A stretch of 53,025 nt of DNA from an uncultured SAR86 cluster bacterium (GTDB taxonomy: Bacteria > Pseudomonadota > Gammaproteobacteria > Magnimaribacterales > AG-339-G14), in NCBI GenBank assembly GCA_902616715.1, contig CACMTR010000004.1, positions 64,028 to 117,052 on the forward strand, given 5' to 3'. The notes beneath the pieces were generated by a model that did not search any database, was not told the DNA's origin, and saw nothing but the letters and a program-made list of their open reading frames with translations. Below are positions 1 through 53,025 of the stretch, piece by piece; position 1 is the first letter of the stretch; each line of letters starts with the position of its first letter. A program made the position numbers and the translations under genes.

Positions 1-447
1 AAGATGTGCATCAGAAATTTCTCTTCCGACCACGTTACCGGCGCCAACTCCACAATAGTATTCTCCTTGTTCTCTCGGAGTTCCATCCTCCCAACCTAGG
101 GGCTCACCAGATTTTGGATCTGTAAAGAAAAACTCTTGCTCGAAACCAAACCACCACTCATCTGTAACCACTTCTGCAGCTGCAGCTCTAAAATTTGTAG
201 GATGAGTTGTATGATCAGCTGATTGAACCTGTGTCATCACTAAATCATGTCCATGAGGATTAGAATAAGTTTGCACTGGAAGTAACAAACAGTCTGAACT
301 ACCACCTTCAGCCTGAAGGGTGGATGAACCATCAAATGACCAATCTGGCGGGGTATCATCTTCAGTAGCTTTAACTTTGCTACGCATATTAGCTTCTGGT
401 TCGTAGCCGTCTAACCAGATATATTCATAAGTTTTAAAATCTGACAT
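1..447 (-). CDS. Glutamine synthetase, type II (eukaryote-like), N-terminal part
   Basis: Catalyses ATP-dependent formation of glutamine from glutamate and ammonia in the cytoplasm. Only the first 149 residues lie in the window; the gene runs off the left edge. Seen directly: a beta-grasp start with YIWLDG near residues 9-14, WSFDGSST at 36-43, THPTNFR at 81-87, the metal/substrate segment WFGFEQE at 99-105 and YYCGVGAG at 130-137. These are GSII hallmarks and differ from the GlnA (GSI) family normal in enteric bacteria. The ATG follows a good Shine-Dalgarno (GGAG, about four bases upstream), unusual in this SD-poor window and supporting the start. It is separated by 105 bases from yqiA and probably has its own promoter. 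GSII occurs in scattered proteobacteria, so transfer is possible. Family call is secure; whether GSI also exists is unknown. Confidence 0.93.
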   Translation of the reverse strand, partial: MSDFKTYEYIWLDGYEPEANMRSKVKATEDDTPPDWSFDGSSTLQAEGGSSDCLLLPVQTYSNPHGHDLVMTQVQSADHTTHPTNFRAAAAEVVTDEWWFGFEQEFFFTDPKSGEPLGWEDGTPREQGEYYCGVGAGNVVGREISDAHL

Positions 448-504
448 TATGTCTCCTAAATTTATTTGTCGATTTATAATAATATCAAACAGAGTGGTAA
501 ATTC

Positions 505-545
505 TAGTGCATTTTTTGCTCTTTTTAAATACAATAATTGCACTA
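505..545. repeat. Inverted repeat TAGTGCA / TGCACTA upstream of glutamine synthetase
   Basis: Perfect 7-base arms at 505-511 and 539-545, about 33-34 bases centre to centre (roughly three helical turns), lie 58-98 bases upstream of the glutamine synthetase start. The arms contain TGCAC, the half-site core of NtrC operators, but the spacing is not that of a classical 17-bp NtrC site. It could also be a long-loop hairpin at the end of the yqiA transcript. Function is not established. Confidence 0.25.
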
Positions 546-552
546 TTATAGA

Positions 553-1119
553 TCAATTGATCATAAAATCGTAAATTAAATTCAAATACCTTTCAAAACC
601 TTCGAATTGATGAATACCATTTTTTTCAATAATTACTAATGACTTTCTAAAAAAATTTATTGTTAATTTTTGATCGAGTACTTCATCACCTAGCTGAACC
701 AAACAAAAATGGTTCATTGGAAAATTTAAATCATTAAATTTAAGATCCAATAATTCTTGATAATTAGATTCTGTAAATTTATATTTTTCTTTAGTTTGAT
801 AATTTGAGTGTTCTCCAATAATATCCTTCATGAACTCAAGATGTTCTGGAACAACGGGATTGATCAACACATTTTTTAAACCGTAAATGTTTCCTAAATA
901 GGAGGAATATAATCCACCAAGGGAACTTCCGATGAGTGATATTTCTTTATTTTCTTTTTCAATTATTTCGCTTAAAAGATTTATGGAATCTTTAGGGGAA
1001 ATTGGAAGCTTTGGAACTATTAAATTTTTCTTGTCTTGATTTGATAAAAATTTTTTAAATGTTATTGCTTTGGTCGACTCCGGTGAGCTATTAAAGCCAT
1101 GAAGGTATAAAAGTTTCAA
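553..1119 (-). CDS. yqiA: YqiA-type alpha/beta-hydrolase esterase (UPF0227)
   Basis: Small serine esterase of 188 residues; E. coli YqiA hydrolyses short acyl-CoA and p-nitrophenyl esters, but its physiological role is unclear. Seen: LHGFNSSP at 6-13 (oxyanion region), nucleophile elbow GSSLGG at 64-69 with Ser66, an acidic candidate in LGDEVLD near 143-149, and the catalytic His in GIHQF (His170). The start overlaps the end of yqiB by 29 bases, so the two are translationally linked. In E. coli the order is nudF-yqiB-cpdA-yqiA-parE; here cpdA is missing and parE does not follow. Length is normal for the family. Confidence 0.88.
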   Translation of the reverse strand: MKLLYLHGFNSSPESTKAITFKKFLSNQDKKNLIVPKLPISPKDSINLLSEIIEKENKEISLIGSSLGGLYSSYLGNIYGLKNVLINPVVPEHLEFMKDIIGEHSNYQTKEKYKFTESNYQELLDLKFNDLNFPMNHFCLVQLGDEVLDQKLTINFFRKSLVIIEKNGIHQFEGFERYLNLIYDFMIN

Positions 1120-1555
1120 TTGATTGACCTTCTTCTACGCATAAATTTAAAAAATCTTTTGTGAATGTATTCCATTGCAATCTTTCATCTTTTAAAAAAC
1201 CAAATTTAAAACTTGTCTGAAAGATTTCTAATAAGCTCACATGGAAATTTTGAAATCTTGTCACTTCCACTAGCTTGGCCTCATGATAAATTCTCAAGTT
1301 TAATTTGAGAGTTTTTTTATTAATAGGAGATTTCATTAAAACTTCCAAGTTTGAAGTATAGTCTGACATTTTTTTTAACTTAAATTTAACTTCAGAGGTA
1401 TTTTTATTTTTATCGTTGGCCACTGGAAGATTAAAAACAAAGTTTTTATCTCCCTTGATGTTAGGAATTAGTTTGGTTAGAAGTAAAAAATTCGTAGCTT
1501 GAAGAAATTGAAGCTCTTTTAATTTTCTGTATTCCGTTTGATACATTTTAAACAT
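1091..1555 (-). CDS. yqiB: YqiB-like DUF1249 protein
   Basis: Protein of 154 residues matching the DUF1249/YqiB family of Gammaproteobacteria, whose biochemical function is unknown. The recognisable region is the middle and end, with paired strands around KLNLRIYHEAKLVEVTRF and a QWNTFTKDFLNLCVEEG-type C-terminus. Genomic position supports the call: it lies directly upstream of yqiA on the same strand, as in the E. coli yqiB-cpdA-yqiA cluster. The first Met is followed three codons later by another (MYQTEY, start 1546) that aligns better with family N-termini; no clear ribosome binding site decides between them. No membrane segments or signal peptide. Confidence 0.75.
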   Translation of the reverse strand: MFKMYQTEYRKLKELQFLQATNFLLLTKLIPNIKGDKNFVFNLPVANDKNKNTSEVKFKLKKMSDYTSNLEVLMKSPINKKTLKLNLRIYHEAKLVEVTRFQNFHVSLLEIFQTSFKFGFLKDERLQWNTFTKDFLNLCVEEGQSIETFIPSWL

Positions 1556-1661
1556 TCTATTTAAATTTCTTAAAAAGTAACTATCTTTAAAATTTTCATT
1601 ATTTGAATATATCTAAAATTTAATTACTTTAGTCTAATGCCTAACTTACTTTTTTTTCAAA

Positions 1662-2291
1662 TCAGTCATAAGATGCCCATAGCACATTAGCAACAGTTGA
1701 TCTATAAGGCTTCCAAATTTCGCTAAGGTTCCTCATTTCTTCTTCAGTAGGTCTGGCATCAAAGCGCTTTATTTTTTTTACTGCCATTTGAAGACCAAGA
1801 TCTTTCACGGGCCATATATCAGGCCTATCCAAAGATGCAAGCATGTAGCATTCTGCTGTCCATTCTCCTATCCCTTTGATTTTTATGAGATTTTCTTTCA
1901 ATAATTCGTCATCCATTTTATGTAATTTATAAAAACTAATTTCCTTATTTTTTATAGATTCAGCAAGAATGCGACAGTAAGAAATTTTTTGTCTGCTCAA
2001 TCCAGTTTCTTTTAGAACTTTGTCAGATAGTTTCAAAAATTCTTCTGGGCTAAACCTATTCAATTTCTTTTTAATTCTTAAAAAAATTGCTTTTGCTGAA
2101 GAAACAGATAATTGTTGTTCTGTTATGAGTCTTATCAGTCCTTCAAAACCTTTAGGACGTTTAAATTTTCTGAAGTTGCAGTTTTCAAGGAACAGCATCT
2201 CTAAATCTTTATCTTTTTCTATTAAATAAAAAATCTCCTTTTTTAATTGATGAGATTTAAGATGTTTTAAACGGGAGTAATTTTTTTGCAT
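1662..2291 (-). CDS. DNA-3-methyladenine glycosylase II-like (HhH-GPD, AlkA type)
   Basis: Base-excision repair glycosylase expected to remove alkylated bases from DNA. The 209 residues form an HhH-GPD domain: ITEQQLS near 56-62, helix-hairpin-helix KIKGIGEWTA at 137-146, and the catalytic Asp in WPVKDLGLQ (Asp164). It lacks the N-terminal AlkA domain and the regulatory Ada part of some homologues, so it is a minimal glycosylase. There is no iron-sulfur Cys cluster, which argues against Nth/MutY. The start overlaps the 3' end of the upstream COG3146 gene by 35 bases, indicating co-transcription. About 106 non-coding bases follow before yqiB. Confidence 0.87.
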   Translation of the reverse strand: MQKNYSRLKHLKSHQLKKEIFYLIEKDKDLEMLFLENCNFRKFKRPKGFEGLIRLITEQQLSVSSAKAIFLRIKKKLNRFSPEEFLKLSDKVLKETGLSRQKISYCRILAESIKNKEISFYKLHKMDDELLKENLIKIKGIGEWTAECYMLASLDRPDIWPVKDLGLQMAVKKIKRFDARPTEEEMRNLSEIWKPYRSTVANVLWASYD

Positions 2292-3402
2292 CTTCCAGGT
2301 AATAATTAATATGACGTTCTTCTTTATTTACAAAATCTTCAATAGCCTCCCTAAATCTTTCGTCAGCAATCCAGTGAGCAGAATAAGTTTCTGTGGGGGA
2401 AAATCCTCTTTTAATTTTATGTTCCCCTTGTACACCAGGATCAAATTTTTGTAGTTTATTTTTTATACAATAATCTATTCCTTGGTAGTAGCAACATTCA
2501 AAGTGAAGACAATCAAACTCTTCAATGCAACCCCAATACCTGCCGTATAGATTTTTGTTGTCTCTAAAAAAAAGAGAACCTCCAACCATTTCATCTGTAC
2601 TTTTCTTTTTTGCAAAAACTATAACCAAGTTTTTAAAGAGAGTTGGTGGGAAGTTTAAAAAAAATTGTTTAGTAAGATAACCAGAAAAACCACTTCGTTT
2701 GATATTTGTGGATAAATAAAATTTATAAAATTTATTTAATAAATCATAACTTAGGTTCTCTCCAGAAAACGTCTCTAATATCAAATCTTGTTTTTTTATC
2801 TTGTCCCTTTCTTTTTTAACATTTTTTCTATGTCTTGCTCTAAATGAACTTATATAGTCATCAAAACTTTCAAAATTTTTGTTGAACCAAATAAATTGCG
2901 CATTCTTTCTGATACTCAAATTTGAATCATCATAAAAATCAACTTCTTCTTCCATAGGAAACAAAATATGCCATGAGGAAATATTATTTTTAGCAGCAAT
3001 GCTTTTTACTCCTTCTTTAATCATCTCAAATAGTTCTTTTTTATTTTCTCCCTCTTTAATTAAAAATCTTGGGCCAGAAGCTGGAGTATGAGGGATCGAG
3101 CTTACTAATTTTGGATAGTAATCTAAGCCGTGTTGATAAAAAGCATTAGCCCAGGAATGATCAAATACAAATTCTCCTTGGGAATGACTCTTTAAGTAAA
3201 GGGGCATAGCGGCGAGAAGAGAATTATCCTTGGATACTGAAATATGAAGCGGAATCCAGCCTGTTTTGGCTCCTACGCAGTTAGTGTTTTCTAGCAATTG
3301 AAGAAAATCATGCTTCAAAAATGGATAATTTATGTCATTTAGGAGTGAATTCCACTCGTTTTTAGAAATCTCCTCAATGGAATTATGAAAACCTATTTTC
3401 AT
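2257..3402 (-). CDS. COG3146/DUF482 FemAB-like GNAT-fold protein
   Basis: Protein of 381 residues of the family annotated as 'predicted N-acyltransferase' or 'peptidogalycan biosynthesis', which has a double GNAT fold like FemAB but no assigned substrate. Seen: EWNSLL near 16-21, the typical PFLKHDFLQLLE near 27-38, TGWIPLHI, AAMPLYLKSHSQGEFVFDHSW-type central segment, SFRARHRKNVKKER near 183-196, and the closing FDPGVQGEHKIKRGF segment. No signal peptide or membrane segment. It follows ubiA with a one-base TAATG overlap and overlaps the glycosylase downstream, so ubiA, this gene and the glycosylase look like one transcript. Family membership is clear; function is not. Confidence 0.82.
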   Translation of the reverse strand: MKIGFHNSIEEISKNEWNSLLNDINYPFLKHDFLQLLENTNCVGAKTGWIPLHISVSKDNSLLAAMPLYLKSHSQGEFVFDHSWANAFYQHGLDYYPKLVSSIPHTPASGPRFLIKEGENKKELFEMIKEGVKSIAAKNNISSWHILFPMEEEVDFYDDSNLSIRKNAQFIWFNKNFESFDDYISSFRARHRKNVKKERDKIKKQDLILETFSGENLSYDLLNKFYKFYLSTNIKRSGFSGYLTKQFFLNFPPTLFKNLVIVFAKKKSTDEMVGGSLFFRDNKNLYGRYWGCIEEFDCLHFECCYYQGIDYCIKNKLQKFDPGVQGEHKIKRGFSPTETYSAHWIADERFREAIEDFVNKEERHINYYLEDAKKLLPFKTS

Positions 3403-4256
3403 TAAATTAGAGCGTCGACAAAAAAAGATAAAAACATAAATAGGCCTAAATTATTATTTTTTCTAAAAAAATTAAAACTGGAATTGGGGCTAGTGAAATT
3501 AGTTTTAAAAAAAATAAAAAAGAAAAAAATTATAGTAACAAAAAAAAACAAAAAAAATGAATTACTATCAGTATTTAACAAACCTATATAACCAAAAAGT
3601 AATAATCCTATTAGACCAAAAATAAGGATAGATGACTTTTCGAAACCCTCAAAAAAAATAGCAGCACTGCCAATACCTAGAATCTTATCGTCCTTTCTAT
3701 CTGAAATAGCATAAGAAGTATCATAGGACAAAATCCAAAAAAAATTGGCCAGCATTAAAATCAGACATTCAATGGTTATAGAATTTAAGGTTGCAGCAAA
3801 AGCTATTGGAATGCCCCCAGAGAAAGTTATCCCTAAAATTAACTGGGGAAGATTTAAAAACCTTTTTGAAAAAGGATATAGAACAATCAAGAACATAAAA
3901 ACTAAAGAGATATATAAAGATAATAAGTTGAGCTGCGACAAAAGAACGAGAGCCAAACTAATTAAAAAAAAAGTTAAAAGCAGGGCTTCTTTTGACGAAA
4001 CTTTTCCGGCAGCAATAGGCCTTGATACTGTTCTTTGTACTTTTGCATCAATATCTTTATCAATTAAGTCATTAATTACACAACCGGCTGATCTCATCAC
4101 CAACGCTCCTAAGCTAAAGATAACGAAAAGTCGCAAATTGACATCACCATTGGAAGCCGCAAGAAGAGCAATTAACGTTGGCCATAATAGAAGTAAGGTG
4201 CCAATGGGTTTATCCAAACGCATTAAGTAAAAATAGTTTTTCAATCTTTCAGTCAC
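3402..4256 (-). CDS. ubiA: 4-hydroxybenzoate polyprenyltransferase
   Basis: Inner-membrane prenyltransferase that attaches the polyprenyl tail to 4-hydroxybenzoate in ubiquinone synthesis. 284 residues with about eight or nine hydrophobic segments. Seen: MRLDKPIGTLLLLWPT near 12-27, the first Asp-rich motif NDLIDKDIDAKV around 62-73 and the second motif DTSYAISDRKDD near 178-189, both required for Mg2+-diphosphate binding. The C-terminal third is extremely Phe-rich, encoded by long A tracts (read on the plus strand) at about 3440-3600. ubiC, often adjacent in relatives, is absent. Divergent from the rubredoxin gene with 44 bases between them. Confidence 0.95.
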   Translation of the reverse strand: MTERLKNYFYLMRLDKPIGTLLLLWPTLIALLAASNGDVNLRLFVIFSLGALVMRSAGCVINDLIDKDIDAKVQRTVSRPIAAGKVSSKEALLLTFFLISLALVLLSQLNLLSLYISLVFMFLIVLYPFSKRFLNLPQLILGITFSGGIPIAFAATLNSITIECLILMLANFFWILSYDTSYAISDRKDDKILGIGSAAIFFEGFEKSSILIFGLIGLLLFGYIGLLNTDSNSFFLFFFVTIIFFFFIFFKTNFTSPNSSFNFFRKNNNLGLFMFLSFFVDALI

Positions 4257-4300
4257 ACTGATATATTATTCAAAAATTAATAACCTTACAGATATTTATT
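4257..4300. promoter_or_regulatory. Divergent promoter region between ubiA and rubredoxin
   Basis: This 44-base AT-rich gap separates two divergently read genes, so at least the rubredoxin transcript must start here or inside ubiA. No convincing -35/-10 pair stands out. The feature rests on gene arrangement only. Confidence 0.35.
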
Positions 4301-4495
4301 ATGGAAGATTTTAGAAAATGGGAGTGCATTGTCTGTGGATGGATTTACGATGAAGCTGAGGGCTTACCTGAAGAAGGTATTCCTCCAGGAACTAAATGGG
4401 AAGACGTGCCTCACGATTGGGTTTGTCCTGATTGTGGAGTAGGCAAAGAAGATTTCGACATGATTCCAGTAGAAGGCTTTGGAAAGAGTTATTAA
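4301..4495 (+). CDS. rubA: Rubredoxin
   Basis: Small iron electron carrier of 64 residues in the cytoplasm. The two iron-binding Cys pairs are present: CIVCGWIYD at 9-17 and CPDCGVGK at 42-49, with the usual Trp-rich core (KWED, HDWVCP). Rubredoxins pass electrons to alkane hydroxylases or to oxygen- and peroxide-reducing enzymes; the partner is not in the window. Its stop codon overlaps the start of the downstream symporter (TAATG), so the two are co-transcribed. Confidence 0.97.
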   Translation: MEDFRKWECIVCGWIYDEAEGLPEEGIPPGTKWEDVPHDWVCPDCGVGKEDFDMIPVEGFGKSY

Positions 4496-5727
4496 TGTCC
4501 TATACAACAAGAATTTTGTTATCAATGTTTCTGGGGATCTTTTTTGGTTCTCTAATTAATAATCTTTTTTTAGATTACAGCTTAGTATTATTTTCATTAG
4601 AAATTTTTAGTGCCTTGGGGACAATATTTATTTCATCATTAAAATTAATGGTGGTTCCTTTGGTGTTTTTTTCTCTCGTAACTGGAGTTGCACAAATCAC
4701 TGACTCGTCTAAGTTGGGTTCAATAAGTATCAAAGCAATATTTTTATACTTAGCCACAACTTCGATAGCTATTTCGTTAGCTTTATTTTTTTCAAACTTT
4801 ATTAACATAGGCAGTGGAGCTGGACTAATATCTGAAGCAAAATTTGTTACACCTACTCCCCCCTCATTAAAAGAAGTATTCGTAAATATCTTTCCAACAA
4901 ATCCAATTGCTGCAATGGCAAATGGAGAAATGCTTCAAATAATTGTTTTTTCCTTGTTAGTTGGGTTGGGGGTTAAATCATTATCTTCTTCTGAAAATTT
5001 AATTAATTTTTTTGTTTCTGGAAATAACTTGATGCTAAAAATCGTTGAATTAATTATATGGTTTGCACCCATAGGTATATTTTGTTTACTTACCGATATC
5101 TTCTCTCAAATAGGCTTTTCTATAATTTATGATCTAGCTGGCTATTTCTTTTTGTTAATAGCAGTCCTAATGTTTCATGGAATATTTGTGTATAGCTTTT
5201 TTCTTTATTTTTTTACAGGACTGAATCCAATCGTTTTTTATAGCAAATTAAAAGAAGTAATTCTTTTTGCTTTTAGTACTTCATCTAGTAGCGCAACTAT
5301 GCCGCTTACTTTAAAAACAGCTAAAGATAAACTTGGAGTTGATCAATCTGTTGCTTCTTTTACCATCCCCTTGGGAGCAACAATTAATATGGATGGAACG
5401 GCAATAATGCAAGGAGTTGCCACCGTTTTTATTGCGCAAGTTTATGGAATTGATTTGACTATCACTGACTTCCTTATGGTGATTCTCACAGCAACACTTG
5501 CTTCGATTGGTACAGCAGGTGTGCCTGGTGTAGGTTTAATAATGCTTGCAATGGTGCTGCAACAAGTAGGGTTGCCTGTAGAAGGTATCGCGCTAATTAT
5601 AGGAGTTGATAGATTGCTAGATATGGTGAGAACATCTGTAAATGTTTGCGGTGATTCAATGATCGCCTGTTTAATTTCCTCTAGTGAAAATAACTTGAGT
5701 CAGGAAATTTTTTATGGTGATAGGTGA
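4495..5727 (+). CDS. Dicarboxylate/amino acid:cation symporter (DAACS, SLC1/GltP family)
   Basis: Inner-membrane symporter of 410 residues that imports glutamate, aspartate or C4-dicarboxylates driven by Na+ or H+. Seen: about eight hydrophobic helices, a Ser-rich re-entrant loop AFSTSSSSATMPLT near 258-271, the cation-site motif NMDGTAIMQG near 296-305, a second hairpin GTAGVPG near 340-346, and a C-terminal substrate-site helix with DRLLDMVRTSVNVCGD. The longer reading from 4432 would overlap rubredoxin and add 21 non-family residues, so the ATG overlapping the rubredoxin stop is preferred. Substrate cannot be assigned from sequence. A hairpin follows directly (5726-5757). Confidence 0.92.
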   Translation: MSYTTRILLSMFLGIFFGSLINNLFLDYSLVLFSLEIFSALGTIFISSLKLMVVPLVFFSLVTGVAQITDSSKLGSISIKAIFLYLATTSIAISLALFFSNFINIGSGAGLISEAKFVTPTPPSLKEVFVNIFPTNPIAAMANGEMLQIIVFSLLVGLGVKSLSSSENLINFFVSGNNLMLKIVELIIWFAPIGIFCLLTDIFSQIGFSIIYDLAGYFFLLIAVLMFHGIFVYSFFLYFFTGLNPIVFYSKLKEVILFAFSTSSSSATMPLTLKTAKDKLGVDQSVASFTIPLGATINMDGTAIMQGVATVFIAQVYGIDLTITDFLMVILTATLASIGTAGVPGVGLIMLAMVLQQVGLPVEGIALIIGVDRLLDMVRTSVNVCGDSMIACLISSSENNLSQEIFYGDR

Positions 5728-5757
5728 AATCAAATTCATGAAAAATACTTTGATTTC
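5726..5757 (+). repeat. Intergenic hairpin between the symporter and pyrophosphatase genes
   Basis: Perfect 9-base arms GAAATCAAA (5726-5734) and TTTGATTTC (5749-5757) enclose a 14-base loop. The left arm contains the last two bases of the symporter TGA stop. The T tract that follows is short and interrupted, so it is at best a weak terminator; it may act as an attenuator or mRNA 3'-end stabiliser that sets different levels for the two genes. Confidence 0.4.
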
Positions 5758-5790
5758 TGATAAATTATTTTCATCTTTTAGGAGAAAATC

Positions 5791-7773
5791 ATGGAATTAA
5801 ATCTTATCCTTCCGCCTTTATTAGGCATCTTTGGCTTATTTGTTGCTTTGCTCTTATTTGCGCTTGTTATGAAGTACGATGGTGGTACGGACGAGGTAAA
5901 GAAAATCGGGGATCAAATCCATTTAGGAGCTATGGTTTTCATGAGAAGAGAATATTCTTATCTAGCTTTATTTGTCTCTGTACTAATAGTTTTATCATAT
6001 ATTTTTCTTGGGTTTAATACGGCTTTGGCTGTCACAGCCGGAGCGCTTTCTTCTTCATTAGCTGGATGGTTGGGTATGTTTGCAGCCACAAAAGCTAATG
6101 TAAGAACTGCAACAGCTGCCAGCAAAGAAGGAGCTCAATCGGCATTATCTGTAGCTTTTTATGGAGGTTCTATAATGGGTCTGTGTGTGGCTTCTTTAGG
6201 CCTTGTTGGACTCGGTGGTTTGTATTTTTATTTTGGCGGTGACCCCGAAACTGCTAGAGCAATTGAAGGTTTTGGGATGGGGGCTTCATGTGTTGCCTTG
6301 TTCTCTAGAGTAGGGGGAGGAATTTATACCAAAAGTGCTGATGTTGGAGCTGATCTAGTTGGGAAAGTTGAGGCAGGTATTCCTGAAGATGATCCTCGAA
6401 ACCCCGGAGTTATAGCAGACAATGTGGGAGATAATGTTGGTGATGTAGCCGGGATGGGTTCAGACATATTTGAATCATATTGCGGCTCTATGATCGCTTC
6501 AATTGCTATAGCAGCAACTATTGACGATTCAGGAATGATGGCTCTTCCTTTAGCACTAGCTTCGTTAGGGTTACTTGCTTCTATTTTAGGAATTTTGATT
6601 GTAAGAGTATTTTCTAAAGCTGATCCTGGAACTGCATTAAGAACTGGGACCATGGGATCTGCAGTATTATTTGTAATAGCCGCTTATTTCCTAATACAGC
6701 TGCTACTAGATGAAAATGCTTTTTATACTTGGTTGGCTGTCCTTTCAGGAGCAGTTGGGGGAGTGCTGATTGGTCTAATTACAGAGTATTACACAGGTTC
6801 TTCTCCAGTAGAAAAAATTGCTAAGTCAGGGGAAACGGGACCAGCTACAGTTATGATCACTGGTTTGTCTGTTGGAATGCAGTCAGTAGTGCTACCTATA
6901 TTAATTTTAGCTTCCATAATATTGGTTTCAACCAGTTTAGTAGGGCTTTATGGTGTAGGAATTGCTGCTGTAGGAATGTTGGCTACCGTCGGAATAACTA
7001 TGGCAATTGATGCTTATGGACCTGTCGCAGACAATGCAGGTGGAATAGCTGAAATGTCTGGAATGGGAAGTGAAACAAGAGAAATTACTGATTCATTAGA
7101 TGAACTTGGAAATTCTACTGCAGCGATTGGAAAGGGATTTGCCATTGGAGCAGCTGCACTTGCTGCCTTAGCTATTATTGCTGCTTTTGTTGAAACTGTT
7201 TCTCATAATAATGAGCAATTTGAATTGGTCTTATCTGATCCTCAAGTTTTAGTAGGTATGTTTATTGGCATATCCATTCCTTTTTTAATTTCTTCTATAA
7301 CAATGACTGCAGTAGGGGATGCGGCGTTTGACATGATAAATGAAATCAGGAGGCAATTTAGGGAAATTCCAGGTCTTCTGGAAGGAAACGCTGAACCTGA
7401 TACTGCTAGATGTGTAGACATTGCAACATCGGCTGCTCTTAAAAGAATGTTATTGCCGGGAGTAATTGCTGTTGGCGCTCCAGTAGTAGTTGGGTTTGGT
7501 TTAAGTCCCGAGTCTCTAGGAGGAATGCTCGGCGGAGGATTGATTGGATGTGTTTCAATGGCTTTAATGATGGCTAATGCTGGAGGCGCTTGGGATAATG
7601 CAAAAAAATTCATAGAAAAAGGTAATCTTGGTGGAAAAGGTACCGATACCCATTCAGCAGCAGTAGTTGGTGATACTGTAGGAGACCCATTTAAAGACAC
7701 TTCTGGGCCTTCTATGAATATTTTAATTAACGTAATGGCAATAGTTAGCTTAGTTATTTCTCCTCTTTTATAA
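5791..7773 (+). CDS. hppA: Membrane-bound ion-pumping pyrophosphatase, K+-dependent type
   Basis: Integral membrane pump of 660 residues with about 16 helices that couples pyrophosphate hydrolysis to cation export. Signature motifs: [11 protein letters not shown] near 184-194, [10 protein letters not shown] after it, [16 protein letters not shown] near 211-226, EYYTGSSP near 331-338, and the C-terminal [15 protein letters not shown]. Two positions inform ion specificity. Ala444 in GNSTAA occupies the site that is Lys in K+-independent enzymes, so K+ dependence is predicted. Glu228 in IFESY is at the upper (6.53) position found in Na+-pumping and some H+-pumping members, rather than four residues later as in plant-type H+ pumps. 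A good SD (AGGAG) precedes the ATG. Biosynthetic pyrophosphate would be used for energy conservation. Confidence 0.95.
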
Positions 7774-7789
7774 AAAAATTATTTTTATA
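7769..7789. terminator. Candidate bidirectional AT hairpin between convergent hppA and recG
   Basis: Perfect 8-base arms TATAAAAA (7769-7776) and TTTTTATA (7782-7789) with a 5-base loop overlap the hppA stop and end just before the recG stop. It has a T run on both strands but no G-C pair, so the stem is weak. Position between convergent genes favours a terminator. Confidence 0.35.
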
Positions 7790-7795
7790 AGAATT

Positions 7796-9886
7796 CTATT
7801 GAGCAGCAATTAAATTTTCTTTTTTGCCTATCCACCTGCGCATCAGAAGATCAACTAATTCAGAATTTCCTTCAAGCTCTTTAGCCAGTTCTTCTGATTT
7901 GTCCAAGAATTGAGCATCTCTTATAAGGTCCGCAATTTTTAATTCCATCCCTCCCGATTGTCTAGTTCCTAAAATTTCACCTGAGCCTCTTATTTTCATG
8001 TCTATTTCAGAGATTTTAAATCCGTCATTAGTTTCTTTCATCGCAGTCATTCTTGCTTCGGCAGTTTCTCCAAGGTTACCTTCATAAAGAAGTATGCAAT
8101 AGGCTTGCATGTCAGGACCTCTTCCCACTCTCCCTCTCAGTTGATGCAACTGAGATAGTCCAAGTCTTTCCGCATTTTCAATAATCATTAAACTAGCATT
8201 TGGAACATCCATACCTACTTCAATAACCGTAGTACAAACGAGCACGTCAATCTTTCCATTTCTGAACTCTTCTATAACCTTATCTTTTTGATTTTTTGGT
8301 AATTTGCTATGGACTAAACCAACTTTTAGATTTTTACTGTTTTCTTCTAACCATTTTTTTGATGATTCTGCGGTTTGAACATCCAAGTTCTCAGATTCTT
8401 CGATCATAGTGCATAACCAAAATGCCTGATTTCCATTTTCACATATAATTTCCAAACGTTCGATTAACTCGTCTCTTTTTTTATTTGACATAACCGAAGT
8501 AGAAACTGGATTTCTACCAGGAGGCATTTCGCTTATTTTTGAAACGCTTAGGTCTGCAAACATAGTCATTGCCAAGGTTCTTGGAATCGGAGTAGCAGTC
8601 ATGAAAAGCTGATGAGGCATTATGCCTTTTGCAGTTTTCTGAAGTATTTCAAACCTTTGCTTAACACCAAATCTTTGCTGTTCGTCTACAACTACCAAAG
8701 CTAGATCTTTTAAGGAAACTCTCTCTTGAAAAACAGAATGTGTGCCAATTAGGATCTTTGTTTTGCCAGTTACTAATCCCTTATTAATTTTTTCCCATTC
8801 GTTCTTTTTTGTTTTTCCAGTCAAAAGCGCTATGTTTATATCTTCATTTTTCATCCATAAAGAAAAATTTTTAAAATGTTGTTCCGCCAGAACTTCTGTC
8901 GGACAAAGTAAAACCGTTTGAAAATTATTTTTTGCTACAGACAACATTGCAGCGGCTGCCACCACAGTTTTCCCAGAACCAACATCTCCTTGGACGAGTC
9001 TCCTCATAGGTTTTGTTTGATTTAGATCTTCATTGATTTCGTCAATAACTGAGTCTTGAGAATTTGTTAAATTAAATGGGAGGTTTTTTTTAAAGTCTTC
9101 TAGGACGTCATTCGAAGTTTCCACTCTAGGACTCATCATTTTGTCTATACGGCTAGTAGAAATTTTCACACCAATGAGGTTGGTTAATAATTCTTCGACG
9201 ATTAATCTTTTTTGAGCAGGATGAGAGAAATTTTTTATTTTTAAAATTTCATCTTTTATAGATGGGCTATGAATGATCTGGAGAGACTTTCTTATTGAAA
9301 GGTTTGATACATTTTTTTTTGAAAAGGTTTCGTCAATTTTCTTTTCATACGAATTTTCGCTTGGCATTTCTCTAACGCAGTTTTTTATTATACTTCTGAG
9401 TCTATACTGAGTAATTTTGCTTGAACCGATTGAATAAATAGGCGTTAGAGTGTTATCTAACGGAGGCCTTTGATTAGAGCTAAATATTTTATAACTAGGA
9501 TGAAATATTTCTAATTTTCCTCCAGTATCTCTTACAATTCCATAGATTCTAACTTTTAAGCCTTTGACAAAGGCTTTAACCTGAGGAGTGGAGAAGAAAA
9601 AAAGACGAATTTGAATGAAACCAGTACCATCAGTGATTCTCGCAAAGAATGCTCTTCTTCCGGGATAATAGATTTTGCTTTCGATAATTTCGCCTTCAAT
9701 CTGATAAGCATTTCCAGGTTCTAAATCAATTATCTTTGTTATTTTTGTTCTATTTTCATAACTCTTAGGCAAGTAGAAGAGTGCGTCTTGTATAGTTTCT
9801 ATTCCTAATTTTTGTAGCTGCGTTTTAACTTTCGGACCAACGCCTTTAATGTTATCTATGGATTTATTTAATAAATATTCAGTCAC
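7796..9886 (-). CDS. recG: ATP-dependent DNA helicase RecG
   Basis: Superfamily 2 helicase of 696 residues that remodels stalled replication forks and branched recombination intermediates. Domains in order: N-terminal wedge with an OB-fold (about 1-230, including IKGVGPKVKTQLQKLGI), helicase domain 1 with Walker A QGDVGSGKT near 299-307 and DEQQRFGVKQR, then helicase domain 2 with VIEVGMDVPNAS and QLHQLRGRVGRG, and a RecG C-terminal wedge with EIDMKIRGSGEILGTRQSG. Full length. The start shares one base with the ridA stop (TAATG), as in the Pseudomonas spoT-ridA-recG order. Convergent with hppA. Confidence 0.97.
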   Translation of the reverse strand: MTEYLLNKSIDNIKGVGPKVKTQLQKLGIETIQDALFYLPKSYENRTKITKIIDLEPGNAYQIEGEIIESKIYYPGRRAFFARITDGTGFIQIRLFFFSTPQVKAFVKGLKVRIYGIVRDTGGKLEIFHPSYKIFSSNQRPPLDNTLTPIYSIGSSKITQYRLRSIIKNCVREMPSENSYEKKIDETFSKKNVSNLSIRKSLQIIHSPSIKDEILKIKNFSHPAQKRLIVEELLTNLIGVKISTSRIDKMMSPRVETSNDVLEDFKKNLPFNLTNSQDSVIDEINEDLNQTKPMRRLVQGDVGSGKTVVAAAAMLSVAKNNFQTVLLCPTEVLAEQHFKNFSLWMKNEDINIALLTGKTKKNEWEKINKGLVTGKTKILIGTHSVFQERVSLKDLALVVVDEQQRFGVKQRFEILQKTAKGIMPHQLFMTATPIPRTLAMTMFADLSVSKISEMPPGRNPVSTSVMSNKKRDELIERLEIICENGNQAFWLCTMIEESENLDVQTAESSKKWLEENSKNLKVGLVHSKLPKNQKDKVIEEFRNGKIDVLVCTTVIEVGMDVPNASLMIIENAERLGLSQLHQLRGRVGRGPDMQAYCILLYEGNLGETAEARMTAMKETNDGFKISEIDMKIRGSGEILGTRQSGGMELKIADLIRDAQFLDKSEELAKELEGNSELVDLLMRRWIGKKENLIAAQ

Positions 9887-10263
9887 TAAATCTTTACAGC
9901 AATAGTTTCTATTTCTACTAAACTATTTTTTGGCAACTTTGAAACTTCGTAAGCTGCTCTCGCCGGATAAGGTTTTTTAAATAGATCTGCCATGACTTCA
10001 TTGACTAATTCGAAATTATCTAAATCAACTAAAAGAATAGTCAACTTGACTACATTTTCAAAAGTTAGCTTTTCTTTTTTCAAAATGTTTTCTATATTTA
10101 AAAAAGTTTGTCTTATTTGATTTTCAATTCCTTCAACAAGGTTCATAGTTTTGGGGTCTAGAGGGATTTGTCCTGATATAAATAATAAACTTTCCGTTGC
10201 TATGGCCTGAGAATAAGTTCCTATGGCTTGAGGCGCATCGTCAGTCTTAATCTCTTTTTTCAT
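9886..10263 (-). CDS. ridA: RidA family enamine/imine deaminase
   Basis: 125-residue trimeric protein that hydrolyses reactive 2-aminoacrylate and related enamines made by PLP enzymes. Seen: APQAIGTYSQAI near 10-21, FISGQIPLDP near 28-37, and the substrate-carboxylate Arg in YPARAAYEV near 98-106 with the closing VEIETIAVKI. It takes the place of trmH between spoT and recG compared with E. coli, but matches the Pseudomonas arrangement. One base separates it from the spoT stop, so it is in the same transcript. Confidence 0.95.
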   Translation of the reverse strand: MKKEIKTDDAPQAIGTYSQAIATESLLFISGQIPLDPKTMNLVEGIENQIRQTFLNIENILKKEKLTFENVVKLTILLVDLDNFELVNEVMADLFKKPYPARAAYEVSKLPKNSLVEIETIAVKI

Positions 10264-10264
10264 T

Positions 10265-12400
10265 TTATTCTTGTGAGTCTTTATTTTGTAATCGAAAAAC
10301 GGACAACACCGGACTTAACCTTCTTAGCCTTCTCATAATTCTTGCAAGGTGATCTCTATCGGTAACGTTCATTACAATATGCATTTGAATGCTATTTCCT
10401 ATTGGCGCGTCTGTTTTAAAACTCTCTATATTAGCTTGGTAATTTGAAATCACTGTAGAGATTTCAGCTAGGAGCCCAGGTTTGTCCTCTGATAAAACCT
10501 TAATCTCAACGGCAAAATCACCTTCCACTTTTTCATCCCAATTTACTTGAGCACACAATGCTGGATCTTTTCTAATTGATCTAATGTTTTTACATCGTTC
10601 AGTATGAATTACTATTCCTTTTGTGTTTGAAAAGTGAGCAATGATGTTGTCTCCAGGTATAGGTCTGCAACAAGTAGCATAAGAAATTACTAAACCTTCC
10701 GAGCCACTAATTTGGATATTTGATAGTTCAATTAGATCAGATTGATCGAAGTCTAAAAATTGAATTATTTGATGAGCCACAACCAAACTCGATCTTTTTC
10801 CAGAGCCAATTTCTTCTAATAATTCTCTGACACTTTTTACATTTATGGAAGCAAGAAGCTTGTCCATTCTATTTTTTGGTATATTTCTTAATTTTATTTC
10901 ATGGGGTGCTAATGCTTGCTCAAGTATAGATTTTCCGAATTTTCTTGCTTTGGATAGCTTTAAATCTTTTAAGTTATTTCTTATCGAGCTTCTAGCTCTT
11001 GAAGTCCTTACAAACTCTAACCACGAAGAATTAGCCTGAGGGACATTATCTGTAATGATGCTAATTGTTTGCCCACTTTCGAGAGGAACATTAATTGGAG
11101 CTAAATTTTTATTAATTCTGCAACCTCGACAATGAATTCCAATATCCGAGTGAACTGCAAAAGCAAAGTCTATAGGAGTTGATCCTTTAGGAAGTTCGAT
11201 TATGTCTCCTTTTGGTGTGAATACATATATTTCGTTTGGTACAAGACCTGTTTTAACTATTTCGATGAAATCTTGCGGATCATCTACATTTTTTTTAACT
11301 TCCATAAGTGTGTTAACCCATCTCTTTGCTCGAACTTGTGCAGGATTTTCTTTATTGCCTGTTTTATAAATCCAATGTGCAGCAATTCCATATTCTGCAA
11401 GCTCATCCATTTCGTTTGTTCTAATTTGTACTTCTATAGGTAAGCCATCAAAGGTAATAATTCCTGTGTGAATCGATTGATAAGAGTTGGATTTTGGAAT
11501 AGCGATATAATCTTTGAATCTGCCTTCTATTGGTTTAAATGAATTGTGCAAGATACCTAGAGCTTTATAACAGTCCATTACAGAATTTGTTGTAATTTTA
11601 AAAGCATAGACGTCTAAGACTTGATCCAAACTTTTTGTTTGAGTTTTCATTTTTTTAAATATCCCATAAAGATGCTTAATCCTTCCATTAACTTGACTGT
11701 TAAGTTCGTATTCATTTAATTTTTCTTTTATTGAACTTTCTATTTTGTTTAAGATCTTTTTTCTTCCTTTGGTATTTTTTTTGATGGCATTTTTTAGCAC
11801 TTTATTTTTATAAGGGTGTATAACTTCAAATGCTAAGTCTTCTAATTCTCTATAAAATTGATGCATGCCTAATCTATGGGCAATAGGTGCATAGATTTCT
11901 AAAGTTTCCGTTGCAATTCTTTTTTGTTTATCTTTATTTAAATATTTAAGCGTTCGCATATTGTGTAGTCTGTCTGCCAGTTTCAATACAATTACTCGAA
12001 TATCCTTGGACATCGCTAAAAGCATTTTCTGAAAATTTTCAGCTTGTTCTTCTTGTTTTGAAGTAAGGGATATTTTGTCGAGTTTGCTTACTCCATCTAC
12101 TAAATTAGCTACATCAACATTAAATTCGTTTTTTAGATATGACTTAGGAATACCAGAATCCTCAATCACATCATGAAGAATAGCAGCGGTAAGACAATCT
12201 CCATCCATTTTAAAATCTGCTAAGATTTTTGCTACGGCAATTGGATGAGAAACATAGGGATCTCCGCTGGACCTAAATTGTCCCGAATGAGCATTTGAAG
12301 CATAGAAAAAAGCCTTTTTGACTTGTTCCAGTTGCTTATCGTCTAAATACTCGCTTAAGCTTGAAGATAACTTGGAAATTGATTTAGTTTCTGCTGTCAT
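10265..12400 (-). CDS. spoT: Bifunctional (p)ppGpp synthetase/hydrolase SpoT
   Basis: 711-residue stringent-response enzyme. Order: HD hydrolase with SHPIAVAKIL at 51-60 and HDVIED at 76-81; synthetase with NGRIKHLYGIFKKM near 237-250, LDVYAFKI, DYIAIPKSNSYQS and the catalytic EVQIRT; TGS domain starting VFTPKGDIIELPKGSTPIDFA; a zinc-finger-like/CC region YATCCRPIPGD; and a C-terminal ACT domain (about 635-705). Both HD and synthetase key residues are intact, so it is likely to make and degrade (p)ppGpp. Position after gmk-rpoZ is conserved in Gammaproteobacteria. Separated from rpoZ by 45 bases. Confidence 0.96.
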   Translation of the reverse strand: MTAETKSISKLSSSLSEYLDDKQLEQVKKAFFYASNAHSGQFRSSGDPYVSHPIAVAKILADFKMDGDCLTAAILHDVIEDSGIPKSYLKNEFNVDVANLVDGVSKLDKISLTSKQEEQAENFQKMLLAMSKDIRVIVLKLADRLHNMRTLKYLNKDKQKRIATETLEIYAPIAHRLGMHQFYRELEDLAFEVIHPYKNKVLKNAIKKNTKGRKKILNKIESSIKEKLNEYELNSQVNGRIKHLYGIFKKMKTQTKSLDQVLDVYAFKITTNSVMDCYKALGILHNSFKPIEGRFKDYIAIPKSNSYQSIHTGIITFDGLPIEVQIRTNEMDELAEYGIAAHWIYKTGNKENPAQVRAKRWVNTLMEVKKNVDDPQDFIEIVKTGLVPNEIYVFTPKGDIIELPKGSTPIDFAFAVHSDIGIHCRGCRINKNLAPINVPLESGQTISIITDNVPQANSSWLEFVRTSRARSSIRNNLKDLKLSKARKFGKSILEQALAPHEIKLRNIPKNRMDKLLASINVKSVRELLEEIGSGKRSSLVVAHQIIQFLDFDQSDLIELSNIQISGSEGLVISYATCCRPIPGDNIIAHFSNTKGIVIHTERCKNIRSIRKDPALCAQVNWDEKVEGDFAVEIKVLSEDKPGLLAEISTVISNYQANIESFKTDAPIGNSIQMHIVMNVTDRDHLARIMRRLRRLSPVLSVFRLQNKDSQE

Positions 12401-12445
12401 ACAGAAAGTTTAGCAAATTTATTTAATTTTCTGACTATTCGGTAA

Positions 12446-12703
12446 CTAGTCTTCGTCAGATTGGAGTTGTTCTGAAAATTCCTCTTCCAACGCATCAAAA
12501 TTGAAACTGTCAATGTTTTCTACCGTAACGTTTCCAGCCGCAATTTCTCTCAACGCAATTACAGTAGGTTTATCATCATCTGGTTCAACAGTAGGCTCTC
12601 TGCCGTCAACCGCGAGCTGCTTAACTCTTTTAGCAGCAAGTTTTACCATTTCATATCGATTTGGTATTTGCTTCAGACAATCTTCAACTGTAATTCTAGC
12701 CAT
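12446..12703 (-). CDS. rpoZ: RNA polymerase omega subunit
   Basis: 85-residue subunit that helps assemble beta-prime in RNA polymerase and forms part of a ppGpp site in E. coli. Seen: the conserved start [30 protein letters not shown] and [16 protein letters not shown]. The acidic tail ends in EQLQSDED. It lies between gmk and spoT as in most Gammaproteobacteria, 32 bases after gmk. Confidence 0.97.
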
Positions 12704-12735
12704 AAGGAAAATGGATTCTACTTAAAATAATTAGT

Positions 12736-13359
12736 TTAATCTAGTAAGTTTTTTAAAAGTTTTTCAGAAACTCTAGTTTTAAAATCTTGTTTAGATGTTT
12801 TTTTTAAAATTATAGTTTTTAAATCCGTTAAGGCATTTTCAAAGTCATCGTTAAGCACTAAATAATCATAAAATGGGTATTTTGATATTTCTTCTTTAGC
12901 AGCTGATAAGCGCATAGTTATTGACTCTTCTGATTCCGTGCCTCTTTTTTCAAGTCTATTTCTGAGAATATTATAGGAAGGCGGTATTAGAAAAATATTC
13001 TTTACTGAGTTAAATTGCTCCTTGATATTAAACGCGCCTTGCCAGTCTAGTTCCAATAAAAGATCTCTTGTTTTTAATAATTCTTCAGTTATTTTTTTAT
13101 CTGTTCCATAAAAATTTTTGAAAACTTCTGCGGATTCTAAGAAATCGTTATTCTTAAGTTTTTTTTTGAATTCATCTGAGTTAACGAAATAATAATTTTT
13201 CCCATTTTTTTCATTAGATCGCTTTCTCCTTGTTGTAAAGGAGATTGATAAACTTAACCCTTTTGCATAAGGGTCAGACAAAAGAGCTTCAATTAGACTA
13301 GACTTGCCTCCTCCAGAAGGACTAGATATTACAAAAAGATTATTTAAGTTTTTATCCAT
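12736..13359 (-). CDS. gmk: Guanylate kinase
   Basis: Phosphorylates GMP to GDP with ATP. 207 residues from the chosen start, the same length as the E. coli enzyme. P-loop SSPSGGGKSS near 12-21, followed by SISFTTRRKR (GMP binding), DFLESAEVFKNFYGT, LLELDWQGA and the RGTESEESITMRL lid segment. A longer reading from 13392 would add 11 residues and overlap the start of the divergent pyrE gene, so the internal ATG at 13359 is preferred; no strong SD decides it. First gene of gmk-rpoZ-spoT-ridA-recG. Confidence 0.94.
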   Translation of the reverse strand: MDKNLNNLFVISSPSGGGKSSLIEALLSDPYAKGLSLSISFTTRRKRSNEKNGKNYYFVNSDEFKKKLKNNDFLESAEVFKNFYGTDKKITEELLKTRDLLLELDWQGAFNIKEQFNSVKNIFLIPPSYNILRNRLEKRGTESEESITMRLSAAKEEISKYPFYDYLVLNDDFENALTDLKTIILKKTSKQDFKTRVSEKLLKNLLD

Positions 13360-13386
13360 TAAGAAAGTGTCTAGAATACCAAATAT

Positions 13387-13950
13387 ATGCAATCTTTTTT
13401 AGAAAAAGCTGAAGAACTTAATGCTCTAAAATTTGGGGATTTCACTCTAAAATCTGGCATAAAAAGTAAGTACTTTTTTGATATTTCTAAATTCTTTGAT
13501 AATAATTCCTTGTCCATCCTATCCAAGCATTATGTAGAATTAATTCTAGAAAACAATTTAGATTTTAATTGTATGTTTGGACCTGCTTATAAGGGAATTC
13601 CAATTGCTGCTGCTGTGGGCATGGAATATTTTAATAAAACTGGAAGGCAAATAAGCTTAGCTTTTGATAGAAAAGAACAAAAACTTCATGGAGAAGGCGG
13701 AGAGTTCATTGGAAATTTAGAAGGAAAACAAGTTTTAATAATTGATGATGTTTTAACCGCGGGAACTGCAATTAAAGGAACCGTAGATTATTTAGAAAAA
13801 AATAATGCAACTTTAGCAGCAGCATTAGTTGCATTCGATCGAGAAGAAAAAAATGAAGCTGGAAATTTATATAAATCATTGTTAATAGAAGAAGGGATTA
13901 AAATTTTTTCAATTGCTAAATTTTCTGATTTGAGCCTAAAAAATGTTTAG
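13387..13950 (+). CDS. pyrE: Orotate phosphoribosyltransferase
   Basis: Makes orotidine 5'-phosphate from orotate and PRPP in pyrimidine synthesis. 187 residues; E. coli PyrE is about 213, so this one is somewhat short. Seen: FTLKSGIKSKYFFD near 19-32, GPAYKGIPIA near 60-69, the flexible loop AFDRKEQKLHGEGG and the PRPP-binding motif VLIIDDVLTAGTA near 116-128. Divergent from gmk with only about 27 bases between the two starts. Its end overlaps ribE by 8 bases. Confidence 0.95.
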   Translation: MQSFLEKAEELNALKFGDFTLKSGIKSKYFFDISKFFDNNSLSILSKHYVELILENNLDFNCMFGPAYKGIPIAAAVGMEYFNKTGRQISLAFDRKEQKLHGEGGEFIGNLEGKQVLIIDDVLTAGTAIKGTVDYLEKNNATLAAALVAFDREEKNEAGNLYKSLLIEEGIKIFSIAKFSDLSLKNV

Positions 13951-14536
13951 TGGGATAGTCCAAGAATATTCAAAATCTATTTTGAAAGAAATAAAACCTT
14001 ATGGTTTAAGTTTATCTATAAAAGTTACAAAAAAATTTACTAAAGGCCTTAAAAAAGGTGACAGCGTTGCTGTAAATGGGGTTTGCCTAACGGTAAAAAA
14101 ATTTAAACCTGAACAAATATATTTTGATGTAATTCACGAATCATTAAAACTAACAAATTTAAATAATTTAGACTCGAAAGCTCCAGCTAATTTAGAAAGA
14201 TCATTGAGGCTTGGTGAAGAAATAGGTGGCCATCTAGTTTCTGGGCATATTCATACTAAGGCAAAGGTTCTAAGTTTTGAAAAGGGTAAAGAAAACCTTC
14301 TAAAAGTTCAACTTCCTAATTCGATCTCTAACTATATTTTGAAAAAGGGTTACGTAGCAATTAATGGAATAAGTCTTACAGTTGTTAAAGTAAATAGTAA
14401 ATCTTTTTTAACTTCAATAATTCCTGAAACTCTTCAAAATACCAATCTAAAGTTTATTGAAGAAGGTACAATTGTAAATATAGAAGCTGATCAACAGACA
14501 GTAACGATCGTAGAAACTTTAAAAAAATTAAGATAA
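13943..14536 (+). CDS. ribE: Riboflavin synthase alpha subunit
   Basis: Dismutates two molecules of 6,7-dimethyl-8-ribityllumazine to riboflavin. 197 residues forming two repeated lumazine-binding barrels. Seen: the start MFSGIVQE, first repeat VAVNGVCLTV near 42-51, GHLVSGHIH near 96-104, and the second-repeat counterpart VAINGISLTVV. Named ribE here for the alpha synthase (ribC in E. coli usage). It overlaps pyrE by 8 bases and is convergent with yqeY, with stop codons overlapping by nine bases. No FMN riboswitch is visible because there is no leader. Confidence 0.95.
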   Translation: MFSGIVQEYSKSILKEIKPYGLSLSIKVTKKFTKGLKKGDSVAVNGVCLTVKKFKPEQIYFDVIHESLKLTNLNNLDSKAPANLERSLRLGEEIGGHLVSGHIHTKAKVLSFEKGKENLLKVQLPNSISNYILKKGYVAINGISLTVVKVNSKSFLTSIIPETLQNTNLKFIEEGTIVNIEADQQTVTIVETLKKLR

Positions 14537-14977
14537 GAGTTTTTTAACTAAACCGCTTGCAATACCAGCGTCTGCTTTGCCAGTAATTTTTGGTTTTAAT
14601 ATACCCATTACTTTGCCCATATCTTTTATTGATTCAGCATTAATTTCTTTAATAACTTCATTAATTAATACTGATAATTCTTCTTCGGATAGTTGCTCAG
14701 GAAGATAATTTTGGATTATTTCAATTTCATCCTTTTCCTTTTGTGCAAGTTCCATTCGGTTCGCGGTTTCAAATTGAGAAATTGAATCCTTTCTTTGTTT
14801 AATCATTTTTGTAAGAATTTCTAATGCTTCATTATCAGTTAAAGCTTTTGCTTTGTTCTTTTCTTCTAACTTTAAAGCCGAAACTATTAACCTGAGTGTA
14901 GAGGCTCTAAATTTTTCACCAGACTTGAGGGCAGTTTTTACTTCTTCTTGAATAGAAGATAACAAAGCGTCGGACAT
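14528..14977 (-). CDS. yqeY: GatB/YqeY domain protein
   Basis: 149-residue protein homologous to the tRNA-binding C-terminal domain of GatB. Its molecular role is unsettled; it is often linked to tRNA or translation genes. Seen: KTALKSGEKFRASTLRLI near 14-31, LTKMIKQRKDSISQFE near 69-84, IIQNYLPEQLSEEEL near 105-119 and DMGKVMGILKPKITGKADA near 118-140. Six bases downstream of rpsU, matching the common rpsU-yqeY pairing. Confidence 0.93.
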   Translation of the reverse strand: MSDALLSSIQEEVKTALKSGEKFRASTLRLIVSALKLEEKNKAKALTDNEALEILTKMIKQRKDSISQFETANRMELAQKEKDEIEIIQNYLPEQLSEEELSVLINEVIKEINAESIKDMGKVMGILKPKITGKADAGIASGLVKKLLS

Positions 14978-14983
14978 GAATTT

Positions 14984-15202
14984 TTAGAAACGAGCTCTAA
15001 GAGGCGGCATAGTTCCCATTTTCCTTCTCTTTGACGCTCTCTTAACAGCTGCAGCAGCTTTTCTCTTTCTAACAGATGTGGGTTTTTCGTAAAATTCTCT
15101 TTTTCTTACTTCAGCAATTACACCAGCTTTATCACAGGACCTTTTAAAACGTCTCAGTCCGGCATCAAAAGACTCTGTATCTTTAAGTTTTATTATTGGC
15201 AT
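14984..15202 (-). CDS. rpsU: 30S ribosomal protein S21
   Basis: 72-residue basic protein of the 30S subunit platform, near the anti-Shine-Dalgarno end of 16S rRNA. Seen: [36 protein letters not shown] and a Lys/Arg-rich C-terminus. A longer reading from 15247 would add 15 residues not found in the family, and [12 protein letters not shown] is the normal N-terminus, so 15202 is chosen. No SD sequence precedes this ATG. Divergent from tsaD, a classical gammaproteobacterial arrangement. Confidence 0.96.
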
Positions 15203-15286
15203 ATCGTTTAGGTTCGCAATTCTATCTATCAAATTGTAATAATGCAAAATATTTGGATGATGTTTTTGATCTGTTATGATTGAAAA
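15203..15286. promoter_or_regulatory. Divergent promoter region rpsU / tsaD
   Basis: These 84 bases separate rpsU (minus) from tsaD (plus). A TATGAT hexamer lies a few bases upstream of the tsaD ATG; it would give a very short or absent leader if used as a -10. Matching -35 elements are weak, so promoter positions are uncertain. Confidence 0.35.
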
Positions 15287-16309
15287 ATGCTTGTGTTAGG
15301 GATTGAAACTTCTTGTGATGAGACTGGAGTCGCTTTGTATGACGGCACTAACAATAAAATTATATTTGAATGTTTGTTTAGCCAAGCGGACAAACATTCT
15401 TTGTATGGCGGTGTCGTTCCGGAATTAGCCGCAAGAGACCACGTGAACAAGTTTTTACCTCTTCTAAAAAAAGGCTTGAGTGACTCGGGATGTTGTTTGA
15501 AAGAAATTGACGCTATATCCTATACTAAAGGTCCTGGCTTAAGAGGGCCGCTAATGGTTGGAGCTTCATTTGCAAAGTCTCTTGGATTTGCTTTAAACAA
15601 ACCTGTGATACCTGTGCATCATATGGAAGCTCACTTATTGATGGCTAAATACGATGCTCCTAATTTGATTTATCCTTTTCTAACTTTGTTAGTTTCTGGT
15701 GGTCATACCATCTTGGCTAAAGTTGATAAATCTGGATCATATAAAATTTTAGGTCAAACAATAGATGATGCTGTTGGAGAGGCGTTTGATAAAACTGCAA
15801 AAATGTTAGGGTTAAAATATCCAGGTGGACCAGAGATTGAAAAAAGATCCTTACAAGGTAAAAGTGAGAACTACAGTTTCCCAAGACCAATAATTAATTC
15901 TGACGATTATAATTTTAGCTTTAGCGGTTTGAAAACATCTGTTTTATATAAAATAAATTCATTGAAAAAAGAAAGAGAACTTTCTGAGGAATTAATTTCA
16001 AATATCTGCTTAGAATTTCAAAATGCAGTAATCGACTGCCTACTATATAAAACAAGAAAGGCTTTAAAAGATTTTCGTCTTAATCAAGTGGTTCTTTCAG
16101 GAGGAGTTGCAGCAAATAAAGAATTAAGAAGAAGATTCTCAGAAGAGTTAGGGGAGGGATGTTCTACAATCTATCCCGACTTCTCTCACTGTACTGATAA
16201 TGGGACGATGATTGCTTTTGCAGGTTACGAAAAACTTAACTATTTTAAAGAAGATAATAAGATTTTTGTAAATCCAAGATGGAGCTTGGAGGAGATAGCA
16301 AATGGATAA
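15287..16309 (+). CDS. tsaD: tRNA t6A37 threonylcarbamoyltransferase TsaD
   Basis: Transfers threonylcarbamoyl to A37 of ANN-decoding tRNAs together with TsaB and TsaE. 340 residues with an ASKHA fold. Seen: [15 protein letters not shown] near 5-19, VPELAARDH near 44-52, the metal ligands in VHHMEAHLL near 108-116, LVSGGHT near 135-141, and the late [11 protein letters not shown] and [10 protein letters not shown] motifs. Divergent from rpsU as in E. coli and Pseudomonas. Its end overlaps folB by eight bases. Confidence 0.97.
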
Positions 16310-16655
16310 AGTATTTATCAAAGATTTAGAAGTAGAAACAATAATTGGAATTTTTGGCTGGGAACGCGAAGTCAAACAGAAAGTTAGAATTAGCATGGAA
16401 ATGAGTTTTGATATATCAAAGGCTGGGAAATCAGATGAAATTAATGATGCATTAGATTACAAAAAAATAGGTAAATCGGTGGTAAATTTGGTTTCAAAAT
16501 CTTCTTTCTTCTTAGTAGAAAAAATGGCAGAAGAAATAGCTAAATTAGTTCTTAAAAATAAAAATATAGCTGAATTAAGATTGCGTGTCGAAAAGCCAGG
16601 AGCATTAAGAGGCTCAAAGTCAGTTGGGGTTGAAATTTTAAGATGTCAAAAATGA
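16302..16655 (+). CDS. folB: Dihydroneopterin aldolase
   Basis: Cleaves dihydroneopterin to 6-hydroxymethyl-dihydropterin in folate synthesis. 117 residues. Seen: IIGIFGWEREVKQKV near 14-28 with the active-site Glu region, LDYKKIGK near 49-56, LVEKMAEEIA near 69-78 and the catalytic Lys in RVEKPGALRG near 95-104. Sits between tsaD and folK; plsY, which lies between tsaD and folB in many relatives, is missing here. Confidence 0.95.
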   Translation: MDKVFIKDLEVETIIGIFGWEREVKQKVRISMEMSFDISKAGKSDEINDALDYKKIGKSVVNLVSKSSFFLVEKMAEEIAKLVLKNKNIAELRLRVEKPGALRGSKSVGVEILRCQK

Positions 16656-17128
16656 TAGAAATATCAATAAGTTTGGGAAGTAATATTGATCCTAAAACTA
16701 ACCTCATTAAAGCAAACGAATTAATTAAAGAAAAATTTAAATTTTTAAATTCTTCGCATGTTTACTCTAGCAAATCAGCAGGATTTGTAGGAGATGATTT
16801 TCTTAATCAAGTCACTGTTTGTTTAACAGATCTTAAATTTGACAAAGTAATTTCTACATTAAAGGCAATAGAATCGACTATGGGAAGAAAAAAAGAAAAA
16901 GAGAAATTCTCTGATAGATTAATTGATTTAGATCTTTTAACTTATGGTAACGAAATTATTGAGAATCCAGATAAAGAAGTACCTCACAAAGACATAGAAA
17001 AGTATTCGTTTGTTTTAGTTCCTTTAGCAGAAGTAATGCCAAATAATATTCATCCAAAATTAGGAATAGCTTTTATAGACTTATTAGAAACCAAAAATTT
17101 TAAATCTGAAGTTACAAAAGTATATTAA
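16643..17128 (+). CDS. folK: 2-amino-4-hydroxy-6-hydroxymethyldihydropteridine pyrophosphokinase
   Basis: Transfers pyrophosphate from ATP to 6-hydroxymethyl-dihydropterin, the step after FolB. 161 residues. Seen: ISLGSNIDPKTNL near 8-20, FVGDDFLNQV near 48-57, GRKKEKEKFSDRLIDLDLLTYG near 84-105 (with the DxD metal ligands) and PHKDIEKYSFVLVPLAEV near 112-129. Two starts are possible: 16643, or the ATG at 16652 that forms an ATGA overlap with the folB stop; neither has an SD. The stop overlaps that of the convergent MFS gene by four bases. Confidence 0.95.
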   Translation: MSKMIEISISLGSNIDPKTNLIKANELIKEKFKFLNSSHVYSSKSAGFVGDDFLNQVTVCLTDLKFDKVISTLKAIESTMGRKKEKEKFSDRLIDLDLLTYGNEIIENPDKEVPHKDIEKYSFVLVPLAEVMPNNIHPKLGIAFIDLLETKNFKSEVTKVY

Positions 17129-18693
17129 ATTTCTTCTCCTAGACTTCTAGCTTTGTTAAGCAAATTATCCTCTTCTTGCTTAAGGTTAAAGCAAGCAATG
17201 GATATAAAAATTACTGGAATTATTAAAACAATCAGAACCAGAGCCATCGAAAGTCTTAAACCATCTCCACTTGTCATGCCTTGAGCAAAAAACACGTCAC
17301 TTAATTGACCTACAGTGTAAGGGCCTAATGCTAGTCCAATCATACTCAAAGTTAAAATGAAAAAAGCAGCAGCCATTCCTCTCATTCTGGGTAAAACTAA
17401 GTCTGTAACTGTTGAAGCTGCACATCCTAAATATGATGCGCTTACTAAATGATATAAAAAGTTCCAAACAAGTGAAAGGTTAGTATTCGAAGTATAAATA
17501 AACCCTAAACAAGTTATCGCAGTTAAAAAACAAGCAGCAATAATTAAATAGAGCTTAGCATTCACATATTTGACTCTTAATCTATCTCCTAGGTAACCGC
17601 CACCCACAACTCCTAAAAAGGAGCCCACAATAGTAAGAATGCCAATGAGCAATCCAATTTCAGAAGCTTCCATGCCATGGTTTCTGATGTAGAAAGCTGG
17701 TTGAAACGCTGTATAGCCATAACTTACAAAAGGAAGAAAAGGAACTGAAACTAGAGAAAATAATAAAGCTTTATTTTTAAACATTATTTCAAACGCAACT
17801 CTGTCTCTAGTCTTAAGAGTTTGAATCCAGGAAAAAACTAAGTACGCTCCAATTCCCCAAGCTGTCCATTGAAGAAAATCTTCAGTAAATTTATATAAGT
17901 AAAAGCAACTTAAGAAAAGAATAAAACCCATAATAAAATTGAAAAACAATTTATTAAGTAAATTTTTTGAGCCTATAAGTGATAAAGGTGTAAGACCCAA
18001 AAATTCTTTAAAAGTATCAAAAAAAGGAGAGCTGCTAGGTTTTGTTTCAATTCCCTCGCTCAAACCTCTTTTAGGCTCTCTAATAAATGCATATGTAATG
18101 ACTGCTAATACAATCCCTGGGAAACCTACTGCCATAAATGCAACTTGCCATCCTTTGAGACCAAAAGGAGCTAGTGTTGTGTCTGGATACCAACCATTCC
18201 ATGTGTCTAAAATTGATCCCCCTAAAAAAAGCCCTATCCCCGCACCTATGTAAAGTCCACTAGAATAAATAGCTAAAACTGTAGCTCTTACTTTGGGTGA
18301 AAAATAATCAGACAACAAAGAATAAGCAGCAGGGGAAGCTGTAGATTCGCCAATCCCTACTCCAAATCTATAAATTGATAAAGCGAAAAAAGATTTAGCT
18401 AAACCTGAAAGAAAAGTCATCAAGCTCCAAAATGCTAATCCTATGCTAATAAGATTTTTTCTATTCCACGTATCTGCAAGTTTTCCCATTGGAATCCCTA
18501 CTACTGAGTAAAAGACACCAAAAGCTGTACCAAAAAGAAAACCAATGTCGCTATCAGAAATGCCCAGATCGGCTTTAATGTCTTCCGCAAGAATAGTGAG
18601 AATCTGCCTATCAATAAAATTGAATATGTAAACTACAACCAAAAGACAAAGTGCGACTTTTGCATTGAATCCACCGACTTGATTCTTATTCAT
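17125..18693 (-). CDS. MFS transporter, spinster-like
   Basis: Inner-membrane major facilitator of 522 residues, about 12 hydrophobic helices with a longer central insertion around 215-300. Seen: an N-terminal helix with NFIDRQILTILAE, the MFS A-motif variant GKLADTWNRK near 69-78, GIGESTASPAAYSLLSDYF near 113-131, and a second A-like motif GGGYLGDRLRVKY after helix 7. This resembles Spns/COG0477 permeases annotated as sugar, lipid or organic-anion transporters; the substrate cannot be inferred. 121 bases lie between it and the upstream kinase-like gene, including a possible small ORF. Confidence 0.85.
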   Translation of the reverse strand: MNKNQVGGFNAKVALCLLVVVYIFNFIDRQILTILAEDIKADLGISDSDIGFLFGTAFGVFYSVVGIPMGKLADTWNRKNLISIGLAFWSLMTFLSGLAKSFFALSIYRFGVGIGESTASPAAYSLLSDYFSPKVRATVLAIYSSGLYIGAGIGLFLGGSILDTWNGWYPDTTLAPFGLKGWQVAFMAVGFPGIVLAVITYAFIREPKRGLSEGIETKPSSSPFFDTFKEFLGLTPLSLIGSKNLLNKLFFNFIMGFILFLSCFYLYKFTEDFLQWTAWGIGAYLVFSWIQTLKTRDRVAFEIMFKNKALLFSLVSVPFLPFVSYGYTAFQPAFYIRNHGMEASEIGLLIGILTIVGSFLGVVGGGYLGDRLRVKYVNAKLYLIIAACFLTAITCLGFIYTSNTNLSLVWNFLYHLVSASYLGCAASTVTDLVLPRMRGMAAAFFILTLSMIGLALGPYTVGQLSDVFFAQGMTSGDGLRLSMALVLIVLIIPVIFISIACFNLKQEEDNLLNKARSLGEEI

Positions 18694-18712
18694 ATTTAAA
18701 TTTTTTGATCAG

Positions 18713-18793
18713 TTATCTCTTGTTTTGGATGACCTTTAAAGTAAGAAACAATAAGTGTTCAATTTTAAAAATTAAAAAAATTTTATATGTCAT
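18713..18793 (-). CDS. Possible 26-residue hydrophobic/basic peptide
   Basis: An ORF of 26 codons (starts MTYKIFLIFK, ends LKVIQNKR) begins with ATG preceded by GGGGAG at a five-base spacing, one of the few strong SD-like sequences in the window. It ends 19 bases before the MFS permease ATG. The peptide is hydrophobic in its middle and basic overall. It could be a leader peptide or short membrane peptide, or a chance ORF in AT-rich DNA. No family is recognised. Confidence 0.22.
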   Translation of the reverse strand: MTYKIFLIFKIEHLLFLTLKVIQNKR

Positions 18794-18814
18794 CTTAACT
18801 CCCCAAAACTTTTT

Positions 18815-19864
18815 TTATTCTACAAATGTCCAGCCTAAATCAGCCAACATTACAGTTTGTGGGAATAACTTATCCGCGTCTTTGCCGGCAGCGGTCCCAT
18901 CTCTCACTCTTCCTGTTATGCCTTGTAATATAGCAGCTAACTTAAACATACTAAAAGCCATATAAGTGTTCCATTCACTTTCACTAATTTTAAATTCAGA
19001 ATTTTCTATGTACATTTCAACGTATTTGTTTAAATCTGGAATATTCAAGTCTTTACATTTTTGTGGGTCAGATAAAATAGGATTGATAAAATATTGCAAA
19101 CAGTGGTAGCTAAAATCTGCAACAGGATCTCCGAGAGTTGAAAGTTCCCAGTCTAGGATGGATGCAATCTTATTATTTTCTGTATTCACAATTACATTAG
19201 TTAAACTAAAGTCTCCATGCACTAATCTAGTTGGTTTTTCTGAAGGAAGATTTTTTGGCAACCAATCAATTAGATTATTCATTGAAGATATGTTTTCAGT
19301 TTCTGAATTTCGGTATTGTTTAGTCCACCTAGAAACCTGGCGTGCGACATAATTTCCAGGCTTTCCGAAATTTTCTAATCCAACTTTGAATGGATCAACA
19401 GAATGCAGGTTTGCCATAGTCTCGTTCATCGATGAATAAATCTCAAACCTATCCTGTTCAGTACCATGAGGAATATGCGATTCCCAAATAACCGTTCCAT
19501 CAATATATTCCATTACAAAAAATTCTGTTCCAATTAGACTCTCATCTTCACAATGAATATAGGCTTTTGGCACCGGAACATTTGTTTTGTTGAGGGCTGA
19601 AATAACTTCAAATTCTCTATCCACTGCATGCGCAGTTTTGAGTAAAATGCCGGGAGGCTTTCTTCTGAGAACATAAGATGAATTTTCTGTCTTTAAAAGA
19701 TAAGTAGGGTTAGATTGACCTCCAATAAATTCTTCTATTTTCAAAGGTCCAGAAAATTCAGGAATATTTTTTTCAAGATATTCAGAAAGAATAGATGAAT
19801 CTATGAAATGTTTTTTTGACATCTCTTTTGTCCCATTCATCTCGCCTTCAACTTTTTTTATCAT
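18815..19864 (-). CDS. Phosphotransferase family protein (ACAD10/11-type kinase-like domain)
   Basis: 349-residue protein with an aminoglycoside-phosphotransferase/choline-kinase fold, of the group related to the kinase domain of human ACAD10/11, where it phosphorylates hydroxyacyl-CoA intermediates. Seen: GGQSNPTYLL near 48-57, VLRRKPPG near 65-72 (ATP-site Lys region), EFFVMEYIDG, catalytic loop LVHGDFSLTNVI and the metal motif ILDWELSTLGDP. Starts at 19864, 19840 and 19822 are all possible; the family begins close to the last. In other bacteria it often sits beside acyl-CoA dehydrogenases, which are not seen here. Substrate not determinable. Confidence 0.82.
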   Translation of the reverse strand: MIKKVEGEMNGTKEMSKKHFIDSSILSEYLEKNIPEFSGPLKIEEFIGGQSNPTYLLKTENSSYVLRRKPPGILLKTAHAVDREFEVISALNKTNVPVPKAYIHCEDESLIGTEFFVMEYIDGTVIWESHIPHGTEQDRFEIYSSMNETMANLHSVDPFKVGLENFGKPGNYVARQVSRWTKQYRNSETENISSMNNLIDWLPKNLPSEKPTRLVHGDFSLTNVIVNTENNKIASILDWELSTLGDPVADFSYHCLQYFINPILSDPQKCKDLNIPDLNKYVEMYIENSEFKISESEWNTYMAFSMFKLAAILQGITGRVRDGTAAGKDADKLFPQTVMLADLGWTFVE

Positions 19865-19887
19865 GACCTAATTATTTTTAAATTATC

Positions 19888-20607
19888 TTAGTTTAGAGAT
19901 CTTCCACCATCTACTCTAAGAATTTGTCCTGTAATATACTCATTTTGACTTAGATAAAAAACTGCTGATGAAATATCTTCTTCTTTTCCAATTCTTCCTA
20001 GGGGTATGTTAGAGATAAGAGTTTCTTCGCTCGAAGACCCATCCGAAGGTAATAATATTGCTCCTGGAGCAACAGCATTTACTCTTATTTCTGGAGCTAG
20101 TTCTTTGGCTAGTGACTTTGTAAGAGTTTCTAAACCTCCTTTCGCAATTGAATATATCGAGTAGTCTTTCATTCCTCTAATAATCATTGCATCGGATAAA
20201 TTTATGACAGTACCTAAGTTTTTTTTAAGATAATCTGCAAAATATTTAACAATTATCAGAGGTCCTTTAACATTTGAGTTAATAAGATCATCCCAATCGC
20301 TTAAGTTGTCTTCATTGACAGGAGTTGAAAAAAAAGAAGAGGCGTTATTAATTAGTACATCTAATTTTCCATATTTTTTTAAAATGCTATCGCAAAATGA
20401 GTTGTAATTTTTATAATCGTTCAAATCAAATTTTATTGTTTCTATTGAGTTTGCTCGAACAGAATTTAATTCTTTTTTTAAATTTTCTGCTTCTTCGTCT
20501 GATGAATTGTAATGACAAATTATAGAGAATCCGTTCTCATGGAACTTTTTACAGATCGACTTACCTATTCTTTTTGCGCCACCTGTAACTAATACAACTT
20601 TATTCAT
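19888..20607 (-). CDS. Pteridine-reductase-like SDR (FolM/PTR1 type)
   Basis: 239-residue short-chain dehydrogenase. Seen: the NADPH loop VTGGAKRIGKSI near 7-18 (the GGAKRIG form typical of pteridine reductases), NNASSFFSTP near 87-96, the YSIAK catalytic pair near 152-156, and the C-terminal ITGQILRVDGG. FolM/PTR1 enzymes reduce dihydrobiopterin or dihydrofolate; the presence of folB-folK upstream in the window fits a folate role but they are on the other strand. The start overlaps cca by eight bases. A generic oxoacyl-ACP-reductase-like activity cannot be excluded. Confidence 0.8.
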   Translation of the reverse strand: MNKVVLVTGGAKRIGKSICKKFHENGFSIICHYNSSDEEAENLKKELNSVRANSIETIKFDLNDYKNYNSFCDSILKKYGKLDVLINNASSFFSTPVNEDNLSDWDDLINSNVKGPLIIVKYFADYLKKNLGTVINLSDAMIIRGMKDYSIYSIAKGGLETLTKSLAKELAPEIRVNAVAPGAILLPSDGSSSEETLISNIPLGRIGKEEDISSAVFYLSQNEYITGQILRVDGGRSLN

Positions 20608-21667
20608 TTATAAATTCTTCAATTAACAAAATTCTTTTATCAAAAATCTCCTGTTTTATGAGTTTTGAATTTTTATCTTTAATTTTTTTTGGTTTAACTT
20701 TCGTAAGCTTATCTAATAGGAGAAAAAAGTCTAAATTAGTTAAAATTTCATTTTCATTTGCTACTACCTTGTAGAGATTATAAATTTTATTAGCTCGATC
20801 TTTGTCCCTAAAAGCATCTATCTTCATTAAAGCTTCTAGAACAAGCTTGGAAGAAATCTCTCCATTCAAAGTATTAACGAATGTAGAGAGATGATTAGAA
20901 TATTTTTTAAATCTATTGGGCACTTTTACTTTTTTATTTAATTTTATGTTCAAAGTTAAAAGCGCCCATTTTTCTTCATTTGATAACAAGTTCTCTTTTA
21001 AGTCTTTTAAAGAGATTATATTTTTTGAGAACTTCTTCAGTTCGCTTGTAAAACAAGATAAAGCCCCAATTTCATTTAAAATTTCAAAATAAAGATGTGA
21101 ATTTTTCATAGATAAACACTTTTGTGTTTCCATCCAAATTCTTTCAAATGAAAGATTACTGAGCTCTCCTGATTCACAAATTTCCTTCATAAAGGAGATT
21201 GTTTCTTCATAAATTTTAAAATCAAATTTACTCAAGTAAGTATAAAACCTTGCAACTCTAAAGACTCTTAAAGGATCTTCTTTAAAAGCATCAGATATAT
21301 GTCTTAAAACTTTGTTTTCGATATCCTGTAAACCTCCATAAGGATCTATTATTTCTCCAGCATCTGTTTTAGCAATCGCATTAATTGTTAAATCTCTTCT
21401 CAGCAAATCTTCCTCGATGGTTATTTCTTTATTAACATCAAATTCAAAGTCTTTGTGTCCCTGTCCAGTTTTGACTTCTTTTCTTGCCAAGGCATATTCC
21501 TCTTTAGTATCTGGATGTAAAAAAACGGGGAAACTTTTTCCAACAGAAATGAAACCTTTTTGAAGCATTTCTTTTTCTGAAGCCCCAATTACCACCCAAT
21601 CTTTCTCAACAGACTGAATATTTAAGATTTCGTCTCTCACCGCTCCGCCAACTAAAAAAATCTTCAT
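20600..21667 (-). CDS. cca: CCA tRNA nucleotidyltransferase without HD domain
   Basis: Adds or repairs the 3' CCA of tRNA. 355 residues. Seen: the class II nucleotidyltransferase core FLVGGAVRDEIL near 4-15, the metal pair region EKDWVVIG near 21-28, LLRRDLTINAIA near 88-99, DPYGGLQDIENKVLRHISDAFKEDP (motif C) and RVFRVARFYTYLSKF. The E. coli enzyme (412 residues) has a C-terminal HD phosphohydrolase domain; no HD pair is visible here and the C-terminal third is Lys-rich and divergent. It starts on the base after the apaH stop. Confidence 0.92.
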   Translation of the reverse strand: MKIFLVGGAVRDEILNIQSVEKDWVVIGASEKEMLQKGFISVGKSFPVFLHPDTKEEYALARKEVKTGQGHKDFEFDVNKEITIEEDLLRRDLTINAIAKTDAGEIIDPYGGLQDIENKVLRHISDAFKEDPLRVFRVARFYTYLSKFDFKIYEETISFMKEICESGELSNLSFERIWMETQKCLSMKNSHLYFEILNEIGALSCFTSELKKFSKNIISLKDLKENLLSNEEKWALLTLNIKLNKKVKVPNRFKKYSNHLSTFVNTLNGEISSKLVLEALMKIDAFRDKDRANKIYNLYKVVANENEILTNLDFFLLLDKLTKVKPKKIKDKNSKLIKQEIFDKRILLIEEFINE

Positions 21668-22498
21668 TTAACCACTATTTACCATATATTTTTTTTGATC
21701 CTCAAGTCTTAAAAAAGTAAGTTTATTACCCCAGACACAGCCAGTATCTAACCCTACGATATTTTTTTTTCTAGTTTTTCCGTTCAATGCGGCCCAATGA
21801 CCAAATATTAAAAAATCTTTTTCTTCCATTGCTTTTATTTTAAATTTAAACCAAGGTAAATAGTTATATGGAAGATCACTTAAGCCTTTTTTAAATGAAA
21901 ATAAGATCTTGCCATTATCATCGCAGATCCTAATTCTAGTCAAAGCATTGATAAAGAAAGAAAGTTTATCGTGTAATGAAATAATTTTAAAATTAGTTTT
22001 TTTATGATGAAAGAAAATCTTCTTAAGGTTTTTTTTTGGATTTTCTTGTATAAATTTCTGACTAAGCTTATTCAACCTTAGACAATCTCTGAAACTCAAT
22101 TCGTGTGGAAGCCCCGCATGTACCATTATTATTTTCTTTTTTGACCCGTTACTTAACTTAATTTTTTTCGAAAACAAGAAAGGCTGTTTAATTAGGAATT
22201 CAGCAAATTTCTTACAATTTGGATGTTCTAAAACTTCTTTCAAAGTATCGTTCTTTTGTTTTTTTCTATTCGAGTAATACCTAGCTAAAAAATGCAAGTC
22301 ATGATTGCCCAGTACCATATGCACCCTAGAGCGAAGTTCATAGATTTTTTCTAGAGTTTTCAGAGAATCGGGTCCTCTATTTATCAAGTCCCCGGTTAGC
22401 CAAAGATAGTCTTTTTCTTGATTAAATTTAATTTTTTTCAGTCCTTTTTCAAATTCTTTGTAACATCCTTGAATATCTCCAACCGCGTAATTAGCCAT
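21668..22498 (-). CDS. apaH: Bis(5'-nucleosyl)-tetraphosphatase, symmetrical
   Basis: Hydrolyses Ap4A to two ADP; ApaH can also remove Np4 caps from RNA 5' ends. 276 residues from the chosen start. Seen: metallophosphatase motifs GDIQGCYKEF near 6-15, GDLINRGPDS near 35-44, LGNHDLHFLA near 60-69, and HAGLP near 124-128. An ATG two codons earlier (22504) is also possible, but MANYAVGDIQG matches the family N-terminus. Overlaps the end of rsmA. Part of the conserved lptD-surA-pdxA-ksgA-apaH block. Confidence 0.94.
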   Translation of the reverse strand: MANYAVGDIQGCYKEFEKGLKKIKFNQEKDYLWLTGDLINRGPDSLKTLEKIYELRSRVHMVLGNHDLHFLARYYSNRKKQKNDTLKEVLEHPNCKKFAEFLIKQPFLFSKKIKLSNGSKKKIIMVHAGLPHELSFRDCLRLNKLSQKFIQENPKKNLKKIFFHHKKTNFKIISLHDKLSFFINALTRIRICDDNGKILFSFKKGLSDLPYNYLPWFKFKIKAMEEKDFLIFGHWAALNGKTRKKNIVGLDTGCVWGNKLTFLRLEDQKKYMVNSG

Positions 22499-23285
22499 GA
22501 TCATTTAGGAGTTTAGATAATTCAAGAAAGTTTTGGGTGTTGAGCTGATCAGGACGAAGATCAAAGTCTAAATTAATTTTTTGAATTTCATTTTCATTAA
22601 AAATTTTAGCGAGAGTTTTTTTTATCTTTTTTCTTTTTGCGCTAAACAAATAATTTAGAATTTTTTTTAAATTGGTAAATTCATCTTGGTCAAGAAACTC
22701 TTTTTTAGGCTTAAATTTTACAAAAGAGCTGTCAACTTTCGGAGGGGGTTTGAAAAAAGATTTATCTACATTTTTTAAAACTTGTACTTCAAATAAATAG
22801 TCACAAATTACACTTAGTTTCCCATACGAATTAGAATTTTCGTCCCCAACACATCTTTCTGCAAATTCTTTTTGTAACATAAAATGCATATCAATTATAA
22901 ATTCTGAATTTTGAATACACCACTCAAGTATTGGACTCGAAAGATTATATGGAAGGTTGCCGGCTAGACGTATACTTTTTCTCTCTTTAGTAATCGAACT
23001 TAAATTGAAATTAAGTATGCTTTGATTGATAAGTTTAAAGTTATCTTTTTTTATAAATTTCTTTTCTAACAAAGAAATTAGGTTCTTATCTATTTCTATA
23101 GAAGTACAAAAGTCTGATCTATCTACAATCAATTGGGTTAAGTTTCCTGTTCCAGGTCCAATTTCTACAAACCTGTCATAATTTTCTATCTGCATTAAAT
23201 TTGCTAGTTCATCGAGTAAAATCTGATCTTCCAGGAAGTTTTGACCAAATCGTTTTTTTGGGTAAATTCTATTAAAATTTTTCAC
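22491..23285 (-). CDS. rsmA: 16S rRNA dimethyladenosine transferase (KsgA)
   Basis: Dimethylates A1518 and A1519 in helix 45 of 16S rRNA late in 30S assembly. 264 residues. Seen: KKRFGQNFLEDQ near 10-21, SAM motif VEIGPGTGNLT near 40-50, EIDKNL near 63-68 and the catalytic NLPYNLSSPI near 109-118, with a small C-terminal helical domain. Shares a four-base overlap with pdxA upstream and about eight bases with apaH downstream. Confidence 0.97.
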   Translation of the reverse strand: MKNFNRIYPKKRFGQNFLEDQILLDELANLMQIENYDRFVEIGPGTGNLTQLIVDRSDFCTSIEIDKNLISLLEKKFIKKDNFKLINQSILNFNLSSITKERKSIRLAGNLPYNLSSPILEWCIQNSEFIIDMHFMLQKEFAERCVGDENSNSYGKLSVICDYLFEVQVLKNVDKSFFKPPPKVDSSFVKFKPKKEFLDQDEFTNLKKILNYLFSAKRKKIKKTLAKIFNENEIQKINLDFDLRPDQLNTQNFLELSKLLNDHG

Positions 23286-24238
23286 TCAATCATTTCTAAA
23301 GATGTTCTAATCGCTTCTTGGGCACTAGCTTCGTTTGCAGAGAATTTCTTTGCGATATCATAAGCTGTACCATGATCTACAGAAACTCTGATAAAAGGTA
23401 ACCCAAGCGTAATGTTAACGGAATTTCCAAATCCTAAAGTTTTTAAAACTGGCAAACCTTGATCGTGGAACATCGATAAGTAGGCATCATATTTGTCCAA
23501 CTTTTCAGGTACAAATGCGGTATCCGCTGGTTCTGGACCATCAATAATGAGTTTATTCTTTTTAAGCTTATCTATTACGGGCTTGATTACTTCAATTTCT
23601 TCAGATCCTAAAAAACCGTTTTCTCCTGCATGAGGATTCAAGCCCAAAACACATATTTTAGGATTCTTTAATTTCCATTTCTGTTTTAGTTCGTTAATAA
23701 GAATTTTAAGGATATTTTCTAGTTTTTTTGTTGAGATATTTTTGCTTACTTCTTTTAGAGGAACATGAGTGGTAGCTAGAGCAACTTTTAAAAATTTGTT
23801 TGATAAAAGCATAACCACATTTTTTTTATTTGAGATATCAGCAAGAAATTCTGTATGACCTGAAAAATCAAAACCATATTCATTAATTAAGGATTTATTA
23901 ATAGGACCAGTAATAACTGCAGAATACTTCTTATCTAGAGCTCCTAAAGAAGCTTCAAATAATACGTCTAAAATATATTTAGCATTTTTTGTATTTGGTT
24001 TCCCTAGAGCTACTTTAGCAGCAAGGGGAATATGTCGAACATTAATTATTCCTGAAGCTCTAGTATCCTTTTTAAATTTTAAATTGAGATTAAGTTTTTT
24101 ATTTAAAAACTTAAAATGATCTATATCTCCAATAAGTACGAATTTCTTATAATGTTTTTTATTTTTACTCAGGGCTTTTAAGCAAACTTCTGGACCAATC
24201 CCGGCAGGATCTCCAGGACTTATTGCGATTAGACTCAT
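23282..24238 (-). CDS. pdxA: 4-hydroxythreonine-4-phosphate dehydrogenase
   Basis: NAD-dependent step of the DXP-dependent pyridoxal phosphate pathway. 318 residues. Seen: AISPGDPAGIGPEVCLKAL near 5-23, TGPINKSLINEYGF near 123-136, SGHTEFLAD near 138-146, LGLNPHAGENGFLG near 198-211 (metal His) and FHDQGLPVLK near 257-266 (metal His). Overlaps surA by four bases and rsmA by four bases, as expected for this conserved operon. Confidence 0.96.
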   Translation of the reverse strand: MSLIAISPGDPAGIGPEVCLKALSKNKKHYKKFVLIGDIDHFKFLNKKLNLNLKFKKDTRASGIINVRHIPLAAKVALGKPNTKNAKYILDVLFEASLGALDKKYSAVITGPINKSLINEYGFDFSGHTEFLADISNKKNVVMLLSNKFLKVALATTHVPLKEVSKNISTKKLENILKILINELKQKWKLKNPKICVLGLNPHAGENGFLGSEEIEVIKPVIDKLKKNKLIIDGPEPADTAFVPEKLDKYDAYLSMFHDQGLPVLKTLGFGNSVNITLGLPFIRVSVDHGTAYDIAKKFSANEASAQEAIRTSLEMIE

Positions 24239-25485
24239 GATCTTTTCTTAATTTCTACGAACGAATCTGATCGCATTTCCTGGAGGGTGCTCTCTAATTG
24301 CTCTTGGAATTTTCTTTCAAAAAGAATTCTGTAAGCTTTGTTTCTTTGCAGGTTTGTTGATACATCTTCTTTTCTTCTATCTAATACCTCTGCTATGTGC
24401 CACCCAAAGGAACTTTTAAAGGGTTCTGTAATATTTTTAATTTCAGAATTATCGAGAGCCTTTTTAAATGCTGGAGCGAAGTTATCAGTGGAGGACCATC
24501 CAAGAGAACCTCCATCTAATTTGGAACCAGGGTCATCCGAGTATAGTCTTGCGAGAATCTCGAAAGATTCACCTTGATTCAACTTTTCTTTAATTTCCCT
24601 TATAAGTTTTTCTGCTTGACTATCGCTTCTAACTTCAGATGTTTGAACTAGAATATGTCTCGAAAGGACTTGGTCTTCTATCCTTACGGTCTCTCCTCTT
24701 TTATCTTTTAGATAAAGAATATGAAATCCGGCTCCACTTTTAATTGGCCCTCTGAATTCTCCCAGCTGCATTTCGCTAATAATATTTGTGAACAGAGTAG
24801 GAATACTCGAAACCCTTTTCCAAGACAATTCTTCTTTAGCCTGTTTAGATTGATCATTATTTTCTTTTAAAGTTTCAAAATTTTCACCATTTTTAAGACT
24901 AGCAAGGATTTTGTTTGCAGCTTCTATATTTTTTACTAAGATTTGGTCAAATTTATATTCAATTACAAGTAGATTTTGTCCATCTGTTGATTTAATAAAA
25001 TTGTTTAACTCTTGTTCTGAAATGAATACTTTAGGACCAACCATTCCTCTTTGAACCCTTGCAATTATCATTTCTTTTTTTACTTCTTCCCTAAGCTTCT
25101 CGAAAGATTCGCCTTGTGATTCAATTTCTTTTTTAAAATCTACTAAACTCAAATTATTATTTGCTGCAAGTAATGACATTGATTCGTTTAGTTCTTGATC
25201 GCTAATTCTCACCCCAGCTTTAAACGCTCTCTGTATCTGTAGTTCTTGAATTATTAAGTTTTCTAGGATCTGTTCCTCTAAAAATTTTTCAGGAGGCAAA
25301 GGTCTATCAACATTGGCTGCTTTATAATTCTTAAGATAAGTTTCTTTAGCCTCTAAAAATTGAGATTCCATGATTATCCCATCTCCTGCGATTGCGATAA
25401 TCTGGTCAAGATTAATTTTTTCTGAAAATATTGAATCGGTAAAAAATAAAATAACTAATATTCTTAAAAATTTCATAATAACCAT
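24235..25485 (-). CDS. surA: Periplasmic chaperone / peptidyl-prolyl isomerase SurA
   Basis: Chaperones outer-membrane beta-barrel proteins, including LptD, across the periplasm. 416 residues: a signal peptide (hydrophobic LRILVILFFTDSIFS followed by the mature start near residue 22), the SurA N-terminal chaperone module (about 25-165), a first parvulin domain (about 168-270) and a second (about 278-385) with SRHILVQTSEVRS, LARLYSDDPGSKLDGGSLGW and SSFGWHIAEVLDRR. The second is the better conserved. An ATG three codons in (25476) is an equally good start. One base separates it from lptD. Confidence 0.95.
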   Translation of the reverse strand: MVIMKFLRILVILFFTDSIFSEKINLDQIIAIAGDGIIMESQFLEAKETYLKNYKAANVDRPLPPEKFLEEQILENLIIQELQIQRAFKAGVRISDQELNESMSLLAANNNLSLVDFKKEIESQGESFEKLREEVKKEMIIARVQRGMVGPKVFISEQELNNFIKSTDGQNLLVIEYKFDQILVKNIEAANKILASLKNGENFETLKENNDQSKQAKEELSWKRVSSIPTLFTNIISEMQLGEFRGPIKSGAGFHILYLKDKRGETVRIEDQVLSRHILVQTSEVRSDSQAEKLIREIKEKLNQGESFEILARLYSDDPGSKLDGGSLGWSSTDNFAPAFKKALDNSEIKNITEPFKSSFGWHIAEVLDRRKEDVSTNLQRNKAYRILFERKFQEQLESTLQEMRSDSFVEIKKRS

Positions 25486-25486
25486 T

Positions 25487-27559
25487 TTAGTTCAAAGTTC
25501 TTCTTTTTATATAATTATCTATTGGTCTTCCTAAAGAGCCCAAGCCTTTTAATTCAAAGTAAATTCTAAAACTTTCCTGATTATAGTCATCGTAAATACT
25601 TTCATTTAAAACTTTTATCCAATCAAGTTCCTTAGAATGAATTAAGGCCATACCCAATTTTAGACCTGGATTTTCATATTCTAAACCCAAAACTAAATTG
25701 GTCAGATTAGAATTTTCAATGTCGTAAATAATCTTTGAGCTGAAATTGTATTTATAATTTCCATTAAACCGAAACTCAGCATTTAATTGGTTAAGCTTTT
25801 TTTTAGTAGAATCATTTAAAAGATATGAATTAATATTTTCCGCCCAAAAATAATTTAGTACGAAAGAGGAGACAGAAAGATTTTTTTTAAAATTTAAACT
25901 TAATGTATTAAAGTCTCTTTCTTCATTTATTTTCAGGTTTAAATTAAGTGTGGACTTTTTATCAGGAAGATAGCTAAGGTCTAAGTTATATGGCTCTGGA
26001 AGAATAAATGTTTTGTCTAAAATTCTAATTCCTTTTGTACTACTAATTTTTTTTGAAAAATTAAATTTCAGAAACTTTCGTTTTGAGTCATAAATTTCAT
26101 TCGTCCAACCTAAAATAAGATCTTTTTTTTCTGGTAGGAAATTTTTACCAATCAAATTGTTAATTAAAAAACTATTTTGAAGCATGGAGATTCCAGAATT
26201 AATTAAAGGAATGTCGTTTTGGTTTTTTTGAGGTGAAAATGAAAATAAAAGATAAGGTTTTAAAAAACTAACATTAGATATATTTTTCTTAATAAAATTT
26301 TTAGAAAACTTCAATTTAAGTTCTGGTTGAATTCTTTCTATAGAAGATGTTTCTAAATTAAATTTACTGAGATTAATTTTTGCTGATACTTCAGTAAGAA
26401 AAGAGTTTCTATAAGTTGAATAATTCAAATATGGAGAGACATGGTAACTATCAAGTTTTTCTTTTTCATTATCTTTGAAAGCTCCTCCTTTTCTATAAAA
26501 AGAAAGATAAGAATTTATTCCATAATTAAAGAATTTATTTTTTTCAAACCAAGATAACTCTAGTTTTGGTAATTCTTGAAATTGATTCACCCCTAGAGGG
26601 TTTACTATTTTAAAAGCATTAACTTTCAAAACAGCTTTATGTTTGTTCGAAAAATTAGAAATAATAAATTGCTGAGGTGCATAGAGAGTTTTTGAGGTTC
26701 CATTAAAATCCCCTCCAAAGTCATTTAAAAAGAATGTGTCACTTACATTTGCATATTTAATTTCAAGAAAAGAATTTTTGTTAAATGTCTGAGAGTGGAT
26801 TAAGTTGAAAGACCAACGAAAAGAATTTTTATTGTAATTGTCTTTATATTCTTCGTCATTAGTTAAAATAGAGCTATTTATAACGCCATTAAAGGTATTG
26901 GTCAGATAACGGAATTCATTAGATATTCCAAAACCTCTTTTTGAAATATATCTTGGTTCTAATGTCGCATCTAAATTTTTTTTTAGATTGAGATAATAAG
27001 GAATTGATGCATCTATTCCTGATTTATTTGAAATGTTAATTTCAGGTAGTAAAAAGCCGCTTCTTCTCTCAGATGAAGCTGGAAATGAACCTTTTGGCCA
27101 TGCGCCAATTGTCTTGCCAAGAACCTTTAATTTTGCATTTTTAAAATTAACCGATTCGGAATCCTCACTAAAAGAAATTTCTGATGCTTCGACCCACCAA
27201 ATTTTTTCAAAACATGGACAAAGAGAAAAACTTACGTCATTAAAAGTAACATTTTCGTTAGAAAAATTTAATCTTTCAGCTTCACCCCAAAAATTGTTTT
27301 CCTCAACTAAAAAAGAAAGAGATTCAGAATAGCCTTTTTGATTTTGTTGATCTAATACAAATTTTTCAGTTGTAATCGATAAATTATCAATCTGAATTGA
27401 AACAGAGTTTTCTAAGACTAAGTTTTCTTCTAAATTTGAAGATATTTTCCCTGCAGAGTAATTTATTTTTTGACCAAAACTAAGACTTCCTACAATAATC
27501 AATAAGAAGGGGAAATAATATCTTGATATTAAAAATATTTTTTTGGAAAAATTAAACAT
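25487..27559 (-). CDS. lptD: LPS-assembly protein LptD
   Basis: Outer-membrane barrel that, with LptE, inserts lipopolysaccharide into the outer leaflet. 690 residues, somewhat shorter than the 784 of E. coli. Seen: signal peptide with FLLIIVGSLSFG, an OstA/LptA-like N-terminal jellyroll (about 30-150), then the LptD barrel with ERRSGFLLPEI, DATLEPRYISKRGFGISNEFRYL and many alternating beta strands to the C-terminus. The only cysteines are Cys114 and Cys116 (LCPCF); the C-terminal Cys-Cys pair that forms the interdomain disulfides in E. coli is absent. First gene of the surA-pdxA-ksgA-apaH block. Confidence 0.94.
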   Translation of the reverse strand: MFNFSKKIFLISRYYFPFLLIIVGSLSFGQKINYSAGKISSNLEENLVLENSVSIQIDNLSITTEKFVLDQQNQKGYSESLSFLVEENNFWGEAERLNFSNENVTFNDVSFSLCPCFEKIWWVEASEISFSEDSESVNFKNAKLKVLGKTIGAWPKGSFPASSERRSGFLLPEINISNKSGIDASIPYYLNLKKNLDATLEPRYISKRGFGISNEFRYLTNTFNGVINSSILTNDEEYKDNYNKNSFRWSFNLIHSQTFNKNSFLEIKYANVSDTFFLNDFGGDFNGTSKTLYAPQQFIISNFSNKHKAVLKVNAFKIVNPLGVNQFQELPKLELSWFEKNKFFNYGINSYLSFYRKGGAFKDNEKEKLDSYHVSPYLNYSTYRNSFLTEVSAKINLSKFNLETSSIERIQPELKLKFSKNFIKKNISNVSFLKPYLLFSFSPQKNQNDIPLINSGISMLQNSFLINNLIGKNFLPEKKDLILGWTNEIYDSKRKFLKFNFSKKISSTKGIRILDKTFILPEPYNLDLSYLPDKKSTLNLNLKINEERDFNTLSLNFKKNLSVSSFVLNYFWAENINSYLLNDSTKKKLNQLNAEFRFNGNYKYNFSSKIIYDIENSNLTNLVLGLEYENPGLKLGMALIHSKELDWIKVLNESIYDDYNQESFRIYFELKGLGSLGRPIDNYIKRRTLN

Positions 27560-27628
27560 AATTAAATTACGTTTGTAATGATATTAGATGCTATTGGAGG
27601 TTAAAATACAATTTTAATAGGAGATTAA
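27560..27628. promoter_or_regulatory. Divergent promoter region lptD / SDR
   Basis: These 69 bases separate lptD (minus) from the SDR gene (plus). A good SD (TAGGAG) sits upstream of the SDR ATG. No clear -35/-10 pair with standard spacing was found for either strand, so only the arrangement supports promoters here. Confidence 0.35.
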
Positions 27629-28489
27629 ATGACAAAATTAACCAATAAAACTTTATTCGTTTCAGGGGCAAGCAGAGGAATTGGTTTGGCGATTGCCAAA
27701 AGAGCTGCTGCTGATGGAGCAAATATAATTCTTGCAGCAAAGACTGCAGAACCTCATCCGAAATTACCGGGGACGATTTATACAGCCGCCGAAGAAATAG
27801 AAAGTGTTGGAGGAAAGGCGTTTCCTGTAATTTGTGACATTAGATCAGAAGAGCAAGTAGATAATGCTGTTTCTTCTGGAGCAGAGCATTTTGGTGGCAT
27901 AGATATTTGTATAAATAATGCTAGCGCCATACAGCTAACGAGTACGTTGCAGACTGACATGAAGAGATATGATTTGATGAATCAAATCAATGCTAGAGGA
28001 ACTTTTTTAACTTCAAAAAAATGCTTACCCTTTTTATTGAAAGCTGAAAATCCTCACATACTTAATCTTTCTCCGCCACTGGACATGAAGCCTCATTGGT
28101 TCTCAAATCATGTTGCATACACTATTGCTAAATTTGGAATGAGTTTATGTGTTTTAGGGATGGCAGAAGAATTCAAAGAGCAGGGAGTAGCAGTAAATGC
28201 ATTATGGCCAAGAACTGCAATAGCTACTGCAGCTGTAAAGAATGTTTTAGGAGGAGATGAAATGTCACAAATTTCAAGGACTCCTGAAATTATGGCAGAT
28301 GCGGCACATGTCATCCTTACAAAAAATTCTAAAGAATTTTCTGGAAACTTTTGCATCGATGATAATTTGCTTGCAGATAACGGAGTTAAAGACTTTTCTA
28401 AGTACGCATCGGTCCCGTTTGATCAATTAGCTCCAGATTTTTTTGTCCCAGAAGATATTCCAGCTCCAGAAGAAGCAAAAAATAGTTAG
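27629..28489 (+). CDS. HSDL2-like short-chain dehydrogenase
   Basis: 286-residue SDR of the hydroxysteroid-dehydrogenase-like-2 type. Seen: cofactor loop SGASRGIGLAIAKRAA near 11-26, the AAKTAEPHPKLPGTI segment near 36-50 typical of this subgroup, NNASAI near 97-102, the catalytic YTIAKFG and a short ALWPRTAIATAAVKN lid. The mammalian counterpart also has an SCP2 lipid-binding domain, not present here. It lies between lptD and amgK, which are adjacent in Pseudomonas, so it looks inserted or recruited. Substrate unknown. Confidence 0.85.
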   Translation: MTKLTNKTLFVSGASRGIGLAIAKRAAADGANIILAAKTAEPHPKLPGTIYTAAEEIESVGGKAFPVICDIRSEEQVDNAVSSGAEHFGGIDICINNASAIQLTSTLQTDMKRYDLMNQINARGTFLTSKKCLPFLLKAENPHILNLSPPLDMKPHWFSNHVAYTIAKFGMSLCVLGMAEEFKEQGVAVNALWPRTAIATAAVKNVLGGDEMSQISRTPEIMADAAHVILTKNSKEFSGNFCIDDNLLADNGVKDFSKYASVPFDQLAPDFFVPEDIPAPEEAKNS

Positions 28490-28498
28490 GATGATTTT

Positions 28499-29515
28499 TT
28501 GAGTCAGGAGATATCTGTTCCTCAAAATGATTGGCTTTCAAAGTCCTTTAAAGATAATGGGTTTGGAAATATAACTTCTACCTCACAATTAAGAATCGAA
28601 TCTAGCCAAAGAGAATTTTTTAGGGTCAAGTCTAAACAAAACTCTTTAATTTTAATGGTCGTGCCAGCAGGCATTGACGAAAGTGTTTCTTTGTTTGTGT
28701 CGAAAGGTAAATTTTTAAAAAAAAATAAAGTTAATGTTCCGGAGATTTTTTCATATGATGAAAGCTTAGGGTTAATTCTTGTTGAAGATTTTGGAGACAC
28801 TCTTTATCAATTCAATTTAGAAGATTCTCCTGATTTATATTATGAACAGGCGATAGATGAATTAATTAAGATTCAATCATCAGATAAAGATGATATTTTT
28901 TTTAAATCCTTAAATAAAGAAATTTTTATTATGAATTGGGAATTGTTTGAAAAAAATTTTTATAAAAATTTTCTTGCTATGTCAGACGATAAAATTCTTA
29001 ACGAAATTAAAAAAAATTATGATCTTGTATGTAATCAACTCGAAACTCAGCCTAAAGTAGTTTGCCATTACGATTATGAGTGTAGGAATTTAATTTTTAC
29101 TAGCACAAAGAAAGCGGGAATTTTAGATTTTCAAGACGCTTTAATAGGACCTATAGGTTTAGATCTTGCTTCTCTATTTAAGGATCTTTATTACGATTGG
29201 TCTGAAGAAAAAATTCATAGTTGGTATAGAACTTACATCACAAAAGCAAAAAAAAAGTTAGGTTTAGAACTAAGCTTTGAATTACTTGTCAAATTTATTG
29301 ATTTTGCAAGCATTCAAAGACAAATAAGAATTCTAGGAAAGTTGTCTCAAGTTTACCAACAGCTAGATAGAAGGGAACGCATTAAAGATTTTCCCAGATT
29401 ACTAAATTATCTGGTTGAAACGTCTTCACGATATGCAGAACTCAAGAATATGACTTTTGCTATAAGTTCTTTACAAGACACTCTTAACAAGAAAATGGAC
29501 AAAATTTTTTCGTGA
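28499..29515 (+). CDS. amgK: AmgK-type anomeric sugar kinase (cell-wall recycling)
   Basis: Kinase of the aminoglycoside-phosphotransferase fold that in Pseudomonas phosphorylates the anomeric hydroxyl of N-acetylmuramate or N-acetylglucosamine released from peptidoglycan. 338 residues. Seen: SSQREFFRV near 35-43, VEDFGDTLYQ near 95-104, catalytic CHYDYECRNLIF and metal motif GILDFQDALIGPIGLDLASLFKD. Starts with TTG at 28499; the nearby ATG at 28491 is closed at once by a stop. Ends in a four-base GTGA overlap with murU, and lies near lptD as in Pseudomonas. Confidence 0.88.
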   Translation: MSQEISVPQNDWLSKSFKDNGFGNITSTSQLRIESSQREFFRVKSKQNSLILMVVPAGIDESVSLFVSKGKFLKKNKVNVPEIFSYDESLGLILVEDFGDTLYQFNLEDSPDLYYEQAIDELIKIQSSDKDDIFFKSLNKEIFIMNWELFEKNFYKNFLAMSDDKILNEIKKNYDLVCNQLETQPKVVCHYDYECRNLIFTSTKKAGILDFQDALIGPIGLDLASLFKDLYYDWSEEKIHSWYRTYITKAKKKLGLELSFELLVKFIDFASIQRQIRILGKLSQVYQQLDRRERIKDFPRLLNYLVETSSRYAELKNMTFAISSLQDTLNKKMDKIFS

Positions 29516-30177
29516 AAGCTTTTATTTTGGCTGCTGGTAAAGGAGAGAGGTTAAAGCCACTGACCAATAATACTCCTAAACCATTGATTCCGATCAAAGG
29601 GAAACCTTTACTTGAATGGAATTTACTAAAGCTAAAAAGTGCTGGAATAACAGACGTTGTAATCAATTTACACTATTTAGGAGATGAAATAATAAATTAT
29701 TTTGGAGATGGAAGAAATTTGAATTTGAATATTCAGTACTCTATGGAACAGAATTTGTTAGGCACTGGTGGAGCTTTGATTCAAGGAAAATCTTTTTTGG
29801 ACGATTCACCATTTATTTTACTTAGTGGCGATTTATGGACAAATTATCCTTTTAGCAGACTGGTTACAAAAGACTTAGAAAGCAAAGCTCATTTGGTGTT
29901 AATAAAAGATCAAAACAAACCTAAGGGGGATTTTAATTTGGCTAATTCTAAAATAAGTACAGATATAAAAAATAATGAATTTACTTATTCAGGTATCTCA
30001 TTGATTGACCCATCTATTATTCCAAATGAGGAACCGACTTCTAAAGAGTTATGGAAAGATATTCTGGAGTCTCATGTCAAACAAAAACAACTTACCGGCG
30101 AAGTTTTTCATGGCCTTGTAAAAAATATAAACAATTCTATCGACCTCGAACAATTAGACGTTGCAATCACTGAATAG
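29512..30177 (+). CDS. murU: N-acetylmuramate-1-phosphate uridylyltransferase
   Basis: Converts MurNAc-1-phosphate and UTP to UDP-MurNAc, allowing muropeptide sugars to bypass de novo synthesis (the route that gives intrinsic fosfomycin tolerance in Pseudomonas). 221 residues with a nucleotidyltransferase fold: FILAAGKGERLKPLTNNTPK near 4-23, GKPLLEWNL near 29-37, NLHYLGDEI near 54-62, GTGGALI near 85-91 and LLSGDLWTNYP near 102-112. GTG start overlapping the amgK stop. Assignment over other sugar-1-phosphate nucleotidyltransferases rests mainly on the amgK partner. Confidence 0.9.
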   Translation: MKAFILAAGKGERLKPLTNNTPKPLIPIKGKPLLEWNLLKLKSAGITDVVINLHYLGDEIINYFGDGRNLNLNIQYSMEQNLLGTGGALIQGKSFLDDSPFILLSGDLWTNYPFSRLVTKDLESKAHLVLIKDQNKPKGDFNLANSKISTDIKNNEFTYSGISLIDPSIIPNEEPTSKELWKDILESHVKQKQLTGEVFHGLVKNINNSIDLEQLDVAITE

Positions 30178-30189
30178 TAAAATTTCAAA

Positions 30190-30858
30190 ATGTCAAAACA
30201 ATCGAACATAATTGCGCCATCCATTTTATCTGCAGATTTCTCAAGACTGGGAGAAGAAGTTTCGGAAGTTTTAGATGCCGGAGCAGATTGGATTCATTTC
30301 GATGTTATGGACAATCATTTTGTTCCTAATTTAACTGTCGGACCTATGGTATGTAAATCATTGCGAGATAATGATATTTCATGTCCCATTGATGTGCATT
30401 TGATGGTTCAACCAGTTGATGATTTAATAAAAATGTTTGCTGATTCCGGAGCAACATCAATAACTTTCCATCCAGAAGCTTCGAAGGATACCGAAAAATC
30501 TTTAACATTAATTGAAGATTTGGGATGTAAACCGGGTTTAGTTTTAAATCCAGATATTTCACTTGATGTTATAAACCCATATTTAGAAAACCTCTATATG
30601 GTTTTACTTATGAGTGTATTTCCGGGATTTGGTGGTCAAAAATTTATCCCTGAGGTGCTAGATAAGATAAAAAATCTAAGAACATTAATAGATAAAAAAA
30701 GTATTGAGACACGATTGGAAATTGATGGTGGAGTAAATTCAGATAATATTTCTGAAATTTCCAAAGCTGGTGCTGATACTTTTGTTGCTGGATCTGCCAT
30801 TTTTAATGTTGAAAACTACTCCGATGCTATTAAAAACTTTAGGAATAATTTTTCTTAA
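30190..30858 (+). CDS. rpe: Ribulose-phosphate 3-epimerase
   Basis: Interconverts ribulose 5-phosphate and xylulose 5-phosphate. 222 residues, TIM barrel. Seen: IAPSILSADFSRLGEE near 8-23, HFDVMDNHFVPNLTVGP near 36-52, DVHLMV near 68-73, LVLNPDIS near 117-124, EIDGGVNSDN and VAGSAIF. One oddity: the usual SVNPGFGGQ loop reads SVFPGFGGQ, with Phe144 for Asn. In relatives rpe is followed by gph and trpE; here gph is missing and a secreted DUF192 gene overlaps the rpe 3' end by 35 bases. Confidence 0.96.
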   Translation: MSKQSNIIAPSILSADFSRLGEEVSEVLDAGADWIHFDVMDNHFVPNLTVGPMVCKSLRDNDISCPIDVHLMVQPVDDLIKMFADSGATSITFHPEASKDTEKSLTLIEDLGCKPGLVLNPDISLDVINPYLENLYMVLLMSVFPGFGGQKFIPEVLDKIKNLRTLIDKKSIETRLEIDGGVNSDNISEISKAGADTFVAGSAIFNVENYSDAIKNFRNNFS

Positions 30859-31234
30859 TTTTAATTTCAATATAATTTTTGCTAACGAAACAGATAGCAT
30901 TAAATGTTTTGATGGATTTTCCTATGAAAATAATTCAAAAAGCTGTATCAAATTTTTGACAAACGAAAATGAAAGAAAAAAAGGTCTTATGTTCCAAAAA
31001 AGCTTAGAGCCATATCATGAACTTCATTTTTTATGGAATGATTCAAAATATAGATGCATGTGGATGAAAAATACCAGTATCCCAATCGATATACTTTTTA
31101 TCGATGGAAAAAATAACTATATTCTTGAAAAAGGAAAGCCTTTTTCTAAGAAAAAAATTTGTCACGAAGCGAAAGTTGTTATCGAAGCTAATAAGGGTGA
31201 ATTAGCAAAAAAATATGCTTTACTTTATGAATAA
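30824..31234 (+). CDS. Secreted DUF192 family protein
   Basis: 136-residue member of DUF192 (COG1430), small exported proteins of unknown function. From the start at 30824 the protein opens with MLLKTLGIIFLNFN and a hydrophobic stretch ending IIFA/NET, a plausible signal peptide, then the DUF192 core with ERKKGLMFQKSL and the hallmark CMWMKNTSIPIDILFID. Earlier in-frame starts (from 30770) would place a Leu-rich extension inside rpe and spoil the signal peptide. It overlaps rpe by 35 bases and lies 12 bases before trpE, the slot where gph occurs in Pseudomonas. Confidence 0.85.
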   Translation: MLLKTLGIIFLNFNFNIIFANETDSIKCFDGFSYENNSKSCIKFLTNENERKKGLMFQKSLEPYHELHFLWNDSKYRCMWMKNTSIPIDILFIDGKNNYILEKGKPFSKKKICHEAKVVIEANKGELAKKYALLYE

Positions 31235-31246
31235 GGGATTCAAAAA

Positions 31247-32593
31247 ATGAAAAGAAAAGTGTTTTTTAAAAATATTTCAGGAGAAGGACTTTCTCCATTA
31301 GAGATATATTTAAAATTTCTTGATGAAAATAATTCTTATTTTTTTGAAAGTGTTGAAGGAGGAGAGAAATGGGCTAAGTATTCTATTATTGGCCTTCCAA
31401 CTAAGAACAAGATCAATTTAGGAGAAAATCCTTTAGATGAAATTGATGCCTTCATGAAGTCACACCAAACAGAAAAAATTGAGGGATTACCAGATTTTTC
31501 AGGTGGATTGGTTGGGTTTTTTAGCTACGACACAATCCGACTTATAGAAAATAAACTAAAAGATTCTAAGAAGCCAAAATTAGATTATGACGAGATTTCT
31601 TTAATGATTTCCGATGAAATTATCGTTTATGACAATTATGACAAAAGACTATTTATTATCGTGAACGATTATGAGAAGAATGAAAAAAATGCCTATATAA
31701 GAATCGAAGAGATACTTAAGAAGATTCAATCTCCTTATACTGAAAAAGAACAGTCAAAAAAAAATAACATAAAATTCGTTTCTTCAGTCTCTAAAGAAAA
31801 TTATTTAAAAAACGTTGAAATAATCAAAGACTATATTCTCGAAGGGGATGTAATGCAGGTTGTTTATGGGCAAGAGTTTTCAAGCCCTTTTACTGGCTCT
31901 CCTGTATCTCTGTATAAGGCATTGAGAAAATTAAATCCTTCACCTTATATGTATTTTTTAAAGATTGACGATCTTCATATTGTTGGAGCTTCGCCAGAAA
32001 TTTTGGTGAGACTTCAAAATAATCAAGTAACTGTAAGGCCAATTGCTGGAACGGTTAAGAGAGGAAAAACTGATGCAGAGGATAAAGAGCTTTCGGAAAA
32101 ATTAAGGAACGATGAAAAAGAAATTGCTGAGCATTTAATGCTAATTGACTTAGGAAGGAATGATGTCGGAAGAATAGCTAAAACTGGAAGTGTAAAAACT
32201 ACCGACCAAATGGTCATAGAAAAATATTCTCACGTGATGCATTTGGTTTCTAATGTAATCGGAGATTTAAAAGAAAATCAGTCTGCTATAGACGTTTTAA
32301 AAGCCACACTTCCAGCAGGAACTTTGTCTGGTGCGCCGAAAGTAAGAGCTATGGAGATTATTGACGAATTGGAGCCTGACCGTCGAGGTATTTATGGAGG
32401 CGCTATCGGATATTTATCTTGGACAGGAAATATGGATACGGCAATTGCAATTAGAACTGCTGTTATAAAAAATGACATCATAAAAGTAAGGGCCGGAGGC
32501 GGAATTGTTCATGATTCTGATCCTGAGTCTGAATACCAGGAGTCTTTAAATAAAGCTCAATCTATTTTTAATGCCATAGAGGAGATGGATTGA
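31247..32593 (+). CDS. trpE: Anthranilate synthase component I
   Basis: Converts chorismate to anthranilate using ammonia delivered by TrpG. 448 residues, somewhat shorter than the usual 490-520. Seen: the tryptophan feedback-site region FFESVEGGEKWAKYSIIG near 33-50, FSGGLVGFFSYD near 84-95, then the chorismate-binding core with SPYMYFLKI, IVGASPEILVR, PIAGTVKRGKT, LIDLGRNDVGRIA, ATLPAGTLSGAPKVRAMEII and GIYGGAIGY. There is no leader peptide or attenuator upstream; only 12 bases separate it from the DUF192 gene. First of trpEGDC. Confidence 0.96.
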   Translation: MKRKVFFKNISGEGLSPLEIYLKFLDENNSYFFESVEGGEKWAKYSIIGLPTKNKINLGENPLDEIDAFMKSHQTEKIEGLPDFSGGLVGFFSYDTIRLIENKLKDSKKPKLDYDEISLMISDEIIVYDNYDKRLFIIVNDYEKNEKNAYIRIEEILKKIQSPYTEKEQSKKNNIKFVSSVSKENYLKNVEIIKDYILEGDVMQVVYGQEFSSPFTGSPVSLYKALRKLNPSPYMYFLKIDDLHIVGASPEILVRLQNNQVTVRPIAGTVKRGKTDAEDKELSEKLRNDEKEIAEHLMLIDLGRNDVGRIAKTGSVKTTDQMVIEKYSHVMHLVSNVIGDLKENQSAIDVLKATLPAGTLSGAPKVRAMEIIDELEPDRRGIYGGAIGYLSWTGNMDTAIAIRTAVIKNDIIKVRAGGGIVHDSDPESEYQESLNKAQSIFNAIEEMD

Positions 32594-33159
32594 TGTTATT
32601 GATGATTGATAACTATGATTCTTTTACCTATAACCTTGTTCAATATTTCGGTGAATTAGGTCAAGTGGTAAAAGTGTATCGCAACGATGAAATCTCTATC
32701 GATGAGGCAAGAGAATTAAATCCTGAATATTTAGTTATTTCCCCAGGACCCTGTGCTCCTAAACAAGCTGGAGTTTCTTTGGACTTTATTAAGGCTTTTA
32801 AACATGATCTTCCAATCTTGGGAGTTTGTCTAGGGCACCAAGCTATAGGAGAAGCTTTTGGCGGTAAGATTATTAAATCCCCCAAACCAATGCATGGAAA
32901 GCTTTCAAAAATAGATCATGATTCAAATTTTCTTTTTTCTGAAATAGAAAATAATTTTTTAGTTACTCGTTATCATTCTTTGACTATAGACCCCGATTCT
33001 TTACCAAACGAAATCATAGTTAATGCAAAATCAGAAGATGGAGTCATAATGGGTATTCAACACAGAGAATTAAATATTTCGGGAGTACAATTTCATCCTG
33101 AATCAATAAAAACCGAAAATGGAAAAAAAATCCTCTTGAACTTCCTTAATAGTAAATGA
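32593..33159 (+). CDS. trpG: Anthranilate synthase component II (glutamine amidotransferase)
   Basis: Class I glutaminase subunit supplying ammonia to TrpE. 188 residues. Seen: MIDNYDSFTYNLVQYFGE near the start, SPGPCAPKQAG near 50-60, nucleophile motif GVCLGHQAIGEAFGG near 76-90, and the catalytic His-Glu in FHPESIKTENG near the end. A TTG one codon earlier is possible, but the ATG at 32593 forms a one-base TGATG junction with trpE. No fusion to TrpD, as in Pseudomonas. A p-aminobenzoate synthase role (PabA) may be shared. Confidence 0.95.
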   Translation: MLLMIDNYDSFTYNLVQYFGELGQVVKVYRNDEISIDEARELNPEYLVISPGPCAPKQAGVSLDFIKAFKHDLPILGVCLGHQAIGEAFGGKIIKSPKPMHGKLSKIDHDSNFLFSEIENNFLVTRYHSLTIDPDSLPNEIIVNAKSEDGVIMGIQHRELNISGVQFHPESIKTENGKKILLNFLNSK

Positions 33160-34187
33160 ATTCTCTAGAACTTATTAAAAAAGTTTCTTCAAGTAATTTA
33201 TCTCAGCAAGAAACAGTGACAATCTTTCAGGATATCTTTTTAGGAAAAGTTTCCGATCAAAAAATAGAAGATTTTCTTATTAATCTTACTGAAAAAGGAG
33301 AAACTTCAGATGAATTAACAGGCGCAGTTTTGGCTATGCGAAATTTAAGTGTAAAAGTTAACGTCAAAAATCAAAATAATTTAGTTGATTGCTGCGGTAC
33401 AGGTGGGTTAGGTAAAAGCATGATGAACGTATCTACTTCTGCTGCATTTGTTGCAGCTGCCGCTAAGGTTAAAGTAGCTAAACATGGTAACCGAACAGCG
33501 ACTGGAAAAAGTGGAAGTGCCGATCTCCTGGAAGCTGCAAATTTAAATTTAAATCTCACGCCAGACCAAGTAGCAAAGTGCATAGAGGAAATAGGCATTG
33601 GATTTATTTTTGCCCAAAATTTTCACCCTGGAATGAAATATGTAATGCCCGCAAGGAAAAGAATAGCAAACAAAACAATTTTTAATTTACTTGGACCCCT
33701 TACAAATCCGGCAAGTGCAAAGAGGCAAAGTCTAGGAGTTTATGATTCTAAGTGGATTCTTCCTGTAGCAGAGACTTTAAAAAACCTTGGTGCTCATAAA
33801 GCTTTGGTATTTCATTCCAATGATGGATTAGATGAGATAAGTTCGGCAGACAAAACCTTAGTTGCTGAATTGAATAATGGTAATATCTCAGAATATGAGA
33901 TTGATCCAAAAGCTTTTGATGTTTATCAAAATAATTTGGAGGATTTACAAATAAATTCACCTAGTGATAGCTTGAAGCTCGTTCAAGCAACCCTTCGAAA
34001 TGACGATTTTTTGTCTGGTAAAAATATAACTGCTTTAAATTCTGCTGCGGTAATTTATGTCTCTGGACAGACTAATAACTTTTTACAAGCATTTGAAATT
34101 GCAATGAATGTTTTAGAATCCGGGAAAGCTCAAAAGAAGTTAGATGAATTAATATCTTTTTCAAGAAAATTTGATGAATCAACTTAG
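33156..34187 (+). CDS. trpD: Anthranilate phosphoribosyltransferase
   Basis: Attaches phosphoribosyl from PRPP to anthranilate. 343 residues. Seen: a helical N-terminal domain, the PRPP loop DCCGTGGLGKSMMNVST near 78-94, KHGNRTATGKSGSADLLEA near 109-127, FAQNFHPGMKYV near 152-163, GPLTNPA near 180-186 and DEISSA near 222-227. ATGA overlap with trpG and about 14 bases of overlap with trpC: a tightly coupled operon. Confidence 0.96.
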   Translation: MNSLELIKKVSSSNLSQQETVTIFQDIFLGKVSDQKIEDFLINLTEKGETSDELTGAVLAMRNLSVKVNVKNQNNLVDCCGTGGLGKSMMNVSTSAAFVAAAAKVKVAKHGNRTATGKSGSADLLEAANLNLNLTPDQVAKCIEEIGIGFIFAQNFHPGMKYVMPARKRIANKTIFNLLGPLTNPASAKRQSLGVYDSKWILPVAETLKNLGAHKALVFHSNDGLDEISSADKTLVAELNNGNISEYEIDPKAFDVYQNNLEDLQINSPSDSLKLVQATLRNDDFLSGKNITALNSAAVIYVSGQTNNFLQAFEIAMNVLESGKAQKKLDELISFSRKFDEST

Positions 34188-34956
34188 CAAAATATTAGAA
34201 ACTACAAGAGAAACTGTAAAAAAGTCGATCGCTTACAGACAGATTTCTTCTTTAGAAGAGGATTTTGAAAAATACAACAAACGAGCTTTTGTAAATTCAA
34301 TTTCAGATAGAGTTTCCAAAGAGGAGACCGCAATAATAGCTGAGATTAAAAAAGCATCTCCAAGTAGAGGTCTTATTAGAGAGGATTTCGACCCCAAAAA
34401 AATTGCCGAAGAGTATGAATCTAACGGAGCCACTTGTTTAAGTATTTTGACAGATGAACCTTTTTTTCAAGGAAAACTAGAGTATTTAGATAGTGTAAGA
34501 AATTCATGTGAACTGCCAATTTTAAGAAAAGATTTTATAATAGACCCTTATCAAATATACGAAACAAAGGCTAATGGAGGAGACTGCATTCTTCTGATCG
34601 TTGCAGCGCTAGATGTCGTTCAACTCAAAGATTTTTCAGAGTTAGCTCAAGAACTAGATTTAGATTTTTTTATAGAAGTACACTCTGAGAGTGAATTAAC
34701 AGAAGCCTTATCAATAAATCCTAGCTTAGTTGGAATTAATAATAGAGATTTAACAACTTTTGAGGTGGATAAAAATTTATCTGTTAAGTTATCCAGAAAG
34801 ATCCCTAAGGATATTACCGTGGTTTCAGAAAGTGGAATAAATTCAAAAGAAGATATTTTGTCTTCAAAAGAGCAGGGCATACATAGTTTTTTAATTGGGG
34901 AGAGTTTGATGAGAGAACCTAGCCCTGGAGAAGCCCTAAAAAAAATTCTTTTTTAA
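34174..34956 (+). CDS. trpC: Indole-3-glycerol-phosphate synthase
   Basis: Closes the indole ring from CdRP. 260 residues, not fused to TrpF. Seen: AEIKKASPSRGLIREDFDP near 55-73 with the catalytic Lys, SILTDEPFFQG near 90-100, LRKDFIIDPYQIYET near 115-129, GINNRDLTTFEVD near 188-200 and VVSESGI. The TTG one codon earlier is less likely than the ATG at 34174. Last gene of trpEGDC; trpF, trpB and trpA are not in the window. Convergent with purD, with five bases between the stops. Confidence 0.96.
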   Translation: MNQLSKILETTRETVKKSIAYRQISSLEEDFEKYNKRAFVNSISDRVSKEETAIIAEIKKASPSRGLIREDFDPKKIAEEYESNGATCLSILTDEPFFQGKLEYLDSVRNSCELPILRKDFIIDPYQIYETKANGGDCILLIVAALDVVQLKDFSELAQELDLDFFIEVHSESELTEALSINPSLVGINNRDLTTFEVDKNLSVKLSRKIPKDITVVSESGINSKEDILSSKEQGIHSFLIGESLMREPSPGEALKKILF

Positions 34957-34961
34957 ATAAA

Positions 34962-36227
34962 TTACTGTTTTCTTTTCCCAATGTCTCTTCGGTAAAACGC
35001 ACCTTCCCAATTTATTTTTGATGTGGCTTTATAAGTTATGTTGAAAGCATCATTTAAGTTATCACCTAGTCCAGTCACACATAAAACTCTACCCCCATCA
35101 GAACGAATTTCATTAAGCTCTTTTTTGGTTCCACAATGAAAAACTTTGACATAAGAACTTTCTTCAAAAATCCCAGATATTGGAAATCCTGTTTCATACT
35201 TTTCAGGATAGCCTTTAGAAGCCATTACAACTCCTAATGCAAACCTATCGTCCCACTCGATAGATTGATTATGTAACTCTTTTCTTGCGGCCTTAAAACA
35301 CAAATCTAGAAAATCACTTTTCATTCTCATTAATATTGGTTGTGTCTCAGGGTCTCCAAATCTGCAGTTATATTCTAAAACTTTAATATCTTCTTTATTA
35401 ATCATTAAGCCAGCATATAAGAAGCCTTTATATACTATCTTCCTTCTCTTTAACTCATCCAAAGTAGGTTGAATTATTTCGTCTAAGATTTTTTTATTAT
35501 ATTCCTCATCAATTAAAGGAGTAGGTGAAAAAGCACCCATCCCCCCTGTATTTGGGCCTTCGTCACCATCATCTCTTTGCTTATGATCTTGTGAGCTTGC
35601 TAAAGGTACAATACTCTCACCATCACAAAGCACAATAAAACTTGCTTCTTCACCTTCTAAAAACTCTTCAATAACTAAAATATCTCCTGCTGAGCCCAAT
35701 TTTTTATCAACCATCAAAGAATTTAATGCTTCCAAAGCTTCCTCCCTAGAAAAAGCCACGATCACTCCTTTCCCTCCTGCAAGTCCATCTGCTTTTAGGA
35801 CAATAGGTATTTCACAATTTTCAAGAAATTTTTTTGCTAGTAGGGGATCTGAAAAGACTTCGTAGTCTGCGGTAGGAATATTACCTTTCTTCAATACATC
35901 TTTCATAAAGATTTTTGAACCTTCCATTTGAGCAGCAAGTTTATTTGGCCCCAAACAAAGTAAGTCATTTTCTTCGAATAGGTCAATTAAACCTGAGACT
36001 AAAGGCGCTTCAGGACCAACAATAGTTAGGTCTATTTCTTGATTTTTTGCAAACGATAGCAATCCTTCTAAATCCTCAGCTCTAAAATCAATATTTTCTG
36101 TTTTGGGTTCTTCTTCCGTTCCAGCATTTCCCGGAGCAACATATATTTTTGTGCATAATTCACTCTGAGACAGCTTCCATGTAATCGCGTGTTCTCTGCC
36201 GCCAGAACCAATCACTAAAACCTTCAT
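34962..36227 (-). CDS. purD: Phosphoribosylamine-glycine ligase (GARS)
   Basis: Second step of purine synthesis: phosphoribosylamine plus glycine plus ATP to GAR. 421 residues, ATP-grasp. Seen: VLVIGSGGREHAI near 3-15, VGPEAPLVSGLID near 70-82, KADGLAGGKGVIVA near 145-158, EEFLEGEEASF, GPNTGGMGAFSP and the metal-site EYNCRFGDPETQ. It starts on the base immediately before the purH stop region, as in the usual purH-purD operon. Confidence 0.97.
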   Translation of the reverse strand: MKVLVIGSGGREHAITWKLSQSELCTKIYVAPGNAGTEEEPKTENIDFRAEDLEGLLSFAKNQEIDLTIVGPEAPLVSGLIDLFEENDLLCLGPNKLAAQMEGSKIFMKDVLKKGNIPTADYEVFSDPLLAKKFLENCEIPIVLKADGLAGGKGVIVAFSREEALEALNSLMVDKKLGSAGDILVIEEFLEGEEASFIVLCDGESIVPLASSQDHKQRDDGDEGPNTGGMGAFSPTPLIDEEYNKKILDEIIQPTLDELKRRKIVYKGFLYAGLMINKEDIKVLEYNCRFGDPETQPILMRMKSDFLDLCFKAARKELHNQSIEWDDRFALGVVMASKGYPEKYETGFPISGIFEESSYVKVFHCGTKKELNEIRSDGGRVLCVTGLGDNLNDAFNITYKATSKINWEGAFYRRDIGKRKQ

Positions 36228-37787
36228 TTAGTGTCTAAAATGTCTCATTCCAGTAAAAATCATTATCATGTCTGCCTCATCAGCAGCTGAAATTACTTCT
36301 TCATCTCTGATAGAACCTCCTGGTTGAATAACACAAGAAATTCCGTTTTTTGCAGCCTCATCAATACTATCTCTGAATGGAAAGAAAGCATCAGAAGCCA
36401 TGCAAGAGCCTTTTAAGTCAAATCCTGCTTTCTTAGCTTTTCTTACAGCAATTTCTGCGCTATCTATTCTGCTCATTTGCCCTGCACCGATGCCTAAAGT
36501 CTGGTTATTAGAGGCATAAACGATTGCGTTTGATTTTACATATTTACAAACTTTCCAAGCAAAAAAAGAATTGGTTAATTCATGTTGATTTGGAACTCTT
36601 TTTGAAACAGTTTTTAAATCATTAATTTGAATTTCGCCTGTATCTATGCTCTGTAAAAGCAGACCAGAATTTACTGAATGAAACTTCATTCCTGAATCGC
36701 TTTTTTTTAAATTTTTGATTTCTAATAATCTAACATTTTTTTTGTCTTGAAAAGACTCCAAAGCACCATTCGTAAACTTCGGTGCCGCTACGACCTCAAT
36801 AAATTGGTTGTCCTTTAAAAAATTAGATGTTTCTTCGTCTAATTCTTTATTAAAAGCAATGATTCCCCCAAAAGCTGAAGTTGGATCACAAGCGAACGCT
36901 TTTTTATAAGCTTTAAATATATTTTCGGATGAAGCGACACCGCAAGGATTGGCGTGTTTCACAATCACACAAGAAGGTTCAGAAAAATTAGAAACACATT
37001 CTATAGCAGCGTCTGCATCGGCAATATTATTGTAAGAAAGTTCTTTTCCTTGTAATTGAACAGCAGACGAAATTCCAGATGATTTTTTATAGTTTTCTAA
37101 ATAAAAAGCTGCTTTCTGATGAGGATTTTCTCCATATCTTAACTCATCAACTTTGTTAAATTTTCCAAAAATAGAGTTGGGCAAATCATTTTGACCAAGT
37201 GCTTCAAGATAATCTGATATAGCGAGATCATAATCTGTAATTAAGCTGAAAGCTTTCTTGGCAAGCATTAGTCTAGTTTCATAAGAGATTTCTTTATTTT
37301 TTTCAAACTCATTTTTAAAATCTTCATAATCGTTTGGAGAAGATATTACAGCTACGTGATAAAAATTTTTTGCCGCAGCTCTGGTCATGGTTGGACCGCC
37401 TATATCTATGTTTTCAATGGCTTCTTCTAGGGAGCTATTGTTAGAAATTGTTTTTTTAAAAGGGTATAAGTTAACTACTACAAGATCAATTTCTTCAATA
37501 GAATTTTTTTCTATTTCGTCTTTATCTTTTATTCTTCTTGATAAGATTCCCGCGTGAACTTTAGGATGTAAAGTTTTGACTCTTCCCCCCATCATTTCAG
37601 GAGATCCAGTAAAAGACGAAATATCTATTGCTTCAATATTATTTTCTCTTAAATGTTTTAAAGTCCCGCCAGTAGAAATAATTTCCACATTTTCTTTTTG
37701 CAGAGAATTAGCTAACTCTATAATGCCGCTTTTATCAGAAACACTTAGCAAAGCTCTTCGTATTTTTATTGAAGAGTTTTTAGTCAT
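36228..37787 (-). CDS. purH: Bifunctional AICAR transformylase / IMP cyclohydrolase
   Basis: Catalyses the last two steps to IMP. 519 residues. An MGS-like cyclohydrolase domain comes first (ALLSVSDKSGII near 13-24, STGGTLKHL, GRVKTLHPKVHAGIL near 68-82), then the transformylase domain with LRYGENPHQKAAFY, KHANPCGVA near 267-275 and SDAFFPFRDSIDEAAK, ending IFTGMRHFRH as in the family. One base separates it from fis upstream; followed directly by purD. Confidence 0.97.
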   Translation of the reverse strand: MTKNSSIKIRRALLSVSDKSGIIELANSLQKENVEIISTGGTLKHLRENNIEAIDISSFTGSPEMMGGRVKTLHPKVHAGILSRRIKDKDEIEKNSIEEIDLVVVNLYPFKKTISNNSSLEEAIENIDIGGPTMTRAAAKNFYHVAVISSPNDYEDFKNEFEKNKEISYETRLMLAKKAFSLITDYDLAISDYLEALGQNDLPNSIFGKFNKVDELRYGENPHQKAAFYLENYKKSSGISSAVQLQGKELSYNNIADADAAIECVSNFSEPSCVIVKHANPCGVASSENIFKAYKKAFACDPTSAFGGIIAFNKELDEETSNFLKDNQFIEVVAAPKFTNGALESFQDKKNVRLLEIKNLKKSDSGMKFHSVNSGLLLQSIDTGEIQINDLKTVSKRVPNQHELTNSFFAWKVCKYVKSNAIVYASNNQTLGIGAGQMSRIDSAEIAVRKAKKAGFDLKGSCMASDAFFPFRDSIDEAAKNGISCVIQPGGSIRDEEVISAADEADMIMIFTGMRHFRH

Positions 37788-37788
37788 T

Positions 37789-38034
37789 TTAAATAAGTTT
37801 ATGTACTTTTAATTTTGTTCTAAGAGTTCCCCTGTTTATCCCTAACATTTTACTTGCTTCAGACTGATTCCAATTGCAATGGATCATTACTTCTTCCAAT
37901 AGAGGTTTTTCAACCTCTTTCATAACCATCTCAAAGACATCTTTTGCTTTGTTCCCATCTAAGTTTTTAAAATATCTTCTCATCGAGAGTCCTACTTGAT
38001 ACTTGAGGGTTTTTTTTTCTTCGTTTGCTGCCAT
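37789..38034 (-). CDS. fis: Fis family nucleoid-associated DNA-binding protein
   Basis: 81-residue DNA-bending protein. The C-terminal helix-turn-helix is clear: MIHCNWNQSEASKMLGINRGTLRTKLK near 50-76, preceded by the dimerisation helices. Slightly shorter than E. coli Fis (98) and lacking most of its beta-hairpin arm. dusB, normally the upstream partner, is absent; instead the gene sits between a histidine phosphatase and purH in one transcript. Could control rRNA, tRNA and recombination; targets cannot be seen from here. Confidence 0.93.
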   Translation of the reverse strand: MAANEEKKTLKYQVGLSMRRYFKNLDGNKAKDVFEMVMKEVEKPLLEEVMIHCNWNQSEASKMLGINRGTLRTKLKVHKLI

Positions 38035-38035
38035 T

Positions 38036-38593
38036 TTAGTTAACTATTGAGTTTAGTTGGTTTCCTAAACTAATTAATTCAACTTCATTTCCTTTTTTAT
38101 TTAATTCAGTTATTGAACAATTATCTGGGTAAAAACAGACCATAGAAGGATTTTTTTCTACATGAGCTACTATAGTATTTATCACCATAAAATGGGAAAA
38201 AATTATTGTAGAATTTTCAATTTTTTTAATTTCTGAAATTATATTTTCATGCCAATTCTTTTGAGGTTTTTCTAGTTCATCTATCTTTTTATTAAAAATC
38301 TCCTTTAACCATTTTTGTCTATTTTTAAAAGAAACTCCAGGAGATGGAATCTCAGTATAAGTGGAATCAATTGAGAGACGCTTTTTGAGTTTTGTCTTTA
38401 ATTTTTCTCCAGTTTCTAAAGCTCTTTTTAAGGGACTGCTCTTTAAATCGAAATTTTCAATATCTTTAAATTTAAACAAAATCTCAGCACATTCTTCAGC
38501 TTGATAAATACCTAAATTACTCAGCCCAGGGTCTGAAGACTTTTCCCAAGAAGCAGATGCTTCTCCGTGTCGAACTAATATAATTTTCGTCAT
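38036..38593 (-). CDS. Histidine phosphatase family protein
   Basis: 185-residue member of the phosphoglycerate-mutase-like superfamily. Seen: the catalytic RHG motif LVRHGEASASW near 6-16, LSNLGIYQAEECAEIL near 25-40, LKSSPLKRALETGEKL near 50-65 and the late His in IIFSHFMVIN. The GEASASWE...DPGLSNLG pattern differs from SixA, and resembles the general PhoE/GpmB-like phosphatases; substrate unknown. One base from fis. Divergent from rsmE with 36 bases between starts. Confidence 0.85.
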   Translation of the reverse strand: MTKIILVRHGEASASWEKSSDPGLSNLGIYQAEECAEILFKFKDIENFDLKSSPLKRALETGEKLKTKLKKRLSIDSTYTEIPSPGVSFKNRQKWLKEIFNKKIDELEKPQKNWHENIISEIKKIENSTIIFSHFMVINTIVAHVEKNPSMVCFYPDNCSITELNKKGNEVELISLGNQLNSIVN

Positions 38594-38629
38594 AGTTTAA
38601 TTTTTCTTGAGATTATGAATAATAACTGA

Positions 38630-39328
38630 ATGAGAATACCAAGGATATATTATCCTGACGAACTTAGAGAAAATTCTAAAATAAATCTAACTGCAAAAGG
38701 ACTTAATCACTTAAGAGTTTTAAAACTAAAAAGAGGAAACAAGGTTGAAATTTTCAATGGTAAAGGAAAAGTCTCAATAGGAGTTATAGAAAATCTTGGA
38801 CGTGATGAATTATTAGTAAATCTCAATGAAAAAATAACCCAAGAAAAAGCAATTTCTCCAGAAATTAACTTGGGAGTATCGAATATTAGAAATTTTGATA
38901 AAGTTGTAAAAGATTCCTCTCAGATGGGAGTTACTTCGTTAACTTCTCTTGTGACTAGTAGAACTAAACAACGCAATTTAAAAGAAGAAAAAGTTAAAAG
39001 GTGGAATTCGATATCTTCAAGTTCTTGTGAGCAGTCTGGGTTAAATTGGATACCAAAAATCTCTCAAATGAAGATAGAAAAATGGGTAGAAAATTCAAAT
39101 AATGAATCTAAGTATTTTTTGAATCCTAGATCAAAACTTTTTATAGGTGATATAGAAGAATTTTCTGCAATTGATTTAGTCATTGGTCCTGAAGGAGGTT
39201 TTTCTTCTGAGGAGGAAAGTTTTCTAGCACAAAAAAATTTTATTGGTATCAACTGCGGTAATTTAATAATTAAAACCGAATCAATGCCTATAGTAGTATT
39301 ATCAATGTTGAAGGTTTTAGCGGAGTAA
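38630..39328 (+). CDS. rsmE: 16S rRNA (uracil1498-N3)-methyltransferase
   Basis: SPOUT methyltransferase modifying U1498 in the 30S decoding region. 232 residues. Seen: N-terminal PUA-like domain with HLRVLKLKRGNKVEIFNGKG near 27-46, then the knotted domain with SSSSCEQSGLNWIP, VIGPEGGFSSEEE near 183-195 and the closing IKTESMPIVVLSML. Five bases before gshB, matching the Pseudomonas rsmE-gshB-tonB order. Confidence 0.95.
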   Translation: MRIPRIYYPDELRENSKINLTAKGLNHLRVLKLKRGNKVEIFNGKGKVSIGVIENLGRDELLVNLNEKITQEKAISPEINLGVSNIRNFDKVVKDSSQMGVTSLTSLVTSRTKQRNLKEEKVKRWNSISSSSCEQSGLNWIPKISQMKIEKWVENSNNESKYFLNPRSKLFIGDIEEFSAIDLVIGPEGGFSSEEESFLAQKNFIGINCGNLIIKTESMPIVVLSMLKVLAE

Positions 39329-39333
39329 TTTGA

Positions 39334-40269
39334 ATGAATAAAATTGGAATAGTTATGGATCCAATTTCCGAGATTAATTATAAAAAAGATTCTACTTTGC
39401 TTTTGATGCATGAATTACAAAATCAAGATAAAGAACTCTTTTATATAAATAAGGATGATTTATTTTTTTCAAATCAGACTCCAATGGCAATAAGTCAACA
39501 AGTTAATGTCTTTATGAATGAAATTAAATGGTTTGATTTGCAACCGGCAAAAAAAATTAAATTGACGTCTCTTGACTTAATTTTAATGAGACAAGATCCG
39601 CCATTTGATATGAATTTTATCAACAATACTTATGTTTTAGAGGCCGCAGAAAATCAAGGATTAAAAGTTATAAATAAACCTTCAAGCTTAAGAACATTTA
39701 ATGAAAAATTGTCTACCTTGAATTACCCAGATTTAATAACTGAGACCATTGTCACTTCTAATAAAACTTTAATGGAGGAGTTTATAAATTCTCATAAAAA
39801 AACAGTGTTGAAACCTTTAGGCTTGATGGGCGGAGATGGGATAAAAATTGTTACATCTGAGAATAGCTCTAAAGTGTTAGAACAAACTATGGTGAATAGC
39901 TCTGAAATGATGATGTTACAAAAATTCATTGATGATGTTTATTCCGGAGATCGAAGAATTTTGTTGATCAATGGCAATATACCAAAATCAGTTGTTTTGA
40001 GAATGCCCCCCGATGGAGATTTTAGAGGAAATTTAGCTATTGGAGGCACGGCAAAAACAGAACCGCTAAATGAGAGAGATATTGAAATAGCTAATTCTGT
40101 CAAAGGCGATCTTCTTAAACAGGGCATATTTATTGCTGGCTTAGACGTTGTTGGAGGTTTCCTAACTGAAATTAACATAACTTGTCCAACATGTTTTAGA
40201 GAATTATTTGATCAAACGGATGAAAATTTAGCTAAAGCTTTTGCCGATCAGTTGGATGACTTAATCTGA
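39334..40269 (+). CDS. gshB: Glutathione synthetase
   Basis: Joins gamma-glutamylcysteine and glycine with ATP. 311 residues, ATP-grasp. Seen: IGIVMDPISEINYKKDST near 4-21, LILMRQDPPFDM near 82-93, KPSSLRTFNEKL near 114-125, VLKPLGLMGGDGI near 151-163, GDRRILLINGNIPKSVV near 204-220 and EINITCPTCFREL near 286-298. Ends with a one-base overlap into the TonB-like gene. gshA is not in the window. Confidence 0.97.
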   Translation: MNKIGIVMDPISEINYKKDSTLLLMHELQNQDKELFYINKDDLFFSNQTPMAISQQVNVFMNEIKWFDLQPAKKIKLTSLDLILMRQDPPFDMNFINNTYVLEAAENQGLKVINKPSSLRTFNEKLSTLNYPDLITETIVTSNKTLMEEFINSHKKTVLKPLGLMGGDGIKIVTSENSSKVLEQTMVNSSEMMMLQKFIDDVYSGDRRILLINGNIPKSVVLRMPPDGDFRGNLAIGGTAKTEPLNERDIEIANSVKGDLLKQGIFIAGLDVVGGFLTEINITCPTCFRELFDQTDENLAKAFADQLDDLI

Positions 40270-40823
40270 TGAAGTTAAAAATATATGCCTTCCTTTTTAT
40301 CTCGTTTGGTCTTCATTTTTTCTTTTTAGCTGGATTCAGTTTTATTTCAACATTCTCTAGTAATCATAATAATTTCGTAAGCATTAATTTGAATTTTTCG
40401 AAATTCAAAGAACTTGACACTCAAATTAATAAAGAATCAACATATAATTATCTTGGATCTGGACCTTTAAAAAATAATCTAGAATATTCAAAAAAACTTG
40501 TTACTGAGAAAGAGATCGATACGGTTACAAATTTATACGTAAGCGCATGGCAAAGGCAGATAGAGAGCATAGGGAATTCTTCTTTTAAACAATACTTTAA
40601 ACATTCTAATCCAGTCTCTTTAAGACTTTCAGCTACATTGAACTCTAATGGCGAGCTCATCAACTACAAACTCATAAAATCTTCTGGAGAAGAAATTTTG
40701 GATAATGTGGCAATAGAAATTCTTAAGATGGCATCGCCATTCACGCCTTTTAATGAATCAATGAAAGAGTTTAACGAAATTACGATTGTTAGAGATTGGA
40801 ACTTTGGCGCCCCAAAGATATGA
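40269..40823 (+). CDS. TonB-like energy transducer, short
   Basis: 184-residue protein with a single N-terminal membrane helix carrying the TonB SxxxH motif (Ser12 to His16 in SFGLH) and a C-terminal TonB fold (about 95-180) with SLRLSATLNSNGELINYKLIKSSG and a closing SPFTPF...IVRDWNFG. The proline-rich periplasmic spacer of classical TonB is absent, so the reach across the periplasm would be short. Position between gshB and ruvX is that of the Pseudomonas gshB-tonB locus; algH, normally next, is missing. It may energise outer-membrane receptors such as the one at 45093, or have a structural role. Confidence 0.82.
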   Translation: MKLKIYAFLFISFGLHFFFLAGFSFISTFSSNHNNFVSINLNFSKFKELDTQINKESTYNYLGSGPLKNNLEYSKKLVTEKEIDTVTNLYVSAWQRQIESIGNSSFKQYFKHSNPVSLRLSATLNSNGELINYKLIKSSGEEILDNVAIEILKMASPFTPFNESMKEFNEITIVRDWNFGAPKI

Positions 40824-41227
40824 CAACTAAACTTTTAGGAATAGATTACGGAACTAAAAATGTTGGATTTTCTATAGGAAACTCTTTGACGAAGACTTCT
40901 ACAAATTTTTTTTCTTTTTCTTATAAAGAAAAAATAGATCTTTTGCAAAAGATCTCAGATATTTGTGAAGAGTGGGATATAAACAAAATTGTCTTTGGCA
41001 TGCCCTATAATCAAGATGGCTCAAAAAATAAAATGTGCAGAGAAATAGAAAAGTTTTCAAAAAAAATAACAACCCAAAAAAAAGTGGATGTTTATTTTCA
41101 TGATGAGAACTTTACTTCAATGGAATTCAAAATTGAGCAAAAACATAATAATATAGGAAACCTTGATGATTCTCATGGTTATGCTGCGAAATTAATTTTA
41201 GAATCTTTTATGAGAGAACAATTGTAA
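40820..41227 (+). CDS. ruvX: YqgF/RuvX, putative pre-16S rRNA nuclease
   Basis: 135-residue RNase H-fold protein; YqgF trims the 5' end of pre-16S rRNA and is related to Holliday-junction resolvases. Seen: LLGIDYGTKNVGFSIG near 5-20 with the catalytic Asp, KIVFGMPYNQDGSKNKM near 62-78, YFHDENFTSMEFK near 96-108 and the closing DDSHGYAAKLILESF with the Asp-Ser-His acidic pocket. A TTG start at 40796 would add eight residues lacking family similarity. ATGA overlap with the TonB-like gene. Confidence 0.92.
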   Translation: MTTKLLGIDYGTKNVGFSIGNSLTKTSTNFFSFSYKEKIDLLQKISDICEEWDINKIVFGMPYNQDGSKNKMCREIEKFSKKITTQKKVDVYFHDENFTSMEFKIEQKHNNIGNLDDSHGYAAKLILESFMREQL

Positions 41228-42985
41228 ATGGCTGGTTTTTTACCCGATAGTTTTATACAGAGAGTGCTAGATGAAACAGACGTTGTTTCTCTAATAGATT
41301 CTTATATACCTTTGCAGAAAAAAGGGAAAGATCATTGGTCTTTATGTCCATTTTGTGAAGACGGAAATAATCCATCTTTTAGCGTAAGTTCTCAGAAACA
41401 ATTTTATTATTGTTTTAGATGCAGAGCATCTGGAAACGCTATTGGATTTTTAATGAATTACCAATCTAAAGATTTTCTTGATGCTGTAGAAACTTTGGCT
41501 GCAAATGCAGGTCTCGAGCTGCCAAAAAAAATAAATAGCGAATCTTTTGAAAAGTATAAAAAAATAATCGATGCTAATGTTGCAGCTAAAGAATATTTCG
41601 TAAGTCAGATTTCGAAGAACCCCAAAGGAAAAAAAATAAATGACTATCTTTTAAATAGAGGAATTAGCGAAGAAGTTATAGAGGAGTTCGAAATTGGCTT
41701 TGCTCCAGAGGGCTGGACAAACTTGCATGATCATTTTACGAATTCAAATAAAAAAGAATTTATAAACGATGAAGTAGGCCTCTTTAAAAAAAGCGAGAAA
41801 AATAAAGTATATGATGGCTTTAGAAATAGAATAATTTTTCCTATCAAATCAAAAAAAGGTCACGTGATTGGCTTTGGTGGAAGGGTCATTGATGAAGAGA
41901 TGCCTAAATATCTTAATTCTCCAGAAAATGAAGTTTTTAAGAAAGGAAAAGAATTATATGGACTACATGAGGTTCTAAAAAATAATAGAAGTTTAAAAAA
42001 AGTAATTGTTGTTGAAGGTTATACTGATGTTTTGTCTCTTTTCTCTAAAAATATTAAATATGCAGTTGCAACTCTTGGGATCGCAACAAGTAAAAATCAT
42101 CTAGAAAAATTATTTAGTCATGTAGATGAGGTAATTTTTTGTTTTGACGGAGATGAAGCTGGGATGAAAGCTGCTGAATCTGCTATGAAAATTTGTTTAC
42201 CTATTATCCGGGATGGGAAAATTCTTAAATTTTTATTTCTTCCTAACAATGAAGACCCTTCCAGTTTGTTGGAGAAAGAAGGAAAAGAAGAATTTGAGAA
42301 AAGAATAGAATCTTCAAGAGTTCTTTCCGATTATTTGTTTGAGTTAGTTTTGAATAAATACGATGACTCTATTGAAAACAAAGCAGCTGCGTCAAAAGAA
42401 TTTATGAGTTTAATTTCATCTATGCCTGGGAGTAATTATAAAAATATTTTAATTCAAGAATTTTCAAAAAAAGTAGATATTAAGCTTGAAGAAGAAGTTA
42501 AAGTCATTCCGAAAAGAAAGCAAATTAAAGTTTCGGAAGAAAAAGAATTCGATTATGAGCTCGATAAAGTTACAAAAAGTATAGTTAAGACATTAATTGA
42601 AAGTCCTGAGTTATCTCATCTTGATGAATTGAATTTTTTAATGCGATCGGAAGAAGATTTTTTATCAAAATTTATAAATTTTCTTAGAACTAAAGACAAA
42701 CCTACTTTTCCGATGATTCTCCATGCTTTTGAGGAGCAGAAGACTTTTTTGATTAATTTAACAGAAGATAAAAATTTAATTTCTCCGGATGCCGCTAAAG
42801 AATACATCATACAAGCAATAAATTTTTTAAAAAGAAATGACAAGGTAAAGTTTCAAGATAAGCTAAGGTCCAAATATTTGGATGGATCGATGACTGAAAA
42901 AGAAAAGATAGAGTTCAAAAAAACTCTCTTAGAAAACTTTGACAATTTGGACGAATCTGAGATTCAAATTTTGAAAGAGATATAA
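41228..42985 (+). CDS. dnaG: DNA primase DnaG, with Cys4 zinc finger
   Basis: Makes RNA primers at the fork. 585 residues. Zinc domain: Cys40, Cys43, Cys62 and Cys65 (LCPFC...YCFRC); family members normally have His at the second position (CPFH). Then the RNA polymerase core with KKINDYLLNRGIS, FAPEGWTNL, GRVIDEEMPKYLNSPEN, TOPRIM motif VVEGYTDVLSL near 259-269 and FCFDGDEAGMKAAE near 305-318, and a helicase-binding C-terminal domain. It starts on the base after the ruvX stop and precedes rpoD, the remnant of the macromolecular synthesis operon; rpsU is elsewhere. Confidence 0.96.
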   Translation: MAGFLPDSFIQRVLDETDVVSLIDSYIPLQKKGKDHWSLCPFCEDGNNPSFSVSSQKQFYYCFRCRASGNAIGFLMNYQSKDFLDAVETLAANAGLELPKKINSESFEKYKKIIDANVAAKEYFVSQISKNPKGKKINDYLLNRGISEEVIEEFEIGFAPEGWTNLHDHFTNSNKKEFINDEVGLFKKSEKNKVYDGFRNRIIFPIKSKKGHVIGFGGRVIDEEMPKYLNSPENEVFKKGKELYGLHEVLKNNRSLKKVIVVEGYTDVLSLFSKNIKYAVATLGIATSKNHLEKLFSHVDEVIFCFDGDEAGMKAAESAMKICLPIIRDGKILKFLFLPNNEDPSSLLEKEGKEEFEKRIESSRVLSDYLFELVLNKYDDSIENKAAASKEFMSLISSMPGSNYKNILIQEFSKKVDIKLEEEVKVIPKRKQIKVSEEKEFDYELDKVTKSIVKTLIESPELSHLDELNFLMRSEEDFLSKFINFLRTKDKPTFPMILHAFEEQKTFLINLTEDKNLISPDAAKEYIIQAINFLKRNDKVKFQDKLRSKYLDGSMTEKEKIEFKKTLLENFDNLDESEIQILKEI

Positions 42986-43016
42986 TAAATTTAGCAAATT
43001 TATTTATGTTTTAAGA

Positions 43017-43022
43017 TATAAT
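43017..43022 (+). promoter_or_regulatory. Candidate -10 element upstream of rpoD
   Basis: A perfect TATAAT lies 31-36 bases upstream of the rpoD ATG, in the only gap (67 bases) of the dnaG-rpoD region. No good -35 hexamer is found at 16-18 bases upstream, so the promoter would be weak or activator-dependent. An AAAGGA ribosome binding site follows at 43037-43042. Confidence 0.35.
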
Positions 43023-43052
43023 TCCTTACTTTTTTCAAAGGACAACTAAAAT

Positions 43053-44852
43053 ATGTACGATGAAGATATAGAAAATAATGGGCTGCGAGAGCTAATTGAA
43101 AAAGGCAGAGAACAAGGCTTTATAACTTTTGCAGACATTAACGATTTTCTACCTGAAGACGTCTCTGATCCAGACCAATTAGACGAGGTTATTCAAACTA
43201 TAAACGACCTAGGCCTTCAAGTTTTAGAAAATGCTCCTGAGGAAGGATCAGATGCTATGGAAGCTATTAATCAGCCTGTGGCTCCTGAACCTACCGAAAA
43301 CGAAATGGGGGCAATAGAATCAGAAGTTGGAAGAACTACAGATCCGGTAAGGCTTTATATGAGAGAAATGGGTTCTGTAGATCTGCTAACAAGAGAAGGC
43401 GAAATTGTTATCGCAAAAAGCATTGAAGAAGGTGCGCGAGATTTACTTCATTCTTGCGCAAAATTTCCTGGAATTATTGAGGAATTTTTATTGGAATATG
43501 CTCTCATTAGAAAAGAAGATAAAAGAATTTCAGACATCATTGTAGGTTTTATGGATGAAGAAGAAGAAGTTTTACCTGGTCCGCAAGCTGGAGCTAATGT
43601 AGAGCTTGATGAAGATTCAGATGAAGAAGATGATGGCGCTGGAATTGACATGCAAGAATTAGAAAAGCGACTTGCGTCTCTCAAAAGACAATTCAACAAA
43701 ACTGAAAAGGTAATAGAGCAGAAGGGCAGACAAAGTCAGGAAGCAACAAAAGAGCTTGAAAAGTTGGGAAATATATTCAAGTTCCTGAAATTGTCACCAA
43801 AAAGATTCGAAGTGATTTCTCTAAGACCAAGATTGCTGGCCAGAAGAATCAGGGGAATTGAGAAAGAAATCTACGATCTGTGTGTTCAGAAAAGTAAAAT
43901 GCCTAGAAAAGATTTTTTAGATATTTTTAGAGAAAATGAGACAAACATAAAATTCTTAGACCCTATTTTTAAAAGTAAGAAAAATTATGTTGGAGAGTTA
44001 AATGAATACAAAGACGATATTAAAACTCTGCAAAACAGAATAAAGGGGATCGAAGCTGAAATTGGTTTATCTGTTTCTGAGATTAAGTTATTGGCCTCTC
44101 AGATGACCAAAGGCGAAACTAAAATTAGAAGAGCTAAAAAGGATATGATTGAGGCAAACTTAAGATTAGTTATATCGATCGCTAAAAAATATACAAATAG
44201 AGGTCTGCAATTTTTAGACTTAATACAAGAAGGAAATATTGGGCTTATGAAAGCAGTCGATAAGTTTGAATATCGAAGAGGTTACAAGTTTTCTACTTAT
44301 GCTACTTGGTGGATTAGGCAAGCAATTACTAGATCAATTGCCGATCAAGCCAGAACTATTCGTATCCCAGTACACATGATAGAAACTATAAACAAATTGA
44401 ACAGAATTTCTCGTCAGATGTTACAAGAAAATGGTAGGGAACCAACACCTGAAGAATTAAGTGAAAAAATGGATATGCCTGAAGATAAAATTAGAAAAGT
44501 TTTAAAAATAGCGAAGGAACCTATCTCGACAGAAACTCCAATAGGGGATGAGGACGATACTACACTTGGAGACTTTATTGAGGATCCGCTATTAGATTCA
44601 CCAATAGATTCTGCAACAGAATCGAATTTGATTGAGGCAACAGGCGGGGTTTTAGGTAGTCTTACCGCGAGAGAGGCAAAGGTTTTAAGAATGCGTTTTG
44701 GAATTGGCATGAATACTGATCACACTCTAGAAGAGGTTGGTAAACAATTTGATGTAACTAGAGAGAGAATCAGACAAATTGAAGCGAAAGCGCTCAGAAA
44801 GTTAAGACATCCGTCAAGATCAGGCCATTTAAAAGGGTTCTTAGACGAATAA
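43053..44852 (+). CDS. rpoD: RNA polymerase sigma-70 factor RpoD
   Basis: Primary sigma factor of 599 residues. Order: region 1.1 (about 1-75, with [21 protein letters not shown]), region 1.2 ([21 protein letters not shown] near 96-116), an acidic non-conserved region rich in Glu/Asp (about 165-210), region 2 with [31 protein letters not shown] and [15 protein letters not shown], region 3 with [14 protein letters not shown], and region 4 ending [20 protein letters not shown]. Full length and conventional. Its TAA is followed after two bases by a tRNA gene. Confidence 0.97.
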
Positions 44853-44854
44853 CA

Positions 44855-44931
<77 letters not shown>

Positions 44932-44953
44932 CTTTAAAGATACCCTTAAATTC

Positions 44954-44972
44954 AAAAAAAGTACCTTTTTTT
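44954..44972 (+). terminator. Candidate terminator after rpoD-tRNA
   Basis: An 8-base stem (seven A and a G at 44954-44961 paired with C and seven T at 44965-44972) with a TAC loop forms a hairpin ending in a T run, 23 bases after the tRNA. Only one G-C pair, so strength is doubtful, but position fits a terminator separating the tRNA from the iron-regulated receptor gene. Confidence 0.42.
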
Positions 44973-45016
44973 AGGCTGTACCTTTATAACAAGCAGTTAT
45001 TTATATATATCAAAAT

Positions 45017-45035
45017 GATAATGATTCTCATTACT
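45017..45035 (+). promoter_or_regulatory. Fur box 1
   Basis: GATAATGATTCTCATTACT matches the 19-base Fur consensus at 15 of 19 positions. It lies 58-76 bases upstream of the TonB-dependent receptor ATG, over a region with -10-like TATATA sequence just upstream. Predicts repression by iron-loaded Fur. Confidence 0.8.
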
Positions 45036-45044
45036 ATTTCAAAT

Positions 45045-45063
45045 GATAATGAGAATGATTATT
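45045..45063 (+). promoter_or_regulatory. Fur box 2
   Basis: GATAATGAGAATGATTATT matches the Fur consensus at 16 of 19 positions, 30-48 bases upstream of the receptor ATG and 28 bases centre to centre from box 1. Two boxes in tandem suggest cooperative or extended Fur binding over the promoter. Confidence 0.8.
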
Positions 45064-45092
45064 ATTTAAGAATTATTTACTCGAAAAAAAAT

Positions 45093-47237
45093 ATGAAAAA
45101 AATATTTTTATCTAGCTTGCTTCTAACAGGTGGAGTTTTCCTTTCAAGTGGCTTGTCTGCACAAGAAGAATTGACTGTAAGAGGCAATGTTCTTTATTCT
45201 GACCAAGTCAATGCACTTAAAACTCCAGTGTCGGTTATTAATGTACCTGTTTCTGTATCAATTATCACTGACGATGAAATTGCCAGACAAGGATATCAAC
45301 AATTAGGAGACCTAGTCAGATTCACACCAGGTGTAAGTACTTCTCAAGGAGAAGGCCATAGAGATGCAATTGTTTTTCGAGGCAATAGATCAACAGCTGA
45401 CTTTTTTCAAGACGGTGTTAGAGACGATGTTCAATATTACCGTTCACTTTATAATGTAGAGCAGGTAGAGATTTTAAGAGGTCCTAACGCTTTATTGTTT
45501 GGTAGAGGTGGTACTGGTGGCGTTATTAATAGAGTTTCCAAAAAGGGTGTCTTAGGAGAAACCTTTGGTTCGTTCTCAATTGGCTCGAACACTTTCGGCG
45601 CTTATGATTTCGTTGCAGATTATAACATTTCAATTAATGAAGATAGATCTTTAAGAATTATGGCTCACCGAGATTATCTAAACAATCACCGATCTTATTA
45701 CGATGGAGATCGAGCAGGATTTAATCCTACTTTAAAAGTTAAGTTGAGTAGCAAAACCGCATTGGACGTTTCTTACGAATATGCTGATCACGAAAGATTT
45801 ATTGATCGAGGTATACCTACAGGCTCTAATGGAGAACCAGTTGAAGCTTTAGCCGATATCGTTTTCGGTCATCCAGATCTTAATACTCAAACTCTAACTG
45901 CTGATATATTCAGAGCTACCATCACTAGAGACATCTCAGATACTTCTAAAGCTATTTTTTCTGTTACTAATAACGAATTTGAAAAAATGTATCAAAACCT
46001 TTATGTTGCTGGCCACAATGCTACTCTTGAAGAAGTAGCTTTGGATGGATACTTAGATCCTACGACAAGAGAAAATTTAATTATTTCAGCTAACTTTGTA
46101 AACGAACTTGAATTAGGTTCTGCGACGCACACTATTTTATTTGGTGTTGAAGTGGTTGACACTGATAACAAAAACTTTCGATACAATACTAATTTCAGCA
46201 ATGCTGGAGCTTTACCTTTAGCTAATGATGGTTCTGGAATTTACACAGCAGGTAGCTCACAAGCAGGGAAAAGTGATAGAGAAACATTTTCGATTGCTGA
46301 CATAAAAGCAGGTATCTTTAATAGAGACGAGGCCGGTGCAGCAGTTACATTGGATTTCACTTCAAGTCTTAACAATAGTACTACTACTGAATTTGAAGTT
46401 ACTTCTTTCTTCCTTCAAGATCAAATAGATGTTTCTGACAACTTGAAGCTTCTTCTTGGTGCAAGATACGACGACTACGAAATTACTGTAGTTAATCTTA
46501 AGCCTGGTTCTGAAGCTACTGTTACCAAAGAAGAGGATTTGGTTTCACCTAGAGCAGGTATTATTTTTAAACCACAAGACAATGTTTCAATTTACGCTAG
46601 TTACAGCAATACCTTTGCACCTGTAGCCGGGGAACAATACAAAGCAATGTCTAACAACTCTACTTTGGGTGCAGTTCTAGATGCCAGTGAAACTGAAAAT
46701 ACTGAGATAGGCTTGAAATGGGCTATTTCTAATGAGTTATTTTTAACGGCCGCATATTTTGATGCAGAAAGAACTGCTATGACGGCAGTTACAGTAAATA
46801 ACGTTGCTGAGCAGCAAGAAGTAGTAAATCAAAACGTGGACGGTATAGAAATTGAGTTAGTAGGAAAAATTTCAGATCAACTAGAACTGACAATGAGTTA
46901 CGCTGATTTTGAAGGAGATACTGTTGCCAAGAATAAAGAAATTCCAGATTATCAATTTTCTACATTCGCTAACTATCAGGTTAACGACAAATTCGGTATC
47001 GGATTTGGCGTAACTTCTCAAGGCGATCAGCAAATTGGAACTGGGGCAACTCCTTATTTGCCAAGTTTTACAAGAGTTGATGTCGCTGCATATTACCAAA
47101 TTGCTGATGATTTAATGTTGCAAATGAATATAGAAAACTTAACTGATGAAACGTATTTCCCTCACTCACACTCAACACATCAAGCGTCAGTTGGAGAAGA
47201 AGTTAATGCTAATTTCTCAATTAGAAGGACTTTCTGA
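45093..47237 (+). CDS. TonB-dependent siderophore receptor (Fiu/CatE-like)
   Basis: Outer-membrane beta-barrel of 714 residues for ferric-siderophore uptake, powered by TonB-ExbBD. Seen: signal peptide MKKIFLSSLLLTGG... with cleavage after LSA near residue 23; TonB box-like EELTVRGN; plug domain (about 40-155) with PVSVSIITDDEIARQGYQ, LVRFTPGVSTSQGEG, RGNRSTADFFQDGVRDD and VEILRGPNALLFGRGGTGGVIN; then the barrel ending in the typical aromatic C-terminus NFSIRRTF. The plug resembles catecholate receptors. A longer frame reaches back into the tRNA and is rejected. Preceded by two Fur boxes; the substrate is not certain. Confidence 0.93.
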   Translation: MKKIFLSSLLLTGGVFLSSGLSAQEELTVRGNVLYSDQVNALKTPVSVINVPVSVSIITDDEIARQGYQQLGDLVRFTPGVSTSQGEGHRDAIVFRGNRSTADFFQDGVRDDVQYYRSLYNVEQVEILRGPNALLFGRGGTGGVINRVSKKGVLGETFGSFSIGSNTFGAYDFVADYNISINEDRSLRIMAHRDYLNNHRSYYDGDRAGFNPTLKVKLSSKTALDVSYEYADHERFIDRGIPTGSNGEPVEALADIVFGHPDLNTQTLTADIFRATITRDISDTSKAIFSVTNNEFEKMYQNLYVAGHNATLEEVALDGYLDPTTRENLIISANFVNELELGSATHTILFGVEVVDTDNKNFRYNTNFSNAGALPLANDGSGIYTAGSSQAGKSDRETFSIADIKAGIFNRDEAGAAVTLDFTSSLNNSTTTEFEVTSFFLQDQIDVSDNLKLLLGARYDDYEITVVNLKPGSEATVTKEEDLVSPRAGIIFKPQDNVSIYASYSNTFAPVAGEQYKAMSNNSTLGAVLDASETENTEIGLKWAISNELFLTAAYFDAERTAMTAVTVNNVAEQQEVVNQNVDGIEIELVGKISDQLELTMSYADFEGDTVAKNKEIPDYQFSTFANYQVNDKFGIGFGVTSQGDQQIGTGATPYLPSFTRVDVAAYYQIADDLMLQMNIENLTDETYFPHSHSTHQASVGEEVNANFSIRRTF

Positions 47238-47244
47238 GGATTTA

Positions 47245-47318
47245 AATTTGCGTACCCTCAATTAAATAATAGAACTTACATTTATTATTTTTATAAACTC
47301 ACCATAAATACGCAAATT
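47245..47318. repeat. Inverted repeat AATTTGCGTA / TACGCAAATT
   Basis: Perfect 10-base arms at 47245-47254 and 47309-47318 flank about 54 bases just after the receptor stop. Allowing one bulge, the arms extend by about four more pairs. Function unknown; possibly a long-loop 3' structure of the receptor mRNA or a remnant of a small repeat element. Confidence 0.35.
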
Positions 47319-47326
47319 AAATTAGA

Positions 47327-47363
47327 AACCAGGTTGGCAGAGATCCTGGGTTCTTCCTTTTTT
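47327..47363 (+). terminator. Candidate terminator after the TonB-dependent receptor
   Basis: A stem formed by AACCAGG (47327-47333) and CCTGGGTT (47345-47352), with one bulged G and an 11-base loop, is followed by a T-rich stretch to 47363. It sits between the convergent receptor and ALAS genes and ends just before the ALAS stop codon. The best G-C-containing terminator candidate in the window. Confidence 0.55.
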
Positions 47364-47367
47364 AAAA

Positions 47368-48621
47368 CTAGTAAATTTTAGATACTTTTCTGAGTTCTTT
47401 TTGAGCTGATTTATCAGATCGTTTCAGCTTAAGATCAGACCATACTTTATCGAGAGACTCAACAAAACTTTCAACATCCGAGGCTGAGTGTTTAGGTGTA
47501 ATTGTAACCCTGAACCTTTCATCACCTTTTGGCACGGTTGGATAAAATATAGGTTGAATGTATATTCCATGTTCCTCTATTAGAGTGTTTGCAGCTTTCT
47601 TACATAGCTCGGGTTCGTATAGATGAATTGGCACTATGTGACTGTCATTTTTGAGGAAAGGTATGTTGTATTCAGCTAAACCTTCTCTAATTAAATTTGA
47701 GTTCGTTTTAATATTTTCTCTTAAAATATCTGCTCTTTTTGCGATTTGGATGGCTTGAATTGATGCAGCCGCAATGCTTGGATTAGAAGAGGAAGTAAAA
47801 ATAAAACCTGGAGCGAAACTTCTTATAAAGTCTATTATGTCCTTGTTTGCTGTTATGTAACCCCCCATTTGACCAAAAGCCTTGGATAATGTTCCGTTAA
47901 TAATATCTATTTCGTCTGATACGTTTAGTTCCGCCGCAATCCCTCTTCCCTCAGGTCCATATAAACCAACAGAGTGAACTTCATCTAAATAAGTTAGAGC
48001 ATTATATTTTTTAGCCAAATTCACAATTTGTTTAATTGGAGAACGTAATCCCTCCATCGAATATAGTGATTCAAATACGATTAATTTTGGCGTATTTGCG
48101 TTTGAAGTTTTAAGAAGTTCTTCTAAATGCTCTACATCATTATGTTTAAAGACATGAGTAGTAACATTTGCATTTTTAATACCCTGAATCATAGAAGCGT
48201 GGTTTAGTTCATCTGAATAAACCTCGCAACCTTCAAGTTTCTTACACAAGGTCCATAAAGTAGATTGGTTAGCTGTGTATGCTGAGGGAAAAAGCAAGCT
48301 TGCTTCTTTACTATGCAATTCTGCTAAATTTTGTTCTAAATCCGCATGGTAAGTAGAAGTACCAGAAATATTTCTTGTACCTCCTGATCCTGTACCTAAT
48401 TCTTTAATAACTTTGATTGATTCAAGAATAACAACTGGGTGTTGGCTTAAATTTAAATAGTCATTGCTACACCAAACTTCTACTGCTCTTTCTTTTCCTT
48501 CAAAACGTTCAGTTGCTTTTGGGAAATTAATTTGATTTCGGTTGATTTGTCTGAATTTTCTGTAAAGACCCTGAGATTTGAGCGATGTTAATTCGTCTGC
48601 AAAGTATTTTTTATAATTCAT
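47368..48621 (-). CDS. 5-aminolevulinate synthase (C4/Shemin pathway)
   Basis: PLP enzyme condensing glycine and succinyl-CoA to 5-aminolevulinate, the first step of tetrapyrrole synthesis in the C4 route. 417 residues. Seen: WCSNDYLNLSQHP at 50-62, GSGGTRNISGT at 78-88 (Thr82 and Asn84, positions used for succinyl-CoA recognition in Rhodobacter), DELNHASMI near 137-145, LDEVHSVGLYGPEGRGIA at 212-229, PLP lysine Lys247 in GTLSKAFG, and the ALAS-specific PTVP with ERFRVT at 361-373. These separate it from KBL and BioF in the same family. Named hemA in alphaproteobacteria, but that symbol means glutamyl-tRNA reductase in most Gammaproteobacteria. Divergent from hemC. Confidence 0.93.
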   Translation of the reverse strand: MNYKKYFADELTSLKSQGLYRKFRQINRNQINFPKATERFEGKERAVEVWCSNDYLNLSQHPVVILESIKVIKELGTGSGGTRNISGTSTYHADLEQNLAELHSKEASLLFPSAYTANQSTLWTLCKKLEGCEVYSDELNHASMIQGIKNANVTTHVFKHNDVEHLEELLKTSNANTPKLIVFESLYSMEGLRSPIKQIVNLAKKYNALTYLDEVHSVGLYGPEGRGIAAELNVSDEIDIINGTLSKAFGQMGGYITANKDIIDFIRSFAPGFIFTSSSNPSIAAASIQAIQIAKRADILRENIKTNSNLIREGLAEYNIPFLKNDSHIVPIHLYEPELCKKAANTLIEEHGIYIQPIFYPTVPKGDERFRVTITPKHSASDVESFVESLDKVWSDLKLKRSDKSAQKELRKVSKIY

Positions 48622-48719
48622 TTAATAATAATATTACTTACGAGTCGAAGTATAAATGAAAGTACTATTTAATAGATATAAATTTTATAATTACATTCTT
48701 TATATATTAAAAAGTTATA
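48622..48719. promoter_or_regulatory. Divergent promoter region ALAS / hemC operon
   Basis: 98 very AT-rich bases. On the minus strand TATACT (48654-48649) could be the ALAS -10; on the plus strand TATAAT (48686-48691) could serve hemC. Neither has a good -35 at normal spacing. No Fur-box-like sequence was found here, unlike upstream of the receptor. Confidence 0.4.
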
Positions 48720-50213
48720 TTGAAAACAATAAGAATAATTTCTAGAAAAAGTTTGCTTGCAAGAATTCAAGCCAATATAGTTGCTGAAAAGATAAAAGAA
48801 GAATTTTCTAATATCAACATAGAATTTTTAACTAAGGAAACATCAGGAGATATAGATTTATCTACTCCATTACATCAGATGCCTGACCCTGGTGTTTTTA
48901 CTAATGATATAAGAGAAGAACTCCTTAAAAATAAAGCAGATTTAGCAGTTCACTCGTGGAAAGATTTACCAGTTGAGTTGCAAAAAGGAACTGAAATAGT
49001 TACTACTTTAAAAAGAGAGGATCCAAGAGATTTATTGATTTTTAAAAAAAGCTCTATCGAGAAAAAAAAGATTAATATCTTTACATCTTCTCCGAGAAGA
49101 AAAGAGAACCTTTCCAATTTTCTTCCAGAGTTTTTAAGTTGGAAGCCAAAAAAAGTTAATTTCATAGATGTGAGAGGAAATATCCAAACAAGAATTTCTA
49201 AACTTTTTGATTCTAAAGAAGATGGACTGGTGATTGCTCTTGCCGCAATGAAAAGACTTTTATCTTCACCTCAATTTATTGAAGAAGAATCATATCTTTT
49301 AAACTTTTTAAAAGAATCAAATTGGATGATTCTTCCGCTATCTAAAAATCCAGCTGCCCCCGCACAAGGTGCGCTTGCCGTTGAGATTGCATCAAACAAT
49401 CATGAATTAAAAGATCTAATGTATAAAATTGGAGACGAAAAAACTTTTAATCTTGTTAATAAAGAAAGAGAGATATTAAAAAAGTATGGGGGCGGATGTC
49501 ATCAAAAAATTGGTGTAACAATATTAAATTCAAAAAAAGGAGAAATTTTAAATCTCAAAGGTGAGACTGAAGAAGGTAAAAAAATTTCTGAATCTTCTTT
49601 CATTCCCGTTTCAACCTTAAAAAATAATTTAAGAAATATTGAAAGTTTTTTTCCCTTAAATACTTCTTCTTCTCAAATATTTGATAGAACGCCACTCTCT
49701 AACGTAGAAGAAAATGTCTCAAGAATTAAAGATGCAGGTATTTTTGTCAGTAGGGGTAATGTCTTAGAAAATATAAAAACGATTTCGAAAACAAATATAG
49801 TTTGGACAAGTGGAGTAGAAACTTGGAAAAAACTGGCATCAGAGGGAATCTGGGTAAATGGTACTTCTGATAGTATGGGAGAAAATGAGAATCCACCGAT
49901 TGGATTATTTGGCAAAGTGAAATGGTTTAAATTGTCTCATTTAGATGCGAAGGAAAAGAAACTGGAGCTGTTACCAACGTATCAACTTGTTCCTAAAAAA
50001 TTACCAAAAGATATAGAGAAAAATTCTCATTATTTCTGGATGAGCGCAAGTTCCTTTAAACTCGTTTTAAAAAAATTTCCTTCTATCGAAAATGCTAATC
50101 ATGCATGTGGAATGGGCAAAACTTTCGATGAAATTAATCAACTAATCCCTGGAAAAGTTTATCCTTATCAGAATTATCAAGATTGGCTAGATAAAATTAG
50201 ACGAGCAAAGTAA
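48720..50213 (+). CDS. hemC: Hydroxymethylbilane synthase with C-terminal HemD-like extension
   Basis: 497 residues against about 310 for ordinary HemC. Residues 1-300 are porphobilinogen deaminase: SRKSLLARIQANIV at 8-21, HSWKDLP with catalytic Asp82, VRGNIQTRISKL near 151-162, APAQGALAVEI near 213-223, and the dipyrromethane cofactor Cys260 in GGGCHQ. The last 190 residues are a second domain with IVWTSGVETWKKLASEGIWVNG near 360-381 and, at the end, FWMSASSFKLVLKKF and HACGMGKTFDEI, which recall the uroporphyrinogen-III synthase (HemD) fold; no separate hemD is present in the operon. That the extension is HemD is inference. TTG start; the N-terminus aligns well. Confidence 0.9.
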   Translation: MKTIRIISRKSLLARIQANIVAEKIKEEFSNINIEFLTKETSGDIDLSTPLHQMPDPGVFTNDIREELLKNKADLAVHSWKDLPVELQKGTEIVTTLKREDPRDLLIFKKSSIEKKKINIFTSSPRRKENLSNFLPEFLSWKPKKVNFIDVRGNIQTRISKLFDSKEDGLVIALAAMKRLLSSPQFIEEESYLLNFLKESNWMILPLSKNPAAPAQGALAVEIASNNHELKDLMYKIGDEKTFNLVNKEREILKKYGGGCHQKIGVTILNSKKGEILNLKGETEEGKKISESSFIPVSTLKNNLRNIESFFPLNTSSSQIFDRTPLSNVEENVSRIKDAGIFVSRGNVLENIKTISKTNIVWTSGVETWKKLASEGIWVNGTSDSMGENENPPIGLFGKVKWFKLSHLDAKEKKLELLPTYQLVPKKLPKDIEKNSHYFWMSASSFKLVLKKFPSIENANHACGMGKTFDEINQLIPGKVYPYQNYQDWLDKIRRAK

Positions 50214-50234
50214 TATTGCTTTCGATTTTGAGAT

Positions 50235-51230
50235 ATGAAAGACTTGTTAAGAAAATTTCCTACAACTAGATTGAGAAGGAATCGCCTAAAGAGCGGTCTA
50301 AGATCGATTTTAGCCGAATCAGACATAACTGTGAATGATCTCATTCAGCCAATATTTATTAAAGAGAATTTGTCTGGTTATGAACCAATTGTTTCGATGC
50401 CTGACGTTAATAGAATTGGCGAAAACGTTTTAAAATCAGAATTACAAAAAATAGTTGATGTCGGTATTAAAGCAATCGCTGTCTTTCCAGTAATTGATGA
50501 AAAGAAGAAAGATCCACTAGGCTCTGAAGCATATAAACAAGATAATTTCTTAAATAATTCAATTTCAAAAATTAAAGATCTTTTTCCTGAATTAATAACC
50601 ATAGCCGATGTTGCGCTGGATCCATATACCGACCACGGACATGACGGAGTTTTAAATGAATCAGGAGATGTAGATAATGACCTAAGTCTCGAAGCTTTAA
50701 AAAAACAAGCGTTATTTCTTGCTAAAGCTGGATCTGATGTAGTTGCGCCTTCAGATATGATGGACGGTAGAATTAAGGTAATAAGAGATGCACTAGAAGA
50801 GGAAAATTATAAGGATACGGTTATTTTGTCTTATGCTGCAAAATACAGCTCAAAATTTTATGGACCATTTAAAGATGCGGTCGAATCTGCAAAATTTTTT
50901 GGAAACAAAACTAAAGATACTTATCAGATGTCTCCAACTAATAAATTAGAGGCGTTACATGAAGTTGCTATGGATATAAATGAAGGCGCTGACATTGTAA
51001 TGATTAAGCCTGGGATGCCTTACTTAGATATAGTATCTTCGGTAAAAGAGGCCTTCAAAATTCCAACTTTTGTTTACCAAGTTAGTGGAGAATACTCTAT
51101 GCTTAAGAGTGCAATTGCAAATGGTTGGCTTTCAGAGGAAGTAATTAGAGAGTCTTTAGTTTCATTTAAAAGGGCTGGAGCTGATTGTATTTTGACCTAC
51201 TCTGCTTTAGAAGTAGCTAAAAATTTATAA
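50235..51230 (+). CDS. hemB: Delta-aminolevulinic acid dehydratase (porphobilinogen synthase), Mg-type
   Basis: Condenses two aminolevulinates to porphobilinogen. 331 residues. Seen: RLRRNRLKSGLRSIL near 12-26, DVALDPYTDHGHDG at 125-138, APSDMMDGRI at 171-180, SYAAKYSS with Lys203, and the Schiff-base Lys258 in MIKPGMPYLD. The three zinc cysteines of the metal loop are replaced by Ala127, Asp129 and Asp137, so it is a zinc-independent, Mg2+-type enzyme as in Pseudomonas. 21 bases after hemC, three before hemE: clearly one operon. Confidence 0.97.
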   Translation: MKDLLRKFPTTRLRRNRLKSGLRSILAESDITVNDLIQPIFIKENLSGYEPIVSMPDVNRIGENVLKSELQKIVDVGIKAIAVFPVIDEKKKDPLGSEAYKQDNFLNNSISKIKDLFPELITIADVALDPYTDHGHDGVLNESGDVDNDLSLEALKKQALFLAKAGSDVVAPSDMMDGRIKVIRDALEEENYKDTVILSYAAKYSSKFYGPFKDAVESAKFFGNKTKDTYQMSPTNKLEALHEVAMDINEGADIVMIKPGMPYLDIVSSVKEAFKIPTFVYQVSGEYSMLKSAIANGWLSEEVIRESLVSFKRAGADCILTYSALEVAKNL

Positions 51231-51233
51231 AAA

Positions 51234-52253
51234 ATGTCCAACAAAAAGTTCTCCAATGCACTAGAAAACATTCCTCAGTCAACGCCTCCTATTTGGTTTA
51301 TGAGACAAGCAGGAAGATATCATAGTCATTATCAAAACTTAAAAACTAAAAATTCATTCGTAGAGCTTTGTAAAACTCCTTTGTTGGCAGCAGAAACAGC
51401 TTTAGGTCCGATTGAATCATTTGATTTCGACGTAGCGATTCTTTTTAGTGACATCTTATTTCCTTTGGAGAGTTTAGGAATGGAACTTACATACTCTCCT
51501 GGTCCTAGTTTCGAAAGTTATCTAACAGAAGAAAATTTTAAAGAAGTATTTAAAAATAAATTTGATATAAATTCATTATCTTTTCAAGGTGAGGCATTGC
51601 AAAGGACGCGAGAAATATTGCCAGAAGATAAATCATTGATTGGATTTGTTGGAGGCCCAATTACTTTATTGGCCTACGCGATGGGTCTAAACAAAATCAA
51701 AGGGAACCTTAACATTGGTGATTTTCAATGGGGAATGTTAGATGATGTTCTTATTCCAACCATTTCAGAAAATATAGAAATGCAATTAAATGCTGGAGCT
51801 GAATTAATTATGATTTTTGACTCTTCAGCTCATTTATTAAGCACAAATGACTTTATAAAATATGTCGAAAAGATGTTTGATCAAGTTTTTTTAAAATTTA
51901 GTAAAAAAATAGGTTATTACGCAAAAGATCATATCGATTATGATGCAGTAATTTACATGAATGAATCAAAAGGAGCTTGTCTGGCTGGAGTTGGAATTGA
52001 TTCGAATGAACCCCTTAATAAATATTTCACTGAATCTAGAGATTATTTTATCCAAGGTAATTTCGATGAAAAAAAAATGTTATTGCCCAATGATTCTATG
52101 AAATTAGAGTTAGAAAAATATATTAACAACCTATCGAATTTTACTGAACAACAAAAAGCCGGGTGGATTTGTGGCTTAGGCCACGGAATTCTAAAGGAAA
52201 CTCCAGAAGAAAATGTTAAAACTTTTGTCAAAATGATAAGAGAGGCTTTTTGA
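51234..52253 (+). CDS. hemE: Uroporphyrinogen decarboxylase
   Basis: Decarboxylates uroporphyrinogen III to coproporphyrinogen III. 339 residues. Seen: IWFMRQAGRYHSHYQ near 21-35 with the catalytic Arg pair region, ELCKTPLLAAETALGPI near 44-60, FDVAILFSDILFPLESLGM near 65-83 with the essential Asp, GFVGGPITLLAYAM near 137-150, IFDSSAHLL near 195-203 and the closing GLGHGILKETPEENV. The VWMM form of the first motif in enterics is IWFM here. Starts four bases after hemB; its TGA overlaps the hemH ATG by one base. Confidence 0.96.
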   Translation: MSNKKFSNALENIPQSTPPIWFMRQAGRYHSHYQNLKTKNSFVELCKTPLLAAETALGPIESFDFDVAILFSDILFPLESLGMELTYSPGPSFESYLTEENFKEVFKNKFDINSLSFQGEALQRTREILPEDKSLIGFVGGPITLLAYAMGLNKIKGNLNIGDFQWGMLDDVLIPTISENIEMQLNAGAELIMIFDSSAHLLSTNDFIKYVEKMFDQVFLKFSKKIGYYAKDHIDYDAVIYMNESKGACLAGVGIDSNEPLNKYFTESRDYFIQGNFDEKKMLLPNDSMKLELEKYINNLSNFTEQQKAGWICGLGHGILKETPEENVKTFVKMIREAF

Positions 52254-53025
52254 TGAGTTTTTTAGGAGAAAACAACTTCAGTCATGAAAATGAAGAAAAT
52301 ATAGGGGTGCTAATTTGTAATTTAGGAACACCTGACAGTTACTCAGTCAGTCACGTTAGAGCTTTTTTAAGAGAATTTTTATCTGATAAAAGGGTGATAG
52401 AAATCCCAAGAATTTTATGGTGGTTCATTTTAAACCTTTTTATCCTGCCTTTTAGACCCTTTAGCTCGGCAAAATTATATAAATCCGTTTGGACAGAAGA
52501 AGGATCTCCATTAATGGTATATTCCCAAAAGTTAGTAAAAAAATTAGAGCAAGATTTACCTCCTAACTACTCCCTTGCCTTAGGTATGCGATATGGTAAT
52601 CCAAGCATTAATGCAGCTTTAGAAAAGCTTAAACATAATAATTGCAGGAAAATTGTTGTGCTTCCGCTTTTCCCTCAATACTCAGCAACCACAACGGGTA
52701 GTATTTTTGACAAAGTCTCCGAAGTCATTAGTAGCTGGCGATGGGTGCCAAGTTTAATTTTTGTAAATTCTTATCATGATGATAAAAATTTTATTAAGGC
52801 AATATCTCAGTCACTAAAGCCAAAATTTGATCAAGAGAATCCAGATAAAATAGTCTTTACATATCATGGAATTCCAAAAAAATATTTTGATCAAGGCGAC
52901 CCTTACCATTGCTTATGTCAGAAGACCTCAAGACTTGTTTGTGAAGAACTTGGTATTCAAAAAGAAAAAGCCATTACCGCTTTTCAATCTAGGCTTGGCA
53001 GTGCTGAATGGTTAAAACCTTATAC
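52253..53025 (+). CDS. hemH: Ferrochelatase, N-terminal part
   Basis: Inserts ferrous iron into protoporphyrin IX, the last step of heme synthesis. 257 residues are in the window; the gene continues past the right edge. Seen: IGVLICNLGTPDSYSVSHVRAFLREFL near 17-43, KLYKSVWTEEGSPLMVYSQKL near 75-95, VVLPLFPQYSATTTGSIFD near 135-153, and the iron-site His in FTYHGIPKKYFDQGDPY near 203-219, followed by HCLCQKT. One-base overlap with hemE. The HCLCQKT cysteines resemble those of gammaproteobacterial ferrochelatases. Confidence 0.97.
   Translation, partial: MSFLGENNFSHENEENIGVLICNLGTPDSYSVSHVRAFLREFLSDKRVIEIPRILWWFILNLFILPFRPFSSAKLYKSVWTEEGSPLMVYSQKLVKKLEQDLPPNYSLALGMRYGNPSINAALEKLKHNNCRKIVVLPLFPQYSATTTGSIFDKVSEVISSWRWVPSLIFVNSYHDDKNFIKAISQSLKPKFDQENPDKIVFTYHGIPKKYFDQGDPYHCLCQKTSRLVCEELGIQKEKAITAFQSRLGSAEWLKPY

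Follow-up and report, generated by a model that had tools for sequence, protein, structure and literature searches.

The window analysed here, a stretch of 53,025 nucleotides from an uncultured SAR86 cluster bacterium, carries close to its end a block of heme biosynthesis genes (Table 1). Hereby, the 5-aminolevulinate synthase (ALAS) gene alaS is read from the minus strand, the plus-strand translation of the same interval being full of stops, and is followed in divergent orientation by hemC, hemB, hemE and the start of hemH, the hem neighbours that the first-pass annotation had pointed out. The gap between alaS and the hemC-D gene is probably a shared promoter region of both. By tblastn, hemF lies after hemH on the same contig (locus L087), outside the window. 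On its other side alaS adjoins a gene for a TonB-dependent receptor (44898-47237), and a similar gene, named by eye, is likewise found in the SAR86 locus L118; the receptor may be connected with the supply of iron or heme.

Table 1. Features of the heme gene block, in window positions
Feature	Position	Strand	Evidence
alaS, 5-aminolevulinate synthase, 417 aa, ATG start	47368..48621	minus	profile, PDB, residue and tree evidence
alaS/hemC-D gap, 98 bases	48622..48719	between divergent genes	coordinates
hemC-D fusion, 497 aa, TTG start: hydroxymethylbilane synthase + predicted cryptic HemD-like domain	48720..50213	plus	
Hydroxymethylbilane synthase (PBGD) part, about residues 1-285	48720..49574	plus	PF01379 6.6e-52; TIGR00212 208 bits vs 164
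HemD-like part (predicted uroporphyrinogen-III synthase fold), residues 311-497	49650..50210	plus	predicted fold; no sequence family match
hemB, 5-aminolevulinate dehydratase, native SAR86 type	50235..51230	plus	PF00490 2e-126; tree
hemE, uroporphyrinogen decarboxylase, alphaproteobacterial type	51234..52253	plus	PF01208 5.9e-71; tree
hemH, ferrochelatase, cut by window end	52253..53025	plus	tblastn in L087, same contig

Kbl, BioF and ALAS belong to one fold family. The alaS product reaches 548.8 bits with the TIGR01821 model, thereby passing the curated equivalog cut-off of 338.55, and stays below the cut-offs of the BioF model (327 vs 426 bits) and of the glycine C-acetyltransferase models (324 vs 460 and 281 vs 493). 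Its top PDB matches are five ALAS (E 8.4e-119 to 9.7e-106), with the Kbl/BioF group trailing at E 2.4e-68. All nine aligned residues of R. capsulatus ALAS (R21, T83, N85, H142, D214, H217, K248, T365 and R374), which we take to be the catalytic positions, are kept in the window protein as R21, T82, N84, H141, D213, H216, K247, T362 and R371. In a tree that includes Kbl of Salmonella and BioF from an E. coli phage record, the window protein falls with ALAS and not inside the Kbl/BioF clade. Profile score and tree placement thus confirm on sequence grounds that the gene codes for a true ALAS, separable from KBL and BioF as claimed before, with catalysis predicted.

The genome that contains the window comprises 1,158,399 bases in six contigs and is 85.66% complete. 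Among the best 80 of at least 591 ALAS matches, the named relatives are SAR86 cluster bacteria (L118, isolate AG-349-F19, 93% identity; L122, 76%; L119, 74%). The record of L122 labels itself a MAG, and AG- names presumably stand for single-cell genomes. The host is therefore a member of SAR86, which agrees with the gammaproteobacterial context recognised earlier.

To place the gene within the order, 61 genomes were searched, namely the window's own and 36 more of its family f1 and eight each of the families f2, f3 and f4. ALAS only was found in 38 of them, glutamyl-tRNA reductase (GluTR) only in 15, both in none and neither in eight, an exclusion with a Fisher p of 7e-9 in a statistic that ignores kinship among the 61 genomes. 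ALAS, at 74-100% identity, occurs in 32 of the 37 f1 genomes (including one split in two pieces and one with a 62% fragment only) and in six of the eight f2 genomes, and was found in none of the eight f3 genomes searched. All eight f4 genomes carry ALAS-family homologues of 30-33% identity (e.g. G045:C1:706955-708121), which were left out of the ALAS count; four of these homologues carry one TGA within the match. GluTR, in turn, is present in 8/8 f3 and 7/8 f4 genomes and was found in none of the 45 f1 and f2 genomes, the window's own included. HemL passes the cut-off in 7/8 f3 and 8/8 f4 genomes (15 of 16 together), the one remaining f3 genome (G047) giving a partial match of 439 bits vs 527, and in none of the 45 f1 and f2 genomes; in the window's own genome the best HemL match reaches 242 bits, below the cut-off of 527. 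As a control, the GluTR family was detected in 10 of 14 named genomes, not including Caulobacter, and the ALAS family in one of the 14, Caulobacter. Judged by these searches, SAR86 with ALAS displays the C4 (Shemin) pattern, with no GluTR and no HemL over the cut-off, as the first-pass annotation had supposed when it suggested that the C4 route replaced the C5 route and asked for a genome-wide search for both enzymes. Below, genomes with ALAS are called C4-type and those with GluTR C5-type. In a scan with 16S probe sequences, the SAR86 probe matched exactly in both f3 genomes scanned and with 3-4 mismatches in four C4-type genomes.

Five of the eight genomes with neither route belong to f1 and are 70-88% complete; one f4 genome (G051, 89% complete) has HemL. 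The remaining two, G052 and G058, are f2 genomes of different genera, 93% and 82% complete; in searches of both there was no match to ALAS, GluTR, HemC or HemE and none over the cut-off to HemD or HemL, and they may be heme auxotrophs. In four of four C5-type loci of 20 kb the gene order is ychF-pth-rplY-prs-ispE/hemA-prfA-prmC, the neighbours of hemA being named by eye from translations. The hemA-prfA-prmC layout is usual in Gammaproteobacteria. Since hemA is kept beside prfA-prmC in all four loci, the C5 route looks ancestral in SAR86 and the C4 route a replacement. Neither prfA nor prs nor ispE was found in the window or in ten C4-type loci inspected.

The common fold family, together with an assembly of six contigs, could lend itself to a quite different account, in which alaS would be a homologue of Kbl or BioF, or a binning error would have brought in the contig with alphaproteobacterial DNA. 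We give this account practically no weight, as profile scores and tree place the gene with ALAS and the same ALAS pattern recurs in the 38 genomes of the order, among them G005 and G040, each a single contig, as well as in named SAR86 records, with a native hemB inside the cluster (see below). For the latter reasons, the presence of ALAS in SAR86 is not a binning error.

Across the class, ALAS (E <= 1e-100) was found in 4 of 369 genomes drawn over Gammaproteobacteria, namely two of SAR86, G221 and G162. The match in G162 contains stops, leaving G221 with the sole intact non-SAR86 gene among the 369 genomes. Given this rarity, a replacement of C5 by C4 looks very unusual in Gammaproteobacteria. 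In G221, the G162 contig, a Rahnella plasmid and a Parageobacillus plasmid, ALAS is accompanied by a GNAT acetyltransferase, a Gfo/Idh oxidoreductase and an MFS transporter (cassette loci L085, L086, L115 and L116; neighbours annotated on the plasmids and named by eye in G221 and G162). The L085 cassette also holds an asparagine-synthetase-like gene, and a cassette-type ALAS also occurs in G704, a congener of G221, as the one gene checked at its locus L106. Intact cassette copies are 44-48% identical to the SAR86 protein, and the G162 copy is 52% identical over a 353-residue stretch. Four cassette copies and one viral row form a clade of their own in the larger tree (three copies in the careful tree). 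The occurrence of this cassette in unrelated hosts possibly reflects a mobile cluster for an ALA-derived metabolite.

Such cassettes indicate that an ALAS of secondary metabolism (for a C5N unit or similar) may exist in other Gammaproteobacteria on top of a normal C5 pathway, and the SAR86 gene could be read in the same way. Against this stand the lack of GluTR in the window's own genome (85.66% complete) and throughout the 45 genomes of the two families, the hem genes that adjoin alaS, and the separate clade and 44-48% identity of the intact cassette enzymes, which together make a secondary-metabolite role highly improbable. The cALAS assignment was rejected on account of the hem neighbours and of the searches yielding no complete C5 pathway. 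No complete C5 pathway accompanied by an antibiotic (C5N) cluster came to light, and the earlier view of a housekeeping source of ALA holds.

An origin from phages was rejected as well. The best 80 ALAS of viral contigs are 44-49% identical to the window ALAS, no viral AlaS row groups with SAR86 (ten rows in the larger tree, four in the careful tree), and the matches in phage genomes all stay below 33% identity and are Kbl or BioF where annotated. A viral scan for relatives of the fused HemC described below found none. The ALAS of one viral contig, IMGVR_UViG_2687453793_000001 (L108), groups with the plasmid-cassette type, apart from the main viral AlaS clade.

Much closer sequences are found in AG-913-B05 (L120, genome G705) and AG-426-J11 (L121, genome G706), two records under the label 'uncultured Alphaproteobacteria', whose ALAS are 64% identical to that of the window; the remaining non-SAR86 rows among the best 80 of at least 591 matches lie at 45-51%. 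In 61 genomes around G705, ALAS was found at 61-65% identity in 29 (termed HIMB_A; two partial) and at 46-48% in 24 (HIMB_B), the other eight having none or weak or fragmentary matches. SAR11 16S probes matched these alphaproteobacteria with two mismatches at best. The G+C content of five HIMB_A loci (28.6-29.9%) agrees with the mean of 29.09% given for the family GCA002718135 in an excerpt of PMC10734472, and for this reason, together with their small genomes, HIMB_A and HIMB_B probably belong to the HIMB59/AEGEAN-169 order.

In the careful ALAS tree, rooted at its midpoint, the 12 SAR86 rows and the 7 HIMB_A rows are sister groups with a support of 100/100, each of the two being one clade; HIMB_B falls outside this pair (95/74), and all lineages with the HemC fusion come together at 78/93. 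The ALAS trees support the idea of an alphaproteobacterium-like donor put forward in the first-pass annotation.

The surroundings of alaS were compared by tblastn maps. In six of six f1 loci alaS is divergent from hemC-hemB-hemE-hemH-hemF (the hemH match of L076 lying in two frames), and four f2-type loci (L079, L080, L119 and L122) show the cluster without hemH, a 37%-identical HemH following further on in L080. HIMB_B has alaS/hemC-hemB-hemE-hemH-hemF in 6/6 loci, and HIMB_A has alaS/hemC-hemE-hemH-hemF, without hemB, in all five loci of sufficient length (L121 and L329 being cut short). The HIMB_B gene order is also found in the alphaproteobacterial loci L367 and L368, while L370 carries hemH-alaS-hemC-hemB-hemE on one strand. 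The SAR86 arrangement thus resembles a marine alphaproteobacterial cluster, probably that of the HIMB59/AEGEAN-169 order.

Individual gene trees reveal that the block is not of one origin. In a quick HemE tree, C4-type SAR86 and HIMB_A group together inside the Alphaproteobacteria (98), C4-type SAR86 by itself being weakly held (56), and C5-type SAR86 groups with five other Gammaproteobacteria (100). In line with this, the window HemE is 46% identical to that of G705, 43% to that of G742 and 27-35% to those of nine C5-type SAR86. The HemC tree places C4-type SAR86 within fusion-bearing Alphaproteobacteria (98/98), apart from C5-type SAR86 and G221 (100/99), and neither separates it from HIMB_A nor holds it as one clade. 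HemB behaves differently: in a quick tree, for which the program warns of long branches, C4- and C5-type SAR86 stand together (100), far from alphaproteobacterial HemB. Since HemE and HemC go with Alphaproteobacteria but HemB goes with all of SAR86, the block is, by these placements, a mosaic with a native SAR86 hemB inside. From the gene order, hemH and hemF probably moved with the block; HemH from L118 shows 51-52% identity to HIMB_A and 51-53% to HIMB_B, and so does not favour the former. Hence the gene transfer and the alphaproteobacterial source suggested in the first-pass annotation are supported and extend from ALAS to several hem genes, and both the native character of hemB and the fused, HemD-like part of hemC described below had escaped it.

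The HemC protein of the window is considerably longer than its hydroxymethylbilane synthase part. Its last ~190 residues have no sequence match in Pfam (PF02602, HEM4, included), NCBIfam or PDB, and hhalign of this C-terminal part with SAR86 HemD gives a probability of 5%; an assignment to HemD by sequence was therefore dropped. In a control, the alignment of seven C5-type SAR86 HemD and one G221 HemD finds PDB HemD with E 7.7e-38. The full-length fusion is present in 8/8 C4-type SAR86 genomes searched (the G012 copy stops a few residues early) and in G705, that of G706 being cut by the contig end. Seven of eight C5-type genomes have a HemC of 289-314 aa that is matched over the first part alone, with G042 giving no match, and the fusion was found in none of these seven. 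Ordinary HemD (PF02602), in turn, passes the cut-off in seven of eight C5-type SAR86 genomes and in G221, and in none of eight C4-type genomes, of the pair G052 and G058, or of the two alphaproteobacteria of donor type (G705 and G706); weak matches of 11-17 bits (cut-off 27.5) occur in four C4-type genomes. In 14 control genomes the family was detected in all, over the cut-off in 12.

While an AlphaFold2 model of the full-length fusion was unusable (pLDDT 50.8), modelling residues 311-497 by themselves, on the basis of five sequences, gave a mean pLDDT of 78.6. A Foldseek search with this model against PDB returns uroporphyrinogen-III synthases at ranks 1-9 (E 5.6e-5 to 6.4e-3, probability 0.99-1.00), with TM values by query of only 0.39-0.53 and rmsd values of 6.3-10.6 A; the match at E 5.6e-5 has a probability of 1.00 and a TM of 0.48 by query. 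VIA-align likewise places uroporphyrinogen-III synthases at ranks 1-10 (Z 8.7-5.9, the next other fold at 5.6), the match at Z 8.7 having an rmsd of 5.5 A over 167 residues; only two rows attain Z 8, the tool cautioning that lower values can reflect common arrangements. According to the model, residues 311-497 thus have the two-domain fold of HemD. Y421-x-Leu, W440-M441-S442 and G464-x-G466 are invariant in this part, and the order of Y421, S442 and G464-x-G466 fits, in a mapping of our own, that of the tyrosine, serine and G..T sites of HemD. HemD sequences, as an excerpt of PMC7242693 has it, hardly align and have no known essential residue, mutagenesis hinting at a possible active-site tyrosine.

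In a class-wide draw of 385 alphaproteobacterial genomes, the HemD-like domain occurs in 12, all of 1.2-1.6 Mb. More distant HemC fusions of this kind were seen in the alphaproteobacteria G862, G1137, G796 and G935 (L363 to L370), one of them with 52.5% G+C. These distant fusions suggest that the fusion of HemC may predate the HIMB59 order.

Conceivably, the C-terminal part could be a regulatory or structural extension, with uroporphyrinogen III coming from another enzyme or heme being imported, a view to which the missing sequence match to HemD and the moderate structural agreement (VIA Z 6-9, rmsd >=5 A) would lend themselves. Yet the leading matches of both structure searches are uroporphyrinogen-III synthases throughout, with other folds only from Z 5.6, genomes with the fusion lack an ordinary HemD over the cut-off, and the invariant Tyr-x-Leu, Trp-Met-Ser and Gly-x-Gly follow the order of the HemD sites in our mapping, so that we hold the extension to be improbable. 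Most likely, the window hemC codes for a HemC-HemD fusion with a cryptic HemD of predicted function. What we claim for residues 311-497 is that they would work like HemD by their modelled fold, not that they belong to HemD by sequence.

In conclusion, we propose, with a probability of about 0.86, that a housekeeping ALAS replaced the C5 route and came with a heme block from an alphaproteobacterium of the HIMB59/AEGEAN-169 type. Hereby, the two sampled SAR86 families with this ALAS would draw their housekeeping 5-aminolevulinate from it, the enzyme having displaced the C5 route (GluTR and HemL), which the other two sampled families would still use. The incoming block would have consisted of alaS, the hemC-hemD fusion, hemE and probably hemH and hemF, donated by a marine alphaproteobacterium of the presumed HIMB59/AEGEAN-169 order, with the native hemB ending up inside it. 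In the resulting pathway, ALAS would form ALA from glycine and succinyl-CoA, HemB would convert ALA to porphobilinogen, and the N-terminal part of the fusion would polymerise porphobilinogen to hydroxymethylbilane. The C-terminal part, as a much diverged uroporphyrinogen-III synthase, would close the ring, the unstable bilane possibly being handed over directly between the two parts, and HemE, HemF and HemH would carry on to heme.

The direction of transfer that we infer could also be turned around, with an unsampled alphaproteobacterium as donor to SAR86, which then handed the block on to HIMB_A, or with a third lineage as the donor of both. This would suit the HemC tree, which leaves the order of C4-type SAR86 and HIMB_A open, the HIMB_A cluster without hemB next to the SAR86 cluster with its own, and the fact that each of the two is one ALAS clade. 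However, HIMB_B, the relatives of HIMB_A, and two more alphaproteobacteria carry the same fused cluster with an alphaproteobacterial hemB; SAR86 and HIMB_A nest among alphaproteobacteria with the fused cluster for ALAS (95/74, inclusive node, midpoint root) and HemE (98); and the fusion occurs in 12/385 alphaproteobacteria and 0/7 C5-type SAR86 with a HemC found. We thus regard this course of events as unlikely, if less so than a mere extension of HemC, and prefer a transfer from the Alphaproteobacteria into SAR86.

SAR86 is among the commonest heterotrophs of the ocean. We lean towards a broader statement, less firmly than to the transfer itself: two abundant surface-ocean lineages of different classes have one essential heme block by transfer, and SAR86 gave up the C5 route and its two separate proteins HemC and HemD, gaining a C4 synthase of alphaproteobacterial type together with a bifunctional HemC-HemD, whose HemD half lies beyond profile detection, while its own HemB was kept in the cluster. 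Such genomes can seem to be without hemD, and calls of heme auxotrophy in HIMB59/AEGEAN-169 may partly reflect that. Heme auxotrophy is reportedly the subject of a study by Kim et al. in 2021, cited in PMC10308909. The HIMB_B clusters hold alaS, hemC-D, hemB, hemE, hemH and hemF, and in view of these the AEGEAN-169 call may deserve a second look; in the excerpted text of PMC10308909, members of AEGEAN-169 are called heme auxotrophs with reference to cited work. For annotation, this means that pathway tools that depend on PF02602 would score one step as absent from the genomes of C4-type SAR86 and of the HIMB59 type. The replacement of C5 by C4 in SAR86 involves a gene block, beyond one gene, and a HemD-like domain this short and this strongly diverged, joined to HemC, offers a useful new comparison for HemD.

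In the open-licence literature we found no paper that links SAR86 to aminolevulinate synthase, to heme biosynthesis or to hemA; in one paper on heme auxotrophy SAR86 is named in the references only, and the words SAR86 and heme are absent from PMC12416821. C4 ALAS, transfer of ALAS genes and HemC-HemD fusions (in Leptospira, by the excerpt of PMC8698207) are known kinds of findings. As far as the open-licence literature shows, the exchange of C5 for C4 in SAR86, the mosaic block in common with HIMB59-type alphaproteobacteria and the cryptic HemD are new.

Compared to R. capsulatus ALAS (PDB 2bwn), the enzyme of the Shemin C4 pathway in Alphaproteobacteria, the window ALAS has the family, the active-site residues and the predicted role in common, but unlike such alphaproteobacterial enzymes it is hosted by a gammaproteobacterium. 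Its closest counterparts are those of the HIMB59-type marine alphaproteobacteria (61-65% identity), whereas the other alphaproteobacteria compared reach 42-51%. The secondary-metabolism-like cassettes of G221, Rahnella and Parageobacillus also bring ALAS into a gammaproteobacterium; SAR86 ALAS, however, lies in another clade and has other neighbours, and no hem genes were seen beside cassette ALAS. The viral AlaS (valaS) of aquatic phages from marine samples, as described in an excerpt of PMC11480375, resembles the SAR86 case in that ALAS occurs outside the usual alphaproteobacteria in a marine setting, but the SAR86 alaS is chromosomal and stands within a hem cluster. Finally, the HmbS-UroS fusion of Leptospira interrogans, for which HemC and HemD activities on one chain are proposed in the excerpted part of PMC8698207, has a one-chain arrangement that is also predicted for SAR86, where the HemD part is assigned by modelled fold; in SAR86 this part is short (~187 aa) and matches no HemD profile.
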